Source of the DNA: Caldifarciminota bacterium
GTDB lineage: Bacteria > Hydrothermota > Tepidihabitantia > SM23-42
Reading direction: 5' to 3'
Assembly (NCBI GenBank): GCA_020343455.1
Contig: CP070795.1
Location: 1,088,711 to 1,131,139 of the forward strand
DNA length: 42,429 nt
Both the position numbers and the translations under genes were made by a program. Under the pieces are notes generated by a model, which worked only from the letters and a program-made list of their open reading frames with translations, was not told where the DNA came from and did no database searches. Shown piece after piece: positions 1-42,429 of this stretch (its first letter is position 1; every line of letters starts with the position of its first letter).

Positions 1-681
1 GAATTGGACGAATTCCATATTGGCTCCCTTTGCGCCTGCCCGGTATGCCATGGCAATGCCATCGCCTGTTGCGATGGGTGGATTGGTCGTATGGTTGTAC
101 ACCTGCCCGACGCCACCCGTCGCGAGAATGGTCGCACTGGCATGGATCAGATCGATTTGGCGCGTGTCAGCGTCAAGATAGTATATGCCTTGACATTCCC
201 CGTCCTGGACGACCAGATCAAGTGCGATCTCGTTTTCGCTGATGCCTACGCCAGCCTTCTTCGTTTCTTCGAGTAGCACTCTCTCGATCTCCTGGCCGGT
301 GAAGTCCTTTGCATGGACAATGCGCCGCCTTGAGTGCCCGCCTTCCTGCCCCAGATCGAAATGACCACGCGAATTCATGGAGAAGCGGCATCCCATGGAA
401 TGCAGTTCCTCGACCAATGCCGGACCCTCACGGACCATCGTTTGGACCGCTTTTTCGTGGCATAGACCTTCACCGGCCTTGATCGTATCCCTGATATGAT
501 ACTCGGAAGCATCATCTTTGCCAAAAACAGCTGCAATACCGCCTTGGGCATAGTTCGTACTGGAATCCGCTTTTCTCTTTTTGGTGAGTACCAACACGTC
601 GCCGTATTTTGCTGCTTTATTGGCAAAAGTCAGTCCCGCAATGCCTGAACCTACTACGAGGAAATCTACCTGCTTAGGCAT
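1..681 (-). CDS. nadB: L-aspartate oxidase, N-terminal part (runs off the window)
   Basis: The product oxidises L-aspartate to iminoaspartate, the first step of NAD synthesis, using FAD and either oxygen or fumarate. The 227 visible residues begin MPKQVDFLVVGSG and carry the Rossmann FAD motif GSGIAGL (residues 11-17), then TNYAQGGIAAVF and, near the window edge, GGVGQVY, TGDGIAMA and MEFVQF, all typical of NadB and of the related fumarate reductase/SdhA flavoproteins. The short N-terminus and the STNYAQGGIA block favour NadB over SdhA. The ATG at 681 is chosen because it lies 6 nt after a clear -10 box and has no Shine-Dalgarno site, so the mRNA should be leaderless. The gene diverges from ligA. 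The C-terminal half lies outside the window. Confidence 0.88.
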   Translation of the reverse strand, partial: MPKQVDFLVVGSGIAGLTFANKAAKYGDVLVLTKKRKADSSTNYAQGGIAAVFGKDDASEYHIRDTIKAGEGLCHEKAVQTMVREGPALVEELHSMGCRFSMNSRGHFDLGQEGGHSRRRIVHAKDFTGQEIERVLLEETKKAGVGISENEIALDLVVQDGECQGIYYLDADTRQIDLIHASATILATGGVGQVYNHTTNPPIATGDGIAMAYRAGAKGANMEFVQF

Positions 682-687
682 CACGTT

Positions 688-715
688 ATTTTACATACCG
701 TTAGGGAAAAGTCAA
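688..715 (-). promoter_or_regulatory. Promoter of nadB (leaderless)
   Basis: On the minus strand TTGACT (715-710), a 16-bp spacer and TAAAAT (693-688). The nadB ATG begins 6 nt further on, at the expected transcription start, and no Shine-Dalgarno site fits. Confidence 0.75.
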
Positions 716-838
716 CATGCAATGTGTTCTGGGTCATCGCCAATTGTTCCAGGAGAGTCGCAAAAACCGCCCCCGGCCTCAATCTCAGTGCTCATGCTGC
801 TCAGCCAAAAAGAGGTAAGGTGCGCTTCATATGTTATC

Positions 839-2878
<2,040 letters not shown>

Positions 2879-2920
2879 AATCCGGGAACTCTCCTCATCA
2901 GTGTACCGGGTGCCTCGATT

Positions 2921-2942
2921 GCCTGCCCGTGTTCGGACAGGC
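2921..2942. repeat. Inverted repeat downstream of ligA
   Basis: Two 9-nt arms, GCCTGCCCG and CGGACAGGC, flank a TGTT loop with one mismatch, which becomes a G-U pair when read on the minus strand. It lies 43 nt after the ligA stop. It has no T-tract, so terminator function is uncertain. Confidence 0.45.
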
Positions 2943-3044
2943 CTCCTACCCGATAATATGTCCCTGACTGGCGTTTTTAGTAGCTGATTATTCTCCAGGG
3001 AATGGCTGCATATCCGTGAACGCTACGATGTAGAAACACATGTG

Positions 3045-3065
3045 AAAACCGGCGCTCACTCCGGT
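3045..3065 (-). terminator. Weak terminator-like hairpin after the valS operon
   Basis: On the minus strand ACCGG and CCGGT form a 5-bp stem with an 8-nt loop, followed by a short T run. It overlaps the stop codon of the last gene of the valS operon. Confidence 0.45.
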
Positions 3066-3436
3066 CAAAACCTTACCTTGTAGCCGACCCGTACCCCGCT
3101 CAAATCAGATTCGACGTCGAAACCGTGCATCTTGGCGCCGACATAGGCGTCGGCCAGAGAGAATCCAAAAGCAAAGAACCCCCACCAAAGCATCGAATTT
3201 CTGCGAGTATAATCCTCGTCACGATGATATTTGAATGCATAGTAACCGATTGCAATCTCAGCTGCACCGATGATCACACCCGGCACATAGCGTTCAGTGT
3301 AGAATTGCCCGCCGCCGGGAAAGACACAGAGCAGCATGGCAATGCCCGCATTCTTTTCAGCTTTCGAGATGCCGGCAAACAGTAGCAGGAGGATGATGAT
3401 CCATGGCGAATGTCGGGTGAAAATGGAAGGTTTCAC
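3065..3436 (-). CDS. Small membrane protein, DUF5683-like
   Basis: A 123-residue protein with a hydrophobic N-terminal signal or membrane segment (about residues 11-26), a glycine/proline motif FPGGGQFYTERYVPG and two further hydrophobic stretches. The P-G-x-G-Q-F/Y-Y pattern followed by membrane helices resembles DUF5683-type proteins of unknown role. That assignment rests on motif resemblance only. Its GTG start overlaps the upstream stop in GTGA, which indicates translational coupling in the valS operon. Role unknown. Confidence 0.6.
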   Translation of the reverse strand: MKPSIFTRHSPWIIILLLLFAGISKAEKNAGIAMLLCVFPGGGQFYTERYVPGVIIGAAEIAIGYYAFKYHRDEDYTRRNSMLWWGFFAFGFSLADAYVGAKMHGFDVESDLSGVRVGYKVRF

Positions 3437-3843
3437 TTTATGAACATGTATTCGAAACGCTCTACCGAATCTACGACAGCGTAAAGAGATAGGTTTCTAT
3501 AACTGATTCGCTGTTCAGCGAAAAACCTCATGATATCACCGGCGCGTTCAAATGCGTGTGGTGCCGTAATATACAACTCGACGCCGCGTTTGCGCATGTC
3601 AAACCTGCGGAGGATTTCAACTTCAGCGAACGGAGTCAGTTTGTCATTTTCGAAGAAACGTCCAGTGGGAAAGCGCTGACGCTCACTCTTCACACCCTTT
3701 TCACCCTTCAGCACGTCTTCCCACATAGATATTTCCTCCCTCAATTCTCTAACATCCCTTTTAAGGGGAAGGTATCTCGTTTGATACACATAGTAAAGCG
3801 CTGCGGCCAATAATATGCTGATGATCCACCCAAGGTATCTCAT
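3433..3843 (-). CDS. Membrane-anchored protein of unknown function
   Basis: A 136-residue protein with one N-terminal membrane helix (about residues 4-20), a short coiled-coil-like stretch (residues 27-46, rich in R/E/L) and a soluble alpha/beta C-terminal part. I do not recognise the family. A segment FENDKLTPFAEVE faintly recalls the first strand-turn of OmpA-like domains, but the diagnostic peptidoglycan-binding motif is absent. The ATG overlaps the valS stop codon (ATGA) and its own stop overlaps the next start, so all three genes should be co-translated. Confidence 0.6.
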   Translation of the reverse strand: MRYLGWIISILLAAALYYVYQTRYLPLKRDVRELREEISMWEDVLKGEKGVKSERQRFPTGRFFENDKLTPFAEVEILRRFDMRKRGVELYITAPHAFERAGDIMRFFAEQRISYRNLSLYAVVDSVERFEYMFIK

Positions 3844-6440
3844 AGTCTCTTCATTGCCCTCTGGATGCCTTCTTTCTTCTCAAGGAAATCTTCGAGCCGT
3901 TGTTTTTCCATCTCTTTCACATCATTACTTGCTTTGCTCATATACTTTGGATTGTTGAGCCGATTCTTGATTTCATCGATTCGCTGCGTGAGAAAATCGA
4001 TCTCCTGGAGGAGCCTGCCTTTTTCCCTTTCCATGTCGATACCGGTGAGTTTGACATAACATTCTATTCCCGGCAGGATGATACTTGCTGCGGATTCTTT
4101 TGCCGCTCGATCGTAGTCGATCCCATCGATACCCGCAAATTTCCGCAGGATACTTTCGTTATCTTTGAGAAAAGCCGATACTTCTGGTAAGGCGTTGACC
4201 GTAATCTGCAGTCTTTCTTTGCCCTTAATATTGAAGATGCCGCGGATATTGCGGATCTCTTCGATCAGACCGACGAGGACAGCGACGCGCGAAGTATCCT
4301 TCTTAACATCCACCGGTTCAGGCCAATCTTCCAGCATGATGCTCTCCATGGCAAAACCAAATTTCCTGTAGATCTCCTCGGTTATGAACGGCATGAATGG
4401 GTGCAATACAATGATGATCCGTTTCATCATGAAACGTGCCGTTGCTTGCGACGGCACGATCTTGAGAAACTCAAGGTACCAGTCGCAGAACGTGTGCCAG
4501 ACATAATCGTATAGTTCACGGGCGATCGCGTTGACTTCGAATGTCGCGAAGTGCCCGTTGATCTTTATCAGTAGTTTATTGAAACTGTCTGCTATCCACG
4601 CGTCATAGATCGAACTATTTTCCGGTGTATACTCTGATTCTTTCCCTGGTGTCGAGTATATCAGCCTCGCTGCATTCCACAACTTATTGCAGAATTTCCG
4701 GCCGACTTCGATAGACTTCTCACTGAATAATACATCCTGTTCACGCGGTGTGATGAGCAATAACCCGAATCGTAAAGCATCGGCTCCGAATTTGTCGATG
4801 AGTTCAACTGGTTCAGGTGAGTTACCCAGGCTCTTTGACATCTTTCTACCTTTTGCATCCCGTATCATGACGTGCAGGGCAACATCTCCGAAAGGTGTTC
4901 TTTGCGTGAATTCAATCCCGGCCATTATCATTCGGGCGACCCATAGATAGATGATGTCCCATCCAGTAACCAGTGCCTGTGTGGGGTAGAAGCGGCGATA
5001 GTCCTCCGTGTCCAAAGGCCAACCCAGTGTGGCAAATGGCCATATCCATGAGGAGAACCATGTATCGAGAACGTCTTGGTCCTGGTATATGTCGCCAGAA
5101 CCACAGCTCGAACACTGCGTCGGCTTTGTCTCGGCAACCATTATACCTTGTTCCGAATCGGTCTTATCCGGGTCATAGCAAGCATTGCAGTAATAGACAG
5201 GTATGCGATGTCCCCACCAAAGCTGCCGTGAAATACACCAGTCGCGCACGTTTTCCATCCAATGGTTGTAGAGATTGACCCACCGTTTGGGAAAGATCCG
5301 TACCTTTCCCTGGTGGACCGCAAGCAGCGCAGGTTGGGCAAGCGGCTTCATCTTCACGAACCATTGTTTTGAGATCCGGGGTTCGATCGCCGTTTCGCAC
5401 CGCTCACATTTTGAAAGAGGAAGCTCGTAGTTTTCGATCTTCTCCACCAAGCCGGCAGCTTCTAGCTGTTCGACGATCTTCTGTCGCGCCTCATATCGGT
5501 CCAGCCCGTTGAAATGGCGCGCCAGGGCGTTGAGCGTCGCGTCGGGGTTCATTATGTCGATCAGTTCGAGTTGGTGTTTTCTGGCGAGCTCGAAGTCGAA
5601 CGGATCGTGCGCCGGTGTGACCTTCAGCGCACCGGTCCCGAATTCGGGGTCGACGTAGTCATCGGCGATGATCGGTATCTCCCTTTCCATGATCGGCAAC
5701 AAGGCACGCCGTCCGACGAAATGTCGGTAGCGCTTATCGTTCGGGTTGACACAAACCGCTGTGTCTCCCAGCATCGTTTCCGGCCTCGTTGTTGCTACGG
5801 TGATGTGATCTTCTGATCCGATAATAGGGTATCTGATATAGTACAGTTTACCGGGGTTTTCCTCGGTGGCGACCTGTTCGTCAGACAGTGCCGTCAGGCA
5901 CCGCGGGCACCAGTTGATGATGTACTCACCTCGGTATATCATCCCCTTGTTGTAGAGCATCACAAAGACGCGCGTGACCTTTTCAGAATACTGATCAGAA
6001 AGTGTGAACTGTTCGCGAGACCAATCCAGTGCATACCCGAGTCTACGCAGCTGATTGCGGATGACCGTTGCGATCTCCTCTTTCCACTTCCATACTTCCG
6101 CGACGAATTTATCGCGGCCCATATCTTGTTTTTTGATTCCCTCTGTCCGTAAGTTCTCTTCTACCTTGACCTGAGTCGCGATACCCGCGTGGTCCATGCC
6201 GACCAACCACAGTGTATTGTAACCGTTCAATTTCTTGTAGCGTATGAGGATGTCCTGGAATGAATTGTTGAGAACATGACCCATTGTGAGAGGACCGGTG
6301 ACGTTCGGGAGTGGTATCATTATAGTATACGGCGGTTTTTTTGATTTCGGGTCGGGGGTAAAGTATTCTTTCTCCAGCCAGAACTTGTATATGCGTTCCT
6401 CTGTTCCACTGGGGTCATATTTGCTCGGGAAATCATTCAT
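3840..6440 (-). CDS. valS: Valine-tRNA ligase
   Basis: ValS charges tRNA-Val. The 866-residue protein has the class I signature as TMGH in PLPNVTGPLTMGHVLNN, the editing domain with TTRPETMLGDTAV, the KMSKS loop as GRKMSKSLGNSPEP, an anticodon-binding domain and a C-terminal coiled-coil arm, as in bacterial ValRS. The ATG at 6440 is preferred over an in-frame alternative 15 nt upstream because the -10 box (TATAGT) ends 6 nt before it; the longer form would start inside the promoter. It is the first gene of a three-gene overlapping operon. A heptad-repeat tract lies 13 bp upstream of the -35 box. Confidence 0.97.
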   Translation of the reverse strand: MNDFPSKYDPSGTEERIYKFWLEKEYFTPDPKSKKPPYTIMIPLPNVTGPLTMGHVLNNSFQDILIRYKKLNGYNTLWLVGMDHAGIATQVKVEENLRTEGIKKQDMGRDKFVAEVWKWKEEIATVIRNQLRRLGYALDWSREQFTLSDQYSEKVTRVFVMLYNKGMIYRGEYIINWCPRCLTALSDEQVATEENPGKLYYIRYPIIGSEDHITVATTRPETMLGDTAVCVNPNDKRYRHFVGRRALLPIMEREIPIIADDYVDPEFGTGALKVTPAHDPFDFELARKHQLELIDIMNPDATLNALARHFNGLDRYEARQKIVEQLEAAGLVEKIENYELPLSKCERCETAIEPRISKQWFVKMKPLAQPALLAVHQGKVRIFPKRWVNLYNHWMENVRDWCISRQLWWGHRIPVYYCNACYDPDKTDSEQGIMVAETKPTQCSSCGSGDIYQDQDVLDTWFSSWIWPFATLGWPLDTEDYRRFYPTQALVTGWDIIYLWVARMIMAGIEFTQRTPFGDVALHVMIRDAKGRKMSKSLGNSPEPVELIDKFGADALRFGLLLITPREQDVLFSEKSIEVGRKFCNKLWNAARLIYSTPGKESEYTPENSSIYDAWIADSFNKLLIKINGHFATFEVNAIARELYDYVWHTFCDWYLEFLKIVPSQATARFMMKRIIIVLHPFMPFITEEIYRKFGFAMESIMLEDWPEPVDVKKDTSRVAVLVGLIEEIRNIRGIFNIKGKERLQITVNALPEVSAFLKDNESILRKFAGIDGIDYDRAAKESAASIILPGIECYVKLTGIDMEREKGRLLQEIDFLTQRIDEIKNRLNNPKYMSKASNDVKEMEKQRLEDFLEKKEGIQRAMKRL

Positions 6441-6446
6441 ACGGTA

Positions 6447-6474
6447 ACTATACATAATATGGCGTCTATGTCAA
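6447..6474 (-). promoter_or_regulatory. Promoter of valS (leaderless)
   Basis: On the minus strand TTGACA (6474-6469), a 16-bp spacer and TATAGT (6452-6447), with the ATG 6 nt later and no Shine-Dalgarno site. Confidence 0.78.
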
Positions 6475-6486
6475 CTTGCATCGTCT

Positions 6487-6645
6487 GATCAAGACTACGC
6501 GATACTGAATACCCATTAGACGATACAGGATACACGATACATGATACAAGAAAAGCAAAATTGAGAATTTTGTATTGCGGAAAAACAAAAATACAAAATA
6601 CTTGATTGTCGATCCTTGATACCGGATACATCATGCATGATTACC
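6487..6645. repeat. Degenerate 7-bp-period repeat tract, word GATACNN
   Basis: Nine consecutive heptads can be set from 6487 to 6549; the four from 6522 are GATACA plus a variable last base. A second run in shifted phase covers 6604-6645 with words such as GATACCG and GATACAT. The A/T-rich middle (6550-6603) also fits a 7-bp step, less clearly. Read in the valS direction the word is NNGTATC. No coding sequence is visible. Confidence 0.75.
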
Positions 6646-6649
6646 GAAC

Positions 6650-6727
6650 AGCCGTCCCCGGCTGAAGGCATATCTTCAGTCCGCCTCAGGCGGATGTGTC
6701 CTCAGTCCGCTCAATTGGACGTGTCAG
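6650..6727. repeat. Cluster of four short hairpins downstream of fpg, including an approximately 26-bp tandem repeat
   Basis: Four adjacent inverted repeats: AGCCG/CGGCT (6650-6663), CTGAAG/CTTCAG (6662-6679), TCCGCC/GGCGGA (6680-6694) and GTCC/GGAC (6705-6720). The last two lie in imperfect direct copies that both begin TCAGTCCGC (6676 and 6702) and end with GTGTC. The cluster directly follows the fpg stop on the minus strand and may stop transcription or protect the mRNA end; there is no T-tract. Confidence 0.6.
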
Positions 6728-7548
6728 GTTTGGCATTTCGGACAGTATCGGGTACCACGATTGCCGATCTTCTTGAGGACGATCTTGCTGCCGCATTTGC
6801 GGCAGGGCTCGCCTTCACGGCCATACACGTGCAACACCTTCTGGAAGGACCCCTCCTTCCCGTCGGTCCTCTTGTAGTCGGAGACCGATGTTCCGAAATT
6901 TGCAATGCCGTCTGTTATGACGTCCTTGAGCATTCGCTGCAACTTTTGTATTTCCTTGTCAGTGATACGATTGGCCCTTCGCATCGGCCTGATGCCTGCG
7001 CGAAACAATGCTTCGTCTGAATAGATGTTTCCCATTCCGGCGCAGATGTTCTGATCCAGGAGCAGGGATTTTATCCTCGCCTTGCGGCGTTTGAGTTTTG
7101 CCTTGAGATAGTCGAACGTGAAACCGTCACTGATCGGCTCGCATCCGAGCCTGTAGAAACCTTTCAGATTCGGTACTACCTCGTTACCGTCGATCAAGTA
7201 GACGCGGCCGAGAGCACGGGGTTCTTTGAAAAACAGCCGATAGTCACTGAGTTGGATTGCCAGTCTGGTGAATCTTTCGGGTGTTGCATTTGGCGGGGAT
7301 ACGACAATGGTGCCGGACAATCGAAGGTGAAACATAAGTCTTTTATTGTTGCTCAGCTGTAATATCAAATACTTCGCGTTGCGCTTAACGTCGATTATCT
7401 GTTCACCCGTGATCGACGGACAGAACGCGGCGGCAGAAGGGTGAGCAATAATATCCTCGCGTTGTATTGAACAGCCGACGATCCTTTGTCCACGTATCTT
7501 CCCTCGCAACTCGCGTTTGATCGTCTCAACTTCTGGCAGTTCTGGCAC
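6724..7548 (-). CDS. mutM: Formamidopyrimidine-DNA glycosylase (Fpg/MutM)
   Basis: This base-excision repair enzyme removes oxidised purines such as 8-oxoguanine and cuts at the resulting abasic site. The 274-residue protein shows the obligatory N-terminus PELPEVE (catalytic Pro2 after Met removal, Glu3), Lys59 in RNAKYL, and a C-terminal zinc finger with Cys249, Cys252, Cys269 and Cys272. The GTG start is fixed by the conserved N-terminus and has an AGGAG site a few bases upstream. It is the last gene of the DUF3467-cca-M50-AsmA operon, 20 nt after the AsmA-like gene. Confidence 0.96.
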   Translation of the reverse strand: MPELPEVETIKRELRGKIRGQRIVGCSIQREDIIAHPSAAAFCPSITGEQIIDVKRNAKYLILQLSNNKRLMFHLRLSGTIVVSPPNATPERFTRLAIQLSDYRLFFKEPRALGRVYLIDGNEVVPNLKGFYRLGCEPISDGFTFDYLKAKLKRRKARIKSLLLDQNICAGMGNIYSDEALFRAGIRPMRRANRITDKEIQKLQRMLKDVITDGIANFGTSVSDYKRTDGKEGSFQKVLHVYGREGEPCRKCGSKIVLKKIGNRGTRYCPKCQT

Positions 7549-7568
7549 GTACTCCTAACGAAAGGGAC

Positions 7569-9854
7569 TTACTTTATGCCCTTTAGAATATCCTTGATCT
7601 TCGATTCAAAATCCTTGGTCTTCTTCTTGAATTCACTCTTGATCTTGCCGCCGATCCTCTCTTTGATCCTTTCGGTGTCCAGCCTGAATCGGGGTGCATC
7701 GAACCCGCCCGTCGCAAGAACGTCGATAACCGTTCTACCATCTTTATCCGTGAAGAAGATCCAGTCGCCGTGATATCTTTTCACTTTCGCGGAATTTTGC
7801 CGCGAGAGCGTAATTGCGATCTGCAAGTCTACCGTACCGTTCAGACCGATACTACCTCTGGTCAAGAAATCTCCAATCTGTGACGATATGGTCCAATCGT
7901 CAACGGTAGCACGGCCGTTTGCGATTCTGAACCCGCTATTGAAGTTGCTGAATTTGACCGTATTCTGCCCCTGGAGCCCCATCCAGGAGAGGAGTTTTAC
8001 GAAGAAAGCGAAGTTATCGAATTCGCCATTGACGACCCGGAGGTTGCCGACCCCGCTCGTGTTCGACTGCACCGACCTCCTATCCAGTCCCGTACCGCTC
8101 ATGTCCACCACTCCACTCATTGAACCCTTGAGCCTATCGAATTTCAAAAAACGCTGCGTGATCTTCTGCGCCTGCACTCTGGTCATTCGGGCATCTATTC
8201 GGTAGGGTTCCGGGCTATTCGCATTGTAGTAAAAATCGAACGTAACCTGACCGCCGTATGCCTGAGCACGGCAATCTTTGAGGTCGACTATTCCATTGAC
8301 ATAACTGAAATCCGAATTGACGTTTGTGAACTCCATACCCATCCCTACGAGTTTGGCGATGGTGACCGCTCCATGAATGGTCACGCCCATCCCTTTTCCG
8401 CTTGAGGATCTGCCGGGTTCGCCCTTGGGCAACATTTCGTCCAGATCGATCAGCTTCGATCGGTTATTCAACCGTATTACTGGCTTATTGAAATTCGAAA
8501 CGGTTCCTGTGAAGGAGAGGTCTGATTTGCCTATTCGCCCCCGGCATTCGTTGATCCTCAAGGCATCATGTTGCATGGTACCTCTGATGTTGAGATCACT
8601 CAGCGGTTTGGCGAGCCCGATGCCGTCGATCTCTGCACTGCGGATATTGACATCCCCTGAGAACCTCGGTTTTTTCATCGTACCCTTCAGTGCAACTTTA
8701 CCGGTGATGTTACCTTTCAATTTGACATCCTTCATTTCTGCGGTCAGGGATTCAAAATCCCTCAGATCACCCTCGACCATTGCCGAAATGTCGAACACCG
8801 GTTCGCGTGTGTTCAGGGCAGATACCGCACCTTCGATCTTGAATTCTGTCTTTCCGAGATTGCCCCGCATATCAATATCATTGAGTGACGTGCGGTCGAA
8901 TGAAAAGGTTGCGTTTACGTTCTCGATGGCGCGTTTCATCTCTTCCGTCATTATTACGATACCTTCCATGCTGCAGGTTCCTTCGATTTTAGGTTCGCTG
9001 GTCGTACCAAGGATTGAGAAATTGGTCTTCAGCCTGCCTCCCAATTTTTTCATCCTGTGCCGGTCGGGAAGCAGTTCACTCAGTTTCGCCAGGTCCTTTG
9101 CCGAAATATCGCCGGCTAGTTTCAGATCTTTACCTTTTTCTATTGTACCATTGACGCGGACGGTTACGTGCGGAATGTCAGCTGTCAAATTTTCGATTAC
9201 CACATCCTTTGATAGAGTGTCGTAAGTGACAGAATTGCTGATGGTTATGCCTAGGGGCGGAAGCAAGTCCGTCTTTGGTACCGATACCTTCTGACTGCCT
9301 GTGACTGAAATTCTGTTCTTGCGGAAATCGATATCTTGGTTCATATCGGACAGCCGGTATTCCTCTTTTGCACGCACATCGTAATAGCGGAACCCACTAT
9401 TACGGACGCGCACTTTTGACAGAGAGATATTCCAGCCTGGGCCCTTCATATCTTTGGGGATCAGAACGGCGATGTTCATTTCGCCTTCGCGGTTCTTCTC
9501 CACATTCAGTGTCGCCGTGATGACGTCGATGCTGCCTATGACGACCCTCCTCCTCAGAAGTGGCAGCAGTTTGATATTCAATGCTGTCTTCTCTATCTCT
9601 AACATCGGGCGGTTGCGGAAACCTCCTGGATTTAAAATGGTTACATCGTCGATTCCTATCGATATCCTGAAACCAACGTTCAATCGGGTTTCGCCGATTT
9701 CAACCGGGTACTGCAGGGCTTCAGTGGCAACTTGCTGAGCTATGCGTCGTACCCTTTCTGGCGTAAGAAATGATCTTATGACAATGTAGCCGATGATTGC
9801 AATTACTACTATCACGGCTACAGCGATCAATGCAATCTTGTGTATTCTCCGCAT
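7569..9854 (-). CDS. AsmA/DUF748-like envelope protein
   Basis: A 761-residue protein with one N-terminal membrane helix (about residues 5-27) followed by a long repetitive beta-rich region of alternating hydrophobic and polar residues, with a block near the C-terminus like the AsmA C-terminal domain (GVGNLRVVNGEFDNF...SWMGLQGQ). AsmA-family proteins are bridge-like envelope proteins linked to phospholipid transfer and outer-membrane homeostasis; that role here is by family only. ATG 9854 is chosen over an upstream in-frame alternative because AGGAGG lies 4 nt before it and the hydrophobic segment then starts at once. The preceding gene ends 46 nt upstream. Confidence 0.78.
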   Translation of the reverse strand: MRRIHKIALIAVAVIVVIAIIGYIVIRSFLTPERVRRIAQQVATEALQYPVEIGETRLNVGFRISIGIDDVTILNPGGFRNRPMLEIEKTALNIKLLPLLRRRVVIGSIDVITATLNVEKNREGEMNIAVLIPKDMKGPGWNISLSKVRVRNSGFRYYDVRAKEEYRLSDMNQDIDFRKNRISVTGSQKVSVPKTDLLPPLGITISNSVTYDTLSKDVVIENLTADIPHVTVRVNGTIEKGKDLKLAGDISAKDLAKLSELLPDRHRMKKLGGRLKTNFSILGTTSEPKIEGTCSMEGIVIMTEEMKRAIENVNATFSFDRTSLNDIDMRGNLGKTEFKIEGAVSALNTREPVFDISAMVEGDLRDFESLTAEMKDVKLKGNITGKVALKGTMKKPRFSGDVNIRSAEIDGIGLAKPLSDLNIRGTMQHDALRINECRGRIGKSDLSFTGTVSNFNKPVIRLNNRSKLIDLDEMLPKGEPGRSSSGKGMGVTIHGAVTIAKLVGMGMEFTNVNSDFSYVNGIVDLKDCRAQAYGGQVTFDFYYNANSPEPYRIDARMTRVQAQKITQRFLKFDRLKGSMSGVVDMSGTGLDRRSVQSNTSGVGNLRVVNGEFDNFAFFVKLLSWMGLQGQNTVKFSNFNSGFRIANGRATVDDWTISSQIGDFLTRGSIGLNGTVDLQIAITLSRQNSAKVKRYHGDWIFFTDKDGRTVIDVLATGGFDAPRFRLDTERIKERIGGKIKSEFKKKTKDFESKIKDILKGIK

Positions 9855-9900
9855 GGGTCCTCCTGTCATTACATCCATCTTGGATACGAATGTAAAAGCA

Positions 9901-10563
9901 CTAAATCAAGAAGTGGTGAATGAATGAGGCAAAAGCCGGTGTTCCGGCAAAGAGGCGTGCGAATATATCGACAAATGGACCGATCCAGCCCCATAGAATG
10001 GGGATACCGGTTATTCTGTCGAACATTATCAACCCAATGAGCAGCATGAAACCATAACGTTCCAGCCAGTATTCGACGTGGGCATAACGTGGTGGGAGGA
10101 GACTGAACAATGCCTTCGACCCATCCAGTGGCGGTATGGGTATTAGATTGAACGCGCACAAAATAAGGCTATAGAACAAGGCAAAACCGATGATACCGCC
10201 GAGCGGTAGAAGTAGGCTGTCGCGCAGCAGATGAGGGAACAGGCGGAGCAGGAGACCAAGAGGAATGGCAAACAGGAAATTGGAAGCGGGGCCTGATATT
10301 GACGTATAGAGCATGCCTTTCTTCATGTCACGGAAATTATAGGGGTTTATGGGTACTGGTTTAGCCCACCCGAATCGCAGGAATAGAAATGCGAGAAAGC
10401 CGAATATATCGATATGTTTGATCGGATTGAGAGTGAGCCTGCCCGCAAACTTGGCCGTTGGATCTCCGAGAAGATACGCGACATAACCGTGGAAATACTC
10501 ATGGACCGTAATGACGATGAGTATTGCCGGTAAAGATATTATCAGCCCCAGCATCCCGTTCAT
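9901..10563 (-). CDS. Site-2-protease-like M50 metalloprotease
   Basis: A 220-residue polytopic membrane protein with the zinc-binding HEYFH motif (residues 21-25) in the first helix and a later NLIPIPPLDGSKAL segment, the NPxPPLDG motif that supplies the third metal ligand. The short form without PDZ domain resembles the rhomboid-sized M50 proteins common in bacteria; the substrate is unknown. Its ATG overlaps the CCA-adding enzyme stop in ATGA, so it is translationally coupled to that gene. Confidence 0.9.
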   Translation of the reverse strand: MNGMLGLIISLPAILIVITVHEYFHGYVAYLLGDPTAKFAGRLTLNPIKHIDIFGFLAFLFLRFGWAKPVPINPYNFRDMKKGMLYTSISGPASNFLFAIPLGLLLRLFPHLLRDSLLLPLGGIIGFALFYSLILCAFNLIPIPPLDGSKALFSLLPPRYAHVEYWLERYGFMLLIGLIMFDRITGIPILWGWIGPFVDIFARLFAGTPAFASFIHHFLI

Positions 10564-11714
10564 TTCTTACGCAGGGTCTTCAGGTGTTCGATCGCTTCGC
10601 GCCGGCTCGCAAGTTTCTTGTCGATTTGCAGCACGAACATCTTTCTAAGTATTCTTGCATATTGCTTGTCAGGTTTGAAACCATATTTACGGAGGTCTTT
10701 TCCTGTTATGAAGGGCTTAATGCGCTTCAGCGCGTGAAAGGTCTTGATTCTTTCCTGCAGCTCGGGTTTGATCAATGTTATGGCCTCGGTAACCTCCTCG
10801 GCAACAGGAGAGAGAATTGTATACAACATGCTTTTCTTCGTTGTTTTGCTCAGTTTGACCATCATTTCATCAATATTCCTGAAATCATCCACGATCTCTT
10901 TATCTTTCTTGCTTAGAGGTAAACTATTCCTCGGTAATTTAGAAAGCAGGTAGTAGAATGCGTGGCTGTTCGATGCGGGCATGAGCCTCAGTTCGCTCCG
11001 CTTCAATGCAAAAATTCCATAATAGGACAAGTCATTCACCGTCTCACCATAGCTGTCCTCGGCAAAGATCAGATTCAGCTCATTGAGGATCCGCTGGCCG
11101 CTCAGCTTCTTGACCATGCCTTCTTTCACGGCCTCCCGCATCAAACGTTCTGTATCATCCTCAAGTTTGAATCCGAAGCGATTCTTGTACCTCAGGGCGC
11201 GGAAGATTCTCGTGGGGTCATCGATGAAACTGTTCCTGTGTAGTATTCGTATCAGTTTGCGCTTTATGTCGGCTAGCCCTTCAAATGGATCGAATATCTC
11301 GCCGAAGTTCTCCCGCGAGATCGACATGGCAATGGCGTTTATGGTAAAATCCCTTCGGTTCAGGTCTTCGACGATGGTGGAAGGGAAGACATGCGGCAGG
11401 TGGGCGGGCGACTGGTACTTTTCTGTCCGGGCGCTGGCTAGATCTACGCGCAACTTGTCGACGTTGATCGAAGCAGTACCGAATTCGACGTGAGCCACTA
11501 TTTTGCCCTTTATCTTTTCGTTGAGCTTGCGGGCCGCGGCAATGGCATTGCCTTCGACTACGACATCGATATCGATCGATTCGCGCCCGAGCGTGGAATC
11601 ACGAACATAGCCTCCAACGAGGTATGCGTGGTACTCGGATTTTACGAAGAAATCAATTACCTTTCGTAAAACCGATTTCTTTTTCTTCTTTGCCGAAGAT
11701 CTTAATCTTTCCAA
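10560..11714 (-). CDS. cca: CCA-adding tRNA nucleotidyltransferase / poly(A) polymerase family protein
   Basis: A class II nucleotidyltransferase of 384 residues. VGGYVRD (residues 33-39) and the catalytic DID pair (Asp48, Asp50) form the metal-binding head; RRDFTINAIA and DDPTRIFRALRYKNRF follow, as in tRNA CCA-adding enzymes and bacterial poly(A) polymerases. Sequence alone does not separate CCA, A- and CC-adding types. The TTG start lies 62 nt inside the upstream DUF3467 gene and has a GAGGA site 6 nt before it. No ATG or GTG occurs between there and the conserved domain, so the long overlap seems real. The N-terminus is lysine-rich. Confidence 0.9.
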   Translation of the reverse strand: MERLRSSAKKKKKSVLRKVIDFFVKSEYHAYLVGGYVRDSTLGRESIDIDVVVEGNAIAAARKLNEKIKGKIVAHVEFGTASINVDKLRVDLASARTEKYQSPAHLPHVFPSTIVEDLNRRDFTINAIAMSISRENFGEIFDPFEGLADIKRKLIRILHRNSFIDDPTRIFRALRYKNRFGFKLEDDTERLMREAVKEGMVKKLSGQRILNELNLIFAEDSYGETVNDLSYYGIFALKRSELRLMPASNSHAFYYLLSKLPRNSLPLSKKDKEIVDDFRNIDEMMVKLSKTTKKSMLYTILSPVAEEVTEAITLIKPELQERIKTFHALKRIKPFITGKDLRKYGFKPDKQYARILRKMFVLQIDKKLASRREAIEHLKTLRKK

Positions 11715-11949
11715 AGCGGTCCTCGTATTTCTTCACATTTTCGTCCAAGGCATTCTTCAGGAGAACAACATTCTGGGGTGTCATGATGATCCGCGTGAAT
11801 ACCTTAGCCTTTTGGGCGCCCGGCAGTACACGCAGAAAATCAAGGATGAATTCCGATGGCGTATGATGTATGCCGACCCCATTTGCATATATGCCTTCTG
11901 ACTGCTCAGGACTGATCTCGATATTCAATGGCGTTTTGGGCTTTTCCAT
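11653..11949 (-). CDS. DUF3467 family protein
   Basis: A 98-residue protein with the features of DUF3467: a polar N-terminus with PLNIEISPEQSEGIYAN, then HHTPSEFILDFLRVLPG and a C-terminal VVLLKNALDENVKKYEDRFG helix. The family's function is unknown. It is the first gene of a five-gene operon and has a good Shine-Dalgarno site (AGGAG) and its own promoter. Its last 20 codons are overlapped by the start of cca in another frame. Confidence 0.85.
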   Translation of the reverse strand: MEKPKTPLNIEISPEQSEGIYANGVGIHHTPSEFILDFLRVLPGAQKAKVFTRIIMTPQNVVLLKNALDENVKKYEDRFGKIKIFGKEEKEIGFTKGN

Positions 11950-11967
11950 AACGAATCTCCTTTTTGT

Positions 11968-11995
11968 ATTATATCCAGATACGTCCCGAAGTCAA
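11968..11995 (-). promoter_or_regulatory. Promoter of the DUF3467-cca-M50-AsmA-fpg operon (leadered)
   Basis: On the minus strand TTGACT (11995-11990), a 16-bp spacer and TATAAT (11973-11968). The ATG lies 18 nt after the -10 box, preceded by AAGGAG, so this transcript has a short leader. Confidence 0.8.
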
Positions 11996-12078
11996 CTATT
12001 CCGAGATTGCTAGGTATATTACCTGTTTAATATATTACTTACAACATCAGCCATATTATTCTGTTTACTGACATTTAT

Positions 12079-12100
12079 TGTATATTTCTTAGAATATACA
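12079..12100 (-). terminator. A/T-rich inverted repeat after the GH84 gene
   Basis: TGTATATT and AATATACA form a perfect 8-bp stem with a 6-nt loop, 30 nt beyond the stop of the last gene of the seven-gene minus operon. It may mark the end of that transcript; no T-tract follows. Confidence 0.4.
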
Positions 12101-12129
12101 TTCACACGTTAGCAGAATGAGCATTTGCG

Positions 12130-12981
12130 TTAAGGTCGAGCCGTGTGCTTCTGCAGTGCAATCCTCCATGCCTTTCTCGGAGCATAGCCATGCGGATCGC
12201 GGAAAAACTGAGCCGCGGTATGTATGAGGGGCTTGGAATCACGGTAATTGTTCATCGGGTTGATGAGTATGCCCCTGACCTTTGCGACGATACGGGCTGA
12301 GCGTCTGCGGTAAGGGAACCGGAAAGTCGTGCCCGGGATATAGTCATTGGCGAATAGGTTGTCCCAGATCAATACGGGCCTACGTAGGATCTGCGTGATC
12401 CTGGCTATGTCTTTTTCCGTTATCGACCGGGCGACGACTGCCTTTCCTGTCCAGAATATATCTATCCCGCTGCGGAGATGTTGAGCAATGTAGGTGATAT
12501 AAGCCGTTTTCTTGAATCCACGATACTGCGTCGGGCAGAAAGAGAGACTGCCCGTTTTGACCTTGTCGTTCAGGAAGTCCTGTAATGCATGCAATATCGA
12601 GAGTTGTAGCCTTGCGGTTTCGGCGGTCAGAGGTACCTCTATGTCATCGAAGAAGATGCTGTAGTCGACGATACCGGTTGCTGTCATCGTCGATATCTTC
12701 TGGACAACGTCGTCAATGTTAGGTTTGCGTACCGGGCTCAGTGCATAGATGAAATCGATCGACCGTTCTTCGCAATATCTTTTCATCCTTTCGAATTCTT
12801 TCAGTCGCTGAGCAGGGTACGGCTTCTGCCAGTTCTTCCGGTGAAATGAATCAGCTTTTGGCCCGTAAATATATGTATTTAGTCTAAGTTCCTGGAGATA
12901 ACCGATGAGGTCAAGCCTCTGACTGAGTGAGTAGGGGCGTCGGTAAAATCCTTCGACCACTCCGAAGACCTTATCGGTCAC
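12130..12981 (-). CDS. GH84-like beta-N-acetylglucosaminidase (O-GlcNAcase-like) domain protein
   Basis: A 283-residue single-domain protein matching the GH84 catalytic barrel. It has GVVEGFYRRPYS (residues 7-18), NTYIYGPKADSFHR (residues 35-48, substrate-loop lysine Lys42), the adjacent catalytic aspartates Asp112 and Asp113 in FFDDIE, then FWTGKAVV and WDNLFANDY. GH84 enzymes remove beta-linked GlcNAc from proteins or glycans. One residue of the usual K-D-D substrate loop is changed (KAD). No signal peptide is present, so the protein should be cytoplasmic, unlike many bacterial GH84 enzymes. The GTG start overlaps the upstream lipoprotein gene by 11 nt. Substrate unknown. Confidence 0.8.
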   Translation of the reverse strand: MTDKVFGVVEGFYRRPYSLSQRLDLIGYLQELRLNTYIYGPKADSFHRKNWQKPYPAQRLKEFERMKRYCEERSIDFIYALSPVRKPNIDDVVQKISTMTATGIVDYSIFFDDIEVPLTAETARLQLSILHALQDFLNDKVKTGSLSFCPTQYRGFKKTAYITYIAQHLRSGIDIFWTGKAVVARSITEKDIARITQILRRPVLIWDNLFANDYIPGTTFRFPYRRRSARIVAKVRGILINPMNNYRDSKPLIHTAAQFFRDPHGYAPRKAWRIALQKHTARP

Positions 12982-13249
12982 GTTTCAAATCCTTTAGCAG
13001 GCGGAGCCACTGTTCAGGCTTCTCCTGCAGTCTTTTCAGCTCAGGTCCGGGATCGATCCTGTACTTGGCTCTAATGGCGGCGAGCGAATCCTCTCTCACC
13101 GATGGATCCGCGAGCTTATTTCGAAGTCTGAGCTCTTCCCGGAAATACAAGGCCAGACGGTCGACACGGTCCGTATCTTTGTCAACGCACGCCAAGCACA
13201 TTAAGGAGAAAAAGCCGAGGGCAGATAGGATGCAGTATCTCAACGCCAC
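12971..13249 (-). CDS. Small putative lipoprotein
   Basis: A 92-residue protein with a hydrophobic signal segment ending CLAC (a loose lipobox, Cys at residue 21) followed by a charged, probably helical body. The sequence SVREDSLAAIRAKY recalls short secreted helical proteins but I do not recognise a family. The GTG start lies within the last codons of sppA (10-nt overlap), and the gene overlaps the GH84 start, so it belongs to the operon. Signal cleavage at Cys21 is an inference. Confidence 0.55.
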   Translation of the reverse strand: MALRYCILSALGFFSLMCLACVDKDTDRVDRLALYFREELRLRNKLADPSVREDSLAAIRAKYRIDPGPELKRLQEKPEQWLRLLKDLKRDR

Positions 13250-14067
13250 ACAAAATACAACTTGGGAAGAAGGAGATGCTCCATCGGTTCGACAAATAGA
13301 TCGATGAAGCTTATGCGCTTTGGTGGGTAGATAAGGTGTGGCCTTTCAATACCCACCATATCTCCGGCAATTTCGACCGCAGTCTCAAAGGAACCGAGCG
13401 TGTCGATGAAACCGAGCGCTTTTGCCTGGCCGCCGGTGAATACGCGGCCATCAGCGTATCTTGCCACGCTGTCGACCGGAATCATTCTGTGTTCTGCCGT
13501 GACGGCGACGAATTGATCATAGACGTCGGTGACCACTCTCTCCATCAATTGCCTTTCTCTGTCGTTCATCCTGCGATAAGATGAACCGATATCTTTATGC
13601 TCCTTGGACTTGACTGTCTCGAATTCGATACCGATCTTTTGAAGAAGCTTTTCGAGCACCGGCCATTCCATGATTACGCCAATTGATCCCGTGATCGTCC
13701 CCGGATTTGCGACGATCACGTCGCTCGGTAGGGCCAGGTAATAAGCCCCTGATGCGGCGACCGATTCCATCGAAGAGATGATAGGCTTCTTAACTCCCTG
13801 GCGCTTGACCATATCGTAGATCTCCTGTGACGCCGCAACGACTCCACCCGGCGAATTGATCCGCAAGATGATCGCTTTTATCGAAGGATCATCCCCAAAG
13901 GTTTTTAGATCCTTGAGGATGTGTTTAGGTGAATGGATGATACCGGTGATTTCGATCACTCCAACACTTCCACCAACCATCGGACTCCGTATGCCGACGC
14001 CAATCACGACGCCGATCAATATGACTGCGGCAACTACCGCAATAATAATTATGTGCTTTGTTTGCAT
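13240..14067 (-). CDS. sppA: Signal peptide peptidase SppA (36K type)
   Basis: SppA is a membrane-bound serine protease that degrades cleaved signal peptides. The 275-residue protein has an N-terminal membrane helix (residues 5-26), the INSPGGVV oxyanion segment, nucleophile Ser106 in SVAASGAYY and general base Lys158 in SKEHKDI. The 52-residue distance between them matches the short Gram-positive-type SppA. The ATG has a GGAGG site. It lies 89 nt after cdaA, the largest gap in the operon, which contains a perfect inverted repeat. Confidence 0.95.
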   Translation of the reverse strand: MQTKHIIIIAVVAAVILIGVVIGVGIRSPMVGGSVGVIEITGIIHSPKHILKDLKTFGDDPSIKAIILRINSPGGVVAASQEIYDMVKRQGVKKPIISSMESVAASGAYYLALPSDVIVANPGTITGSIGVIMEWPVLEKLLQKIGIEFETVKSKEHKDIGSSYRRMNDRERQLMERVVTDVYDQFVAVTAEHRMIPVDSVARYADGRVFTGGQAKALGFIDTLGSFETAVEIAGDMVGIERPHLIYPPKRISFIDLFVEPMEHLLLPKLYFVWR

Positions 14068-14088
14068 CTAACCTCCAAGCGTTGATAC

Positions 14089-14114
14089 GGCATTGCTATT
14101 CTGGCCGCAATGCC
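14089..14114. repeat. Perfect 8-bp inverted repeat between cdaA and sppA
   Basis: GGCATTGC and GCAATGCC flank a 10-nt loop in the only sizeable gap of the operon. No promoter of the window's consensus was found here, so attenuation or mRNA processing is possible. Confidence 0.55.
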
Positions 14115-14156
14115 CCGTTGGAATCGTGTTGACACAAGAGGGGCCACACCGGCATC

Positions 14157-14912
14157 TCATTCTTGAATGATGGCTTCGGTCGATTTCTTGAGCGTTTCGA
14201 CGTCTACTTTGGTTACCAATTTGCCTTTGTAGGCGAATGCTATTTTACCCGTCTCTTCGGATACGGCAATGCACAGGGCATCGCTCTGTTCGGCCATTCC
14301 TAGTGCAGCGCGATGCCGCAGCCCGTATGTGACACCGAGATTCGGATTTTCGCTCAGCGGCAGCACACAGCCCGCGGCGACGATCTTGTCTCCCTGGATG
14401 ACGCATGCGCCGTCGTGGAGCGGAGTTTCGGGGAAGAATATCGTTCGGAGCAGTGACGAATTCACCTGTGCATCGATGAGTACCCCGGTATCGATGATGT
14501 CCTTCAAGCCTATATTCTTCTGTAGAACTATGAGCGCACCGATACGGTCCTCCGACATTCGCTTTACAGCATCGATCATCTCATCGATGACTCCCACTTC
14601 TTCCAATTTGAGAAAGAACTTCACCGGCCTCTGACGGCCGATGCGGGCGAGCGCATTTCTGATCTCAGGTTGAAAGACGATCACAAATGCTACTACCCAA
14701 AGAGCAAGGATCGAATTCATGATCCAAGAGAGGGCTTTGAGGTCGAGCCACCTGGATATGAATGAAACCAGGAAGAAGAGGACCAGCCCAACGAGAATCG
14801 ACGTTGCTTTTGTGCCTTTGATGAATCTGAAGAAAGCATAAAGCATGAAACCGACGACTATGATATCTATGATGTCTATTGCTCTGATCGTCAGGAATCC
14901 GAATAACTTCAT
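14157..14912 (-). CDS. cdaA: Diadenylate cyclase CdaA (c-di-AMP synthase)
   Basis: CdaA condenses two ATP into cyclic di-AMP, a messenger controlling potassium, osmotic balance and cell-wall state. The 251-residue protein has three N-terminal membrane helices (about residues 12-90) and a DAC domain with the catalytic DGA motif (167-169) and RHR (199-201). Its ATG overlaps the folP stop (ATGA). A folP-cdaA neighbourhood is seen in other bacteria. TrkH/TrkA-type potassium genes, whose relatives are often c-di-AMP targets, lie elsewhere in this window. The usual CdaR/YbbR partner is absent downstream. Confidence 0.95.
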   Translation of the reverse strand: MKLFGFLTIRAIDIIDIIVVGFMLYAFFRFIKGTKATSILVGLVLFFLVSFISRWLDLKALSWIMNSILALWVVAFVIVFQPEIRNALARIGRQRPVKFFLKLEEVGVIDEMIDAVKRMSEDRIGALIVLQKNIGLKDIIDTGVLIDAQVNSSLLRTIFFPETPLHDGACVIQGDKIVAAGCVLPLSENPNLGVTYGLRHRAALGMAEQSDALCIAVSEETGKIAFAYKGKLVTKVDVETLKKSTEAIIQE

Positions 14913-16102
14913 CGTACTATTTTGTCAACAAGCTGAGCGACTCTCTTCGATTCCAAAATGTCGTGGACCCGCAGAATCGAGGCTCCATTGGCGATGAGCA
15001 ATGCCTCTATGCCCAGTGTACCTTCTAGCCTATGTTCGGGCGAGAGATCGAATGGTTTACCCACAAATGATTTCCTCGAATGACCGACCAGCACTGGCCG
15101 ATTCAGATCTTTGAATTCGGCAAGGCGGTTGATTATGGTATAGTTATCTTCCAGGCGTTTTCCAAAACCCAGTCCGGGATCGACAATGATACGGTCGGGC
15201 TCAATGCCGGAATCAACTGCATAAGCGATCCGTTCTTTGAAGAATCGGTGGATCTCATGCATCAGATCATTGTATCGCGGATTTCTCTGCATCGTTTTCG
15301 GCTTGCCTTTCATGTGCATGATTACCACACCAGCGCGCTTGCGGGCAATGAGGGGTGCCATCTTCTTGTCGAATCTGAGCCCTGAGATATCATTCACGAT
15401 GCTGACCCCATGGTCAATAGCAAGGGCTGCAACCTTGGCCTTGTAGGTATCGATCGACACCGGGACCGTCGCTATCTTCATCACCGCCGGAAGCACCATG
15501 TTCAATCTTCGCATTTCCTCTCGTTCATTGACCGGCAGGCTCCCCGGCCTGGTGGATTCAGCTCCGATATCTATGAAATCGACGCCTTCGGAGGTCATCT
15601 CGGTCACGACTTTTTCGACAACCGATTTTGTGGTGTGGGAGCTTCCGCTGTAGAACGAATCCGGGGTGAGGTTTATTATTCCCATTATGTACGTCCGTTC
15701 GAGTTTCAGGAGCCTACGATTTATCTTCAGCACAGGAGTTCCATCGTCCTTTAGAACGTGGTCCAGCTTATCTGTGATCTTGTCGAGCCAGGGCTGTTCG
15801 CACAGCCGTTGCCGGATCTTTCTCAATTCACGCCGGTTGGCAAAGAGGATGAGCGCGAATCTTCTCCCGCGACCTCCTTTGTACGCGCTCTTCGGGATCG
15901 CAGCGTCGGCACCGCAGATCAGTGCGGTCTGTTTGAGAACATTGGCCTGGGGGCATGAGAGACCCTCGAACTTCAATAATAGGTTGTCGGCTTTGTCCGC
16001 GAAAATGGAATAAGCACGTTGGTCGACGCCGATTCTCTTCAACTCTTCTCTCACTGCGCTCTTATTCTCGGGGAATAACCTTCGGACTCTTGTTTCCGTC
16101 AT
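14909..16102 (-). CDS. folP: Dihydropteroate synthase with N-terminal extension
   Basis: FolP joins pterin pyrophosphate to p-aminobenzoate in folate synthesis. The TIM-barrel part starts near residue 135 with IMGIINLTPDSFYSG, followed by DIGAESTRPG (178-187), VSIDTYK, IVNDISG and the C-terminal VLVGHSRKSF. The protein has 397 residues, about 120-130 more than a minimal DHPS. The extension is an alpha/beta-like domain (residues 1-130) that I can name no better than the N-terminal region of long FolP forms. The gene follows the HD-GYP gene by 17 nt and overlaps cdaA. Confidence 0.95.
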   Translation of the reverse strand: MTETRVRRLFPENKSAVREELKRIGVDQRAYSIFADKADNLLLKFEGLSCPQANVLKQTALICGADAAIPKSAYKGGRGRRFALILFANRRELRKIRQRLCEQPWLDKITDKLDHVLKDDGTPVLKINRRLLKLERTYIMGIINLTPDSFYSGSSHTTKSVVEKVVTEMTSEGVDFIDIGAESTRPGSLPVNEREEMRRLNMVLPAVMKIATVPVSIDTYKAKVAALAIDHGVSIVNDISGLRFDKKMAPLIARKRAGVVIMHMKGKPKTMQRNPRYNDLMHEIHRFFKERIAYAVDSGIEPDRIIVDPGLGFGKRLEDNYTIINRLAEFKDLNRPVLVGHSRKSFVGKPFDLSPEHRLEGTLGIEALLIANGASILRVHDILESKRVAQLVDKIVR

Positions 16103-16119
16103 GTCGGAATGCTCAATTC

Positions 16120-17481
16120 CTACAGGAAATACGAAGCAGGGTTGATGCCATAAAGTTGGGGGTATGTCGGCCGTATTATCTTCACTGTCTTCTCCACGGC
16201 AAGGTCGATCGTGCGTCCATCGAGCTTCTCCTTGCTTCGGTCGACGATTATCTTGACTGACGGCCGGTCGATGGTGCTTGGATTTTGCCGCATCACCACG
16301 GCCACCTCACCGGTGTCGAGTTCGAGGCAGCTGCCTACCGGGTATATGCCGAGCAGTTGAGTAAATACTTTTGCCAATATCGGGTCGAAAAGCCGGTTCT
16401 GATTCGACCAAATCACACGAAGTGCAAAGTGCGGCAGGTATGGGACGGGCTGGTAGCCGCGTGCTGTTGTCATTGCATCGTACGAATCGCAAATACGCAC
16501 GATCTTCGAGAAGAGGGTTGGTTCCTCATCGGATTCTCTTACGGGATATCCCGTACCATCGTAATTCCAGTGATGCTGGTAAGCAACGGTAATGGCGATC
16601 ATCGAGATCTCATCGAGGCCCCGTGTCTTCAATATCTCGCGCACTCCGTAATTGGAGTGCAGTTTCAGGGTCTCCCATTCATCATCCTCCAGTTTCTGTA
16701 TCTTGTTGATGAGATCCCTGGAAATCTCCACCTTGCCGATATCGTGCATTAACCCGGCCGTTCCAAGCCTCGCTAGGTTCTTGCGGTCGAGCCCGATCCT
16801 CTGTCCAAGTGCAAGTGACAGAATGCCGACATTGAGGGAGTGGTTGAACGTGTATTCGTCAAAATTCTTGATCGTCGTGAGGGCAAGAATACCGTATTCG
16901 TCGCGCGATATCGAATCGACGAGGCTGAAGATGACGCGTCGTGAGCTCTTCACATCGACGGGCCTGCCGCTCCATAGATTCTGCATCAGGTTCTTGGTGA
17001 CCTTGAGTGCCTTGAAGTAAGTCCTCTTTGCGACCTGTCCGTCCTCGAACATCTCGTCTTGTTCCTCACCCTTTTTGAGACACTCTACGGTTATGTGCTC
17101 GAATTTCCTATCTGCGCTGTTCTTCTGAAACGATGCTCTATCTTCCTTTAGCATGTTAGCAAATTGGATGATCTCTGCTTGTGTCAGACCGCGGCTGAAG
17201 GATACCGATTTTATACCCAAGTTCTTGAAAAGTGAGTTCATGAACTGAAGATTGGCGTAACTATCGATCTCGTATTTCAATCGCTGTTTGTTGAAGAAGA
17301 TGTAATCACGGTAGCGCACAAACTCAAGACTGGCCATCGTAGAGAAGAGGTCTTGTGTGTATTCAATCAATTTCTGGCCGGTATTGATTACGACATTATT
17401 GTGGATATCGTAGACCTGCACGGCTCTGCACAACGGATACAACAGCCCAATTACCGTCTTTCCTGCGATGTATACGTTCAT
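16120..17481 (-). CDS. HD-GYP phosphodiesterase-like protein with shared N-terminal module
   Basis: A 453-residue protein. Residues 1-130 form a module also found at the start of the adjacent HEAT-repeat protein. Residues 205-350 are an HD-GYP domain: His214, HD at 246-247 (LMHDIGK), His275, HH at 303-304 and DGTGYP at 308-313, then CDSYDAMTT. HD-GYP domains typically hydrolyse cyclic di-GMP. The usual Glu of the HHE segment is Trp here, so activity or nucleotide preference may differ. The C-terminal 100 residues are unassigned. No membrane helix. The ATG overlaps the HEAT gene stop by 4 nt. Confidence 0.9.
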   Translation of the reverse strand: MNVYIAGKTVIGLLYPLCRAVQVYDIHNNVVINTGQKLIEYTQDLFSTMASLEFVRYRDYIFFNKQRLKYEIDSYANLQFMNSLFKNLGIKSVSFSRGLTQAEIIQFANMLKEDRASFQKNSADRKFEHITVECLKKGEEQDEMFEDGQVAKRTYFKALKVTKNLMQNLWSGRPVDVKSSRRVIFSLVDSISRDEYGILALTTIKNFDEYTFNHSLNVGILSLALGQRIGLDRKNLARLGTAGLMHDIGKVEISRDLINKIQKLEDDEWETLKLHSNYGVREILKTRGLDEISMIAITVAYQHHWNYDGTGYPVRESDEEPTLFSKIVRICDSYDAMTTARGYQPVPYLPHFALRVIWSNQNRLFDPILAKVFTQLLGIYPVGSCLELDTGEVAVVMRQNPSTIDRPSVKIIVDRSKEKLDGRTIDLAVEKTVKIIRPTYPQLYGINPASYFL

Positions 17482-19016
17482 GTCGATCTTTCCTTTAGAA
17501 CCGTTTCACACGCGAGTTTAATGTCTCTGTCCCTCTTCTGCGTTCCTAGTTTCAGAACCTCTCGCGATTCGTCGGTATCGATGTGACTCAAGGCAAGGGC
17601 GGCAAGTCTTCGCATTACGCGGTACTTCTTGCGCCCGAACCATTTGCGTTTGTACAGAAGGTTGCGCATCAGCTCCACCATCCCGCTGTCTCTATTCGCG
17701 GTAAGATTGTTAAATACCTCACGCTGTTCGGTGAAATCGAGGTCTAGAAAGTCCCTTCTATTAATGCGCTCCAATAATGCGGTGTAGATTCCCGGGTATT
17801 TGAACTTACCGAGTATGCGCAGCGCTTTGATCCTTACTTCTACCGAGGGATCCGATATGTACTTTGCCGCTAATTCCACATGCTTGACGTCGGATATTGC
17901 GTCGACTATCGCCATTCGTATCCTCTCATCCGAATGCTGTAATAGCGGCTGGAACAACTTATCCATACCTGCCGGCTTCATGATACCAATTATCTGCACG
18001 GCATTTAGCTGGATATCTACATTTTTATGCGTCAAGAATGCGGCAACCGGACCTGGATCATTATCAGCGATGTGGGCGATGCGATGCCTCAATGCATTCA
18101 AGCGATCAGTACGTTCGATAGAAGGTACCAGCGCGATGATATGTGGAATCGATTTCTTCCTGAAAAAACCCAGAAATGCGAGGAATTCGTTGAATCGTTC
18201 GTCCTCAGGCACATTGAGCATTTCTTTGAAACCTTCGATCGCCACCTCGTTTTCAAATCTCCCGATGAAGTCAACGTCAGGGTAATCCTTAAGTTTGTAA
18301 CTTATCCTCCTGGCATTATAGAAATCTTTCATGTTGACGCATGTCTCGAGGATCTCAATCAGTCCATCGATGATCTCCTGTGAGCGTTCGATACGCAGAT
18401 AGTCGTTCAACGTTTTTATCACGATCGGCAGAATCGCCGCTTTCTCTTCGTCGGAGATGCATTTCTTCAAATTCTCAACTTCCCTGTCGTTGAGGTCGGG
18501 AATGATAATGGCATCAATATCTATCTTCTCCTTGAGAAGCAATTGCCTCAATTTTTCGTCATAATCGATCTGTTCAATTGGAACGTCAGGGACTTTGTAG
18601 TCAAGAACTTCCTCTGTTTCAATTACATAAAAAGTCACGTGTGTGAAATTGCATTCCCAGAGGCCAAGCGCAACGTCCCAATCTTTGGATGGCTGGCTGA
18701 TGACGTCTATGAAAAGGAGGAGTTCATCGGATGTCAAGCCGCTTTGGAATCCAATCGAGCGGACGCCGTCTTTGAACAACCGGAACGCGATGCTCATGTC
18801 CATCTCTTCTTCTTTGTAGACATCCCTCTCGGCATAGATCATCTTGAATTTTTCGATCTTGAGTTGAAATTCGTTGTGCTCCTTGAGGAAAGCGGATAGC
18901 TTTTGATAGAAAGGCTCAAAAAAATTCAAAAAAGAGGAATGAATCATGCCGTACATCTGCATGGCTTTGAATGATTTAGTAAGTCCAAGAATTATTTGAT
19001 CGACTTCGTCCTTCAT
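17478..19016 (-). CDS. HEAT-repeat protein with shared N-terminal module
   Basis: A 512-residue soluble protein. Residues 1-130 match the N-terminus of the downstream HD-GYP protein: IxGL, then MQMYGMIH versus VQVYDIH, then LFKDGVRSIGFQSGLTSDEL versus LFKNLGIKSVSFSRGLTQAE. The C-terminal half (about residues 300-510) contains HEAT-like helical pairs (VDIQLNAVQIIGIM, ERIRMAIVDAISDV, VEVRIKALRILGKF), a typical protein-interaction scaffold. ATG 19016 is chosen over an ATG at 19022 and a TTG at 19025 because the -10 box covers 19025-19030, leaving an 8-nt gap. It heads the seven-gene operon. Function unknown; a regulatory partner of the HD-GYP protein is likely. Confidence 0.8.
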   Translation of the reverse strand: MKDEVDQIILGLTKSFKAMQMYGMIHSSFLNFFEPFYQKLSAFLKEHNEFQLKIEKFKMIYAERDVYKEEEMDMSIAFRLFKDGVRSIGFQSGLTSDELLLFIDVISQPSKDWDVALGLWECNFTHVTFYVIETEEVLDYKVPDVPIEQIDYDEKLRQLLLKEKIDIDAIIIPDLNDREVENLKKCISDEEKAAILPIVIKTLNDYLRIERSQEIIDGLIEILETCVNMKDFYNARRISYKLKDYPDVDFIGRFENEVAIEGFKEMLNVPEDERFNEFLAFLGFFRKKSIPHIIALVPSIERTDRLNALRHRIAHIADNDPGPVAAFLTHKNVDIQLNAVQIIGIMKPAGMDKLFQPLLQHSDERIRMAIVDAISDVKHVELAAKYISDPSVEVRIKALRILGKFKYPGIYTALLERINRRDFLDLDFTEQREVFNNLTANRDSGMVELMRNLLYKRKWFGRKKYRVMRRLAALALSHIDTDESREVLKLGTQKRDRDIKLACETVLKERST

Positions 19017-19024
19017 TCTCATCA

Positions 19025-19052
19025 ATTATAGATATATATTCAATTTAGTCAA
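19025..19052 (-). promoter_or_regulatory. Promoter of the HEAT/HD-GYP/folP/cdaA operon (leaderless)
   Basis: On the minus strand TTGACT (19052-19047), a 16-bp spacer and TATAAT (19030-19025). The chosen ATG lies 8 nt downstream, giving a leader of at most one or two bases. Confidence 0.78.
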
Positions 19053-19119
19053 CAACGGCGTGGCGGATAATGCGACCAACCGTGTCCCGTTTGCGTCTTG
19101 CGGCTTCTTTCAGCGGTTA

Positions 19120-19147
19120 TTGACTTGCAACGGATTCTGAATATAAT
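19120..19147 (+). promoter_or_regulatory. Promoter of rpmH operon (leaderless)
   Basis: TTGACT (19120-19125), a 16-bp spacer and TATAAT (19142-19147). The GTG of rpmH starts 7 nt later. It diverges from the HEAT operon promoter; the 67 bp between the two -35 boxes show no DnaA boxes. Confidence 0.8.
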
Positions 19148-19154
19148 AATTCTA

Positions 19155-19289
19155 GTGAAACGGACATACCAACCGAGTCGCCGAAAACGGAGAAAAACGC
19201 ACGGATTTCGAAAGCGGATGAAAACGAAATCTGGAAAACAGGTCCTCAACAGAAGGCGGAAGAAGGGAAGAAAAAAGCTCGTTGTATAG
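19155..19289 (+). CDS. rpmH: 50S ribosomal protein L34
   Basis: The 44-residue protein begins [19 protein letters not shown] (GTG start) and ends with a lysine/arginine-rich tail, the full length and pattern of L34. The GTG at 19155 is fixed both by the conserved N-terminus and by the -10 box 7 nt upstream, so the message is predicted leaderless. It heads the classical rpmH-rnpA-yidD-yidC-jag-mnmE cluster. The reading frame of rnpA stays open across the whole of rpmH. Confidence 0.97.
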
Positions 19290-19354
19290 TCAGCTCGCTG
19301 GTATCAGATATCGAAGATAAGAGACGTACCCTTCCACGGACTGAAATCCTCAGA

Positions 19355-19636
19355 TTGAGTTGGGAGATCAATCGGTTATTCCAGCACGGCCGGAGACGAA
19401 GAATCGGGAACATCAGCTTCATCTACCTCGCGTCTGACGTACGGAAAGCTGGTTTTATTGCCTCCAGGAAAATCGGTTGCGCTGCAAAACGGAATAGAGC
19501 GAAGAGAATATTAAGGGAGGCATATCGAATGCACAAAGAAAAGATTGGAGAAATGAGAGTCATATTATACGCCGAGGCTTCCATCACTCTTGACGAAGCC
19601 ATTAATGCCATCGCCCAGTTCAGGGGGGAGCGATGA
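19355..19636 (+). CDS. rnpA: Ribonuclease P protein component (start uncertain)
   Basis: RnpA binds RNase P RNA and helps mature tRNA 5' ends. The core is clear: [29 protein letters not shown] contains the RNR-type RNA-binding signature, followed by the C-terminal strand-helix. The only usual start codon in frame is TTG at 19355 (93 residues), with no Shine-Dalgarno site. It would cut off the conserved beginning: upstream in the same open frame lies KRRTLPRTEILR, which matches the normal RnpA N-terminus. The frame is open back to 19124 without ATG, GTG or TTG, so a rare start (for example CTG 19298 or an AUU/AUC/AUA codon) is likely. Its stop overlaps yidD (ATGA). Confidence 0.9.
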
Positions 19637-19863
19637 GTTGGGCAGCTATTCTACTCATACGTCTCTACCAAGTTACCGCAGGGCGAATCATACCCAGAGT
19701 ATGCCGTTTCGAGCCAACGTGCTCGACATATGCAATGCAGGCAATCCGTCAATACGGACTATTGAAGGGTGGTGCAATGAGCGCATGGCGCATCGTCAGG
19801 TGCAATCCGTTCTGTCACGGAGGTTGGGATCCTGTACCAGAGAGGATGGGGAGAGATGAGTGA
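19633..19863 (+). CDS. yidD: Membrane protein insertion efficiency factor YidD
   Basis: A 76-residue membrane-associated protein with an amphipathic N-terminus and the family's cysteine pattern: [19 protein letters not shown] and [17 protein letters not shown]. YidD assists YidC-dependent insertion of inner-membrane proteins. The ATG overlaps the rnpA stop by 4 nt and the gene's end overlaps yidC by 8 nt, so the three are tightly coupled. Confidence 0.96.
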
Positions 19864-21358
19864 CCGTGCAAGAACCGCATTAGCTTTTGGCATTATCATT
19901 GGGGTCTTATTGATCTGGACGTTCTTGAACCGTCCGGCGCAAAGGACCGCAATCACCGAACAGACGGTGGAAGATACCATCATACCACAGCCTGCGGTCC
20001 CCGCCGAGGAACCAGTACCCGTCATAGAGGACACCATCGTCATCGAGCGTCCCCATATCCGAGTTGTTCTCTCAAACTACGGTGGGTCGGTATCGTCGTT
20101 CTACTTGAAGGATTACGAAATCGATATCGTACCACCGGGACGCCGCCTCTTTGTTAGTCCTCTGGAGGATAGTCTCCAGAATCAATTGCACGCGAGCTAC
20201 ACGGTGACTGATGACTCCGTCACGTTCAGGTTCCCCGATGGGAAATCAACGATAGCAAAGACGTACCACTTTGACAACGATCACGGATTCTCAATACGAG
20301 TTGAATCCGGCAATAGCGCGCAAATACTCAATCTCAGGTCGGGGTTGAATATTACCGAGACGAGAAATCCGGCCGACGACATGCGCAACTTCAATGTTTA
20401 TGTCAAGAACGAGAAACTTGAGAATGTAACCAAGAACATAAAGGATGCATTCACGTATGCCGGAAAACTCGGCTGGTTTGCCTTGCGCACAAAATACTTC
20501 GTTCTTTCGGTCGACAACAACGCCGGGATCGACACTGTCTGGTTCTACAAATTATCTGAGGATCTGGAAGCCGTAGAAAAAATCTCATCATCATTCGGCT
20601 GCTACTACATGGGCGGCGCCAAGAATCGCTATGGAGCTGCCATAAAGGGCAGAGGGGACATCGACTTAACCGTACGGCTTATGCCCATGGACAATGACTT
20701 GCTGGCGCAATATAATAAAGGTTATGAGGAGATCAATTCTGGAGGCTTCTGGGGTCCAATATCGAAAGTCATCATGGCAATACTGAATTTCATGTATTCG
20801 GTTTTGAAGAATTACGGATTCGCGATAATGATCTTTGCATTGCTCATAAAGCTGGTCTTTTTCCCGCTCTCCCGACAGATGATATTATCTCAACACAAGA
20901 TGCAGTTGGTCCAGCCCGAGCTCAAGAAGATTCAGCAGAAATACAAAGATGACCCCCAGCGCCTCAACCAAGAGATGATGCATCTCTACAAGACTTATAA
21001 GGTCAACCCGCTGTCGGGATGCTTGCCCTTATTGATCCAGATGCCAATTTTCTTTGCTCTTTTCCGGACCCTTACGACCTCGATCGAATTCAGGCAGGCC
21101 AATTTCCTGTTTTGGATCACCGACCTTTCTCTGAAAGATCCGTACTACGTCTTACCGATCAGCATGGGTGTGATGATGCTGGTTCAGTCACTGACAACGA
21201 CGATAGATCCGAGACAGCGACTTATGGTCATTTTCATGCCCATCGTGATGGTCTGGATTTTCATCGGTTTGCCCTCGGGGCTACAATTATATTGGTTCAC
21301 GTACAACATTTTAACTTTGATTGAACATTTCGTTACTAAGAGAGGAGGACTAAAATGA
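19856..21358 (+). CDS. yidC: Membrane protein insertase YidC
   Basis: YidC inserts and folds inner-membrane proteins, alone or with SecYEG. The 500-residue protein is the Gram-negative type: an N-terminal helix (residues 8-25), a large periplasmic beta-sandwich domain (about 60-290) and a conserved core of five helices from about residue 310, with [49 protein letters not shown] and a C-terminal [16 protein letters not shown]. The large periplasmic domain supports a two-membrane envelope. It overlaps yidD, and its stop overlaps jag by 4 nt. Confidence 0.97.
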
Positions 21359-21954
21359 GGCTGGCAGAAGCAACCGGGAAGACTCTCGACGAAGCCATCG
21401 AAAACGGATTGAAGACATTAAAGGTGAGGCAGGAGGAAATTGAATACGAACTCATCTCCGAAGAGGAGGAAGAAGTCAAGATCAAAATGGAAGTCAAGGA
21501 GCCTCGCCTGCATCTGCTTGAACTCACCAAATACATTCTCGAAAGCTGCGGATTCAAACCGAACATCAACATCACCAAGGACGACAAGGGTTTTTATTTG
21601 AATATCAAAACTAGACATGCCGATGCTATTCTAATCGGCAAGAAGGGAGAGACACTCTGGGCCCTGCAATACATCATTACGCGTTTGATGAAGAGATTCC
21701 ACCCGAATTTGAAAGTACTCGTTGACGTTAGCGGGTATCGAATGCGCCGGACCAATTTCCTTAAGAAGAAAGCAGAAGCGATTGCCCGGATCGTACTGCA
21801 GACCGGGCGCGAGATGGCTCTCGATCCACTAACCAAGCGAGAGAAGCAGATAGTCGAGAGTAAGTTGAGCGAAATAAAGGGAGTAAAGATCTATAGCATA
21901 GGAAAGGGAGCGAGTACTAACGTAATAATAGCTCCGAACGATGAATCCAAATGA
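21355..21954 (+). CDS. khpB: RNA-binding protein Jag/KhpB
   Basis: A 199-residue protein with the three Jag parts: an N-terminal Jag domain (residues 1-50, TGKTLDEAIENGLKTLKV), an acidic linker, a KH domain with the GKKGETL loop and a C-terminal R3H-like domain (RIVLQTGREMALDPLTKREKQIVES). Jag/KhpB binds RNA and is linked to cell division and envelope growth. The start ATG overlaps the yidC stop and has a GAGGA site; the 3' end overlaps mnmE by 14 nt. Confidence 0.93.
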   Translation: MRLAEATGKTLDEAIENGLKTLKVRQEEIEYELISEEEEEVKIKMEVKEPRLHLLELTKYILESCGFKPNINITKDDKGFYLNIKTRHADAILIGKKGETLWALQYIITRLMKRFHPNLKVLVDVSGYRMRRTNFLKKKAEAIARIVLQTGREMALDPLTKREKQIVESKLSEIKGVKIYSIGKGASTNVIIAPNDESK

Positions 21955-23290
21955 CACGATCGTAGCCTGTACGACACCTCCCGGGTATTCAAGCGTTGCC
22001 GTTATCAGAATAAGTGGCGAACAGGCCTTTTCTTTTTTTCAGAAAATCTTCAGACCGCAAAAGCCGACCGCGACGTACGAACCACAGCGCGCTTACTACG
22101 GTACGGTGATCGATGTGTCGAACGGTGATACGGTCGATACGGCATTGGCCGTGACGTTCCGCAAACCACATTCTTATACGGGGGAAGACGTAGTCGAGAT
22201 ATCGTGCCACGGTAATCCCCTCATTGCCGACCACATCGTCCGCATATTTCTGTCTCTTGGTGCAAGGATTGCGGAGAACGGTGAGTTCACTAAGCGTGCG
22301 TTGCTAAATGGAAAGATCGATCTCGTGCAGGCAGAGGCCGTGCTCGATACAGTGAATGCGCCGTGCGATCAGGCCCGGAAAATTGCCCTACTCCAATACG
22401 AAGGCAAACTTTCTGATAGGATATACGACATCCGGTCCAAGATAGTCGATGTCCTCTTCCTCGTGGAGGCCGCGATCGATTTCCCTGACGAAGAGGATAT
22501 TGAATGCCATCGCGATCCTCTGATATCAAGTATCGCCGGGATTGTGAGTGACGTTGATTGTTTGTTGAAGGGTGCATCGACCGGCATGAAGATCAAGAAC
22601 GGCTTCAGAGTTTTGATCACCGGCCGGGCCAACGTGGGTAAATCCACGCTTTTTAACCGCATCGTCGGTCATGACCGGGCGATCGTCCATGAAGAGCCCG
22701 GTACTACAAGGGACTATCTGGAGGAAGGCGTTCAGATGGGCGGTCTCTTCGTACTTCTGTACGACACAGCAGGCATTCTGTCCAAAGCAACGGGTCCCGA
22801 CGAGATTGCCCAACAGAGAACGAGAAACCTAATCCAGAGCGGAGATTTGATCCTCCTGATGTTCGATGGCTCAGAGGCGATGAACGAAGAAGATGTATAC
22901 CTGTATAATTTAGTAAAAGCCAGACCGAAGTTGCTGCTCGTCAACAAGATCGACCTTAATGTAAGGCTGAGCAATGAATTGATCCTTTCAGATTCGATCA
23001 AGATCTCTGCGAAAACCGGCAAGAACTTCAATGCATTAGAGGATCGAATCAGAGATTTGCTCCTCCCGGAAGTCATGGCGAAAGAGGACGTCCTCATCAC
23101 AAGACACCGTCATGTCGACGCACTGACACGGGCCAGACAATTCCTTATCGAGGCAAAGAACGCGCCCACAATGGAAACGATGGCGTATGAACTCCACAGT
23201 GCATTGGACGTCGTTGGTGAACTTACCGGCAAAATCCTTCGCAAGGAGATCCTCGACCGCATATTCGAGGAGTTCTGCATAGGGAAATGA
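21941..23290 (+). CDS. mnmE: tRNA modification GTPase MnmE
   Basis: With MnmG, MnmE builds the 5-carboxymethylaminomethyl group on U34 of tRNAs. The 449-residue protein has the N-terminal tetrahydrofolate-binding domain (TPPGYSSVAVIRISG), the helical domain, an inserted G domain with GRANVGKS (228-235), GTTRD (254-258), DTAG (275-278) and NKID (335-338), and the C-terminal FCIGK with its essential cysteine. Length is normal. It closes the rpmH cluster. The partner gene mnmG is not beside it, unlike in many genomes. Confidence 0.97.
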   Translation: MNPNDTIVACTTPPGYSSVAVIRISGEQAFSFFQKIFRPQKPTATYEPQRAYYGTVIDVSNGDTVDTALAVTFRKPHSYTGEDVVEISCHGNPLIADHIVRIFLSLGARIAENGEFTKRALLNGKIDLVQAEAVLDTVNAPCDQARKIALLQYEGKLSDRIYDIRSKIVDVLFLVEAAIDFPDEEDIECHRDPLISSIAGIVSDVDCLLKGASTGMKIKNGFRVLITGRANVGKSTLFNRIVGHDRAIVHEEPGTTRDYLEEGVQMGGLFVLLYDTAGILSKATGPDEIAQQRTRNLIQSGDLILLMFDGSEAMNEEDVYLYNLVKARPKLLLVNKIDLNVRLSNELILSDSIKISAKTGKNFNALEDRIRDLLLPEVMAKEDVLITRHRHVDALTRARQFLIEAKNAPTMETMAYELHSALDVVGELTGKILRKEILDRIFEEFCIGK

Positions 23291-23293
23291 AAC

Positions 23294-23342
23294 GGTGCAG
23301 GATGCACGGCATAGCGCAAGGCGCATAGAGCATGGGGGACCG
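23294..23342. repeat. Degenerate 7-bp-period repeat tract, word NGCATAG
   Basis: Directly after mnmE, heptads in one phase include GGCATAG (23308), CGCAAGG (23315), CGCATAG (23322) and AGCATGG (23329). About seven units can be set. No coding sequence is visible. Confidence 0.65.
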
Positions 23343-23405
23343 GAGGCACGGAGATCCGGTGAAACGGAGAGCCGCACGTATGTGTGTAGCTTTATGTTGC
23401 AGGTA

Positions 23406-23513
23406 AACACTTCCAACATCCACAACACACAACGAACAACGGTCTGTAACGTCTTCGCAATTCGAAATTAGCAATTGTGGTTATCGAGTATCAAGTATCG
23501 AGGATCCAACATC
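23406..23513. repeat. Degenerate 7-bp-period repeat tract, words NNACAAC, CAATTNG and NNGTATC
   Basis: Three word classes follow one another with a 7-bp step. Heptads ending ACAAC lie at 23420-23440 and CAATTCG/AAATTAG/CAATTGT at 23458-23478. Words ending ATC (GAGTATC at 23486, AAGTATC at 23493) run to 23513. One phase shift separates the first class from the rest. The last class is the same word, in the same orientation to the gene, as the tract upstream of valS. It ends 34 bp before the -35 box of the Lrp-like gene. Confidence 0.68.
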
Positions 23514-23547
23514 AATGCCCATGAATGATCAACCATTTTTTTTCATA

Positions 23548-23575
23548 TTGACTTATCAAGAATTCTGTCTATAAT
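23548..23575 (+). promoter_or_regulatory. Promoter of the Lrp-like gene (leaderless)
   Basis: TTGACT (23548-23553), a 16-bp spacer and TATAAT (23570-23575). The GTG at 23582 follows after 6 nt with no Shine-Dalgarno site. Confidence 0.82.
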
Positions 23576-23581
23576 CGGCTA

Positions 23582-24484
23582 GTGATAATCGATCCGATCG
23601 ATTTGAACCTCATCCGACAACTGGAACTCCAAGGCACGGTCCCCGTTCACGATTTTTTCAGCAAATTCCACGTTTCCCGTAAGGAGATACTCACTCGGAT
23701 AAGGAACTTCGAGGAAACCGGATTCATCAGCAGTTATGGCTTTAAGTTGTTTCTCCCCGGCATTCACGGCGGTAGGTGGTATTGGGGGTGCATTGCTGGA
23801 GAGGCAACATCCAGGTTCCGGATGGGAAAGATCATCCCGTTTCTCGAGGAAATGGTGGAGAATCTGTCCTTTCCTCCGGGGGTCTGTCCCAATATCTCAC
23901 TATTATTCTATTCGAAGAATCTCAGGGAGATCAAGCATCTGTCGCAGAAATTGACCGGCGTGAAATACTCAGAAGTCTATAAAGTTGGAGAGTACAACAT
24001 CACCGTGCCCAGGGTACTCCTGAAGGATGATTGGAAGCTGATCGATGATTTCTGTAATGCTAAGAAGATGAGTTACTCAATGATCCACTCCTTACTGAAT
24101 AAACCGAAATCGGGCAGAGAGATGGAACTCTCGAGACTGATATGGACGAGAAAGAACCGGCAGGGAATATTGTCCATCGCGCCCAATTTCAATTGGAGTA
24201 TCATCAAGAATTACATGCATGTTCACCTCGCGATCGTGACCAATATCCGCGTGAAAGAGATGCACAGAATTCTCAAGGACATTGGTTATGTCGGGAATAT
24301 TGCATCACGGTTCAAGAAAAGATACCTGCAGGTAGAATTCGACTTGTGGGGATTTTCCGATTTCAGGGTTGTGGTACACGCACTCTCAAGGGTCGAAAGG
24401 TTAACGATTGAAGGATGTTCATTCGCCTATAGGAATAGAGTCTACGATGATTGGGTTAAGGATTATGTACAGGGCCAGACTTAA
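23582..24484 (+). CDS. Winged-helix, Lrp/AsnC-like transcriptional regulator (atypical)
   Basis: A 300-residue protein that starts DPIDLNLIRQLELQG and continues VSRKEILTRIRNFEETGFISSYG, the usual helix-turn-helix entry of Lrp/AsnC regulators (residues 4-52). The remaining 240 residues may hold two divergent ligand-binding-like halves; a second region around residues 165-190 (MELSRLIWTRKNRQGILSIA) may be another helical unit. The classic RAM domain signature is not obvious, so the effector is unknown. The GTG start is set by the TATAAT box 6 nt upstream. Its 3' end overlaps the M23 gene by 20 nt. Confidence 0.65.
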   Translation: MIIDPIDLNLIRQLELQGTVPVHDFFSKFHVSRKEILTRIRNFEETGFISSYGFKLFLPGIHGGRWYWGCIAGEATSRFRMGKIIPFLEEMVENLSFPPGVCPNISLLFYSKNLREIKHLSQKLTGVKYSEVYKVGEYNITVPRVLLKDDWKLIDDFCNAKKMSYSMIHSLLNKPKSGREMELSRLIWTRKNRQGILSIAPNFNWSIIKNYMHVHLAIVTNIRVKEMHRILKDIGYVGNIASRFKKRYLQVEFDLWGFSDFRVVVHALSRVERLTIEGCSFAYRNRVYDDWVKDYVQGQT

Positions 24485-25655
24485 CTTTTTCCTACTGCTC
24501 CTCGTTGTGGCATCTTGCGCGAGGAAGACGGAGATCACCACGGTGCCGATATTCACGGAAGCCATACATATCGTAAAGCGCGGCGAAAACCTTGAAGGAA
24601 TACTTGACAAACTCACGGTGGCTGACAGCCGCCTGGCAATCATCAATGCATTACAGAATTCGGGATTTCCATTCCGGAAATGCCTGCCCGGTGATTCCAT
24701 ATTTGTCGTGAAAAAGGATACTGAATTTTCCAACCTTACCTACAGGCAGAACCTTCAGAATATCTATTATGTAACGGCCGATAATTCACAGCTTGTCGTG
24801 TCGATGAAATACCCTTACTTCGACACGGTGGTGACCTATATCATGGGAAGCGTCAACTCAACGTTGTACGAATCCATGTTGGCATCAGGAGAGACTTCAA
24901 ATCTGGTCATACGGTTCGCCGACATTTTTGCCTGGGAAATAGATTTTTTCACGGAGACGCAGCACGGCGATTCGTTTTCCGTCTGTGTCGATAAGATTTT
25001 TTGTGATTCGACATTCTTCGATTACGGATTCATCCTCTTCGCGTACTACAAAGGTGAGGTAGGTGAATATTACGGGTTTTATTACCGTGACCCCGAGGGC
25101 AACGAGGATTACTACAACAAGAACGGGCAATCCCTGAGGAAATCACTCCTTAAATCACCACTTCGTTACTCATACATCAGTTCCCATTATTCGAAGAGCA
25201 GGTTTCATCCGATACTGAAGAGGTGGCGTCCGCATCACGGATTGGACTACGTTGCTCCGATCGGAACGCCCGTTGCATCGATCGGCGACGGTCGGGTCAC
25301 GTTCAAGGGTTGGAAAGGTGGTTACGGCAACCTCGTCGAAATAAGGCACAAAAACAACTTCACCTCGCGCTACGGCCATCTGAAGCGGTTTGCGAAGAAC
25401 ATTTCGGTGGGCAGACGCGTGAAATCGGGCCAGTTGATAGGGTATCTTGGTTCTACGGGCCTTTCGACCGGCCCACACCTCCATTTTGAGCTGCATAAGA
25501 ACGGAACGCCGATAAACCCGCTTCGGGTAAAGATCCCACGCGCCCCGTCGGTGAAGAAGAAGTATATGGATCTGTTCAAAGCGCACCGCGATTCTGTGAT
25601 GGATTACATCCAAGGGATGGCGCTAGATCAGGGAGAGGCTATTCCGGAGACATAG
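24465..25655 (+). CDS. M23-family peptidoglycan endopeptidase lipoprotein
   Basis: A 396-residue secreted protein. The signal peptide MYRARLNFFLLLLVVASC ends in a lipobox (VASC) and predicts a lipoprotein. Residues about 25-90 form a LysM/OapA-like domain (AIHIVKRGENLEGIL). The C-terminal half is an M23 metallopeptidase with HHGLDYVAPIGTPV (zinc ligands His and Asp), GGYGNLVEIRH, YGHL and HLHFELH. M23 enzymes cut peptide cross-links in peptidoglycan. ATG 24465 is chosen over a longer in-frame ORF (start 24408) because a TAAGGA site precedes it and the signal peptide then begins at once. It is probably co-transcribed with the regulator gene. Confidence 0.92.
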   Translation: MYRARLNFFLLLLVVASCARKTEITTVPIFTEAIHIVKRGENLEGILDKLTVADSRLAIINALQNSGFPFRKCLPGDSIFVVKKDTEFSNLTYRQNLQNIYYVTADNSQLVVSMKYPYFDTVVTYIMGSVNSTLYESMLASGETSNLVIRFADIFAWEIDFFTETQHGDSFSVCVDKIFCDSTFFDYGFILFAYYKGEVGEYYGFYYRDPEGNEDYYNKNGQSLRKSLLKSPLRYSYISSHYSKSRFHPILKRWRPHHGLDYVAPIGTPVASIGDGRVTFKGWKGGYGNLVEIRHKNNFTSRYGHLKRFAKNISVGRRVKSGQLIGYLGSTGLSTGPHLHFELHKNGTPINPLRVKIPRAPSVKKKYMDLFKAHRDSVMDYIQGMALDQGEAIPET

Positions 25656-25680
25656 ACCATTGCCGATAATCCATTCATCC

Positions 25681-25708
25681 TTGAAAAAAAGTCATAACTA
25701 GGTATGCT
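25681..25708 (+). promoter_or_regulatory. Promoter of nucleoside phosphorylase-rubredoxin operon (leadered)
   Basis: TTGAAA (25681-25686), a 16-bp spacer and TATGCT (25703-25708). The ATG lies 32 nt downstream and is preceded by AAGGAGG. Confidence 0.6.
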
Positions 25709-25740
25709 ATGCTAGCGATTCGAGATTCGAAGGAGGTCAG

Positions 25741-26472
25741 ATGCCGATACATCTGAGGGCAAACAAAGAAGATTATGCGCCGACCGTGCTATTGGTCGGC
25801 GACCCTGCGAGGTCCGTGAGAGTCAGCCAGATGCTGAACGATTCGAAGATGGTTAGCAAGAACCGCGGGCTGCTTGGATATACCGGGAAATATAAGGAAA
25901 TGCAATTGAGTGTTCAAACGACGGGTATGGGATGCCCGTCAGCCGCGATCGTCGTTGAAGAATTGATCCAGCTTGGCGTGAAGACGATCATCAGGATAGG
26001 AACCTGCGGTGGAATCGGTGAGCACATCAAGCCGCTGGACATGATCGCTGCCGTTGCCGCATCGCCATTTGACGGAACGACAAGTACATACCTTAATGGT
26101 GAACCGCACGCTCCATATGCTACATTCGAAATATTGGACATGGCGTTCAACGCTGCACGAGAGAAGAATATGAAGTTAATCTTCGGCGGTGTGGCGAGCG
26201 TTGACGTTTTCTACAATCCATTTCCGGATTATGTGCAGAAACTTAGGGCAAAAGGTATAATAGCGGTTGAGATGGAAACTAGTTTGATATACTACCTGGC
26301 AAACAGGAGCGGTCTGAATGCCGCATCCTTCTTACTGGTGTCGGATATCGTCGGCGGTGGGGGAGAGGAATTCACCAAGTTTGTGTCAGACCAGGAACTG
26401 GCTCAAGCCATGGATAGGTTGATATCTTTGATACTTGATGTCAGTCATGAGTATAGTAGTAAAACACAGTAG
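25741..26472 (+). CDS. Nucleoside phosphorylase (uridine phosphorylase/DeoD type)
   Basis: A 243-residue NP-I family enzyme that splits a nucleoside with phosphate into base and ribose-1-phosphate for salvage. It has [16 protein letters not shown] at the N-terminus, [10 protein letters not shown] in the phosphate-binding region, the [11 protein letters not shown] ribose-binding segment and SDIVGGG near the end. The sequence is closer to the hexameric uridine phosphorylase/PNP group than to the trimeric one; the base it prefers cannot be read. It is followed 17 nt later by rubredoxin. Confidence 0.9.
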
Positions 26473-26489
26473 TAACTCGGGAGGATACG

Positions 26490-26666
26490 ATGCGCAAGTG
26501 GCGTTGTGGTATCTGTGACTACATCTATGAAGAGAAGAAGGGTGATCCTGAGTCGGGCATTAAACCCGGCACTTCGTTTGAGGATTTGCCCGATCACTGG
26601 GGTTGCCCCGACTGTGGTGCTTCTAAACAGCACTTTGAACCCTATGGCGGGGGAATAGATTTTTGA
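26490..26666 (+). CDS. Rubredoxin
   Basis: A 58-residue one-iron electron carrier. The four iron ligands are Cys6 and Cys9 (CGIC) and Cys39 and Cys42 (CPDC), with the standard spacing and the aromatic [11 protein letters not shown] and [10 protein letters not shown] segments. GGGAGG lies shortly before the ATG. Rubredoxins serve anaerobic oxidative-stress defence and other redox reactions, which hints at an anaerobic or microaerophilic host. It appears to share the transcript of the nucleoside phosphorylase, a pairing with no obvious biochemical link. Confidence 0.95.
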
Positions 26667-26687
26667 CCTCCATCCACTATTCTCGTG

Positions 26688-26715
26688 TTGACTAACAATC
26701 GAATATCGCGATAAT
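26688..26715 (+). promoter_or_regulatory. Promoter of the PtsN-like-VanZ-hisS operon (leaderless)
   Basis: TTGACT (26688-26693), a 16-bp spacer and GATAAT (26710-26715). The ATG at 26722 follows 6 nt later, with no Shine-Dalgarno site. Confidence 0.75.
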
Positions 26716-26721
26716 TTCCTG

Positions 26722-27159
26722 ATGGTAGCTGAATTTCTCGACACAAAGAAGATATTGATCGATTTTGAAGAAAGCACTTACCGTGCTGCATTGCACAAGA
26801 TGATGGGATTGAGCGTCGAAAAAAATGTCGAGCAGGTCCTGGAAAGGATTCTAAGCCGCGAAAAGGTCATGCCCACTGCAGTTGGGAAGGGCATATTCCT
26901 GCCGCGCACCATCATTGCCGAAAAGTCAAGGAGCGAAATCATCATGGCCTTAAGCCATGCCGGCCTTGTATTTGAGGATTACGGGACATCCGTGGCGAAC
27001 ATTATCATGCTATTCGTGTTCTCCCCGAACGATGACTACGCAGCGATTCTGGCGCAAAGTATGAGATTACTGAACGATGATAGCCTCCGTACAGCTTTGT
27101 ATGACTGCAAGAAGCCGGCTGATGTCGTCACTGCTATCGCTGATTGGGAGAAACCGTGA
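26722..27159 (+). CDS. PTS EIIA (PtsN)-like protein lacking the phosphorylatable histidine
   Basis: A 145-residue single-domain protein with the fold pattern of fructose/nitrogen-type EIIA: an N-terminal helix pair (TYRAALHKMMGL), then PTAVGKGIFLPRT, where active EIIA/PtsN proteins have G-I-A-x-P-H. Here Arg62 replaces the His that accepts phosphate. The C-terminal FSPNDDYAAILAQSMRLLND matches the family. It probably acts as an unphosphorylated regulatory or binding domain, not in sugar transport, since no other PTS gene is seen. The start is fixed by the -10 box 6 nt upstream. The stop overlaps the VanZ-like gene (GTGA). Confidence 0.82.
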   Translation: MVAEFLDTKKILIDFEESTYRAALHKMMGLSVEKNVEQVLERILSREKVMPTAVGKGIFLPRTIIAEKSRSEIIMALSHAGLVFEDYGTSVANIIMLFVFSPNDDYAAILAQSMRLLNDDSLRTALYDCKKPADVVTAIADWEKP

Positions 27160-27503
27160 AGAGAAATATCCGCCGCGCCTTCCTCATTCTCTGGATAGTG
27201 ATCATCTTCATCCTTACAGGATTTCCCATGCTTGAAGTTCCAGAGTTGCAGGAAATACCCACAGACAAACTCTACCACTTCATCGTGTTCTTTGTGATGG
27301 GGCTGCTCGCCGCCAGGTCGCTGAGTGTGCTGGGATATATCATTGTTGGCCTGATCGTCGTGCTGCTCGCCGAATGCCAACAGCTGGTCATTCCAGGAAG
27401 AAATTTCGAACTAATGGATATCGCCGCAGGCATCACTGCGCTCGCAGTCAGTTTCTTTATCTTCAGAGAGAGGGCAAAGGAAGTCGATGTATCAAAAGCC
27501 TAA
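27156..27503 (+). CDS. VanZ-like membrane protein
   Basis: A 115-residue protein with four hydrophobic segments and the VanZ-like pattern: an early helix, DKLYHFIVFFVMGLL (Asp-Lys and His), then ECQQLVIPGRNFELMDIAAG. VanZ-family proteins are small envelope proteins of unclear function, some linked to glycopeptide or lipid effects. The GTG at 27156 overlaps the upstream stop and has a GGGAG site 5 nt before; a TTG four codons earlier is possible but less likely. It overlaps hisS by 17 nt. Confidence 0.82.
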   Translation: MKRNIRRAFLILWIVIIFILTGFPMLEVPELQEIPTDKLYHFIVFFVMGLLAARSLSVLGYIIVGLIVVLLAECQQLVIPGRNFELMDIAAGITALAVSFFIFRERAKEVDVSKA

Positions 27504-28722
27504 AGGAACCAGGGATCTGCTCGGTAGAGAATTACAGAGACTTGAGGCTTTGAATGCTGCCGCAAGATCTTTCTTCGGGCAGAACGGCTACGAGGAGATC
27601 AGAACGCCAACGTTCGAATTCGCCGCCCTCTTTGACAGATCGATCGGAGAAACGACTGACATCGTAGAACATGAGATTTACAAATTCGAGGTGAATAAGA
27701 AACTATATGCCTTGCGCCCTGAGGGCACGGCACCCGTTCTCAGGGCATTCATCGAGAACAAACTACGGCCGCCTGCGCGTTTTCTATACCTTTGGTCCAT
27801 GTACCGCCGCGAAAGGCCTCAGAAAGGCAGGTACCGTGAATTCCTGCAGATCGGAATAGAGCTCTTGGGTGAAAGTGAACCGTTCTATGATGCGGATATC
27901 ATTGAACGAGGTAAGCAGTATCTTCATTCGGTCGGCGCCAGAGATTTTACGATCGAACTCAATTCCATAGGCTGTCCTGAGTGCCGCAAGGCATACCGCA
28001 GAACCCTCGAGGACTATCTTCAGCCTAATCTATCGCGACTGTGTGATGATTGCCGCAGGAGGTTCGAACGCAATTTCCTTCGAATTTTTGACTGCAAGAA
28101 AGAGAGCTGCCAGCGCATATACGACGATGCACCCAAGATCACCGACACGTTATGCGGTGAATGTGCCCAACATTATGTGGATGTTAAGAAGTATCTTCGG
28201 TACTTCGGCGTCGACTACGTCGAGAACAAGAAGATGGTTCGCGGACTCGACTACTACACCCGGACCGTCTTTGAGTTCAAGCATGGACAACTTGGCGCCC
28301 AGGATACGATAATTGCCGGCGGTCGCTATGACCTGCTGATGCGCGAATTGGGCGGTCCGGATACGCCATGCATCGGATGGGCACTGGGGCCGGAACGATT
28401 ACTCTTGACTATGCCCGAAGAACTTCCTGCCGTGAAAGCGCGAGCAGTATTCTTCTTGATCGGCGTGGGGGAGAGGTACCTCCCGACAATGATCAGCCTC
28501 CGCACCCAAATACAGAAGAGCGGACACAGGTGTTTTCTCGGCGACCCCGGTGAGCCGATAAAACACCAGATGAAGAAAGCCGATAGGTTCAAGGCGGATC
28601 ATGTAGTGATCTGCGGCGAAGACGAGGAAAAAGAAGGCATTTATACAGTTAAAGAAATGAGCACTGGAAGGCAGTCGAAAATACCGGTTGCTGAATTCGA
28701 ATCATTCCTCATTCACGCCTAA
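27487..28722 (+). CDS. hisS: Histidine-tRNA ligase
   Basis: A 411-residue class II synthetase charging tRNA-His. It contains PKGTRDLLGRE at the start, motif 2 with YLWSMYRRERPQKGRYREFLQIGIE, the histidine-specific VRGLDYYTRTVFEF, motif 3 with GGRYDLL and GWALGPERLLL, and a C-terminal anticodon-binding domain. Several cysteines in the insertion domain (CDDCRRRF, CGEC) are typical of bacterial HisRS. The ATG lies inside the end of the VanZ-like gene. An uncharacterised gene follows after 14 nt. Confidence 0.97.
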   Translation: MYQKPKGTRDLLGRELQRLEALNAAARSFFGQNGYEEIRTPTFEFAALFDRSIGETTDIVEHEIYKFEVNKKLYALRPEGTAPVLRAFIENKLRPPARFLYLWSMYRRERPQKGRYREFLQIGIELLGESEPFYDADIIERGKQYLHSVGARDFTIELNSIGCPECRKAYRRTLEDYLQPNLSRLCDDCRRRFERNFLRIFDCKKESCQRIYDDAPKITDTLCGECAQHYVDVKKYLRYFGVDYVENKKMVRGLDYYTRTVFEFKHGQLGAQDTIIAGGRYDLLMRELGGPDTPCIGWALGPERLLLTMPEELPAVKARAVFFLIGVGERYLPTMISLRTQIQKSGHRCFLGDPGEPIKHQMKKADRFKADHVVICGEDEEKEGIYTVKEMSTGRQSKIPVAEFESFLIHA

Positions 28723-28736
28723 AATAGCATCGAAGC

Positions 28737-29672
28737 ATGAAAGTCGAATTTCTCGCGGACCTCGAAAAAATATTTGAATTCCTTCTGCGTGAGACAGTTC
28801 CGGAAAAGATGTTCGATATCGTTTACGACGAGATAAAAGAATTGACCGAGTCTTATGTCTTACAGCGCGATATTGAGAATTTCATTGCATACTTCAAGGT
28901 CATCATTTCCGCTCCTAAAATCCCGAGGAAAATGACCTTTGACAGTGGATTGGTAAGGGCTTTCATCAACCGTACTTATACTGGTCTTGCAGATTCGACG
29001 CTTAGATACAGAGCTGATCAGCTTCATGAATATCTCCAAAGCAAGATTTCGGCCGGTGGAGAGATAACGAACGAATGCCTTGACAATCTCTCTCTTGAAC
29101 TGGAAGTGATGAAGACCCCGACCTTGGCTAAAATAATGGAAAGGGCCAGGGTTGCGACGATTCTAAAATGGCTGCAGGGACCATTGAGGGAGAAGCTGTC
29201 GCTCGAATTACAGGACAACGCCGTATTTCTGGCCACTATCTACGGCCAGTACAGGAAGAACCTGGCAATTAATATCGACTGGGAGCCCTGTGAAGTCGCC
29301 CCCGAAGATATCGAGATTCTGGTCAGTGAATACAGGGTACTGGAGATCGCCATCATCGAAGCCCTAGAGATGATCAGGAATGCACGCCGGGCTAATCCTG
29401 ATCTGAACAGATACGAAGAGCAATTCCAGATCGTGCTCACGAGCCTGGATAATCTGGGAAAGATGGAAGAAGCAGGCAACCTGGATTCGTTCGATTCACT
29501 GAAAGACAGGTTGATCATTTCAACTTCCCTGATCTACATTCAGGACGATTTTGTGCAGAAGGACGCTGAACTGAAGCAACTCATTCAGCTTTTTGTATCA
29601 CTATACTTCAAGTTCCGCGATAGGCACTACGACGATCCCGAGAAAACGGATCTCAACTCTCGAGATCACTGA
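28737..29672 (+). CDS. Helical protein of unknown function
   Basis: A 311-residue, mostly alpha-helical, acidic, soluble protein without signal peptide, membrane helix, cysteine clusters or nucleotide motifs that I can see. I do not recognise a family. Codon usage and the conserved-looking charge pattern support a real gene. It starts 14 nt after hisS, has no promoter of the local consensus in front, and is probably the last gene of the PtsN-like-VanZ-hisS transcript. Confidence 0.65.
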   Translation: MKVEFLADLEKIFEFLLRETVPEKMFDIVYDEIKELTESYVLQRDIENFIAYFKVIISAPKIPRKMTFDSGLVRAFINRTYTGLADSTLRYRADQLHEYLQSKISAGGEITNECLDNLSLELEVMKTPTLAKIMERARVATILKWLQGPLREKLSLELQDNAVFLATIYGQYRKNLAINIDWEPCEVAPEDIEILVSEYRVLEIAIIEALEMIRNARRANPDLNRYEEQFQIVLTSLDNLGKMEEAGNLDSFDSLKDRLIISTSLIYIQDDFVQKDAELKQLIQLFVSLYFKFRDRHYDDPEKTDLNSRDH

Positions 29673-29932
29673 GTAAAGATTACAGTCGCATTCTGTTCTT
29701 CGCTCTTTCCTCAATCGGAACATTTTCGCTGTACGCCAGTGGGTTCCGGGCAATCACCTGGATTCATTCTGCCCGCCCGAGCCAGAGAGATTTCTGTTCT
29801 GCCGCGATTCATTTTGAAAAGCAGGCAAAATGATAGCCAGGTTCTTGCTCACGTCAATACGCATGCTGCGTCGGCACGAGCATGTCAGGGGAGAGGTAGA
29901 TAGGATCGGCTTTCCCTGAATCCGAACGACGG

Positions 29933-30325
29933 TCAGCTGTTTTCCTGTTTGAAACCTGCTATGGCGATTACAATCGCCCAGAAACCAGCCACATAACAGA
30001 GCAACAGGCCTAAGGTACCTATGTAGAGCGCTCCTGCAACAGCACCGGCATGGCCGAGAAGAGCAGTAAGCAGGCCGCCCAACGCGACAAGGAGTCGCTG
30101 TTGTCTGTAATAGAGTGGCCTCACCACAAAGATTATCAACAAACCGAGTACAATTGCAGCAACGCCAGCCAGGATCCCCACATGACCCATATTTCCGCCC
30201 GGATAGACGTCATAGTAGATGGCGCCAATGCTCAGACCGAGGATAGCATTGACGATGCCGCTTCCGGCGATGAGAATGCCACCAATTAAGGCGAGTCTCT
30301 TCGGTATTCGTAACCTGGATCTCAT
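29933..30325 (-). CDS. Small four-helix membrane protein
   Basis: A 130-residue protein with a basic N-terminus (RSRLRIPKRL) and four hydrophobic helices rich in Gly, Ala, Ile and Leu. Family not recognised. The ATG at 30325 is preceded by GGAGG at 7 nt, which favours it over a TTG one codon upstream. No promoter of the local TTGAnn-N16-TAnnnT type was found before it. It stands between two regions without clear genes. Confidence 0.65.
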   Translation of the reverse strand: MRSRLRIPKRLALIGGILIAGSGIVNAILGLSIGAIYYDVYPGGNMGHVGILAGVAAIVLGLLIIFVVRPLYYRQQRLLVALGGLLTALLGHAGAVAGALYIGTLGLLLCYVAGFWAIVIAIAGFKQENS

Positions 30326-30328
30326 CAA

Positions 30329-31026
30329 TAACCTCCTTTGTTAATGGTACGTGCTATACCACAGAAAGGTCGCATCGTTAGGTAGAAGTAACACTAAATC
30401 TCAATCTAATATCTAACTAAATATAAGGCATTAATGCATTTTGTTAAGGTATTTTATAGCGACCACAATATAAGAATAATCGTAGCGTAGGTTCCCGGAT
30501 TCAAGCCGTGCGGTAATTGCTTTCTGTTCAATGGTTAGAAGTTAATACGGTAAGCAGAATGCGGAACCTGATCATTTAACAGTAGGCCTTCGCTGTATTT
30601 GTCGGTAATACGTGGTATATCCATGAAGCCTGGATTCATTCGGACGTGCATCGACCTATGATCAGCGATTTAGATGAGTCGGGCAGAGATCTGCATCGAA
30701 GAGAACGGCTACGTAGATCTGGGCAGTATTTTCAGCATCTTCCTGCGCATAAGCGCCTGGTCTACAGTATACTCAGAAGCCGGGAAGGGGCGTTGTTGCC
30801 ATATATTGGAGTTTGGTTGCGGATTATTCTTAATGTCCGATAACATATATTTCGTAAACTAAAGAACCTATCCAGAAACTGGTCTACCGTGACTGGCGAC
30901 CCAATGCCTCCCCTTCTGGAAACGACAACACAGAATGATCTGCGTGCGGTTTCGACTCGGACGCCTCGTCGCAGAGTTTATTACCGCCATTCACAGATCA
31001 ATTGACCGGCTGTCAGGAATCGGGCA
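30329..31026. other. About 700 bases without a convincing gene
   Basis: Short open frames near 30646-30862 exist in two frames, but neither has a Shine-Dalgarno site, promoter or recognisable motif. A weak 7-bp echo occurs at 30404-30417 (ATCTAAT, ATCTAAC). An inverted repeat, AGGTTCC (30489-30495) with GGAACCT (30563-30569), encloses about 67 nt and could shape an RNA. No tRNA or mobile element was recognised. The stretch may hold decayed genes. Confidence 0.45.
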
Positions 31027-31191
31027 TCAAAGATCAGAGTTGTGTAGCCCCTCCCCTTTCTTCTCCTGTGCCATATAGACGTATCTCACCGGATCACTTA
31101 TGTGGTATCCAGATCGCATGGCCAGGCCCTCATAATACCGACGGAAGACACAATACAGGACAGGGTCAATAAAATACTTGACATTGTCCAT
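31027..31191 (-). CDS. Possible small protein divergent from marR
   Basis: A 54-residue open frame reads MDNVKYFIDPVLYCVFRRYY and ends near NSDL. It looks protein-like, with balanced composition and aromatic residues, but I know no family. Its ATG lies 4 nt below the TGATTATAATCA palindrome, and a TATAAT on this strand ends 6 nt before the ATG. No good -35 box is present. It could be a real small gene, a fragment, or chance. Confidence 0.3.
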   Translation of the reverse strand: MDNVKYFIDPVLYCVFRRYYEGLAMRSGYHISDPVRYVYMAQEKKGEGLHNSDL

Positions 31192-31205
31192 TAATTGATT
31201 ATAAT
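31178..31205 (+). promoter_or_regulatory. Promoter of marR (leadered)
   Basis: TTGACA (31178-31183), a 16-bp spacer and TATAAT (31200-31205). The ATG lies 36 nt downstream with AAAGGAG before it. Confidence 0.8.
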
Positions 31206-31207
31206 CA
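31196..31207. promoter_or_regulatory. Palindromic candidate operator over the marR -10 box
   Basis: TGATTATAATCA is a perfect 12-bp palindrome covering the -10 box of the marR promoter. MarR regulators commonly bind such A/T-rich palindromes and repress their own genes; binding here is inferred. Confidence 0.55.
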
Positions 31208-31241
31208 GGATAGCATATAGGTTCTGAAAAAGGAGATCTTT

Positions 31242-31778
31242 ATGAGTAAGGATCAAAAGAAGGCCTGCGTAGATAAGATCCGCAGATTCAACCGATTTTA
31301 CACCAGGCAGATTGGCCTCCTCACCCAGGGATTGCTCAAGACCCGGTTTCCCCTGACCCAAGCACGTATCATCTTTGAATTGGCGCAGCACGGGCAGTCC
31401 ACGGCAAAGGACATCATCAATGAACTCGATATCGATCCAGCCTATCTGAGCCGCATCCTCAGTGCCTTCCAGAAACAAGACCTCATCCGGAAAGTAAGAT
31501 GCAGATCAGACAATCGCCAGTGGTTGCTGGAGCTGACCGCACAGGGGAAGAAAGCTTTTGTAGTACTCGACAACCGAGCCAGCGACGAAGTCAGAGCATT
31601 GCTTAAGAAGTTGCCCGGTGAAGACCGGCATCGTCTCGTGCGTGCCATGCAGACGATTGAAAAGATCTTGACGGCCAATTCGAAAGCCACTACCGTATTC
31701 CTCCTGCGTTCACAAAGACCAGGCGACATCGGGTGGATGATATATCGCCATGGCGCACTCTATGCTGAAGAATACTGA
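31242..31778 (+). CDS. MarR-family regulator, N-terminal part of a split MarR-GNAT gene
   Basis: The 178 residues comprise a MarR winged helix (LTQARIIFELAQHGQSTAKDI, DPAYLSRILSAFQKQDLIRK, SDNRQWLLELTAQGKKAF) followed by the start of an acetyltransferase domain, LRSQRPGDIGWMIYRHGALYAEEY. The frame then meets TGA (31776-31778) where bifunctional MarR-GNAT proteins usually have glycine (EYG). Without that stop the frame would run to 32171 and give a 309-residue protein of normal length. The regulator half could still work. It has a strong promoter with a palindrome and a good Shine-Dalgarno site. Confidence 0.82.
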   Translation: MSKDQKKACVDKIRRFNRFYTRQIGLLTQGLLKTRFPLTQARIIFELAQHGQSTAKDIINELDIDPAYLSRILSAFQKQDLIRKVRCRSDNRQWLLELTAQGKKAFVVLDNRASDEVRALLKKLPGEDRHRLVRAMQTIEKILTANSKATTVFLLRSQRPGDIGWMIYRHGALYAEEY

Positions 31779-31814
31779 TTCGATGAGACCTTTGAAGCCC
31801 TGGTCGCCCAAATC

Positions 31815-32171
31815 TTGACTCGGTTCATGGACCATCACCACCCCAAGCGCGAACGTATCTGGATAGCAGAGGAGGAAGGACAACCGGTTGGATCGGTTAT
31901 GGTCGCGGATGCTGGTAATTCAGTGGCTCAGCTCCGCCTTCTTCTTGTCGAGCCGCAATCCAGAGGCAAGGGATTGGGCAAACGGTTGATAGATGAGTGT
32001 GTAAGTTTCTCAAGACATGCTGGTTATAAGAAAATGAGGTTATGGACACAGAGCATACTTGTTGAGGCGCGACATTTGTACCAAAAGGCAGGATTCGCAT
32101 TGGTGGAAGAAAAAAAACACAAGAGTTTCGGCCATTCTCTGGTCGCAGAGGTCTGGGAATTGCCGCTGTGA
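31815..32171 (+). CDS. GNAT acetyltransferase part of the split MarR-GNAT gene
   Basis: In the same frame as the MarR part, 31779-32171 encodes FDETFEALVAQ, then RIWIAEEEGQPVGSVMVAD, LRLLLVEPQSRGKGLGKRLIDE (the acetyl-CoA-binding Q/R-x-x-G-x-G loop) and LYQKAGFALVEEKKHKSFG, all intact GNAT elements. A TTG at 31815 could start a shortened 118-residue protein, but it has no Shine-Dalgarno site and would lack the first strands. It is either a recent pseudogene half or is made by readthrough. Only one stop codon separates it from the MarR part. Confidence 0.65.
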   Translation: MTRFMDHHHPKRERIWIAEEEGQPVGSVMVADAGNSVAQLRLLLVEPQSRGKGLGKRLIDECVSFSRHAGYKKMRLWTQSILVEARHLYQKAGFALVEEKKHKSFGHSLVAEVWELPL

Positions 32172-32233
32172 CCAGCAGTCAAGAGAAATTCTCTCGAGGA
32201 AGATAAGAGCATACGCAAGTATTGTGCAGAGAC

Positions 32234-32261
32234 TTGACTATCGATCCAATAAAGATACAAT
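32234..32261 (+). promoter_or_regulatory. Promoter of radical SAM gene (leadered)
   Basis: TTGACT (32234-32239), a 16-bp spacer and TACAAT (32256-32261). The ATG lies 21 nt downstream with AAAGGAG. Confidence 0.75.
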
Positions 32262-32282
32262 CGATGTGCGAAAGGAGATCGT

Positions 32283-32996
32283 ATGGAGTATAGATTCGTA
32301 AAGGATATGAAGGACATCCGCGGTTTCAAGAATGTCCTCAACATCGATTTCAGTCCGAAGAAAACGTGCACGTATGATTGTGTGAATTGCGTGGCGGGCA
32401 GAACGAACTTCCTGATCGGCGAAAGGAAGGAATTCCATCCTGCAGAAGATATCTTCGATGAAATCAAATCGTATATCGATGATAAGGGTGCACCGGATTA
32501 CATTATGCTCACCGGTAGCGGGGAGCCGACGCTCTATGCCGGATTCGGCAGGCTTGTTACCTCGATCAAAGGTGAGTTCAAGGATGTTAAGGCCTGGGTC
32601 TACACCAATTTTTCTCTTCTCCACAGAGATGAAGTCCGCAAAGAAGCGGCGCTGTGTGACATGGTTTGGGGTAATTTAAATACGGTTATTGAAGAAGAGT
32701 TCATGCAGATGTATCGTCCGCACGTATCTGTCACATTGAAGAATGTGATGGAGGGAATAAGAAAATTCAAGGCCGAATACAAAGGGAATTTTGCCATGGA
32801 TACGAGATTTCTAAAAGGAATAAACGATAGCGAAAAGAATGTAAGCGGACTGCGGGAGTTCGTGACCAGTGTCAATCCGGGTAAATACGACATACTCGAC
32901 GCAAAATACGGAGGCCAACCGCTAAGCGAGGACTTTGTCCGGATGGTCAAGGAGAAATTCGCCGGCGTCTCTTTCACAATCGAATTTCATATCTGA
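32283..32996 (+). CDS. Radical SAM protein, COG0731-like
   Basis: A 237-residue protein with the iron-sulfur motif CxxxCxxC in CTYDCVNC (residues 29-36) and TGSGEPTLY, a typical SAM-binding GEP motif. The start NVLNIDFSPKKTCTYDC and the length match the compact COG0731 group, relatives of the wyosine-forming Taw1 enzyme. In bacteria their substrate is mostly unknown, and tRNA modification is only an inference. It is a single-gene unit by its own promoter. Confidence 0.88.
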   Translation: MEYRFVKDMKDIRGFKNVLNIDFSPKKTCTYDCVNCVAGRTNFLIGERKEFHPAEDIFDEIKSYIDDKGAPDYIMLTGSGEPTLYAGFGRLVTSIKGEFKDVKAWVYTNFSLLHRDEVRKEAALCDMVWGNLNTVIEEEFMQMYRPHVSVTLKNVMEGIRKFKAEYKGNFAMDTRFLKGINDSEKNVSGLREFVTSVNPGKYDILDAKYGGQPLSEDFVRMVKEKFAGVSFTIEFHI

Positions 32997-33067
32997 GCAA
33001 GAAAGAGAGAACGAACCAAATCGCACGTTGAAGGAGCCCTTATCCGGAGCGCGGTGAGCGGATCAGA

Positions 33068-33679
33068 TTACTGTATTGTCGCCGACTCCAGGTCCAGCCT
33101 GAGTGTCACCGTAGTATCACCTATGGAAGTTTGAGCCCATCCTTTGACTTCACCGATGCCTCGTGCCAGATAAGCGAAGGTTGTATCGCTACTTTGGATA
33201 TAAGCAATTTCCCAGCAGTCGGTATAATTGCCTGCCGGCACGGATACGTCGACAATTCCGAGCACAATCGCAGCCACGTCCGAATTGACCGTCCATGTGT
33301 TGCCGTTTTCCAGGGGTAGCTCGAGATATCTGTCGGGCACAGTGTCATTCAGACTTTCGTAGACGTAAACGGCGGTGTCGGTTTCATGTATGTAGAACGT
33401 TCCGCTGTCAGAATATCCGTCCAAGGTTATTGACGTGATCCATTCGAAGACGCTCGTACCACCTGCGAGTTGCGTTGTGCCGATGATCTCATCCCGGCTA
33501 TTGCCCATGAAGATAGATATTGTGCCCGGTTGCTCAACAGTCATACCGACCATGTAGTCCCAGGTATTGCCGATACTGAGAGGATAGTAACCATCATTTT
33601 CTCCATCGCCCTCTCCCCCGCATGTGCCAACGAATAGAACGATGCAGGCAAGAAGTATGGACGCGAATATTCTTTTCAT
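33068..33679 (-). CDS. Secreted lipoprotein of unknown function
   Basis: A 203-residue protein. The signal peptide (MKRIFASILLACIVLFVGTC) ends in a plausible lipobox and is followed by an acidic glycine-rich linker and a beta-rich domain (YYPLSIGNTWDYMVG, then many Thr/Asp/Val strands). The YPLxxGNTW motif is common in secreted proteins of several phyla with unknown role. ATG 33679 is chosen over a longer upstream frame because GGGAG precedes it and the signal starts there. Confidence 0.78.
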   Translation of the reverse strand: MKRIFASILLACIVLFVGTCGGEGDGENDGYYPLSIGNTWDYMVGMTVEQPGTISIFMGNSRDEIIGTTQLAGGTSVFEWITSITLDGYSDSGTFYIHETDTAVYVYESLNDTVPDRYLELPLENGNTWTVNSDVAAIVLGIVDVSVPAGNYTDCWEIAYIQSSDTTFAYLARGIGEVKGWAQTSIGDTTVTLRLDLESATIQ

Positions 33680-33710
33680 TTGACTCCCTTCATTCTCATG
33701 CATACAGCTG

Positions 33711-33738
33711 AGCATACGGATGATGGTAAGGTTGTCAA
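33711..33738 (-). promoter_or_regulatory. Promoter of the lipoprotein gene (leadered)
   Basis: On the minus strand TTGACA (33738-33733), a 16-bp spacer and TATGCT (33716-33711). The ATG lies 31 nt further with a GGGAG site. Confidence 0.7.
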
Positions 33739-33838
33739 GAAGCATACATGCATATCGTCATTCGTTAATCGGTTACGATGCCCGTTTCGGCCACAAAGGT
33801 GACGGTAACGTTATGAACCGCGGATTACCAATACGGCT

Positions 33839-33950
33839 GACGACAGATGACCGACGATCGAATTCAGATATCGGTCATCTGTGATCCCTCATTGGAGCAA
33901 TCTACTGCTCTATGCACGCTGCGCAATGCCCTTTGCCCCATGCTCCGTGC
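33839..33950. repeat. Degenerate 7-bp-period repeat tract of 16 heptads
   Basis: One unbroken phase covers 112 bp. The first heptads begin GAC or GAT (GACGACA, GATGACC); the last seven (33902-33950) all end TGC, for example CTACTGC and TCTATGC. The tract lies between the divergent lipoprotein and DUF2007 promoters. A misleading longer reading frame from 33847 runs through it into DUF2007. Confidence 0.75.
33843..33882. repeat. Perfect 12-bp inverted repeat inside the heptad tract
   Basis: ACAGATGACCGA (33843-33854) and TCGGTCATCTGT (33871-33882) are perfect reverse complements with a 16-nt loop, so the tract can fold into a strong hairpin. Confidence 0.7.
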
Positions 33951-34011
33951 AAGCTTCTTCATTTCTCAGCGGAGCGTGTTTCAGCCGTGGGCATGTTCTC
34001 AGCCAGAGGTG

Positions 34012-34039
34012 TTGACTCTGTCAATTGCACGTGTAAGAT
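34012..34039 (+). promoter_or_regulatory. Promoter of DUF2007-FabK-like operon (leadered)
   Basis: TTGACT (34012-34017), a 16-bp spacer and TAAGAT (34034-34039). The ATG at 34057 is 17 nt downstream with an AAAGG site. Confidence 0.65.
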
Positions 34040-34056
34040 TAAGAAAGGCAGCTCAC

Positions 34057-34278
34057 ATGGGTGACGGTATAGAATTCGTTGAATTACTACAAACAACAGA
34101 TCCGACCGAGATCGAGGTCATAAAGAGTATCCTGAGGCAAGCCGATATCGAATACTACTTCAAGGGCCAGGCTCTCGGCAGGATCTTCCCGACGATGAGC
34201 AAACCGGTACGATTGATGGTCGAAAAAGAAAGGCTGGATGAAGCACGAGAATTGCTGAGAGAACATGGAAAAAAGTAA
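34057..34278 (+). CDS. DUF2007-like putative signal-transducing protein
   Basis: A 73-residue protein: FVELLQTTDPTEIEVIKSIL, a central ADIEYYFKGQ and a C-terminal VEKERLDEARELL match the small ferredoxin-like DUF2007 fold, which often occurs near other regulators or transporters. Function unknown. The frame is open upstream to 33847, but that part is the heptad-repeat tract and contains the promoter, so ATG 34057 is the real start. It overlaps the next gene by 14 nt. Confidence 0.75.
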   Translation: MGDGIEFVELLQTTDPTEIEVIKSILRQADIEYYFKGQALGRIFPTMSKPVRLMVEKERLDEARELLREHGKK

Positions 34279-35302
34279 GATCATACGGCTCGACAGATTA
34301 TGGCAAAAAGGCAAGGACTTCCTTCAGGTCGATCATCCGATCATCTCCGGCGGAATGACCTGGATAAGCGACCACAAGCTCGCTAAAGCCGTAGCAGATT
34401 GCGGTGCCTTTCCGGTCATTGCGGCCGGGAACATGCCGCCTGAAGAACTGGAGAACGAAATTGATGATTGTATAAGGGGTCAGAGAACCCCCTTTGCGGT
34501 CAATTTGATCACGATTGCGCCAAACTACCGGGCACACTTCGATCTCGTGTTGCGCAAGGATGTTCGCTACGCTATATTTGCCGGCAGTTTTCCGCGGAAA
34601 ACCGATATCGAGCAGATGAAGAAATACGGGAAGAAGACGCTTTCTTTTGCATCAGAAAGGACGATCGCATCGAGGCAGATCGACTATGGCGTTGACGCCT
34701 TGATCCTCGAAGGCAGCGAAGCCGGTGGGCATATCGGCTACGTATCATTGATCATCCTGTTGCAGCAGGTCCTCTTTGAATTCCGTGACTTCCCGATATT
34801 TGTCGCCGGCGGTCTGGCCGACGGCCGCCTCATGGCATACCTCCTGCTCATGGGCGCTTACGGCTGCCAGTTCGGTTCGCTCTTTGTCTGCAGTGAAGAG
34901 TGCAGCGCGCATCCAAAATTCAAAGAAGCCTTCATACGAGCACGAGCAAGGCAAGCCATGTCCACACATCAGTATGATTCCCGGCTTCCGGTCGTCGCGG
35001 TCAGGGCGATCAAGAACCGCGCAACCGACGAATTCGGTAAACTGCAGTTCAGACTGCTCAAACAACTGGAGAACGGCGAAATCACCAGAGACATGGCTCA
35101 ATATGAAGTGGAGAAATTCTGGGTCGGCAGCCTGCACAAGGGAGTGGTCGAGGGCGACATTGATTATGGCTCGCTCATGGCTGGTCAGAGCGTTGGTTTG
35201 ATCGACGAAATACGTCCTATCAGGGGAATAATCGAAAGACTGATGCAGGATGCCGAGACTGAACTCCAGAGACTGTCATCTCTGATCGATACACTGAAAT
35301 AG
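34265..35302 (+). CDS. Nitronate monooxygenase / FabK-like flavoprotein
   Basis: A 345-residue FMN-dependent TIM-barrel protein. HPIISGGMTWISDHKLAKAVADCG opens the barrel, LILEGSEAGGHIG is the signature loop of 2-nitropropane dioxygenase and FabK, and FVAGGLADGRLMAYLLLMGAYGCQFGSLF forms the phosphate-binding end. The family covers nitronate monooxygenases and the enoyl-ACP reductase FabK; the sequence does not decide between them and no fatty-acid genes lie nearby. It is translationally coupled to DUF2007. Confidence 0.85.
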   Translation: MEKSKIIRLDRLWQKGKDFLQVDHPIISGGMTWISDHKLAKAVADCGAFPVIAAGNMPPEELENEIDDCIRGQRTPFAVNLITIAPNYRAHFDLVLRKDVRYAIFAGSFPRKTDIEQMKKYGKKTLSFASERTIASRQIDYGVDALILEGSEAGGHIGYVSLIILLQQVLFEFRDFPIFVAGGLADGRLMAYLLLMGAYGCQFGSLFVCSEECSAHPKFKEAFIRARARQAMSTHQYDSRLPVVAVRAIKNRATDEFGKLQFRLLKQLENGEITRDMAQYEVEKFWVGSLHKGVVEGDIDYGSLMAGQSVGLIDEIRPIRGIIERLMQDAETELQRLSSLIDTLK

Positions 35303-35383
35303 CCGCAGGTCCATGAATGCATCCCTTGTTGGCTTGCTACTTTCCTTATCACATGTCTTGATTGTGATCAACTCGTGCAACTA

Positions 35384-35983
35384 ATGAACAATCTATATAA
35401 AAGGGCCCTTTTCTTAGAATATTTCACCGTATGCTATAATCTTTTTGAAGCATTTGTGTCAATATTGTTCGGTAGCATGGCCCATAGCATCGCGCTCATT
35501 GGATTCGGCCTCGACAGCATCGTGGAGTCACTATCCGGTATGGTCCTCGTGTGGCGTCTGAGAAAACACGGCAAGATCTCTGCTGAGCGGGAAGAGCAGA
35601 TCGAGAGGCGGGCGCAAACGTTCGTGGCAGTGACTTTTTTCATCCTCGCGATCTATGTAGTCTACGAATCGATCGGCAAGCTGTTCAAAGGAGAGATACC
35701 GGATCCTTCTCTGCCAGGCATCATCATTGCTTTCGTTTCGATCATCGTGATGCCGATATTGATGATCTTTAAATACCGCATTGGCAAGCAGATCAATAGT
35801 AAAGCGTTGATCGCCGATTCAAAGGAGACACTTGCGTGCGCACTGCTCTCAGTGGCACTGCTGGTCGGTCTGGGGTCGAATTATCTTTTCGGATTCTGGC
35901 AGGCGGATCCCATCGTCGGATTGATCATCTCTTTATTTCTCGTCAGAGAAGGTGTAGAGAACTGGCAAGAATCACGAACGTAG
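35384..35983 (+). CDS. Cation-diffusion-facilitator-like membrane protein
   Basis: A 199-residue protein consisting only of a CDF-type transmembrane domain, without the C-terminal cytoplasmic metal-sensing domain. Helix 2 carries HSIALIGFGLDSIVES (Asp44, Glu48) and helix 5 ADSKETLACALLS. The metal ligands differ from zinc CDF proteins such as YiiP, so the substrate is open. ATG 35384 suits the hydrophobic start; a GTG three codons earlier is possible. No clear promoter of the local type was found. An imperfect palindrome TTGAT/ATCAA lies just upstream. Confidence 0.75.
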   Translation: MNNLYKRALFLEYFTVCYNLFEAFVSILFGSMAHSIALIGFGLDSIVESLSGMVLVWRLRKHGKISAEREEQIERRAQTFVAVTFFILAIYVVYESIGKLFKGEIPDPSLPGIIIAFVSIIVMPILMIFKYRIGKQINSKALIADSKETLACALLSVALLVGLGSNYLFGFWQADPIVGLIISLFLVREGVENWQESRT

Positions 35984-35997
35984 ACCGCAACGGTCCG

Positions 35998-36025
35998 TTG
36001 ACAGACGAGCCAAGCCACATATACT
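35998..36025 (+). promoter_or_regulatory. Promoter of epimerase-AlkX operon (leaderless)
   Basis: TTGACA (35998-36003), a 16-bp spacer and TATACT (36020-36025). The ATG at 36032 follows 6 nt later, with no Shine-Dalgarno site. Confidence 0.8.
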
Positions 36026-36031
36026 GAAAAC

Positions 36032-37015
36032 ATGAAAATACTGGTCATTGGAGGAACTAGATTTCTCGGCAGGACATTCGTAGAGACTGCTCTCAAACAA
36101 GGGCATGAACTGACGTTGTTCAACCGGGGGAAGTCAAATCCGGACCTGTTCAGGGATACAGAGAGGATAACGGGCGACAGGGATGGAGATATATCATTGC
36201 TCGGAGGGCGCACGTGGGATATCGCCGTCGATACCTGTGGCTATGTTCCCCGGATCGTCGGGAAATCGACTGCCCTGCTGAAGAATTCGGTTTCAAGGTA
36301 CATCTTTATTTCAACGATCAATGTTTACGCACAATACAACGACCCCGGGATCGACGAAGATACTCCCCTTGGACAGATCGAAGACGAAACCGTCGAAGAG
36401 ATTACCCCGGAGACGTACGGTCCGTTGAAAGTACTATGCGAGAAAGCGGTCAAAGAGACATTCCCGGATAATTCAATTCTGCTGCGGTGTGGATTGATCG
36501 TCGGACCGTATGACCCGACAGACCGTTTCACATACTGGCCGGTTCGCGTGCAGAGAGGAGGAGATGTTCTTGCTCCCTCTCCCCCACAGATGCAGGTGCA
36601 GTTCATTGACGTTCGCGATCTGTCGCTCTTCATCTTGACCCTGGTCAAGGATGGTGCAAGCGGCTCATTCAATACTGCGGGACCCGAAAAAAAATTGACG
36701 ATGGAGCAATTCCTCAATGCATGCAATGCGCAGACAGGGGATAATGCTTCCCTGATCTGGGTGAGTGAGGAATTCATCATCGGCAATGATGTCGATCACG
36801 TACCAATGTGGACGCCGAAGGATTGGCGCGGCATATTCGAGGTGAATTGTAGTAAAGCGATCAAAGCAGGGCTCAAATTCAGGCCGGTGGAAGAAACCAT
36901 TGAGGATACGCTTGCCTGGCACGCAACGCGGCCGGCCGAATATGAACTCAAGGTAGGCCCCAATCCCGACAAAGAGAGAGAACTGCTGAGAAAATGGCGA
37001 GACAGCGTCCGGTAG
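36032..37015 (+). CDS. NAD-dependent epimerase/dehydratase (extended SDR)
   Basis: A 327-residue extended short-chain dehydrogenase. GGTRFLG (residues 7-13) is the NAD(P)-binding glycine motif, FISTINVYA supplies the catalytic Ser/Thr region, and YGPLK is the YxxxK pair. The overall pattern resembles the NAD-epimerase group with mRNA-binding-like plant relatives, substrate unknown. The start is set by the -10 box 6 nt upstream. Its last 22 nt overlap the AlkX-like gene. Confidence 0.88.
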   Translation: MKILVIGGTRFLGRTFVETALKQGHELTLFNRGKSNPDLFRDTERITGDRDGDISLLGGRTWDIAVDTCGYVPRIVGKSTALLKNSVSRYIFISTINVYAQYNDPGIDEDTPLGQIEDETVEEITPETYGPLKVLCEKAVKETFPDNSILLRCGLIVGPYDPTDRFTYWPVRVQRGGDVLAPSPPQMQVQFIDVRDLSLFILTLVKDGASGSFNTAGPEKKLTMEQFLNACNAQTGDNASLIWVSEEFIIGNDVDHVPMWTPKDWRGIFEVNCSKAIKAGLKFRPVEETIEDTLAWHATRPAEYELKVGPNPDKERELLRKWRDSVR

Positions 37016-38217
37016 TCAGGTTGTCTAAAGATACAGCTCGCAATCTGTTTCTGAGAAAACAGTTGTTGTCCAATGCGCGACTTCCCAAAGGAAAATTGGG
37101 GGCCTTGCGGGTCATCGAACACCTCGGCTATGTGCAGATCGATACGATAAGCGTCGTCGAACGTTCCCACCACGTCGTCCTGCGCACGCGCCTGCCTCAC
37201 TACACGGCACAATATCTCCACGACCTCCAGGCTAAGGATAAGAAGATATTTGAATACTGGGCACATGCTGCATCGTTCGTACCCATGAAGGACTACCGCT
37301 TCTACTTGCCGGCCATAAAGAGAAAACCGCGACCCGGCTCCTGGTTCGACCAGTGGACAAAGAAGCATCCCGACGTCGTCAAGAGTGTCAAACGCAGGAT
37401 TGAGAAGGAAGGGCCGCTTACACCGAGTGATTTCGCTGATGTAGAAAATCGAAAACGCGGACCGTGGTGGGACTGGAAACCGGCAAAGGCGGCTCTTGAA
37501 GTGCTTTTCTGGCGTGGCGATTTGATGATCAAGGAACGGCGTAATTTCCAGAGGGTCTATGATCTGACCGAAAGGGTTCTGCCCAGCGGTATCGATCTCA
37601 CTCTACCGACAGAAAAGGAAGAGAAACGATTTTTCATGAAGAGGGCACTGAACGGGCTGGGCATGGCGACGATCAAGGACGTAGATCGTTACATCGGCAT
37701 CAGTGGCAAATTGAACACCTGGCTATTGGACATGCAGAAAACAGGGGATGTAACGGAAATAAGAATCGATGGGCTGAAAAGACCTTATTATGCACTCTGC
37801 AAAGACCTGAAGGGCATTACTGGCAGAGAAACAGAATTCGATAATGAGGTACGCCTTCTCTCGCCTTTTGACAACGCGATCATTCTCAGGGACCGTACGC
37901 AGGCGCTATTTGACTTTGACTATACCCTCGAGTGCTACGTGCCGAGAGCGAAGAGGAAGTACGGGTATTTCAGCATGCCTATCCTCTGGCAGAACCGCTT
38001 GGTCGGCAGGATCGATCCCAAAGCAGATCGGCAGCGCAGCGTGCTGCTCATACAAAATCTGCATCTGGAGAAGAGCTTCAGAGAGCAAAACTCATTCTCC
38101 GAAGCGCTCTCCGCCGCAATAAATGAGTTCGCGCGGTTCAATAATTGCGAGCGCGTTGAGATGAACTGCAGGATAGCGTCGCAAATCAAGGGCCGGATAT
38201 CGTCACGCTTGCTGTAG
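36994..38217 (+). CDS. Winged-helix DNA glycosylase of the YcaQ/AlkX family
   Basis: A 407-residue HTH_42 (DUF1006) protein. The family includes AlkZ and E. coli YcaQ (AlkX), glycosylases that unhook alkylated or cross-linked DNA. The catalytic region VIEHLGYVQIDTISVVERSHH has Gln48-Ile-Asp50, the QxD motif of the YcaQ branch rather than QxQ of AlkZ. Later LFWRGDL and LLSPFDNAIILRDR are typical. The start lies inside the epimerase gene, so both share the leaderless promoter. Whether the substrate is a cross-link or a monoadduct is not known here. Confidence 0.88.
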   Translation: MARQRPVVRLSKDTARNLFLRKQLLSNARLPKGKLGALRVIEHLGYVQIDTISVVERSHHVVLRTRLPHYTAQYLHDLQAKDKKIFEYWAHAASFVPMKDYRFYLPAIKRKPRPGSWFDQWTKKHPDVVKSVKRRIEKEGPLTPSDFADVENRKRGPWWDWKPAKAALEVLFWRGDLMIKERRNFQRVYDLTERVLPSGIDLTLPTEKEEKRFFMKRALNGLGMATIKDVDRYIGISGKLNTWLLDMQKTGDVTEIRIDGLKRPYYALCKDLKGITGRETEFDNEVRLLSPFDNAIILRDRTQALFDFDYTLECYVPRAKRKYGYFSMPILWQNRLVGRIDPKADRQRSVLLIQNLHLEKSFREQNSFSEALSAAINEFARFNNCERVEMNCRIASQIKGRISSRLL

Positions 38218-38274
38218 GAACGATACTCGATACCAAATACATGGATCAGTATATCAGGACATCATTCGGCCGAA

Positions 38275-38298
38275 TACCGGCAAAACAGCACGCCGGTA
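38275..38298. repeat. Inverted repeat downstream of the AlkX-like gene
   Basis: TACCGGC and GCCGGTA form a perfect 7-bp stem with a 10-nt loop, 57 nt after the AlkX stop. It might help end either of the two converging transcripts. Confidence 0.45.
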
Positions 38299-38377
38299 AT
38301 GAAGAAACGATCAGCCTGATTATGTCGCTGATATGCTCGGATCTGTTCCGTACTTAGGATTTAGTGTTCCGTGCTCT

Positions 38378-38404
38378 CCATCGTATTCTCCTTGAATACG
38401 ATGG
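38378..38404. repeat. Perfect 11-bp hairpin directly after the FmdB gene
   Basis: CCATCGTATTC (38378-38388) and GAATACGATGG (38394-38404) enclose a 5-nt loop. On the minus strand it begins one base after the FmdB stop and has AAGGAG across the loop and an ATG in the descending stem. No T-tract follows. A terminator or mRNA-stabilising structure is most likely. Confidence 0.65.
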
Positions 38405-38405
38405 G

Positions 38406-38624
38406 CTATCTATGTGTTCCTGTTCCGCATGTCGAACAGGAGGACGAACTGCAGGTCGAGCAGCCGGCATTTCCTTTGGCGCCCTTGACCTGCACGGTCG
38501 TAAAAACCTGACAGAGCGATGAGCTCTTACACTTGGGGCATTTAACCTTGCTCTTCCCCGAGATGGTGGTGAACTCTTCGAATTCTTTGCCGCATTTCTT
38601 GCATTTAAACTCGTACGTCGGCAT
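38406..38624 (-). CDS. FmdB-family zinc ribbon protein
   Basis: A 72-residue protein beginning MPTYEFKCKKCGKEFEEF, with CKKC and CPKC pairs forming one zinc ribbon and a Ser/Cys-rich tail (CSTCSSSSCSTCG) typical of FmdB/YfcF-type small proteins. Function unknown; regulatory roles have been proposed for relatives. The ATG lies 5 nt after a TATAAT box and has no Shine-Dalgarno site, so a leaderless mRNA is expected. A heptad tract lies 20 bp upstream of the -35 box. Confidence 0.9.
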   Translation of the reverse strand: MPTYEFKCKKCGKEFEEFTTISGKSKVKCPKCKSSSLCQVFTTVQVKGAKGNAGCSTCSSSSCSTCGTGTHR

Positions 38625-38629
38625 GTCAC

Positions 38630-38657
38630 ATTATACGGAAGCACCGCAGAATGTCAA
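38630..38657 (-). promoter_or_regulatory. Promoter of the FmdB gene (leaderless)
   Basis: On the minus strand TTGACA (38657-38652), a 16-bp spacer and TATAAT (38635-38630). The ATG begins 5 nt later. This is one of the two closest matches to consensus in the window. Confidence 0.85.
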
Positions 38658-38676
38658 TATTCTGACCGTATGGCGA

Positions 38677-38725
38677 CACTCCACGCCACACGCTTAACGC
38701 CTAACGCTCCCTGCTGTACGCTCTA
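38677..38725. repeat. Degenerate 7-bp-period repeat tract, word CGCNNNA
   Basis: Seven heptads in one phase include CGCTTAA (38691) and CGCCTAA (38698). The tract lies just upstream of the FmdB promoter. Read in that gene's direction the units end in GCG. Confidence 0.68.
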
Positions 38726-38769
38726 AACGGCATCGGGATTCTTAACTTCGACAGTTCTCCGGTTCTCAC

Positions 38770-39834
38770 CTAGAGCCAGTGCTTCTTCTTGAAGTACAGC
38801 AGCATTAAGATACTGATCACGGCCATGACCGTGAGCGCGATGAAATACCCCCAGCGCCAATCGAGTTCGGGCATGTACTTGAAATTCATGCCGTACACGC
38901 CGGCGACGAACGTCAAGGGTATGAAAATCGAAGCGAAGATCGTCAGAACCTTCATCACTTCGTTCATCCGGTTGCTGATGCTCGATAGGTATATCTCGAG
39001 CATCCCCGCTACTACATCACGGTAATTTTCGATCGTATCGATGACCTGGATCGTGTGATCGTAAACATCCCTCAAGAATATCCCGGTCGCTTCTCTGATA
39101 AGTTTTGATTCGATCCTCAACATGCTGCTTACTACTTCGCGTAGTGGCCAAACCGACCGGCGTAGGAATATCATTTCACGTTTCAGAAAGTGAATCGTTT
39201 GCAGCACCTTTGCATCGGGGCGCGCCATCAGATCTTCTTCAACGGCTTCGATTTTGTCGCCGATCTTGTCCAGTATGAGAAAATAGCTATCGACGATTGA
39301 ATCGAGGAGTGCATAGGCAAGATAGTCGGCGCCCATCTTCCTCACCCTCCCTTTTGCGTTCCTGATCCGTTCTCTGATCGGTTCGAACACATCCCCTTCC
39401 CTCTCCTGGAAGGAAATTACGTAAGTCTTCCCCAGAACGAGGCTCACTTGCTCAGTGTCTATGCTCTGCTCTTTTTCATTGAATGAAATCATCTTCAACA
39501 CAATGAACACATAATCCTCAAAATCTTCGATCTTCGGCCTCTGCCCAGTATGCATAATATCCTCGAGCAGGAGCGGGTGTATGCCATAATTCTTACCGAT
39601 TTTTTCTATGGTATCGGCGTCGTGTATGCCGTCTATGTTGATCCACGTCACTGTCGGCGAATCCTTCAAAGGGTAGCATTCCTCCACTTTTTTTATTGCG
39701 CTTTCCTTAACCGCCGATTCATCGTAGTCGATAACCGTGATCTTTACCTGCTCCGTCTTCTTGTCGCCGACGTGGATGAGTGTCCCGGGTGGAAGACCAG
39801 CTTTCTTTGCTTTTTTCCTGCCGTATTTGGACAT
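38770..39834 (-). CDS. corA: CorA-type magnesium/cobalt transporter
   Basis: A 354-residue CorA family protein: a large cytoplasmic N-terminal domain (PTVTWINIDGIHD, LLLEDIMHTGQRPKIEDF), a long stalk helix and two C-terminal membrane helices with the pore signature YGMNFKYMPEL. It carries Mg2+ and related divalent ions across the inner membrane. ATG 39834 is chosen because GGGAGG lies just upstream, after the promoter; longer in-frame starts would lie in the promoter. It diverges from trkH. Confidence 0.94.
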   Translation of the reverse strand: MSKYGRKKAKKAGLPPGTLIHVGDKKTEQVKITVIDYDESAVKESAIKKVEECYPLKDSPTVTWINIDGIHDADTIEKIGKNYGIHPLLLEDIMHTGQRPKIEDFEDYVFIVLKMISFNEKEQSIDTEQVSLVLGKTYVISFQEREGDVFEPIRERIRNAKGRVRKMGADYLAYALLDSIVDSYFLILDKIGDKIEAVEEDLMARPDAKVLQTIHFLKREMIFLRRSVWPLREVVSSMLRIESKLIREATGIFLRDVYDHTIQVIDTIENYRDVVAGMLEIYLSSISNRMNEVMKVLTIFASIFIPLTFVAGVYGMNFKYMPELDWRWGYFIALTVMAVISILMLLYFKKKHWL

Positions 39835-39850
39835 CCTCACCTCCCGGTGT

Positions 39851-39878
39851 ATTATAATGCCGTTGAAGCGGAAATCAA
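39851..39878 (-). promoter_or_regulatory. Promoter of corA (leadered)
   Basis: On the minus strand TTGATT (39878-39873), a 16-bp spacer and TATAAT (39856-39851). The ATG is 16 nt further, preceded by GGGAGG. Confidence 0.72.
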
Positions 39879-39904
39879 CAATCATCGCTTCCAACACTGC
39901 TTCA

Positions 39905-39932
39905 TTGACAAGAAACGGTGCAGAAATATACT
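39905..39932 (+). promoter_or_regulatory. Promoter of trkH-trkA (leaderless)
   Basis: TTGACA (39905-39910), a 16-bp spacer and TATACT (39927-39932). The ATG at 39940 follows 7 nt later with no Shine-Dalgarno site. Confidence 0.78.
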
Positions 39933-39939
39933 AACCAGA

Positions 39940-41655
39940 ATGAAATGGTGGCTCACGCTCCGGACACTTAAGACCGGCACGAAAACCCCGGATTGGGTGT
40001 TCACATACAAGAAGGTCGTCTATGGCCTTACATTCTTTGCGCTTTTTCTGATCATTGTACAGTCCGGTCTGAGGTGGAGACTGCCGCCATTTCTTTCGAT
40101 TGCTTCATCGATCCTTGACTACATAGTCTTTGTGACCTATCTCTTTGACGCGCTGTTGAATTTCTACTACACCTTTCCAAAAAAGCAATATCTGCAAAAG
40201 AACTGGCTCGATCTGTTGGTATTTGTGCCTTTCATTCTGAACATCGTAACCGCACGCGCAGGTGTTGGTATCATTGTAATCAGGAATCTGGCCGTCATCA
40301 TCAAGACGTTCACTCGTACGAGGAAATTTTCGAATCTTGTACGCGGCGTACGTCTCAATACGACGCAGGTCGTTGCACTCAGCTTTCTCGGAGCGATCTT
40401 CGTCGGCACCATCCTACTCACGTTTCCCACGGCAACGACCGACGGCCGGGGTGCAAGCTTCATCGACGCACTATTCACGTCGACGTCCGCCACCTGCGTC
40501 ACCGGACTCATCGTCCAGGATACACCGACATATTTCTCCGGATTCGGCCAGATCGTGATACTCGTACTCATTCAACTGGGTGGGATCGGCATCATGTCGT
40601 ATTCCGCGTTCCTCGCGCTTCTTTTCGGGCGGTTTACACTGGGGCAGCGCGGGATGCTTCAGGACATGATGGAGGAAGACAGAAATGTTCTCGGTATGAT
40701 CGTCTATGTCTTCAAAATGACTTTCGTAATAGAGTTCGCCGGTGCCGTGATTCTCTTCCTGCGCTGGATATTCGTCTACAAGAACCCCCTCCAGACGATA
40801 TACCTCAGCATCTTCCACTCGATTTCCGCGTTCTGCAATGCTGGTTTCTCGCTCTTCTCCAACTCGCTCGAAGGCTATGCAGGAGACCCGATAGTAAATG
40901 TGATAATCATGGCACTCATCATCAGCGGCGGTATCGGCTTCATCGTCGTTTATGAGGTCAGCCGGAAGATAAATAGACCGAAGCGGGTCCTGACCACCCA
41001 TTCCAGGCTTGTCCTCACGACATCCGCACTCCTTGTGGTCATCGGTTTCATTGCGCTCTTTTTCATCGAATTCGACGGGGCGTTCCTCGACTACCCGTTG
41101 ACCGCCAAGCTCTGGGGTGCGCTCTTTCAATCTGTTACCCCGCGAACTGCAGGCTTCAATACCGTACCAATCGCATCATTGTCATACGTATCGTTGACGG
41201 TCATGATGATACTGATGTTCATCGGCGCGTCACCGGGTTCTACCGGCGGCGGCATAAAGACATCGACCTTTGCAATACTTCTCTTATCGCTCAAGAATAT
41301 ACTGCTCGGGAAGGAAGACATTGCGGTCTTCAGGAGGAGGATACCGAACACCGTGGTCTACAAGGCACTTGCCATTGTCGTGGGCGCACTGCTTCTCCTC
41401 ACATCGATATTTCTGCTCCTGCTTGCAGTCGAGACGCAACCTTTTCTGCCGTTGCTTTTCGAAGCGGTCAGCGCGTTCGGGACCGTCGGCCTGTCAATGG
41501 GTATCACACCGGATTTGACAATCTTAGGTAAACTACTTATAATCGTACTGATGTATGGCGGTAGGATCGGTCCGCTCACTCTCGGTTTTGCCCTGACGCG
41601 GGCGCTGAGGAAGAGAAAGATCGAATACCCCGAAGCAAAGGTTTTAATCGGTTAA
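39940..41655 (+). CDS. trkH: TrkH/KtrB-type potassium transporter with an extra N-terminal membrane domain
   Basis: A 571-residue membrane protein for K+ uptake. The transporter part starts near residue 140 and has four pore loops, each with its conserved glycine: TSATCVTGL, SAFCNAGFS, TPRTAGFNT and AFGTVGLS. Before it lie about 130 residues with roughly four membrane helices; KNWLDLLVFVPF and IRNLAVIIKTFTRTRKF resemble the S3-S4 part of voltage-sensor-like domains, though arginine spacing is irregular. ATG 39940 is fixed by the -10 box 7 nt upstream; the longer open frame runs antisense through corA and its promoter. TrkA follows after 10 nt. Confidence 0.93.
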   Translation: MKWWLTLRTLKTGTKTPDWVFTYKKVVYGLTFFALFLIIVQSGLRWRLPPFLSIASSILDYIVFVTYLFDALLNFYYTFPKKQYLQKNWLDLLVFVPFILNIVTARAGVGIIVIRNLAVIIKTFTRTRKFSNLVRGVRLNTTQVVALSFLGAIFVGTILLTFPTATTDGRGASFIDALFTSTSATCVTGLIVQDTPTYFSGFGQIVILVLIQLGGIGIMSYSAFLALLFGRFTLGQRGMLQDMMEEDRNVLGMIVYVFKMTFVIEFAGAVILFLRWIFVYKNPLQTIYLSIFHSISAFCNAGFSLFSNSLEGYAGDPIVNVIIMALIISGGIGFIVVYEVSRKINRPKRVLTTHSRLVLTTSALLVVIGFIALFFIEFDGAFLDYPLTAKLWGALFQSVTPRTAGFNTVPIASLSYVSLTVMMILMFIGASPGSTGGGIKTSTFAILLLSLKNILLGKEDIAVFRRRIPNTVVYKALAIVVGALLLLTSIFLLLLAVETQPFLPLLFEAVSAFGTVGLSMGITPDLTILGKLLIIVLMYGGRIGPLTLGFALTRALRKRKIEYPEAKVLIG

Positions 41656-41665
41656 AGGAGGAAGA

Positions 41666-42364
41666 ATGGCGCAGTTCGCCGTCATCGGTTTAGGTACGTT
41701 CGGCAAGAAGGTCGCCACCACACTAGCAGAAAAAGGCGCTGACGTCATTGCCATTGACAAGAGTCGGGAAAGCGTCGATGGCATCAAGGAGGACGTGTCA
41801 GCTGCAATAGTGCTTGATTCGACCGACGAGGAAGCAATGAAGGCGGCCGACATCCAGGACGTCGATGCGGCTGTCGTGGCACTCGGTGACAATCAGGAAG
41901 AGGCGATCCTGATAACGGCTATCTTGAAGAAAATGGGCGTTTCCCGGATTATCGCGCGTGCCATCAACAAGCTCTATGCCCACGTTCTGAAATCCGTAGG
42001 TGCGGATACCGTCATCGTCATCGAAGAAAGGATGGGTGAGGATGTTGCGAAGAGGCTGCTCTCCCCGGAGATCTACCAGCAAGTAGTGTTGACCACTGGC
42101 CACAGTCTCGTCGAAATTGAGGTGAGGCCGGAGTTTGTAGGCAAGAGTCTGAGGCAACTGGATTTGCGCAGAACGTACGGCGTTAACATCATAGCTATCC
42201 AGAAGAAGACCGCCCAGGTGAATGATGAAGGCAAGATATCGTATAAGGTCGAGGTCAACGATATTCCCGGACCCGATGACAAATTGGAGAAAGGAGATAT
42301 CCTTGTCGTCGTCGGGGCGGACGAGAGCATCGAAAAGATGGGCATGATGGAGAAGGAGAAGTGA
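41666..42364 (+). CDS. trkA: TrkA/KtrA potassium uptake regulator
   Basis: A 232-residue cytoplasmic RCK protein that gates the adjacent TrkH channel. The N-terminal RCK_N domain has the nucleotide-binding GLGTFGKKVA motif (residues 8-17) and an acidic strand end (AIDKS). A RCK_C domain (about residues 140-225, SLVEIEVRPEFVGKSLRQL, DILVVVGADES) follows. One RCK unit is normal for KtrA. AGGAGG precedes the ATG. RCK_C domains of some homologues bind c-di-AMP, made here by cdaA; binding by this protein is unproven. Confidence 0.95.
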   Translation: MAQFAVIGLGTFGKKVATTLAEKGADVIAIDKSRESVDGIKEDVSAAIVLDSTDEEAMKAADIQDVDAAVVALGDNQEEAILITAILKKMGVSRIIARAINKLYAHVLKSVGADTVIVIEERMGEDVAKRLLSPEIYQQVVLTTGHSLVEIEVRPEFVGKSLRQLDLRRTYGVNIIAIQKKTAQVNDEGKISYKVEVNDIPGPDDKLEKGDILVVVGADESIEKMGMMEKEK

Positions 42365-42367
42365 TAA

Positions 42368-42429
42368 TTGCTTTCGAGCAAAGGTAAGATACGGCTAGTG
42401 TTGATCATCGCTGTATCCCTTTCACTGGG
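42368..42429 (+). CDS. Start of an unidentified gene after trkA (partial)
   Basis: A TTG at 42368, 3 nt after the trkA stop with AAGGAG upstream, opens a frame to the window end. It encodes a short basic stretch (SSKGKIR) and then a hydrophobic run (LVLIIAVSLSL), as in a membrane or secreted protein. Only about 20 residues are visible, so no function can be given; it may belong to the trkH-trkA operon. Confidence 0.4.
   Translation, partial: MLSSKGKIRLVLIIAVSLSL

Follow-up and report, generated by a model that had tools for sequence, protein, structure and literature searches.

The analysed window comprises 42,429 nucleotides of a Caldifarciminota bacterium (assembly GCA_020343455.1, contig CP070795.1, positions 1,088,711 to 1,131,139), and all coordinates of the gene pair and its neighbours refer to this window. 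On the minus strand, a gene predicted from its open reading frame and translation to encode a protein of 512 amino acids (17478..19016; PF13646 HEAT_2) lies directly upstream of a gene for a protein of 453 amino acids (16120..17481), hereafter the HEAT side and the HD side. An earlier note, made from the sequence by itself, had described a 4-nt overlap of the two genes and had placed both correctly, including their strand; the stop of the HEAT gene and the start of the HD gene share the tetranucleotide ATGA (17478..17481). The HEAT-side protein consists of an N-terminal module (residues ~1–140; 18597..19016, minus strand) and HEAT repeats, for which PF13646 scores 50.2 bits (exceeding the curated cut-off of 27.7) and whose best-scoring portion covers residues ~326–410 (17787..18041, minus strand; Pfam HEAT_2 at 326–380 and HEAT at 385–405). 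In the HD-side protein, a second copy of the module (residues ~1–140; 17062..17481, minus strand) precedes an HD-GYP domain (residues 209–367; 16381..16857, minus strand), which was recognised by PF13487 HD_5 (67.4 bits, exceeding the curated cut-off of 27.2), by its intact residues, and by alignment to PDB entry 4mcw. Both module copies were delimited by profile alignment and by AlphaFold2 models, and Pfam gave no named domain in the first 190 residues of either protein. A conserved C-terminal tail of ~75 residues without a Pfam name follows the HD-GYP domain (16120–16350).

Direct comparison of the two proteins with BLASTP yielded a single block of 30 amino acids (37% identity, E 0.002) with the pattern LFK..G(V/I)(R/K)S(I/V).F..GLT..E. 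By itself this match is weak, and on its strength two unrelated alpha/beta regions might resemble each other by chance or convergence. Profiles built with 26 orthologues of each protein argue against this reading: with hhalign, HD residues 9–139 aligned to HEAT residues 7–136 over 127 colinear columns (probability 96.2, E 2.2e-9, score 59.2), compared with a top score of 18.6 among 100 column-shuffled decoys, 12.9 for a reversed profile, and 14.2 for the HD module against the remainder of the HEAT protein. Structures were predicted with AlphaFold2 from separate alignments (47 HD-side and 56 HEAT-side modules), giving the element order H H E E H E H H E on the HD side (pLDDT 90.5) and H H E E E H E H H E, i.e., one additional strand, on the HEAT side (pLDDT 89.4). 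This near-identical order also speaks against convergence, as does one combined profile of both module types that recovers both sides across phyla, and a chance resemblance is hardly credible. The comparison thus shows the N-terminal ~130 residues of both proteins to be homologous, with a predicted alpha/beta module as their common unit; since the coordinates could not be superposed, a shared fold is suggested by the predicted element order together with the profile alignment.

The alignment of residues 1–130 proposed in the earlier note was borne out by these scores, and the structure prediction that it had recommended for each module returned nearly identical element orders, whereas unrelated folds would have counted against the proposal. 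Its GLT block and the later F.H(V/I)T block are real in both proteins. Its Y-x-x-IH block is present but off by one residue (Y-D-I-H on the HD side, Y-G-M-I-H on the HEAT side); orthologues read YDxNNDVV and YGxxHPSF, respectively, and hhalign pairs N28 with H26. The IxGL motif, the remaining element claimed, lacks conservation between the two families.

For the module sets, A5 excludes 3 of 49 HD-side modules (L088, L099, and L112, which are long), and A7 comprises 45 rows picked from the two sets. When 45 module rows were scanned with Pfam and NCBIfam, no family matched more than one row and the single matches were weak, in agreement with the earlier statement that the module carries no known name. 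Searches of the module models against the PDB gave best E-values of 0.15 and 1.4 with Foldseek and best Z-scores of 3.9 and 3.8 with VIA, and PDB sequences searched with the module profiles contained no convincing chain; a missing PDB match is no proof of a new fold. No paper treating such a pair was found in a literature search for HEAT repeats combined with HD-GYP or HD domains, in which sources were available in part and subscription journals were thinly covered. Assignment to a defence system was rejected, as PADLOC returned weak Cas3-HD matches to P0001 only and none to P0002. The recurrence of the two-gene unit in distant bacterial groups, described below, suggests that a widespread and undescribed two-subunit signalling device combines HEAT and HD proteins through a shared domain.

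A full-length HEAT-side protein was found in 27 of 61 genomes (the own genome and 60 relatives), and the HD gene lies directly downstream in 26 of them; in the remaining genome (G020) the contig ends. Public genomes were first scanned with peptide patterns of the HEAT-side module, which were biased towards Myxococcota; this gave 58 loci in WOR-3, Myxococcota and other Deltaproteobacteria, Desulfobacterales, Acidobacteria, and one Planctomycetia genome. An HD-side gene was located downstream of 52 of 55 HEAT-side genes (three of these HD genes visible only in translations behind the HEAT gene, and one with a module too diverged to score); the other three comprise a natural fusion of both sides into a protein of 1796 residues (L106), a locus with a broken HD gene, and a HEAT-side gene, itself short, without an HD gene (L093). 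Paired copies were counted with a two-type module profile, which can also find single copies. The counts vary with profile sensitivity (at least two “single” copies, L266 and L267, had an adjacent HD gene) and stem from genomes of which several are incomplete (67.5% completeness for the own genome): among 58 evenly drawn Myxococcota genomes the module occurred in 37, and 124 of 136 copies had a partner on the same strand no more than 3.5 kb away, at a median spacing of 1774 bases; 68 of 79 copies were paired in the 20 genomes from which the first loci came; in Desulfobacterota (59 genomes, module in 28), 46 of 67 copies were paired and 21 of 67 were without a listed partner; and in the own phylum outside the class, 42 of 60 copies were paired among the matches listed. 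The order HEAT side, then HD side was observed in all of 20 further pairs from Desulfobacterota and from the own phylum outside the class. Co-occurrence of the two homologues, which the earlier note had proposed to check, is thus borne out for the pair (26/27 among the relatives, 124/136 in Myxococcota) but not for every module protein: in WOR-3, most genomes of the order also encode HEAT proteins of ~670–740 residues that carry the module and lack an HD partner. A profile search of the own genome returned none of these solo copies.

The tree distance matrices of the HEAT and HD sides of 76 pairs correlate with r 0.911. Partner exchange within genomes gave a mean r of 0.717 and a maximum of 0.906, so that 0 of 2000 exchanges reached the observed value; exchanges were confined to the nine genomes with two or three pairs, which keeps the species signal. 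The test excludes L106, L205, L210–L217, and L219 and presupposes the HEAT-before-HD order, for which a reverse search gave only a tandem duplicate (L089 = L214). The HEAT side and the HD side duplicate together. In a tree of 95 modules from a chosen set of 51 loci (matches of less than 85 profile positions excluded), one split with a support of 0.954 sorts 81 of 84 modules by side, compared with at most 59 for shuffled labels; the exceptions are the HD-side modules of L299–L301, which group with the HEAT side, where solo and tandem modules also fall. As r lies above all exchanges and the split follows the two sides, the two copies are regarded as old paralogues kept as a heterologous pair.

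Outputs and architectures are exchanged around the paired modules in several loci. A Ser/Thr protein kinase domain replaces HD on the HD-side partner in L204 (874–3351 of that locus), HD and kinase occur together in L253, and in L205/L218 the HEAT-side protein bears the kinase while its HD-side partner has DUF4388 plus TPR. Tandem-module proteins are encoded in L210/L219 and L211, the latter being a single protein in which two tandem modules are combined with GGDEF, AAA_16, and HEAT. In L219, both modules are in one HEAT protein. Its gene is flanked on one side by a gene whose beginning resembles the GGDEF portion of L211, and on the other by a gene for a module-less HD protein with GYP, which overlaps the two-module HEAT gene by 4 nt.

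Because the modules are paired and rarely interchanged, and because fusion and tandem forms exist, one HEAT-side and one HD-side module would form a single unit, most simply a heterodimer. That the two genes encode subunits of one signalling complex, in which the paired modules bring the HEAT scaffold to the HD-GYP phosphodiesterase, is the reading we favour, if by a modest measure; the two-part signalling system envisaged in the earlier note gains support from co-duplication, the L106 fusion, and the swapped outputs. The solo HEAT/module proteins indicate that the module can function in the absence of an HD partner and would fit a different arrangement, in which both proteins carry the module to attach to one common small ligand or surface and do not bind each other. 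A joint unit accounts better for the strict adjacency and the co-duplication as well as for the L106 fusion and the tandem modules of L210/L219 and L211, and separate binding of a common ligand is accordingly judged improbable.

The best PDB sequence matches of the HD protein were PmGH (4mcw) and a 3',3'-cGAMP phosphodiesterase (5z7c), with E-values of 5.8e-27 and 1.5e-18. Like HD-GYP phosphodiesterases, the HD protein retains H246-D247, K250, H275, H303-H304, the GYP motif (G311-Y312-P313), and D332, in addition to H214. Of the 8 metal ligands of PmGH, 7 are present (H189, H221, D222, H250, H276, H277, and D305 correspond to H214, H246, D247, H275, H303, H304, and D332), PmGH K225 corresponds to K250, and equivalents of D183 and D308 are found in the alignment. 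Unlike in PmGH, the position of the eighth ligand, E185, is occupied by Tyr210, and by Tyr or Phe in 20 of 20 further pairs; the carboxylate at this position that marks the trinuclear (E/D-T-G) HD-GYP subgroup is thus replaced. PMC4159591 describes D183 as needed in PmGH and suggests that a Y/F subgroup of HD-GYP proteins binds two metals, and Tyr210 places the window protein in that subgroup. A further departure from HD-GYP phosphodiesterases is the motif HHWNYDGTGYP, compared with the consensus HHExxDGxGYP, in which GYP is kept and Glu is changed to Trp. The surroundings of the domain differ as well, with an unnamed N-terminal module where those enzymes have GAF or receiver domains, and with an adjoining HEAT gene that carries a homologous module. 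The HEAT-side protein resembles PF13646 proteins in the repeats of its C-terminal part and differs from them in its N-terminal module and its operon partner with a homologous one. The unconventional HD-GYP protein Bd1817 (PDB 3tm8) matches the HD region (E 5.6e-8) and has an N-terminal part of similar length; the module profiles, for their part, gave no convincing PDB chain, and Bd1817 was not among their listed matches.

Intact HD residues are present in each of the 21 WOR-3 rows, whereas K250 is kept in only 3 of 56 non-WOR-3 rows, mostly from Myxococcota. The notion that a degenerate HD site is the rule and that only WOR-3 keeps the catalytic site arose from the Myxococcota-biased first scan and was overturned by the wider sample, in which K250, HH, and GYP are intact in 17 of 20 pairs; at the position corresponding to D183, however, 7 of the 20 carry Gly, Glu, or Tyr. 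The phosphodiesterase named in the earlier note is hence compatible with the catalytic residues kept in the lineage of the window and in most of the wider sample, but not with their loss in most Myxococcota pairs. The degenerate site in most Myxococcota pairs means that catalysis cannot be the sole conserved function. A pair kept despite degenerate HD residues, in Myxococcota and in some other pairs, and a kinase in place of HD in L204 would be expected if the HD domain bound a ligand or protein as output and the pair were a receptor complex whose conserved function is not catalysis. Retention of the residues in all 21 WOR-3 rows and in 17 of the 20 wider-sample pairs argues against this reading, which we hold to be unlikely, though less so than separate binding of a common ligand.

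The own genome probably has c-di-GMP signalling, since it contains 9 GGDEF and 4 HD_5 matches; a search for PilZ in the own genome gave no match. A different substrate would follow from the neighbourhood, in which a diadenylate cyclase gene, cdaA (14157–14912; TIGR00159, 238.7 bits with a cut-off of 188.8), is located two genes downstream of the pair, after folP. The run HEAT, HD, folP, cdaA, sppA is kept in most, not all, relatives, and the HD protein could accordingly be a c-di-AMP phosphodiesterase that balances CdaA. As folP-cdaA does not adjoin the pair in L045, L056, L058, L059, and L060 and has the reverse orientation in L053 (the contig of L046 is short), a CdaA link was dropped as a general rule. 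The absent or inverted folP-cdaA, the nearest solved relatives being c-di-GMP and cGAMP enzymes, and two DHHA1 proteins of 332 and 287 amino acids in the own genome, which could presumably be c-di-AMP or nanoRNA phosphodiesterases, together make this role very improbable.

An HD-GYP enzyme is commonly regarded as one protein that carries its own sensor domain; here, the regulator seems to be divided between two genes, which duplicate and diverge jointly. In our interpretation, the pair most probably forms a regulated phosphodiesterase for cyclic dinucleotides, with two subunits joined via paired homologous domains. The homology and the genetic linkage are established by the data, whereas the physical complex, the direction of control, the substrate, and the input are inferred. 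In this model, the HEAT-side and HD-side copies are ancient paralogues that diverged while staying together as a pair, and they may bind each other as a pseudo-symmetric heterodimer that perhaps also forms a site for a ligand or partner. The HEAT solenoid would act as a recognition arm, sensing or holding a partner protein and setting the activity of the enzyme, and the HD-GYP domain would be the output, whose substrate in the lineage of the window is most likely a cyclic dinucleotide, either c-di-GMP or 3',3'-cGAMP. In other lineages, the output of the same paired modules would be a degenerate HD domain or a protein kinase, and some modules occur with a GGDEF domain. More tentatively, and with a little under even confidence, the pair may represent an ancient two-subunit machine in several phyla, an obligate heterodimer of paralogous domains on a HEAT scaffold and on an exchangeable output (HD-GYP, degenerate HD, or Ser/Thr kinase, with GGDEF in tandem forms), whose HEAT subunit controls a second-messenger enzyme. 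Should the complex prove real, one system would unite many proteins of myxobacteria, Desulfobacterota, and WOR-3 that family models label only “HEAT repeat” or “HD domain”, and partners and outputs could be tested directly by way of the operon rule.

Further module proteins were observed at individual loci. In L152 (2018–8474, WOR-3), the gene for a third module protein (731 amino acids, HEAT) shares a run with an Hsp20 gene and a pair of class III cyclase genes, of which one has AAA_16. A fourth kind of ~674 amino acids with HEAT and the N-terminal module is present in L153 (3673–5697) and L154 (1842–3863), with no HD partner in the listed neighbourhood. At L089 (5893–8730, a stretch shared with L214), the first pair is directly followed by another copy, whose HD gene is in pieces.

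Follow-up and report, generated by a model that had tools for sequence, protein, structure and literature searches.

The STRR repeats of cyanobacteria are near-exact copies of a few heptamer words. In E. coli, quasipalindrome template-switch mutagenesis lets one arm of an imperfect inverted repeat rewrite the other, giving single corrections at hotspots. Heptanucleotides have been reported to outnumber every other class of long simple repeat in most of the bacterial genomes surveyed, and the footprint of the polymerase was put forward as the reason (Mrazek 2007, cited in PMC4679880 and PMC4692102). G-rich heptameric repeats, (GGGAATC)n / (GGGANTN)n and GGGGA(T/C)T, are carried by Xanthomonas and Nostoc (Rehm et al. 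2015, PMC4692102); columns 1-4 and 6 of the unit are fixed, columns 5 and 7 are free, and some of the repeats form inverted pairs. They mostly keep the same gene neighbours, with extensive variation in length and sequence among close relatives (PMC4692102). The TAACTGA repeats of marine Beggiatoaceae, Cyanobacteria and Bacteroidetes consist of exact units, and single-base variants of them are seldom repeated (MacGregor 2015, PMC4679880).

The window, i.e., the whole stretch of DNA analysed here (42,429 nucleotides; G000:C1:1088711-1131139), comes from a 1.9-Mb MAG of an uncultured member of WOR-3 (Caldifarciminota). The WOR-3 candidate division is now named Caldifarciminota. The source genome of the window, G000, has a completeness of 68%, and its "single contig" (L003-L022) consists of contigs concatenated with 100-N joins, in places roughly ordered by size; long-range synteny in it is not meaningful because of these joins. 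G000 was analysed by sampled stretches (442 kb for the comparison of lags and a larger sample for array counts), genes were called by open-frame length alone, and the word statistics rest in part on related loci. The sister species is G004, the nearest relative compared (92% identity), whose MnmE is 94% identical to that of the window.

Period 7 in the window and in related genomes

A sequence-only reading of the window had described intergenic tracts at four loci as built of heptads, and this description was borne out. In the five stretches named (6487-6645, 23294-23342, 23406-23513, 33839-33950 and 38677-38725), identity at lag 7 is 0.55, 0.57, 0.55, 0.51 and 0.60, respectively, compared to ~0.25 at lags not divisible by 7, and lags 14 and 21 are likewise elevated in all five. 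Each stretch is significant against 2000 dinucleotide shuffles of its own (z = 7.6, 4.1, 6.6, 6.1 and 4.2), and no shuffle reaches the observed value. The top 105-bp stretch of the whole window holds 59 lag-7 matches, against 46 for the best among 60 shuffled windows; at other lags from 4 to 20, the best 105-bp stretch of the window never exceeds 47 matches. At 33839-33950, the 16 heptads in one phase and the TGC ending of the final seven were both confirmed. Ordinary genes flank the tracts (valS, fpg, yidC, mnmE, hisS, trkH, corA, a DUF2007 gene and others), and no Rfam family scores above its gathering score anywhere in the window. The features of the window are as follows.

6476..6723, no strand: lineage-specific segment in the valS-fpg spacer; 339 bp of unrelated DNA in the sister species
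6496..6641, plus strand: longest lag-7 segment of the window, ~21 heptads, GATACAN words (score 38.2; z = 7.6 for 6487-6645)
23294..23539, no strand: lineage-specific segment from just past the mnmE stop codon up to the next promoter; 157 bp of unrelated DNA in the sister species
23294..23342, plus strand: heptad array, GCATAGN class (z = 4.1)
23406..23513, plus strand: heptad arrays, CAACACA class then TATCGAG class (z = 6.6; segments 23409-23441 and 23482-23515)
33763..33804, plus strand: copy of a dispersed 42-bp element abutting the reported tract; the G000/G004 break falls inside the element
33786..33995, no strand: lineage-specific segment with the reported tract; 146 bp of unrelated DNA in the sister species
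33833..33892, plus strand: heptad array, GAYGACN class passing into GGTCATC class (lag-7 segment score 15.2)
33843..33882, no strand: imperfect inverted repeat within the preceding array, AGATGACCGA ... TCGGTCATCT (self match in inverted orientation)
33906..33950, plus strand: heptad array, NNNNTGC class, units ending in TGC (lag-7 segment score 14.6)
38677..38725, plus strand: heptad array, TAACGCN class (z = 4.2; lag-7 segment 38674-38707)
38680..38761, no strand: lineage-specific segment adjoining a CorA-type gene; 153 bp of unrelated DNA in the sister species

The signal is not confined to the window. Over 442 kb of G000, intergenic identity at lag 7 exceeds that at the neighbouring lags, and coding DNA is without such an excess. 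Intergenic lag-7 segments number 26 in the G000 sample against 0.2 in shuffles, so that period 7 is in excess genome-wide and far rarer in shuffled DNA; the corresponding counts are 7 against 0.8 in G004, 9 against 0.1 in G007 and 4 against 0.1 in G002. At the threshold used for the lag-7 segments of the window, the more distant WOR-3 genomes G031 and G033 show no arrays. Arrays occur at densities of 1.29 per kb in convergent, 0.76 in co-directional and 0.51 in divergent spacers. Periods 8, 9 and 10 are also present, and period 9 is strong in G002 and G007, with many arrays. Degenerate period-9 arrays with the word CGTTAATNN, in which seven positions are fixed and two are free, were observed at L102 (the mnmE 3' spacer of G003) and in the G002 and G007 samples.

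Units, words and turnover

The repeat units have fixed and free columns, as in GATACxN, CAAATNC and GCATAGN. Among intergenic arrays chosen without regard to their words, the clustering of matches by column is 572.9, compared to 333.5 +/- 23.6 under permutation (z ~10; 0 of 500 permutations reach it). In the array at 33906..33950, columns T7, G7 and C7 are invariant, and the column test beats 2000 of 2000 permutations. Identity between units one to six apart falls steadily (.66,.55,.50,.43,.34 and.31). The column clustering, together with this decay, indicates that units have fixed and free columns and that the word drifts along a tract while the phase is kept. A steady fall with distance is also what heptanucleotide slippage arrays of single origin, decayed by random point mutation, would give, and in many bacteria no class of long simple repeat is as common as heptamers, a 7-nt polymerase footprint having been suggested as the reason (Mrazek 2007, via PMC4692102 and PMC4679880). 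However, the decay is not uniform over columns, and the simplest form of this explanation is already refuted by the column test; inverted copies are over-represented, and the sister species lacks the tracts although neutral sites are 75% identical (see below). We regard decayed slippage as unlikely.

In GATACxN, x agrees between neighbouring units in 54 of 72 cases, where 26 are expected; for N the figure is 17 of 72, against 20 expected. Position 6 is thus maintained through the array, and position 7 shows no statistical dependence on the adjacent unit; some of these arrays lie in coding loops. This 6+1 structure resembles templated plus untemplated addition, as would be made by a reverse transcriptase (of a diversity-generating retroelement, a retron or a DRT-like system) copying a short RNA template and adding one untemplated base per cycle. 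The RVT_1 profile, however, matches nothing in the eight genomes of genus g1, the majority of which have a completeness of 93% or more, and this effectively refutes a reverse transcriptase barring a diverged one below the profile threshold; we consider it extremely improbable.

An unsupervised count of 5-mers repeated at a spacing of 7 singles out GATAC, CAAAT, ACGCT, CTACT and a few others. The earlier statement that each tract has its own word was only half right: many loci, in other species too, share the families GATACxN/GTATC, CAAATNC/ATTTG, ACGCTNN/GCGT and GCATAGN. The pattern GATACNNGATACNNGATAC is found in 23 of 147 WOR-3 genomes, chiefly those of the family to which the window belongs, and few matches are seen to its reversal; CAAATNCCAAATNC has well over 100 matches in the window's family, against about ten for the reversed control. 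Inside array spacers, 8-mer sharing per million is 144 in direct orientation (at least 40 bp apart) and 73 in inverted orientation, compared to 31 and 30 between spacers. Words are copied locally, in both orientations, within a spacer. A G-quadruplex explanation was rejected, as the heptad words (GATACxN, CAAATNC, ACGCTNN, GCATAGN) are without G-runs.

Nearly all of the window aligns with G004, in blocks at 91-93% identity, and the breaks of 80-250 bp in this alignment are the four spacers with the four tracts, at which G004 holds DNA of similar length that is unrelated (339, 157, 146 and 153 bp). At the reported tract, blastn homology stops at 33785 and restarts at 33996 with 88-91% identity; the spacer is divergent, and the point of restart is a promoter-like site of the following gene, TTGACT-N17-TAAGAT. 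The array is only part of the natural unit, as 6476-6723, 23294-23539, 33786-33995 and 38680-38761 are each wholly non-homologous to the sister species. The G004 counterpart of 23294..23539 is also periodic at 7, and spacers replaced elsewhere between G000 and G004 show signals at periods 8 and 10. Furthermore, the site 3' of mnmE carries five different arrays in five species (G000, G004, G003 with period 9, G006 and G016); G008 and G018 have no spacer downstream of mnmE. Separately, at 29731-33631 the two genomes are not collinear, and the window contig moves between G004 regions ~0.74 Mb apart, which reflects a rearrangement or else the concatenation of scaffolds.

Four-fold degenerate sites of mnmE are 75% identical between G000 and G004, at which level neutral DNA would remain alignable. 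The tracts are nevertheless unalignable, thus their turnover outpaces neutral substitution. In these comparisons, all of them between species, the tracts are the fastest-changing DNA of the window, and the suggestion that they are "old" slippage arrays has to be dropped. Since they are wholly different even between sister species, they look unlike fixed control signals. This bears on the possibility that they serve as serial binding sites for a factor that advances 7 nt at a time, be it a repeat protein, an oligomer that binds DNA or RNA, or a nucleoid factor. Fixed and free columns do resemble a recognition motif with a spacer base, and a few word families recur across genomes; even so, the word of a locus is not conserved between species, arrays also lie within protein-coding loops, and the words are very diverse, from CAAATNC to ACGCTNN. 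Binding-site arrays are accordingly quite unlikely.

The G000/G004 break at the reported tract falls inside a 42-bp element, which recurs as ~ten partial copies in the sampled G000 DNA; G004 and G007 hold several as well. The element (GGTTACGATGCCCGTTTCG...AAAAAGGTTACG, then ...CACGAAACCG) often lies directly upstream of heptad arrays (window 33763-33804; L177, L171, L174, L170, L007, L020, L004 and others), and at several loci there is a change to unrelated sequence within its CCCGTTT stretch. Small mobile or dispersed elements copied into different sites would account for the abutment of this element on several arrays, and for the pairs L004/L020 and L174/L177, each of which comprises two related copies of the element plus array. 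Yet no long copies of the window tracts were found elsewhere in ~600 kb of G000, 600 kb of G004 and the samples of G002 and G007, and both species carry different DNA at the same site instead of one being empty and the other filled. An origin from mobile elements is therefore highly improbable.

Heptads inside secreted-protein genes and the question of hairpins

Many GATAC arrays sit in open frames. These coding arrays correspond to two loops of a C-terminal domain matched by Pfam FlgD_ig or Por_Secre_tail, i.e., the C-terminal domains of type-9 secretion, and the host proteins are C25-type peptidases and other secreted proteins. In loops chosen by protein motif alone, lag-7 identity of the DNA is 0.34 in both loops and lag-3 identity is 0.24, near background; in a set enriched for heptad loops, the lag-7 values are 0.43 and 0.42. 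The isoleucine codon ATA has a share of 55% in the motif-chosen loops, compared to 27% genome-wide. In these loops, the DNA period of 7 overrides the period of 3 and is blind to the reading frame. The same loop carries different word families in different genes and species, CAAATTC and GCATAGA among them. Between the G000 and G004 orthologues of one such protein, loop 2 changed at 15 of 51 positions with its length unchanged, and loop 1 changed at 5 of 75. Heptads fill C-terminal-domain loops of C25 (gingipain-type) peptidases and of other putative cargo of type-9 secretion at L213, L212, L152, L021, L510-L513 and L522-L526, and a query from one heptad-loop cargo protein gave 70-100 matches in several genomes of the genus.

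Loop 2 often has the reverse complement of the word family of loop 1. Over 47 domains, loop 1 fits the reverse complement of its own gene's loop 2 better than that of other genes (0 of 20000 re-pairings are as good), and the control in direct orientation is weak. Shared ancestry of paralogues may explain part of this association, not its inverted sense.

Inverted order is also a property expected of RNA hairpins; the tracts would then terminate transcription or form structures at mRNA 3' ends, with stems stepped in heptads. None of 200 shuffles of the 33839 tract folds as well as the tract itself (z = -2.88), the L207 array forms a hairpin with TTTTT behind it where a gene ends, and arrays are densest in convergent spacers. 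Arrays are nonetheless found in divergent spacers as well, the reported tract included, and the two other window tracts that were folded are weakly structured (z = -1.70 and -1.88). In the coding arms of 16 related genes, 38 mismatches pair as G-U only in the antisense strand, compared to 6 in the mRNA strand; this asymmetry points the wrong way for an mRNA hairpin as the driver in coding arms, a suggestive result given that the genes are related. We hold RNA hairpins to be very unlikely as the explanation.

A proposed generator and the known heptamer systems

We lean toward the reading that an error process in DNA synthesis, which steps mostly by 7 nt and by 9 in some relatives, writes the tracts as hypervariable filler. 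The nascent strand would slip back by one unit and recopy it, with most columns faithful and one or two free, and an occasional fold-back would lead to a stretch being copied in inverted orientation. The process would not be directed at particular genes; it would act everywhere and be kept where harmless, and its products would persist in unconstrained DNA, namely from a stop codon to the next promoter and in the two loops of secreted proteins. New arrays would overwrite old ones faster than point mutation erases them. Arrays occur in convergent, co-directional and divergent spacers and are densest where no promoter is needed, a distribution that fits tolerance rather than function at the site. 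The alternative origin offered in the sequence-only reading, a sequence read in 7-nt steps, fails as a locus-specific signal, as sister species have different words at the same site; taken to mean a synthesis process with a 7-nt step, it remains the reading that fits best.

Slippage with fold-back template switching as the generator, the enzyme behind it and the reason for a step of 7 are all what we infer. The free column demands an extra assumption, e.g., one untemplated nucleotide in each cycle. Moreover, the same heptad words recur across many loci and genomes, in other WOR-3 families, in IMG/VR contigs and in another phylum, which is not predicted by purely local copying and speaks against such a model. 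Loss of MutS as the cause was rejected, MutS being present. In the order with GATAC arrays (G000-G026, families f1 and f2), MutS1 matches end at model position ~798-809 of 840, and in most other WOR-3 lineages they reach 839-840. The C-terminal tail of MutS1 thus seems to be absent from this order, judging from the profile matches, and this is a lead from one clade. As to a loss of SbcCD as a permissive cause, metallophosphoesterase matches are only weak in the window's family, and likewise in most of the phylum.

A wider generalisation, which is conceivable and which we regard as doubtful, is that many bacterial lineages have a dedicated or habitual DNA writer with a 7-nt step (~six copied nucleotides and one free), whose product is mirrored into the facing fold-back arm and which would rewrite spacers and secreted-protein loops within the lifetime of a species. 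If so, a 7-nt DNA writer, not codon-level selection, would dictate protein sequence in those loops. The heptad process would be a source, open to measurement, of new bacterial sequence both coding and non-coding; spacers would not merely drift but be overwritten by structured arrays, with frame-blind heptads left in secreted-protein loops. Explicit predictions are made for step size, free column and inverted arms, and an old question, the reason for the dominance of heptamers among the long simple repeats of bacteria, can therefore be tested by mutation accumulation. Degenerate heptad arrays should, with due caution, not be taken for regulatory motifs.

The heptad words extend beyond WOR-3. 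The GATAC word at heptad spacing was found in the phylum of a Desulfobulbaceae MAG, where 12 of 297 genomes have it and one has 31 matches, and in IMG/VR contigs among the matches listed; the IMG/VR arrays are more exact than those of WOR-3. CATAG, meant as the reversed-word control, is a word family of its own, since it is abundant at heptad spacing in other members of the phylum of the Desulfobulbaceae MAG, and the control in the IMG/VR scan is in part for this reason not clean. G247, G416, G361 and G435 (phylum of L050) each have dozens of CATAG- or GATAC-type heptad matches and are promising as further instances of this phenomenon outside the WOR-3 phylum.

In the literature searched, the coverage of which is incomplete, we found no description of the WOR-3 repeats and no earlier account of multi-word, fully turned-over tracts, frame-blind heptads in secreted loops or reverse-complement pairing of loops; this is not proof of novelty. 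Among the known systems, cyanobacterial STRR share intergenic tandem units of 7 nt with the window tracts, which are far less exact (lag-7 identity 0.51-0.60). In quasipalindrome mutagenesis, the likeness lies in one arm rewriting the other, as would happen in WOR-3, and the difference is that the known events do not give arrays. The TAACTGA repeats (PMC4679880) are, like those of WOR-3, intergenic direct repeats of heptamers with a patchy distribution across phyla, and unlike them are exact. STRR had earlier been named as the nearest system, which was reasonable, but the heptamers of Xanthomonas and Nostoc are closer (PMC4692102). As in these, the WOR-3 tracts are intergenic tandem 7-nt units with fixed and free columns, and the arrays lie between the same genes and yet vary among relatives, as in the mnmE spacer of five species. 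Xanthomonas and Nostoc have one G-rich, quadruplex-capable word per genome, whereas the WOR-3 units are not G-rich and have no G-runs. In WOR-3, there are many word families, with several per spacer, which drift in phase and are fully replaced between sisters, and heptads also occur in protein loops as reverse-complement pairs. With these differences, the Xanthomonas heptamers are the nearest described case to the WOR-3 heptads (PMC4692102).
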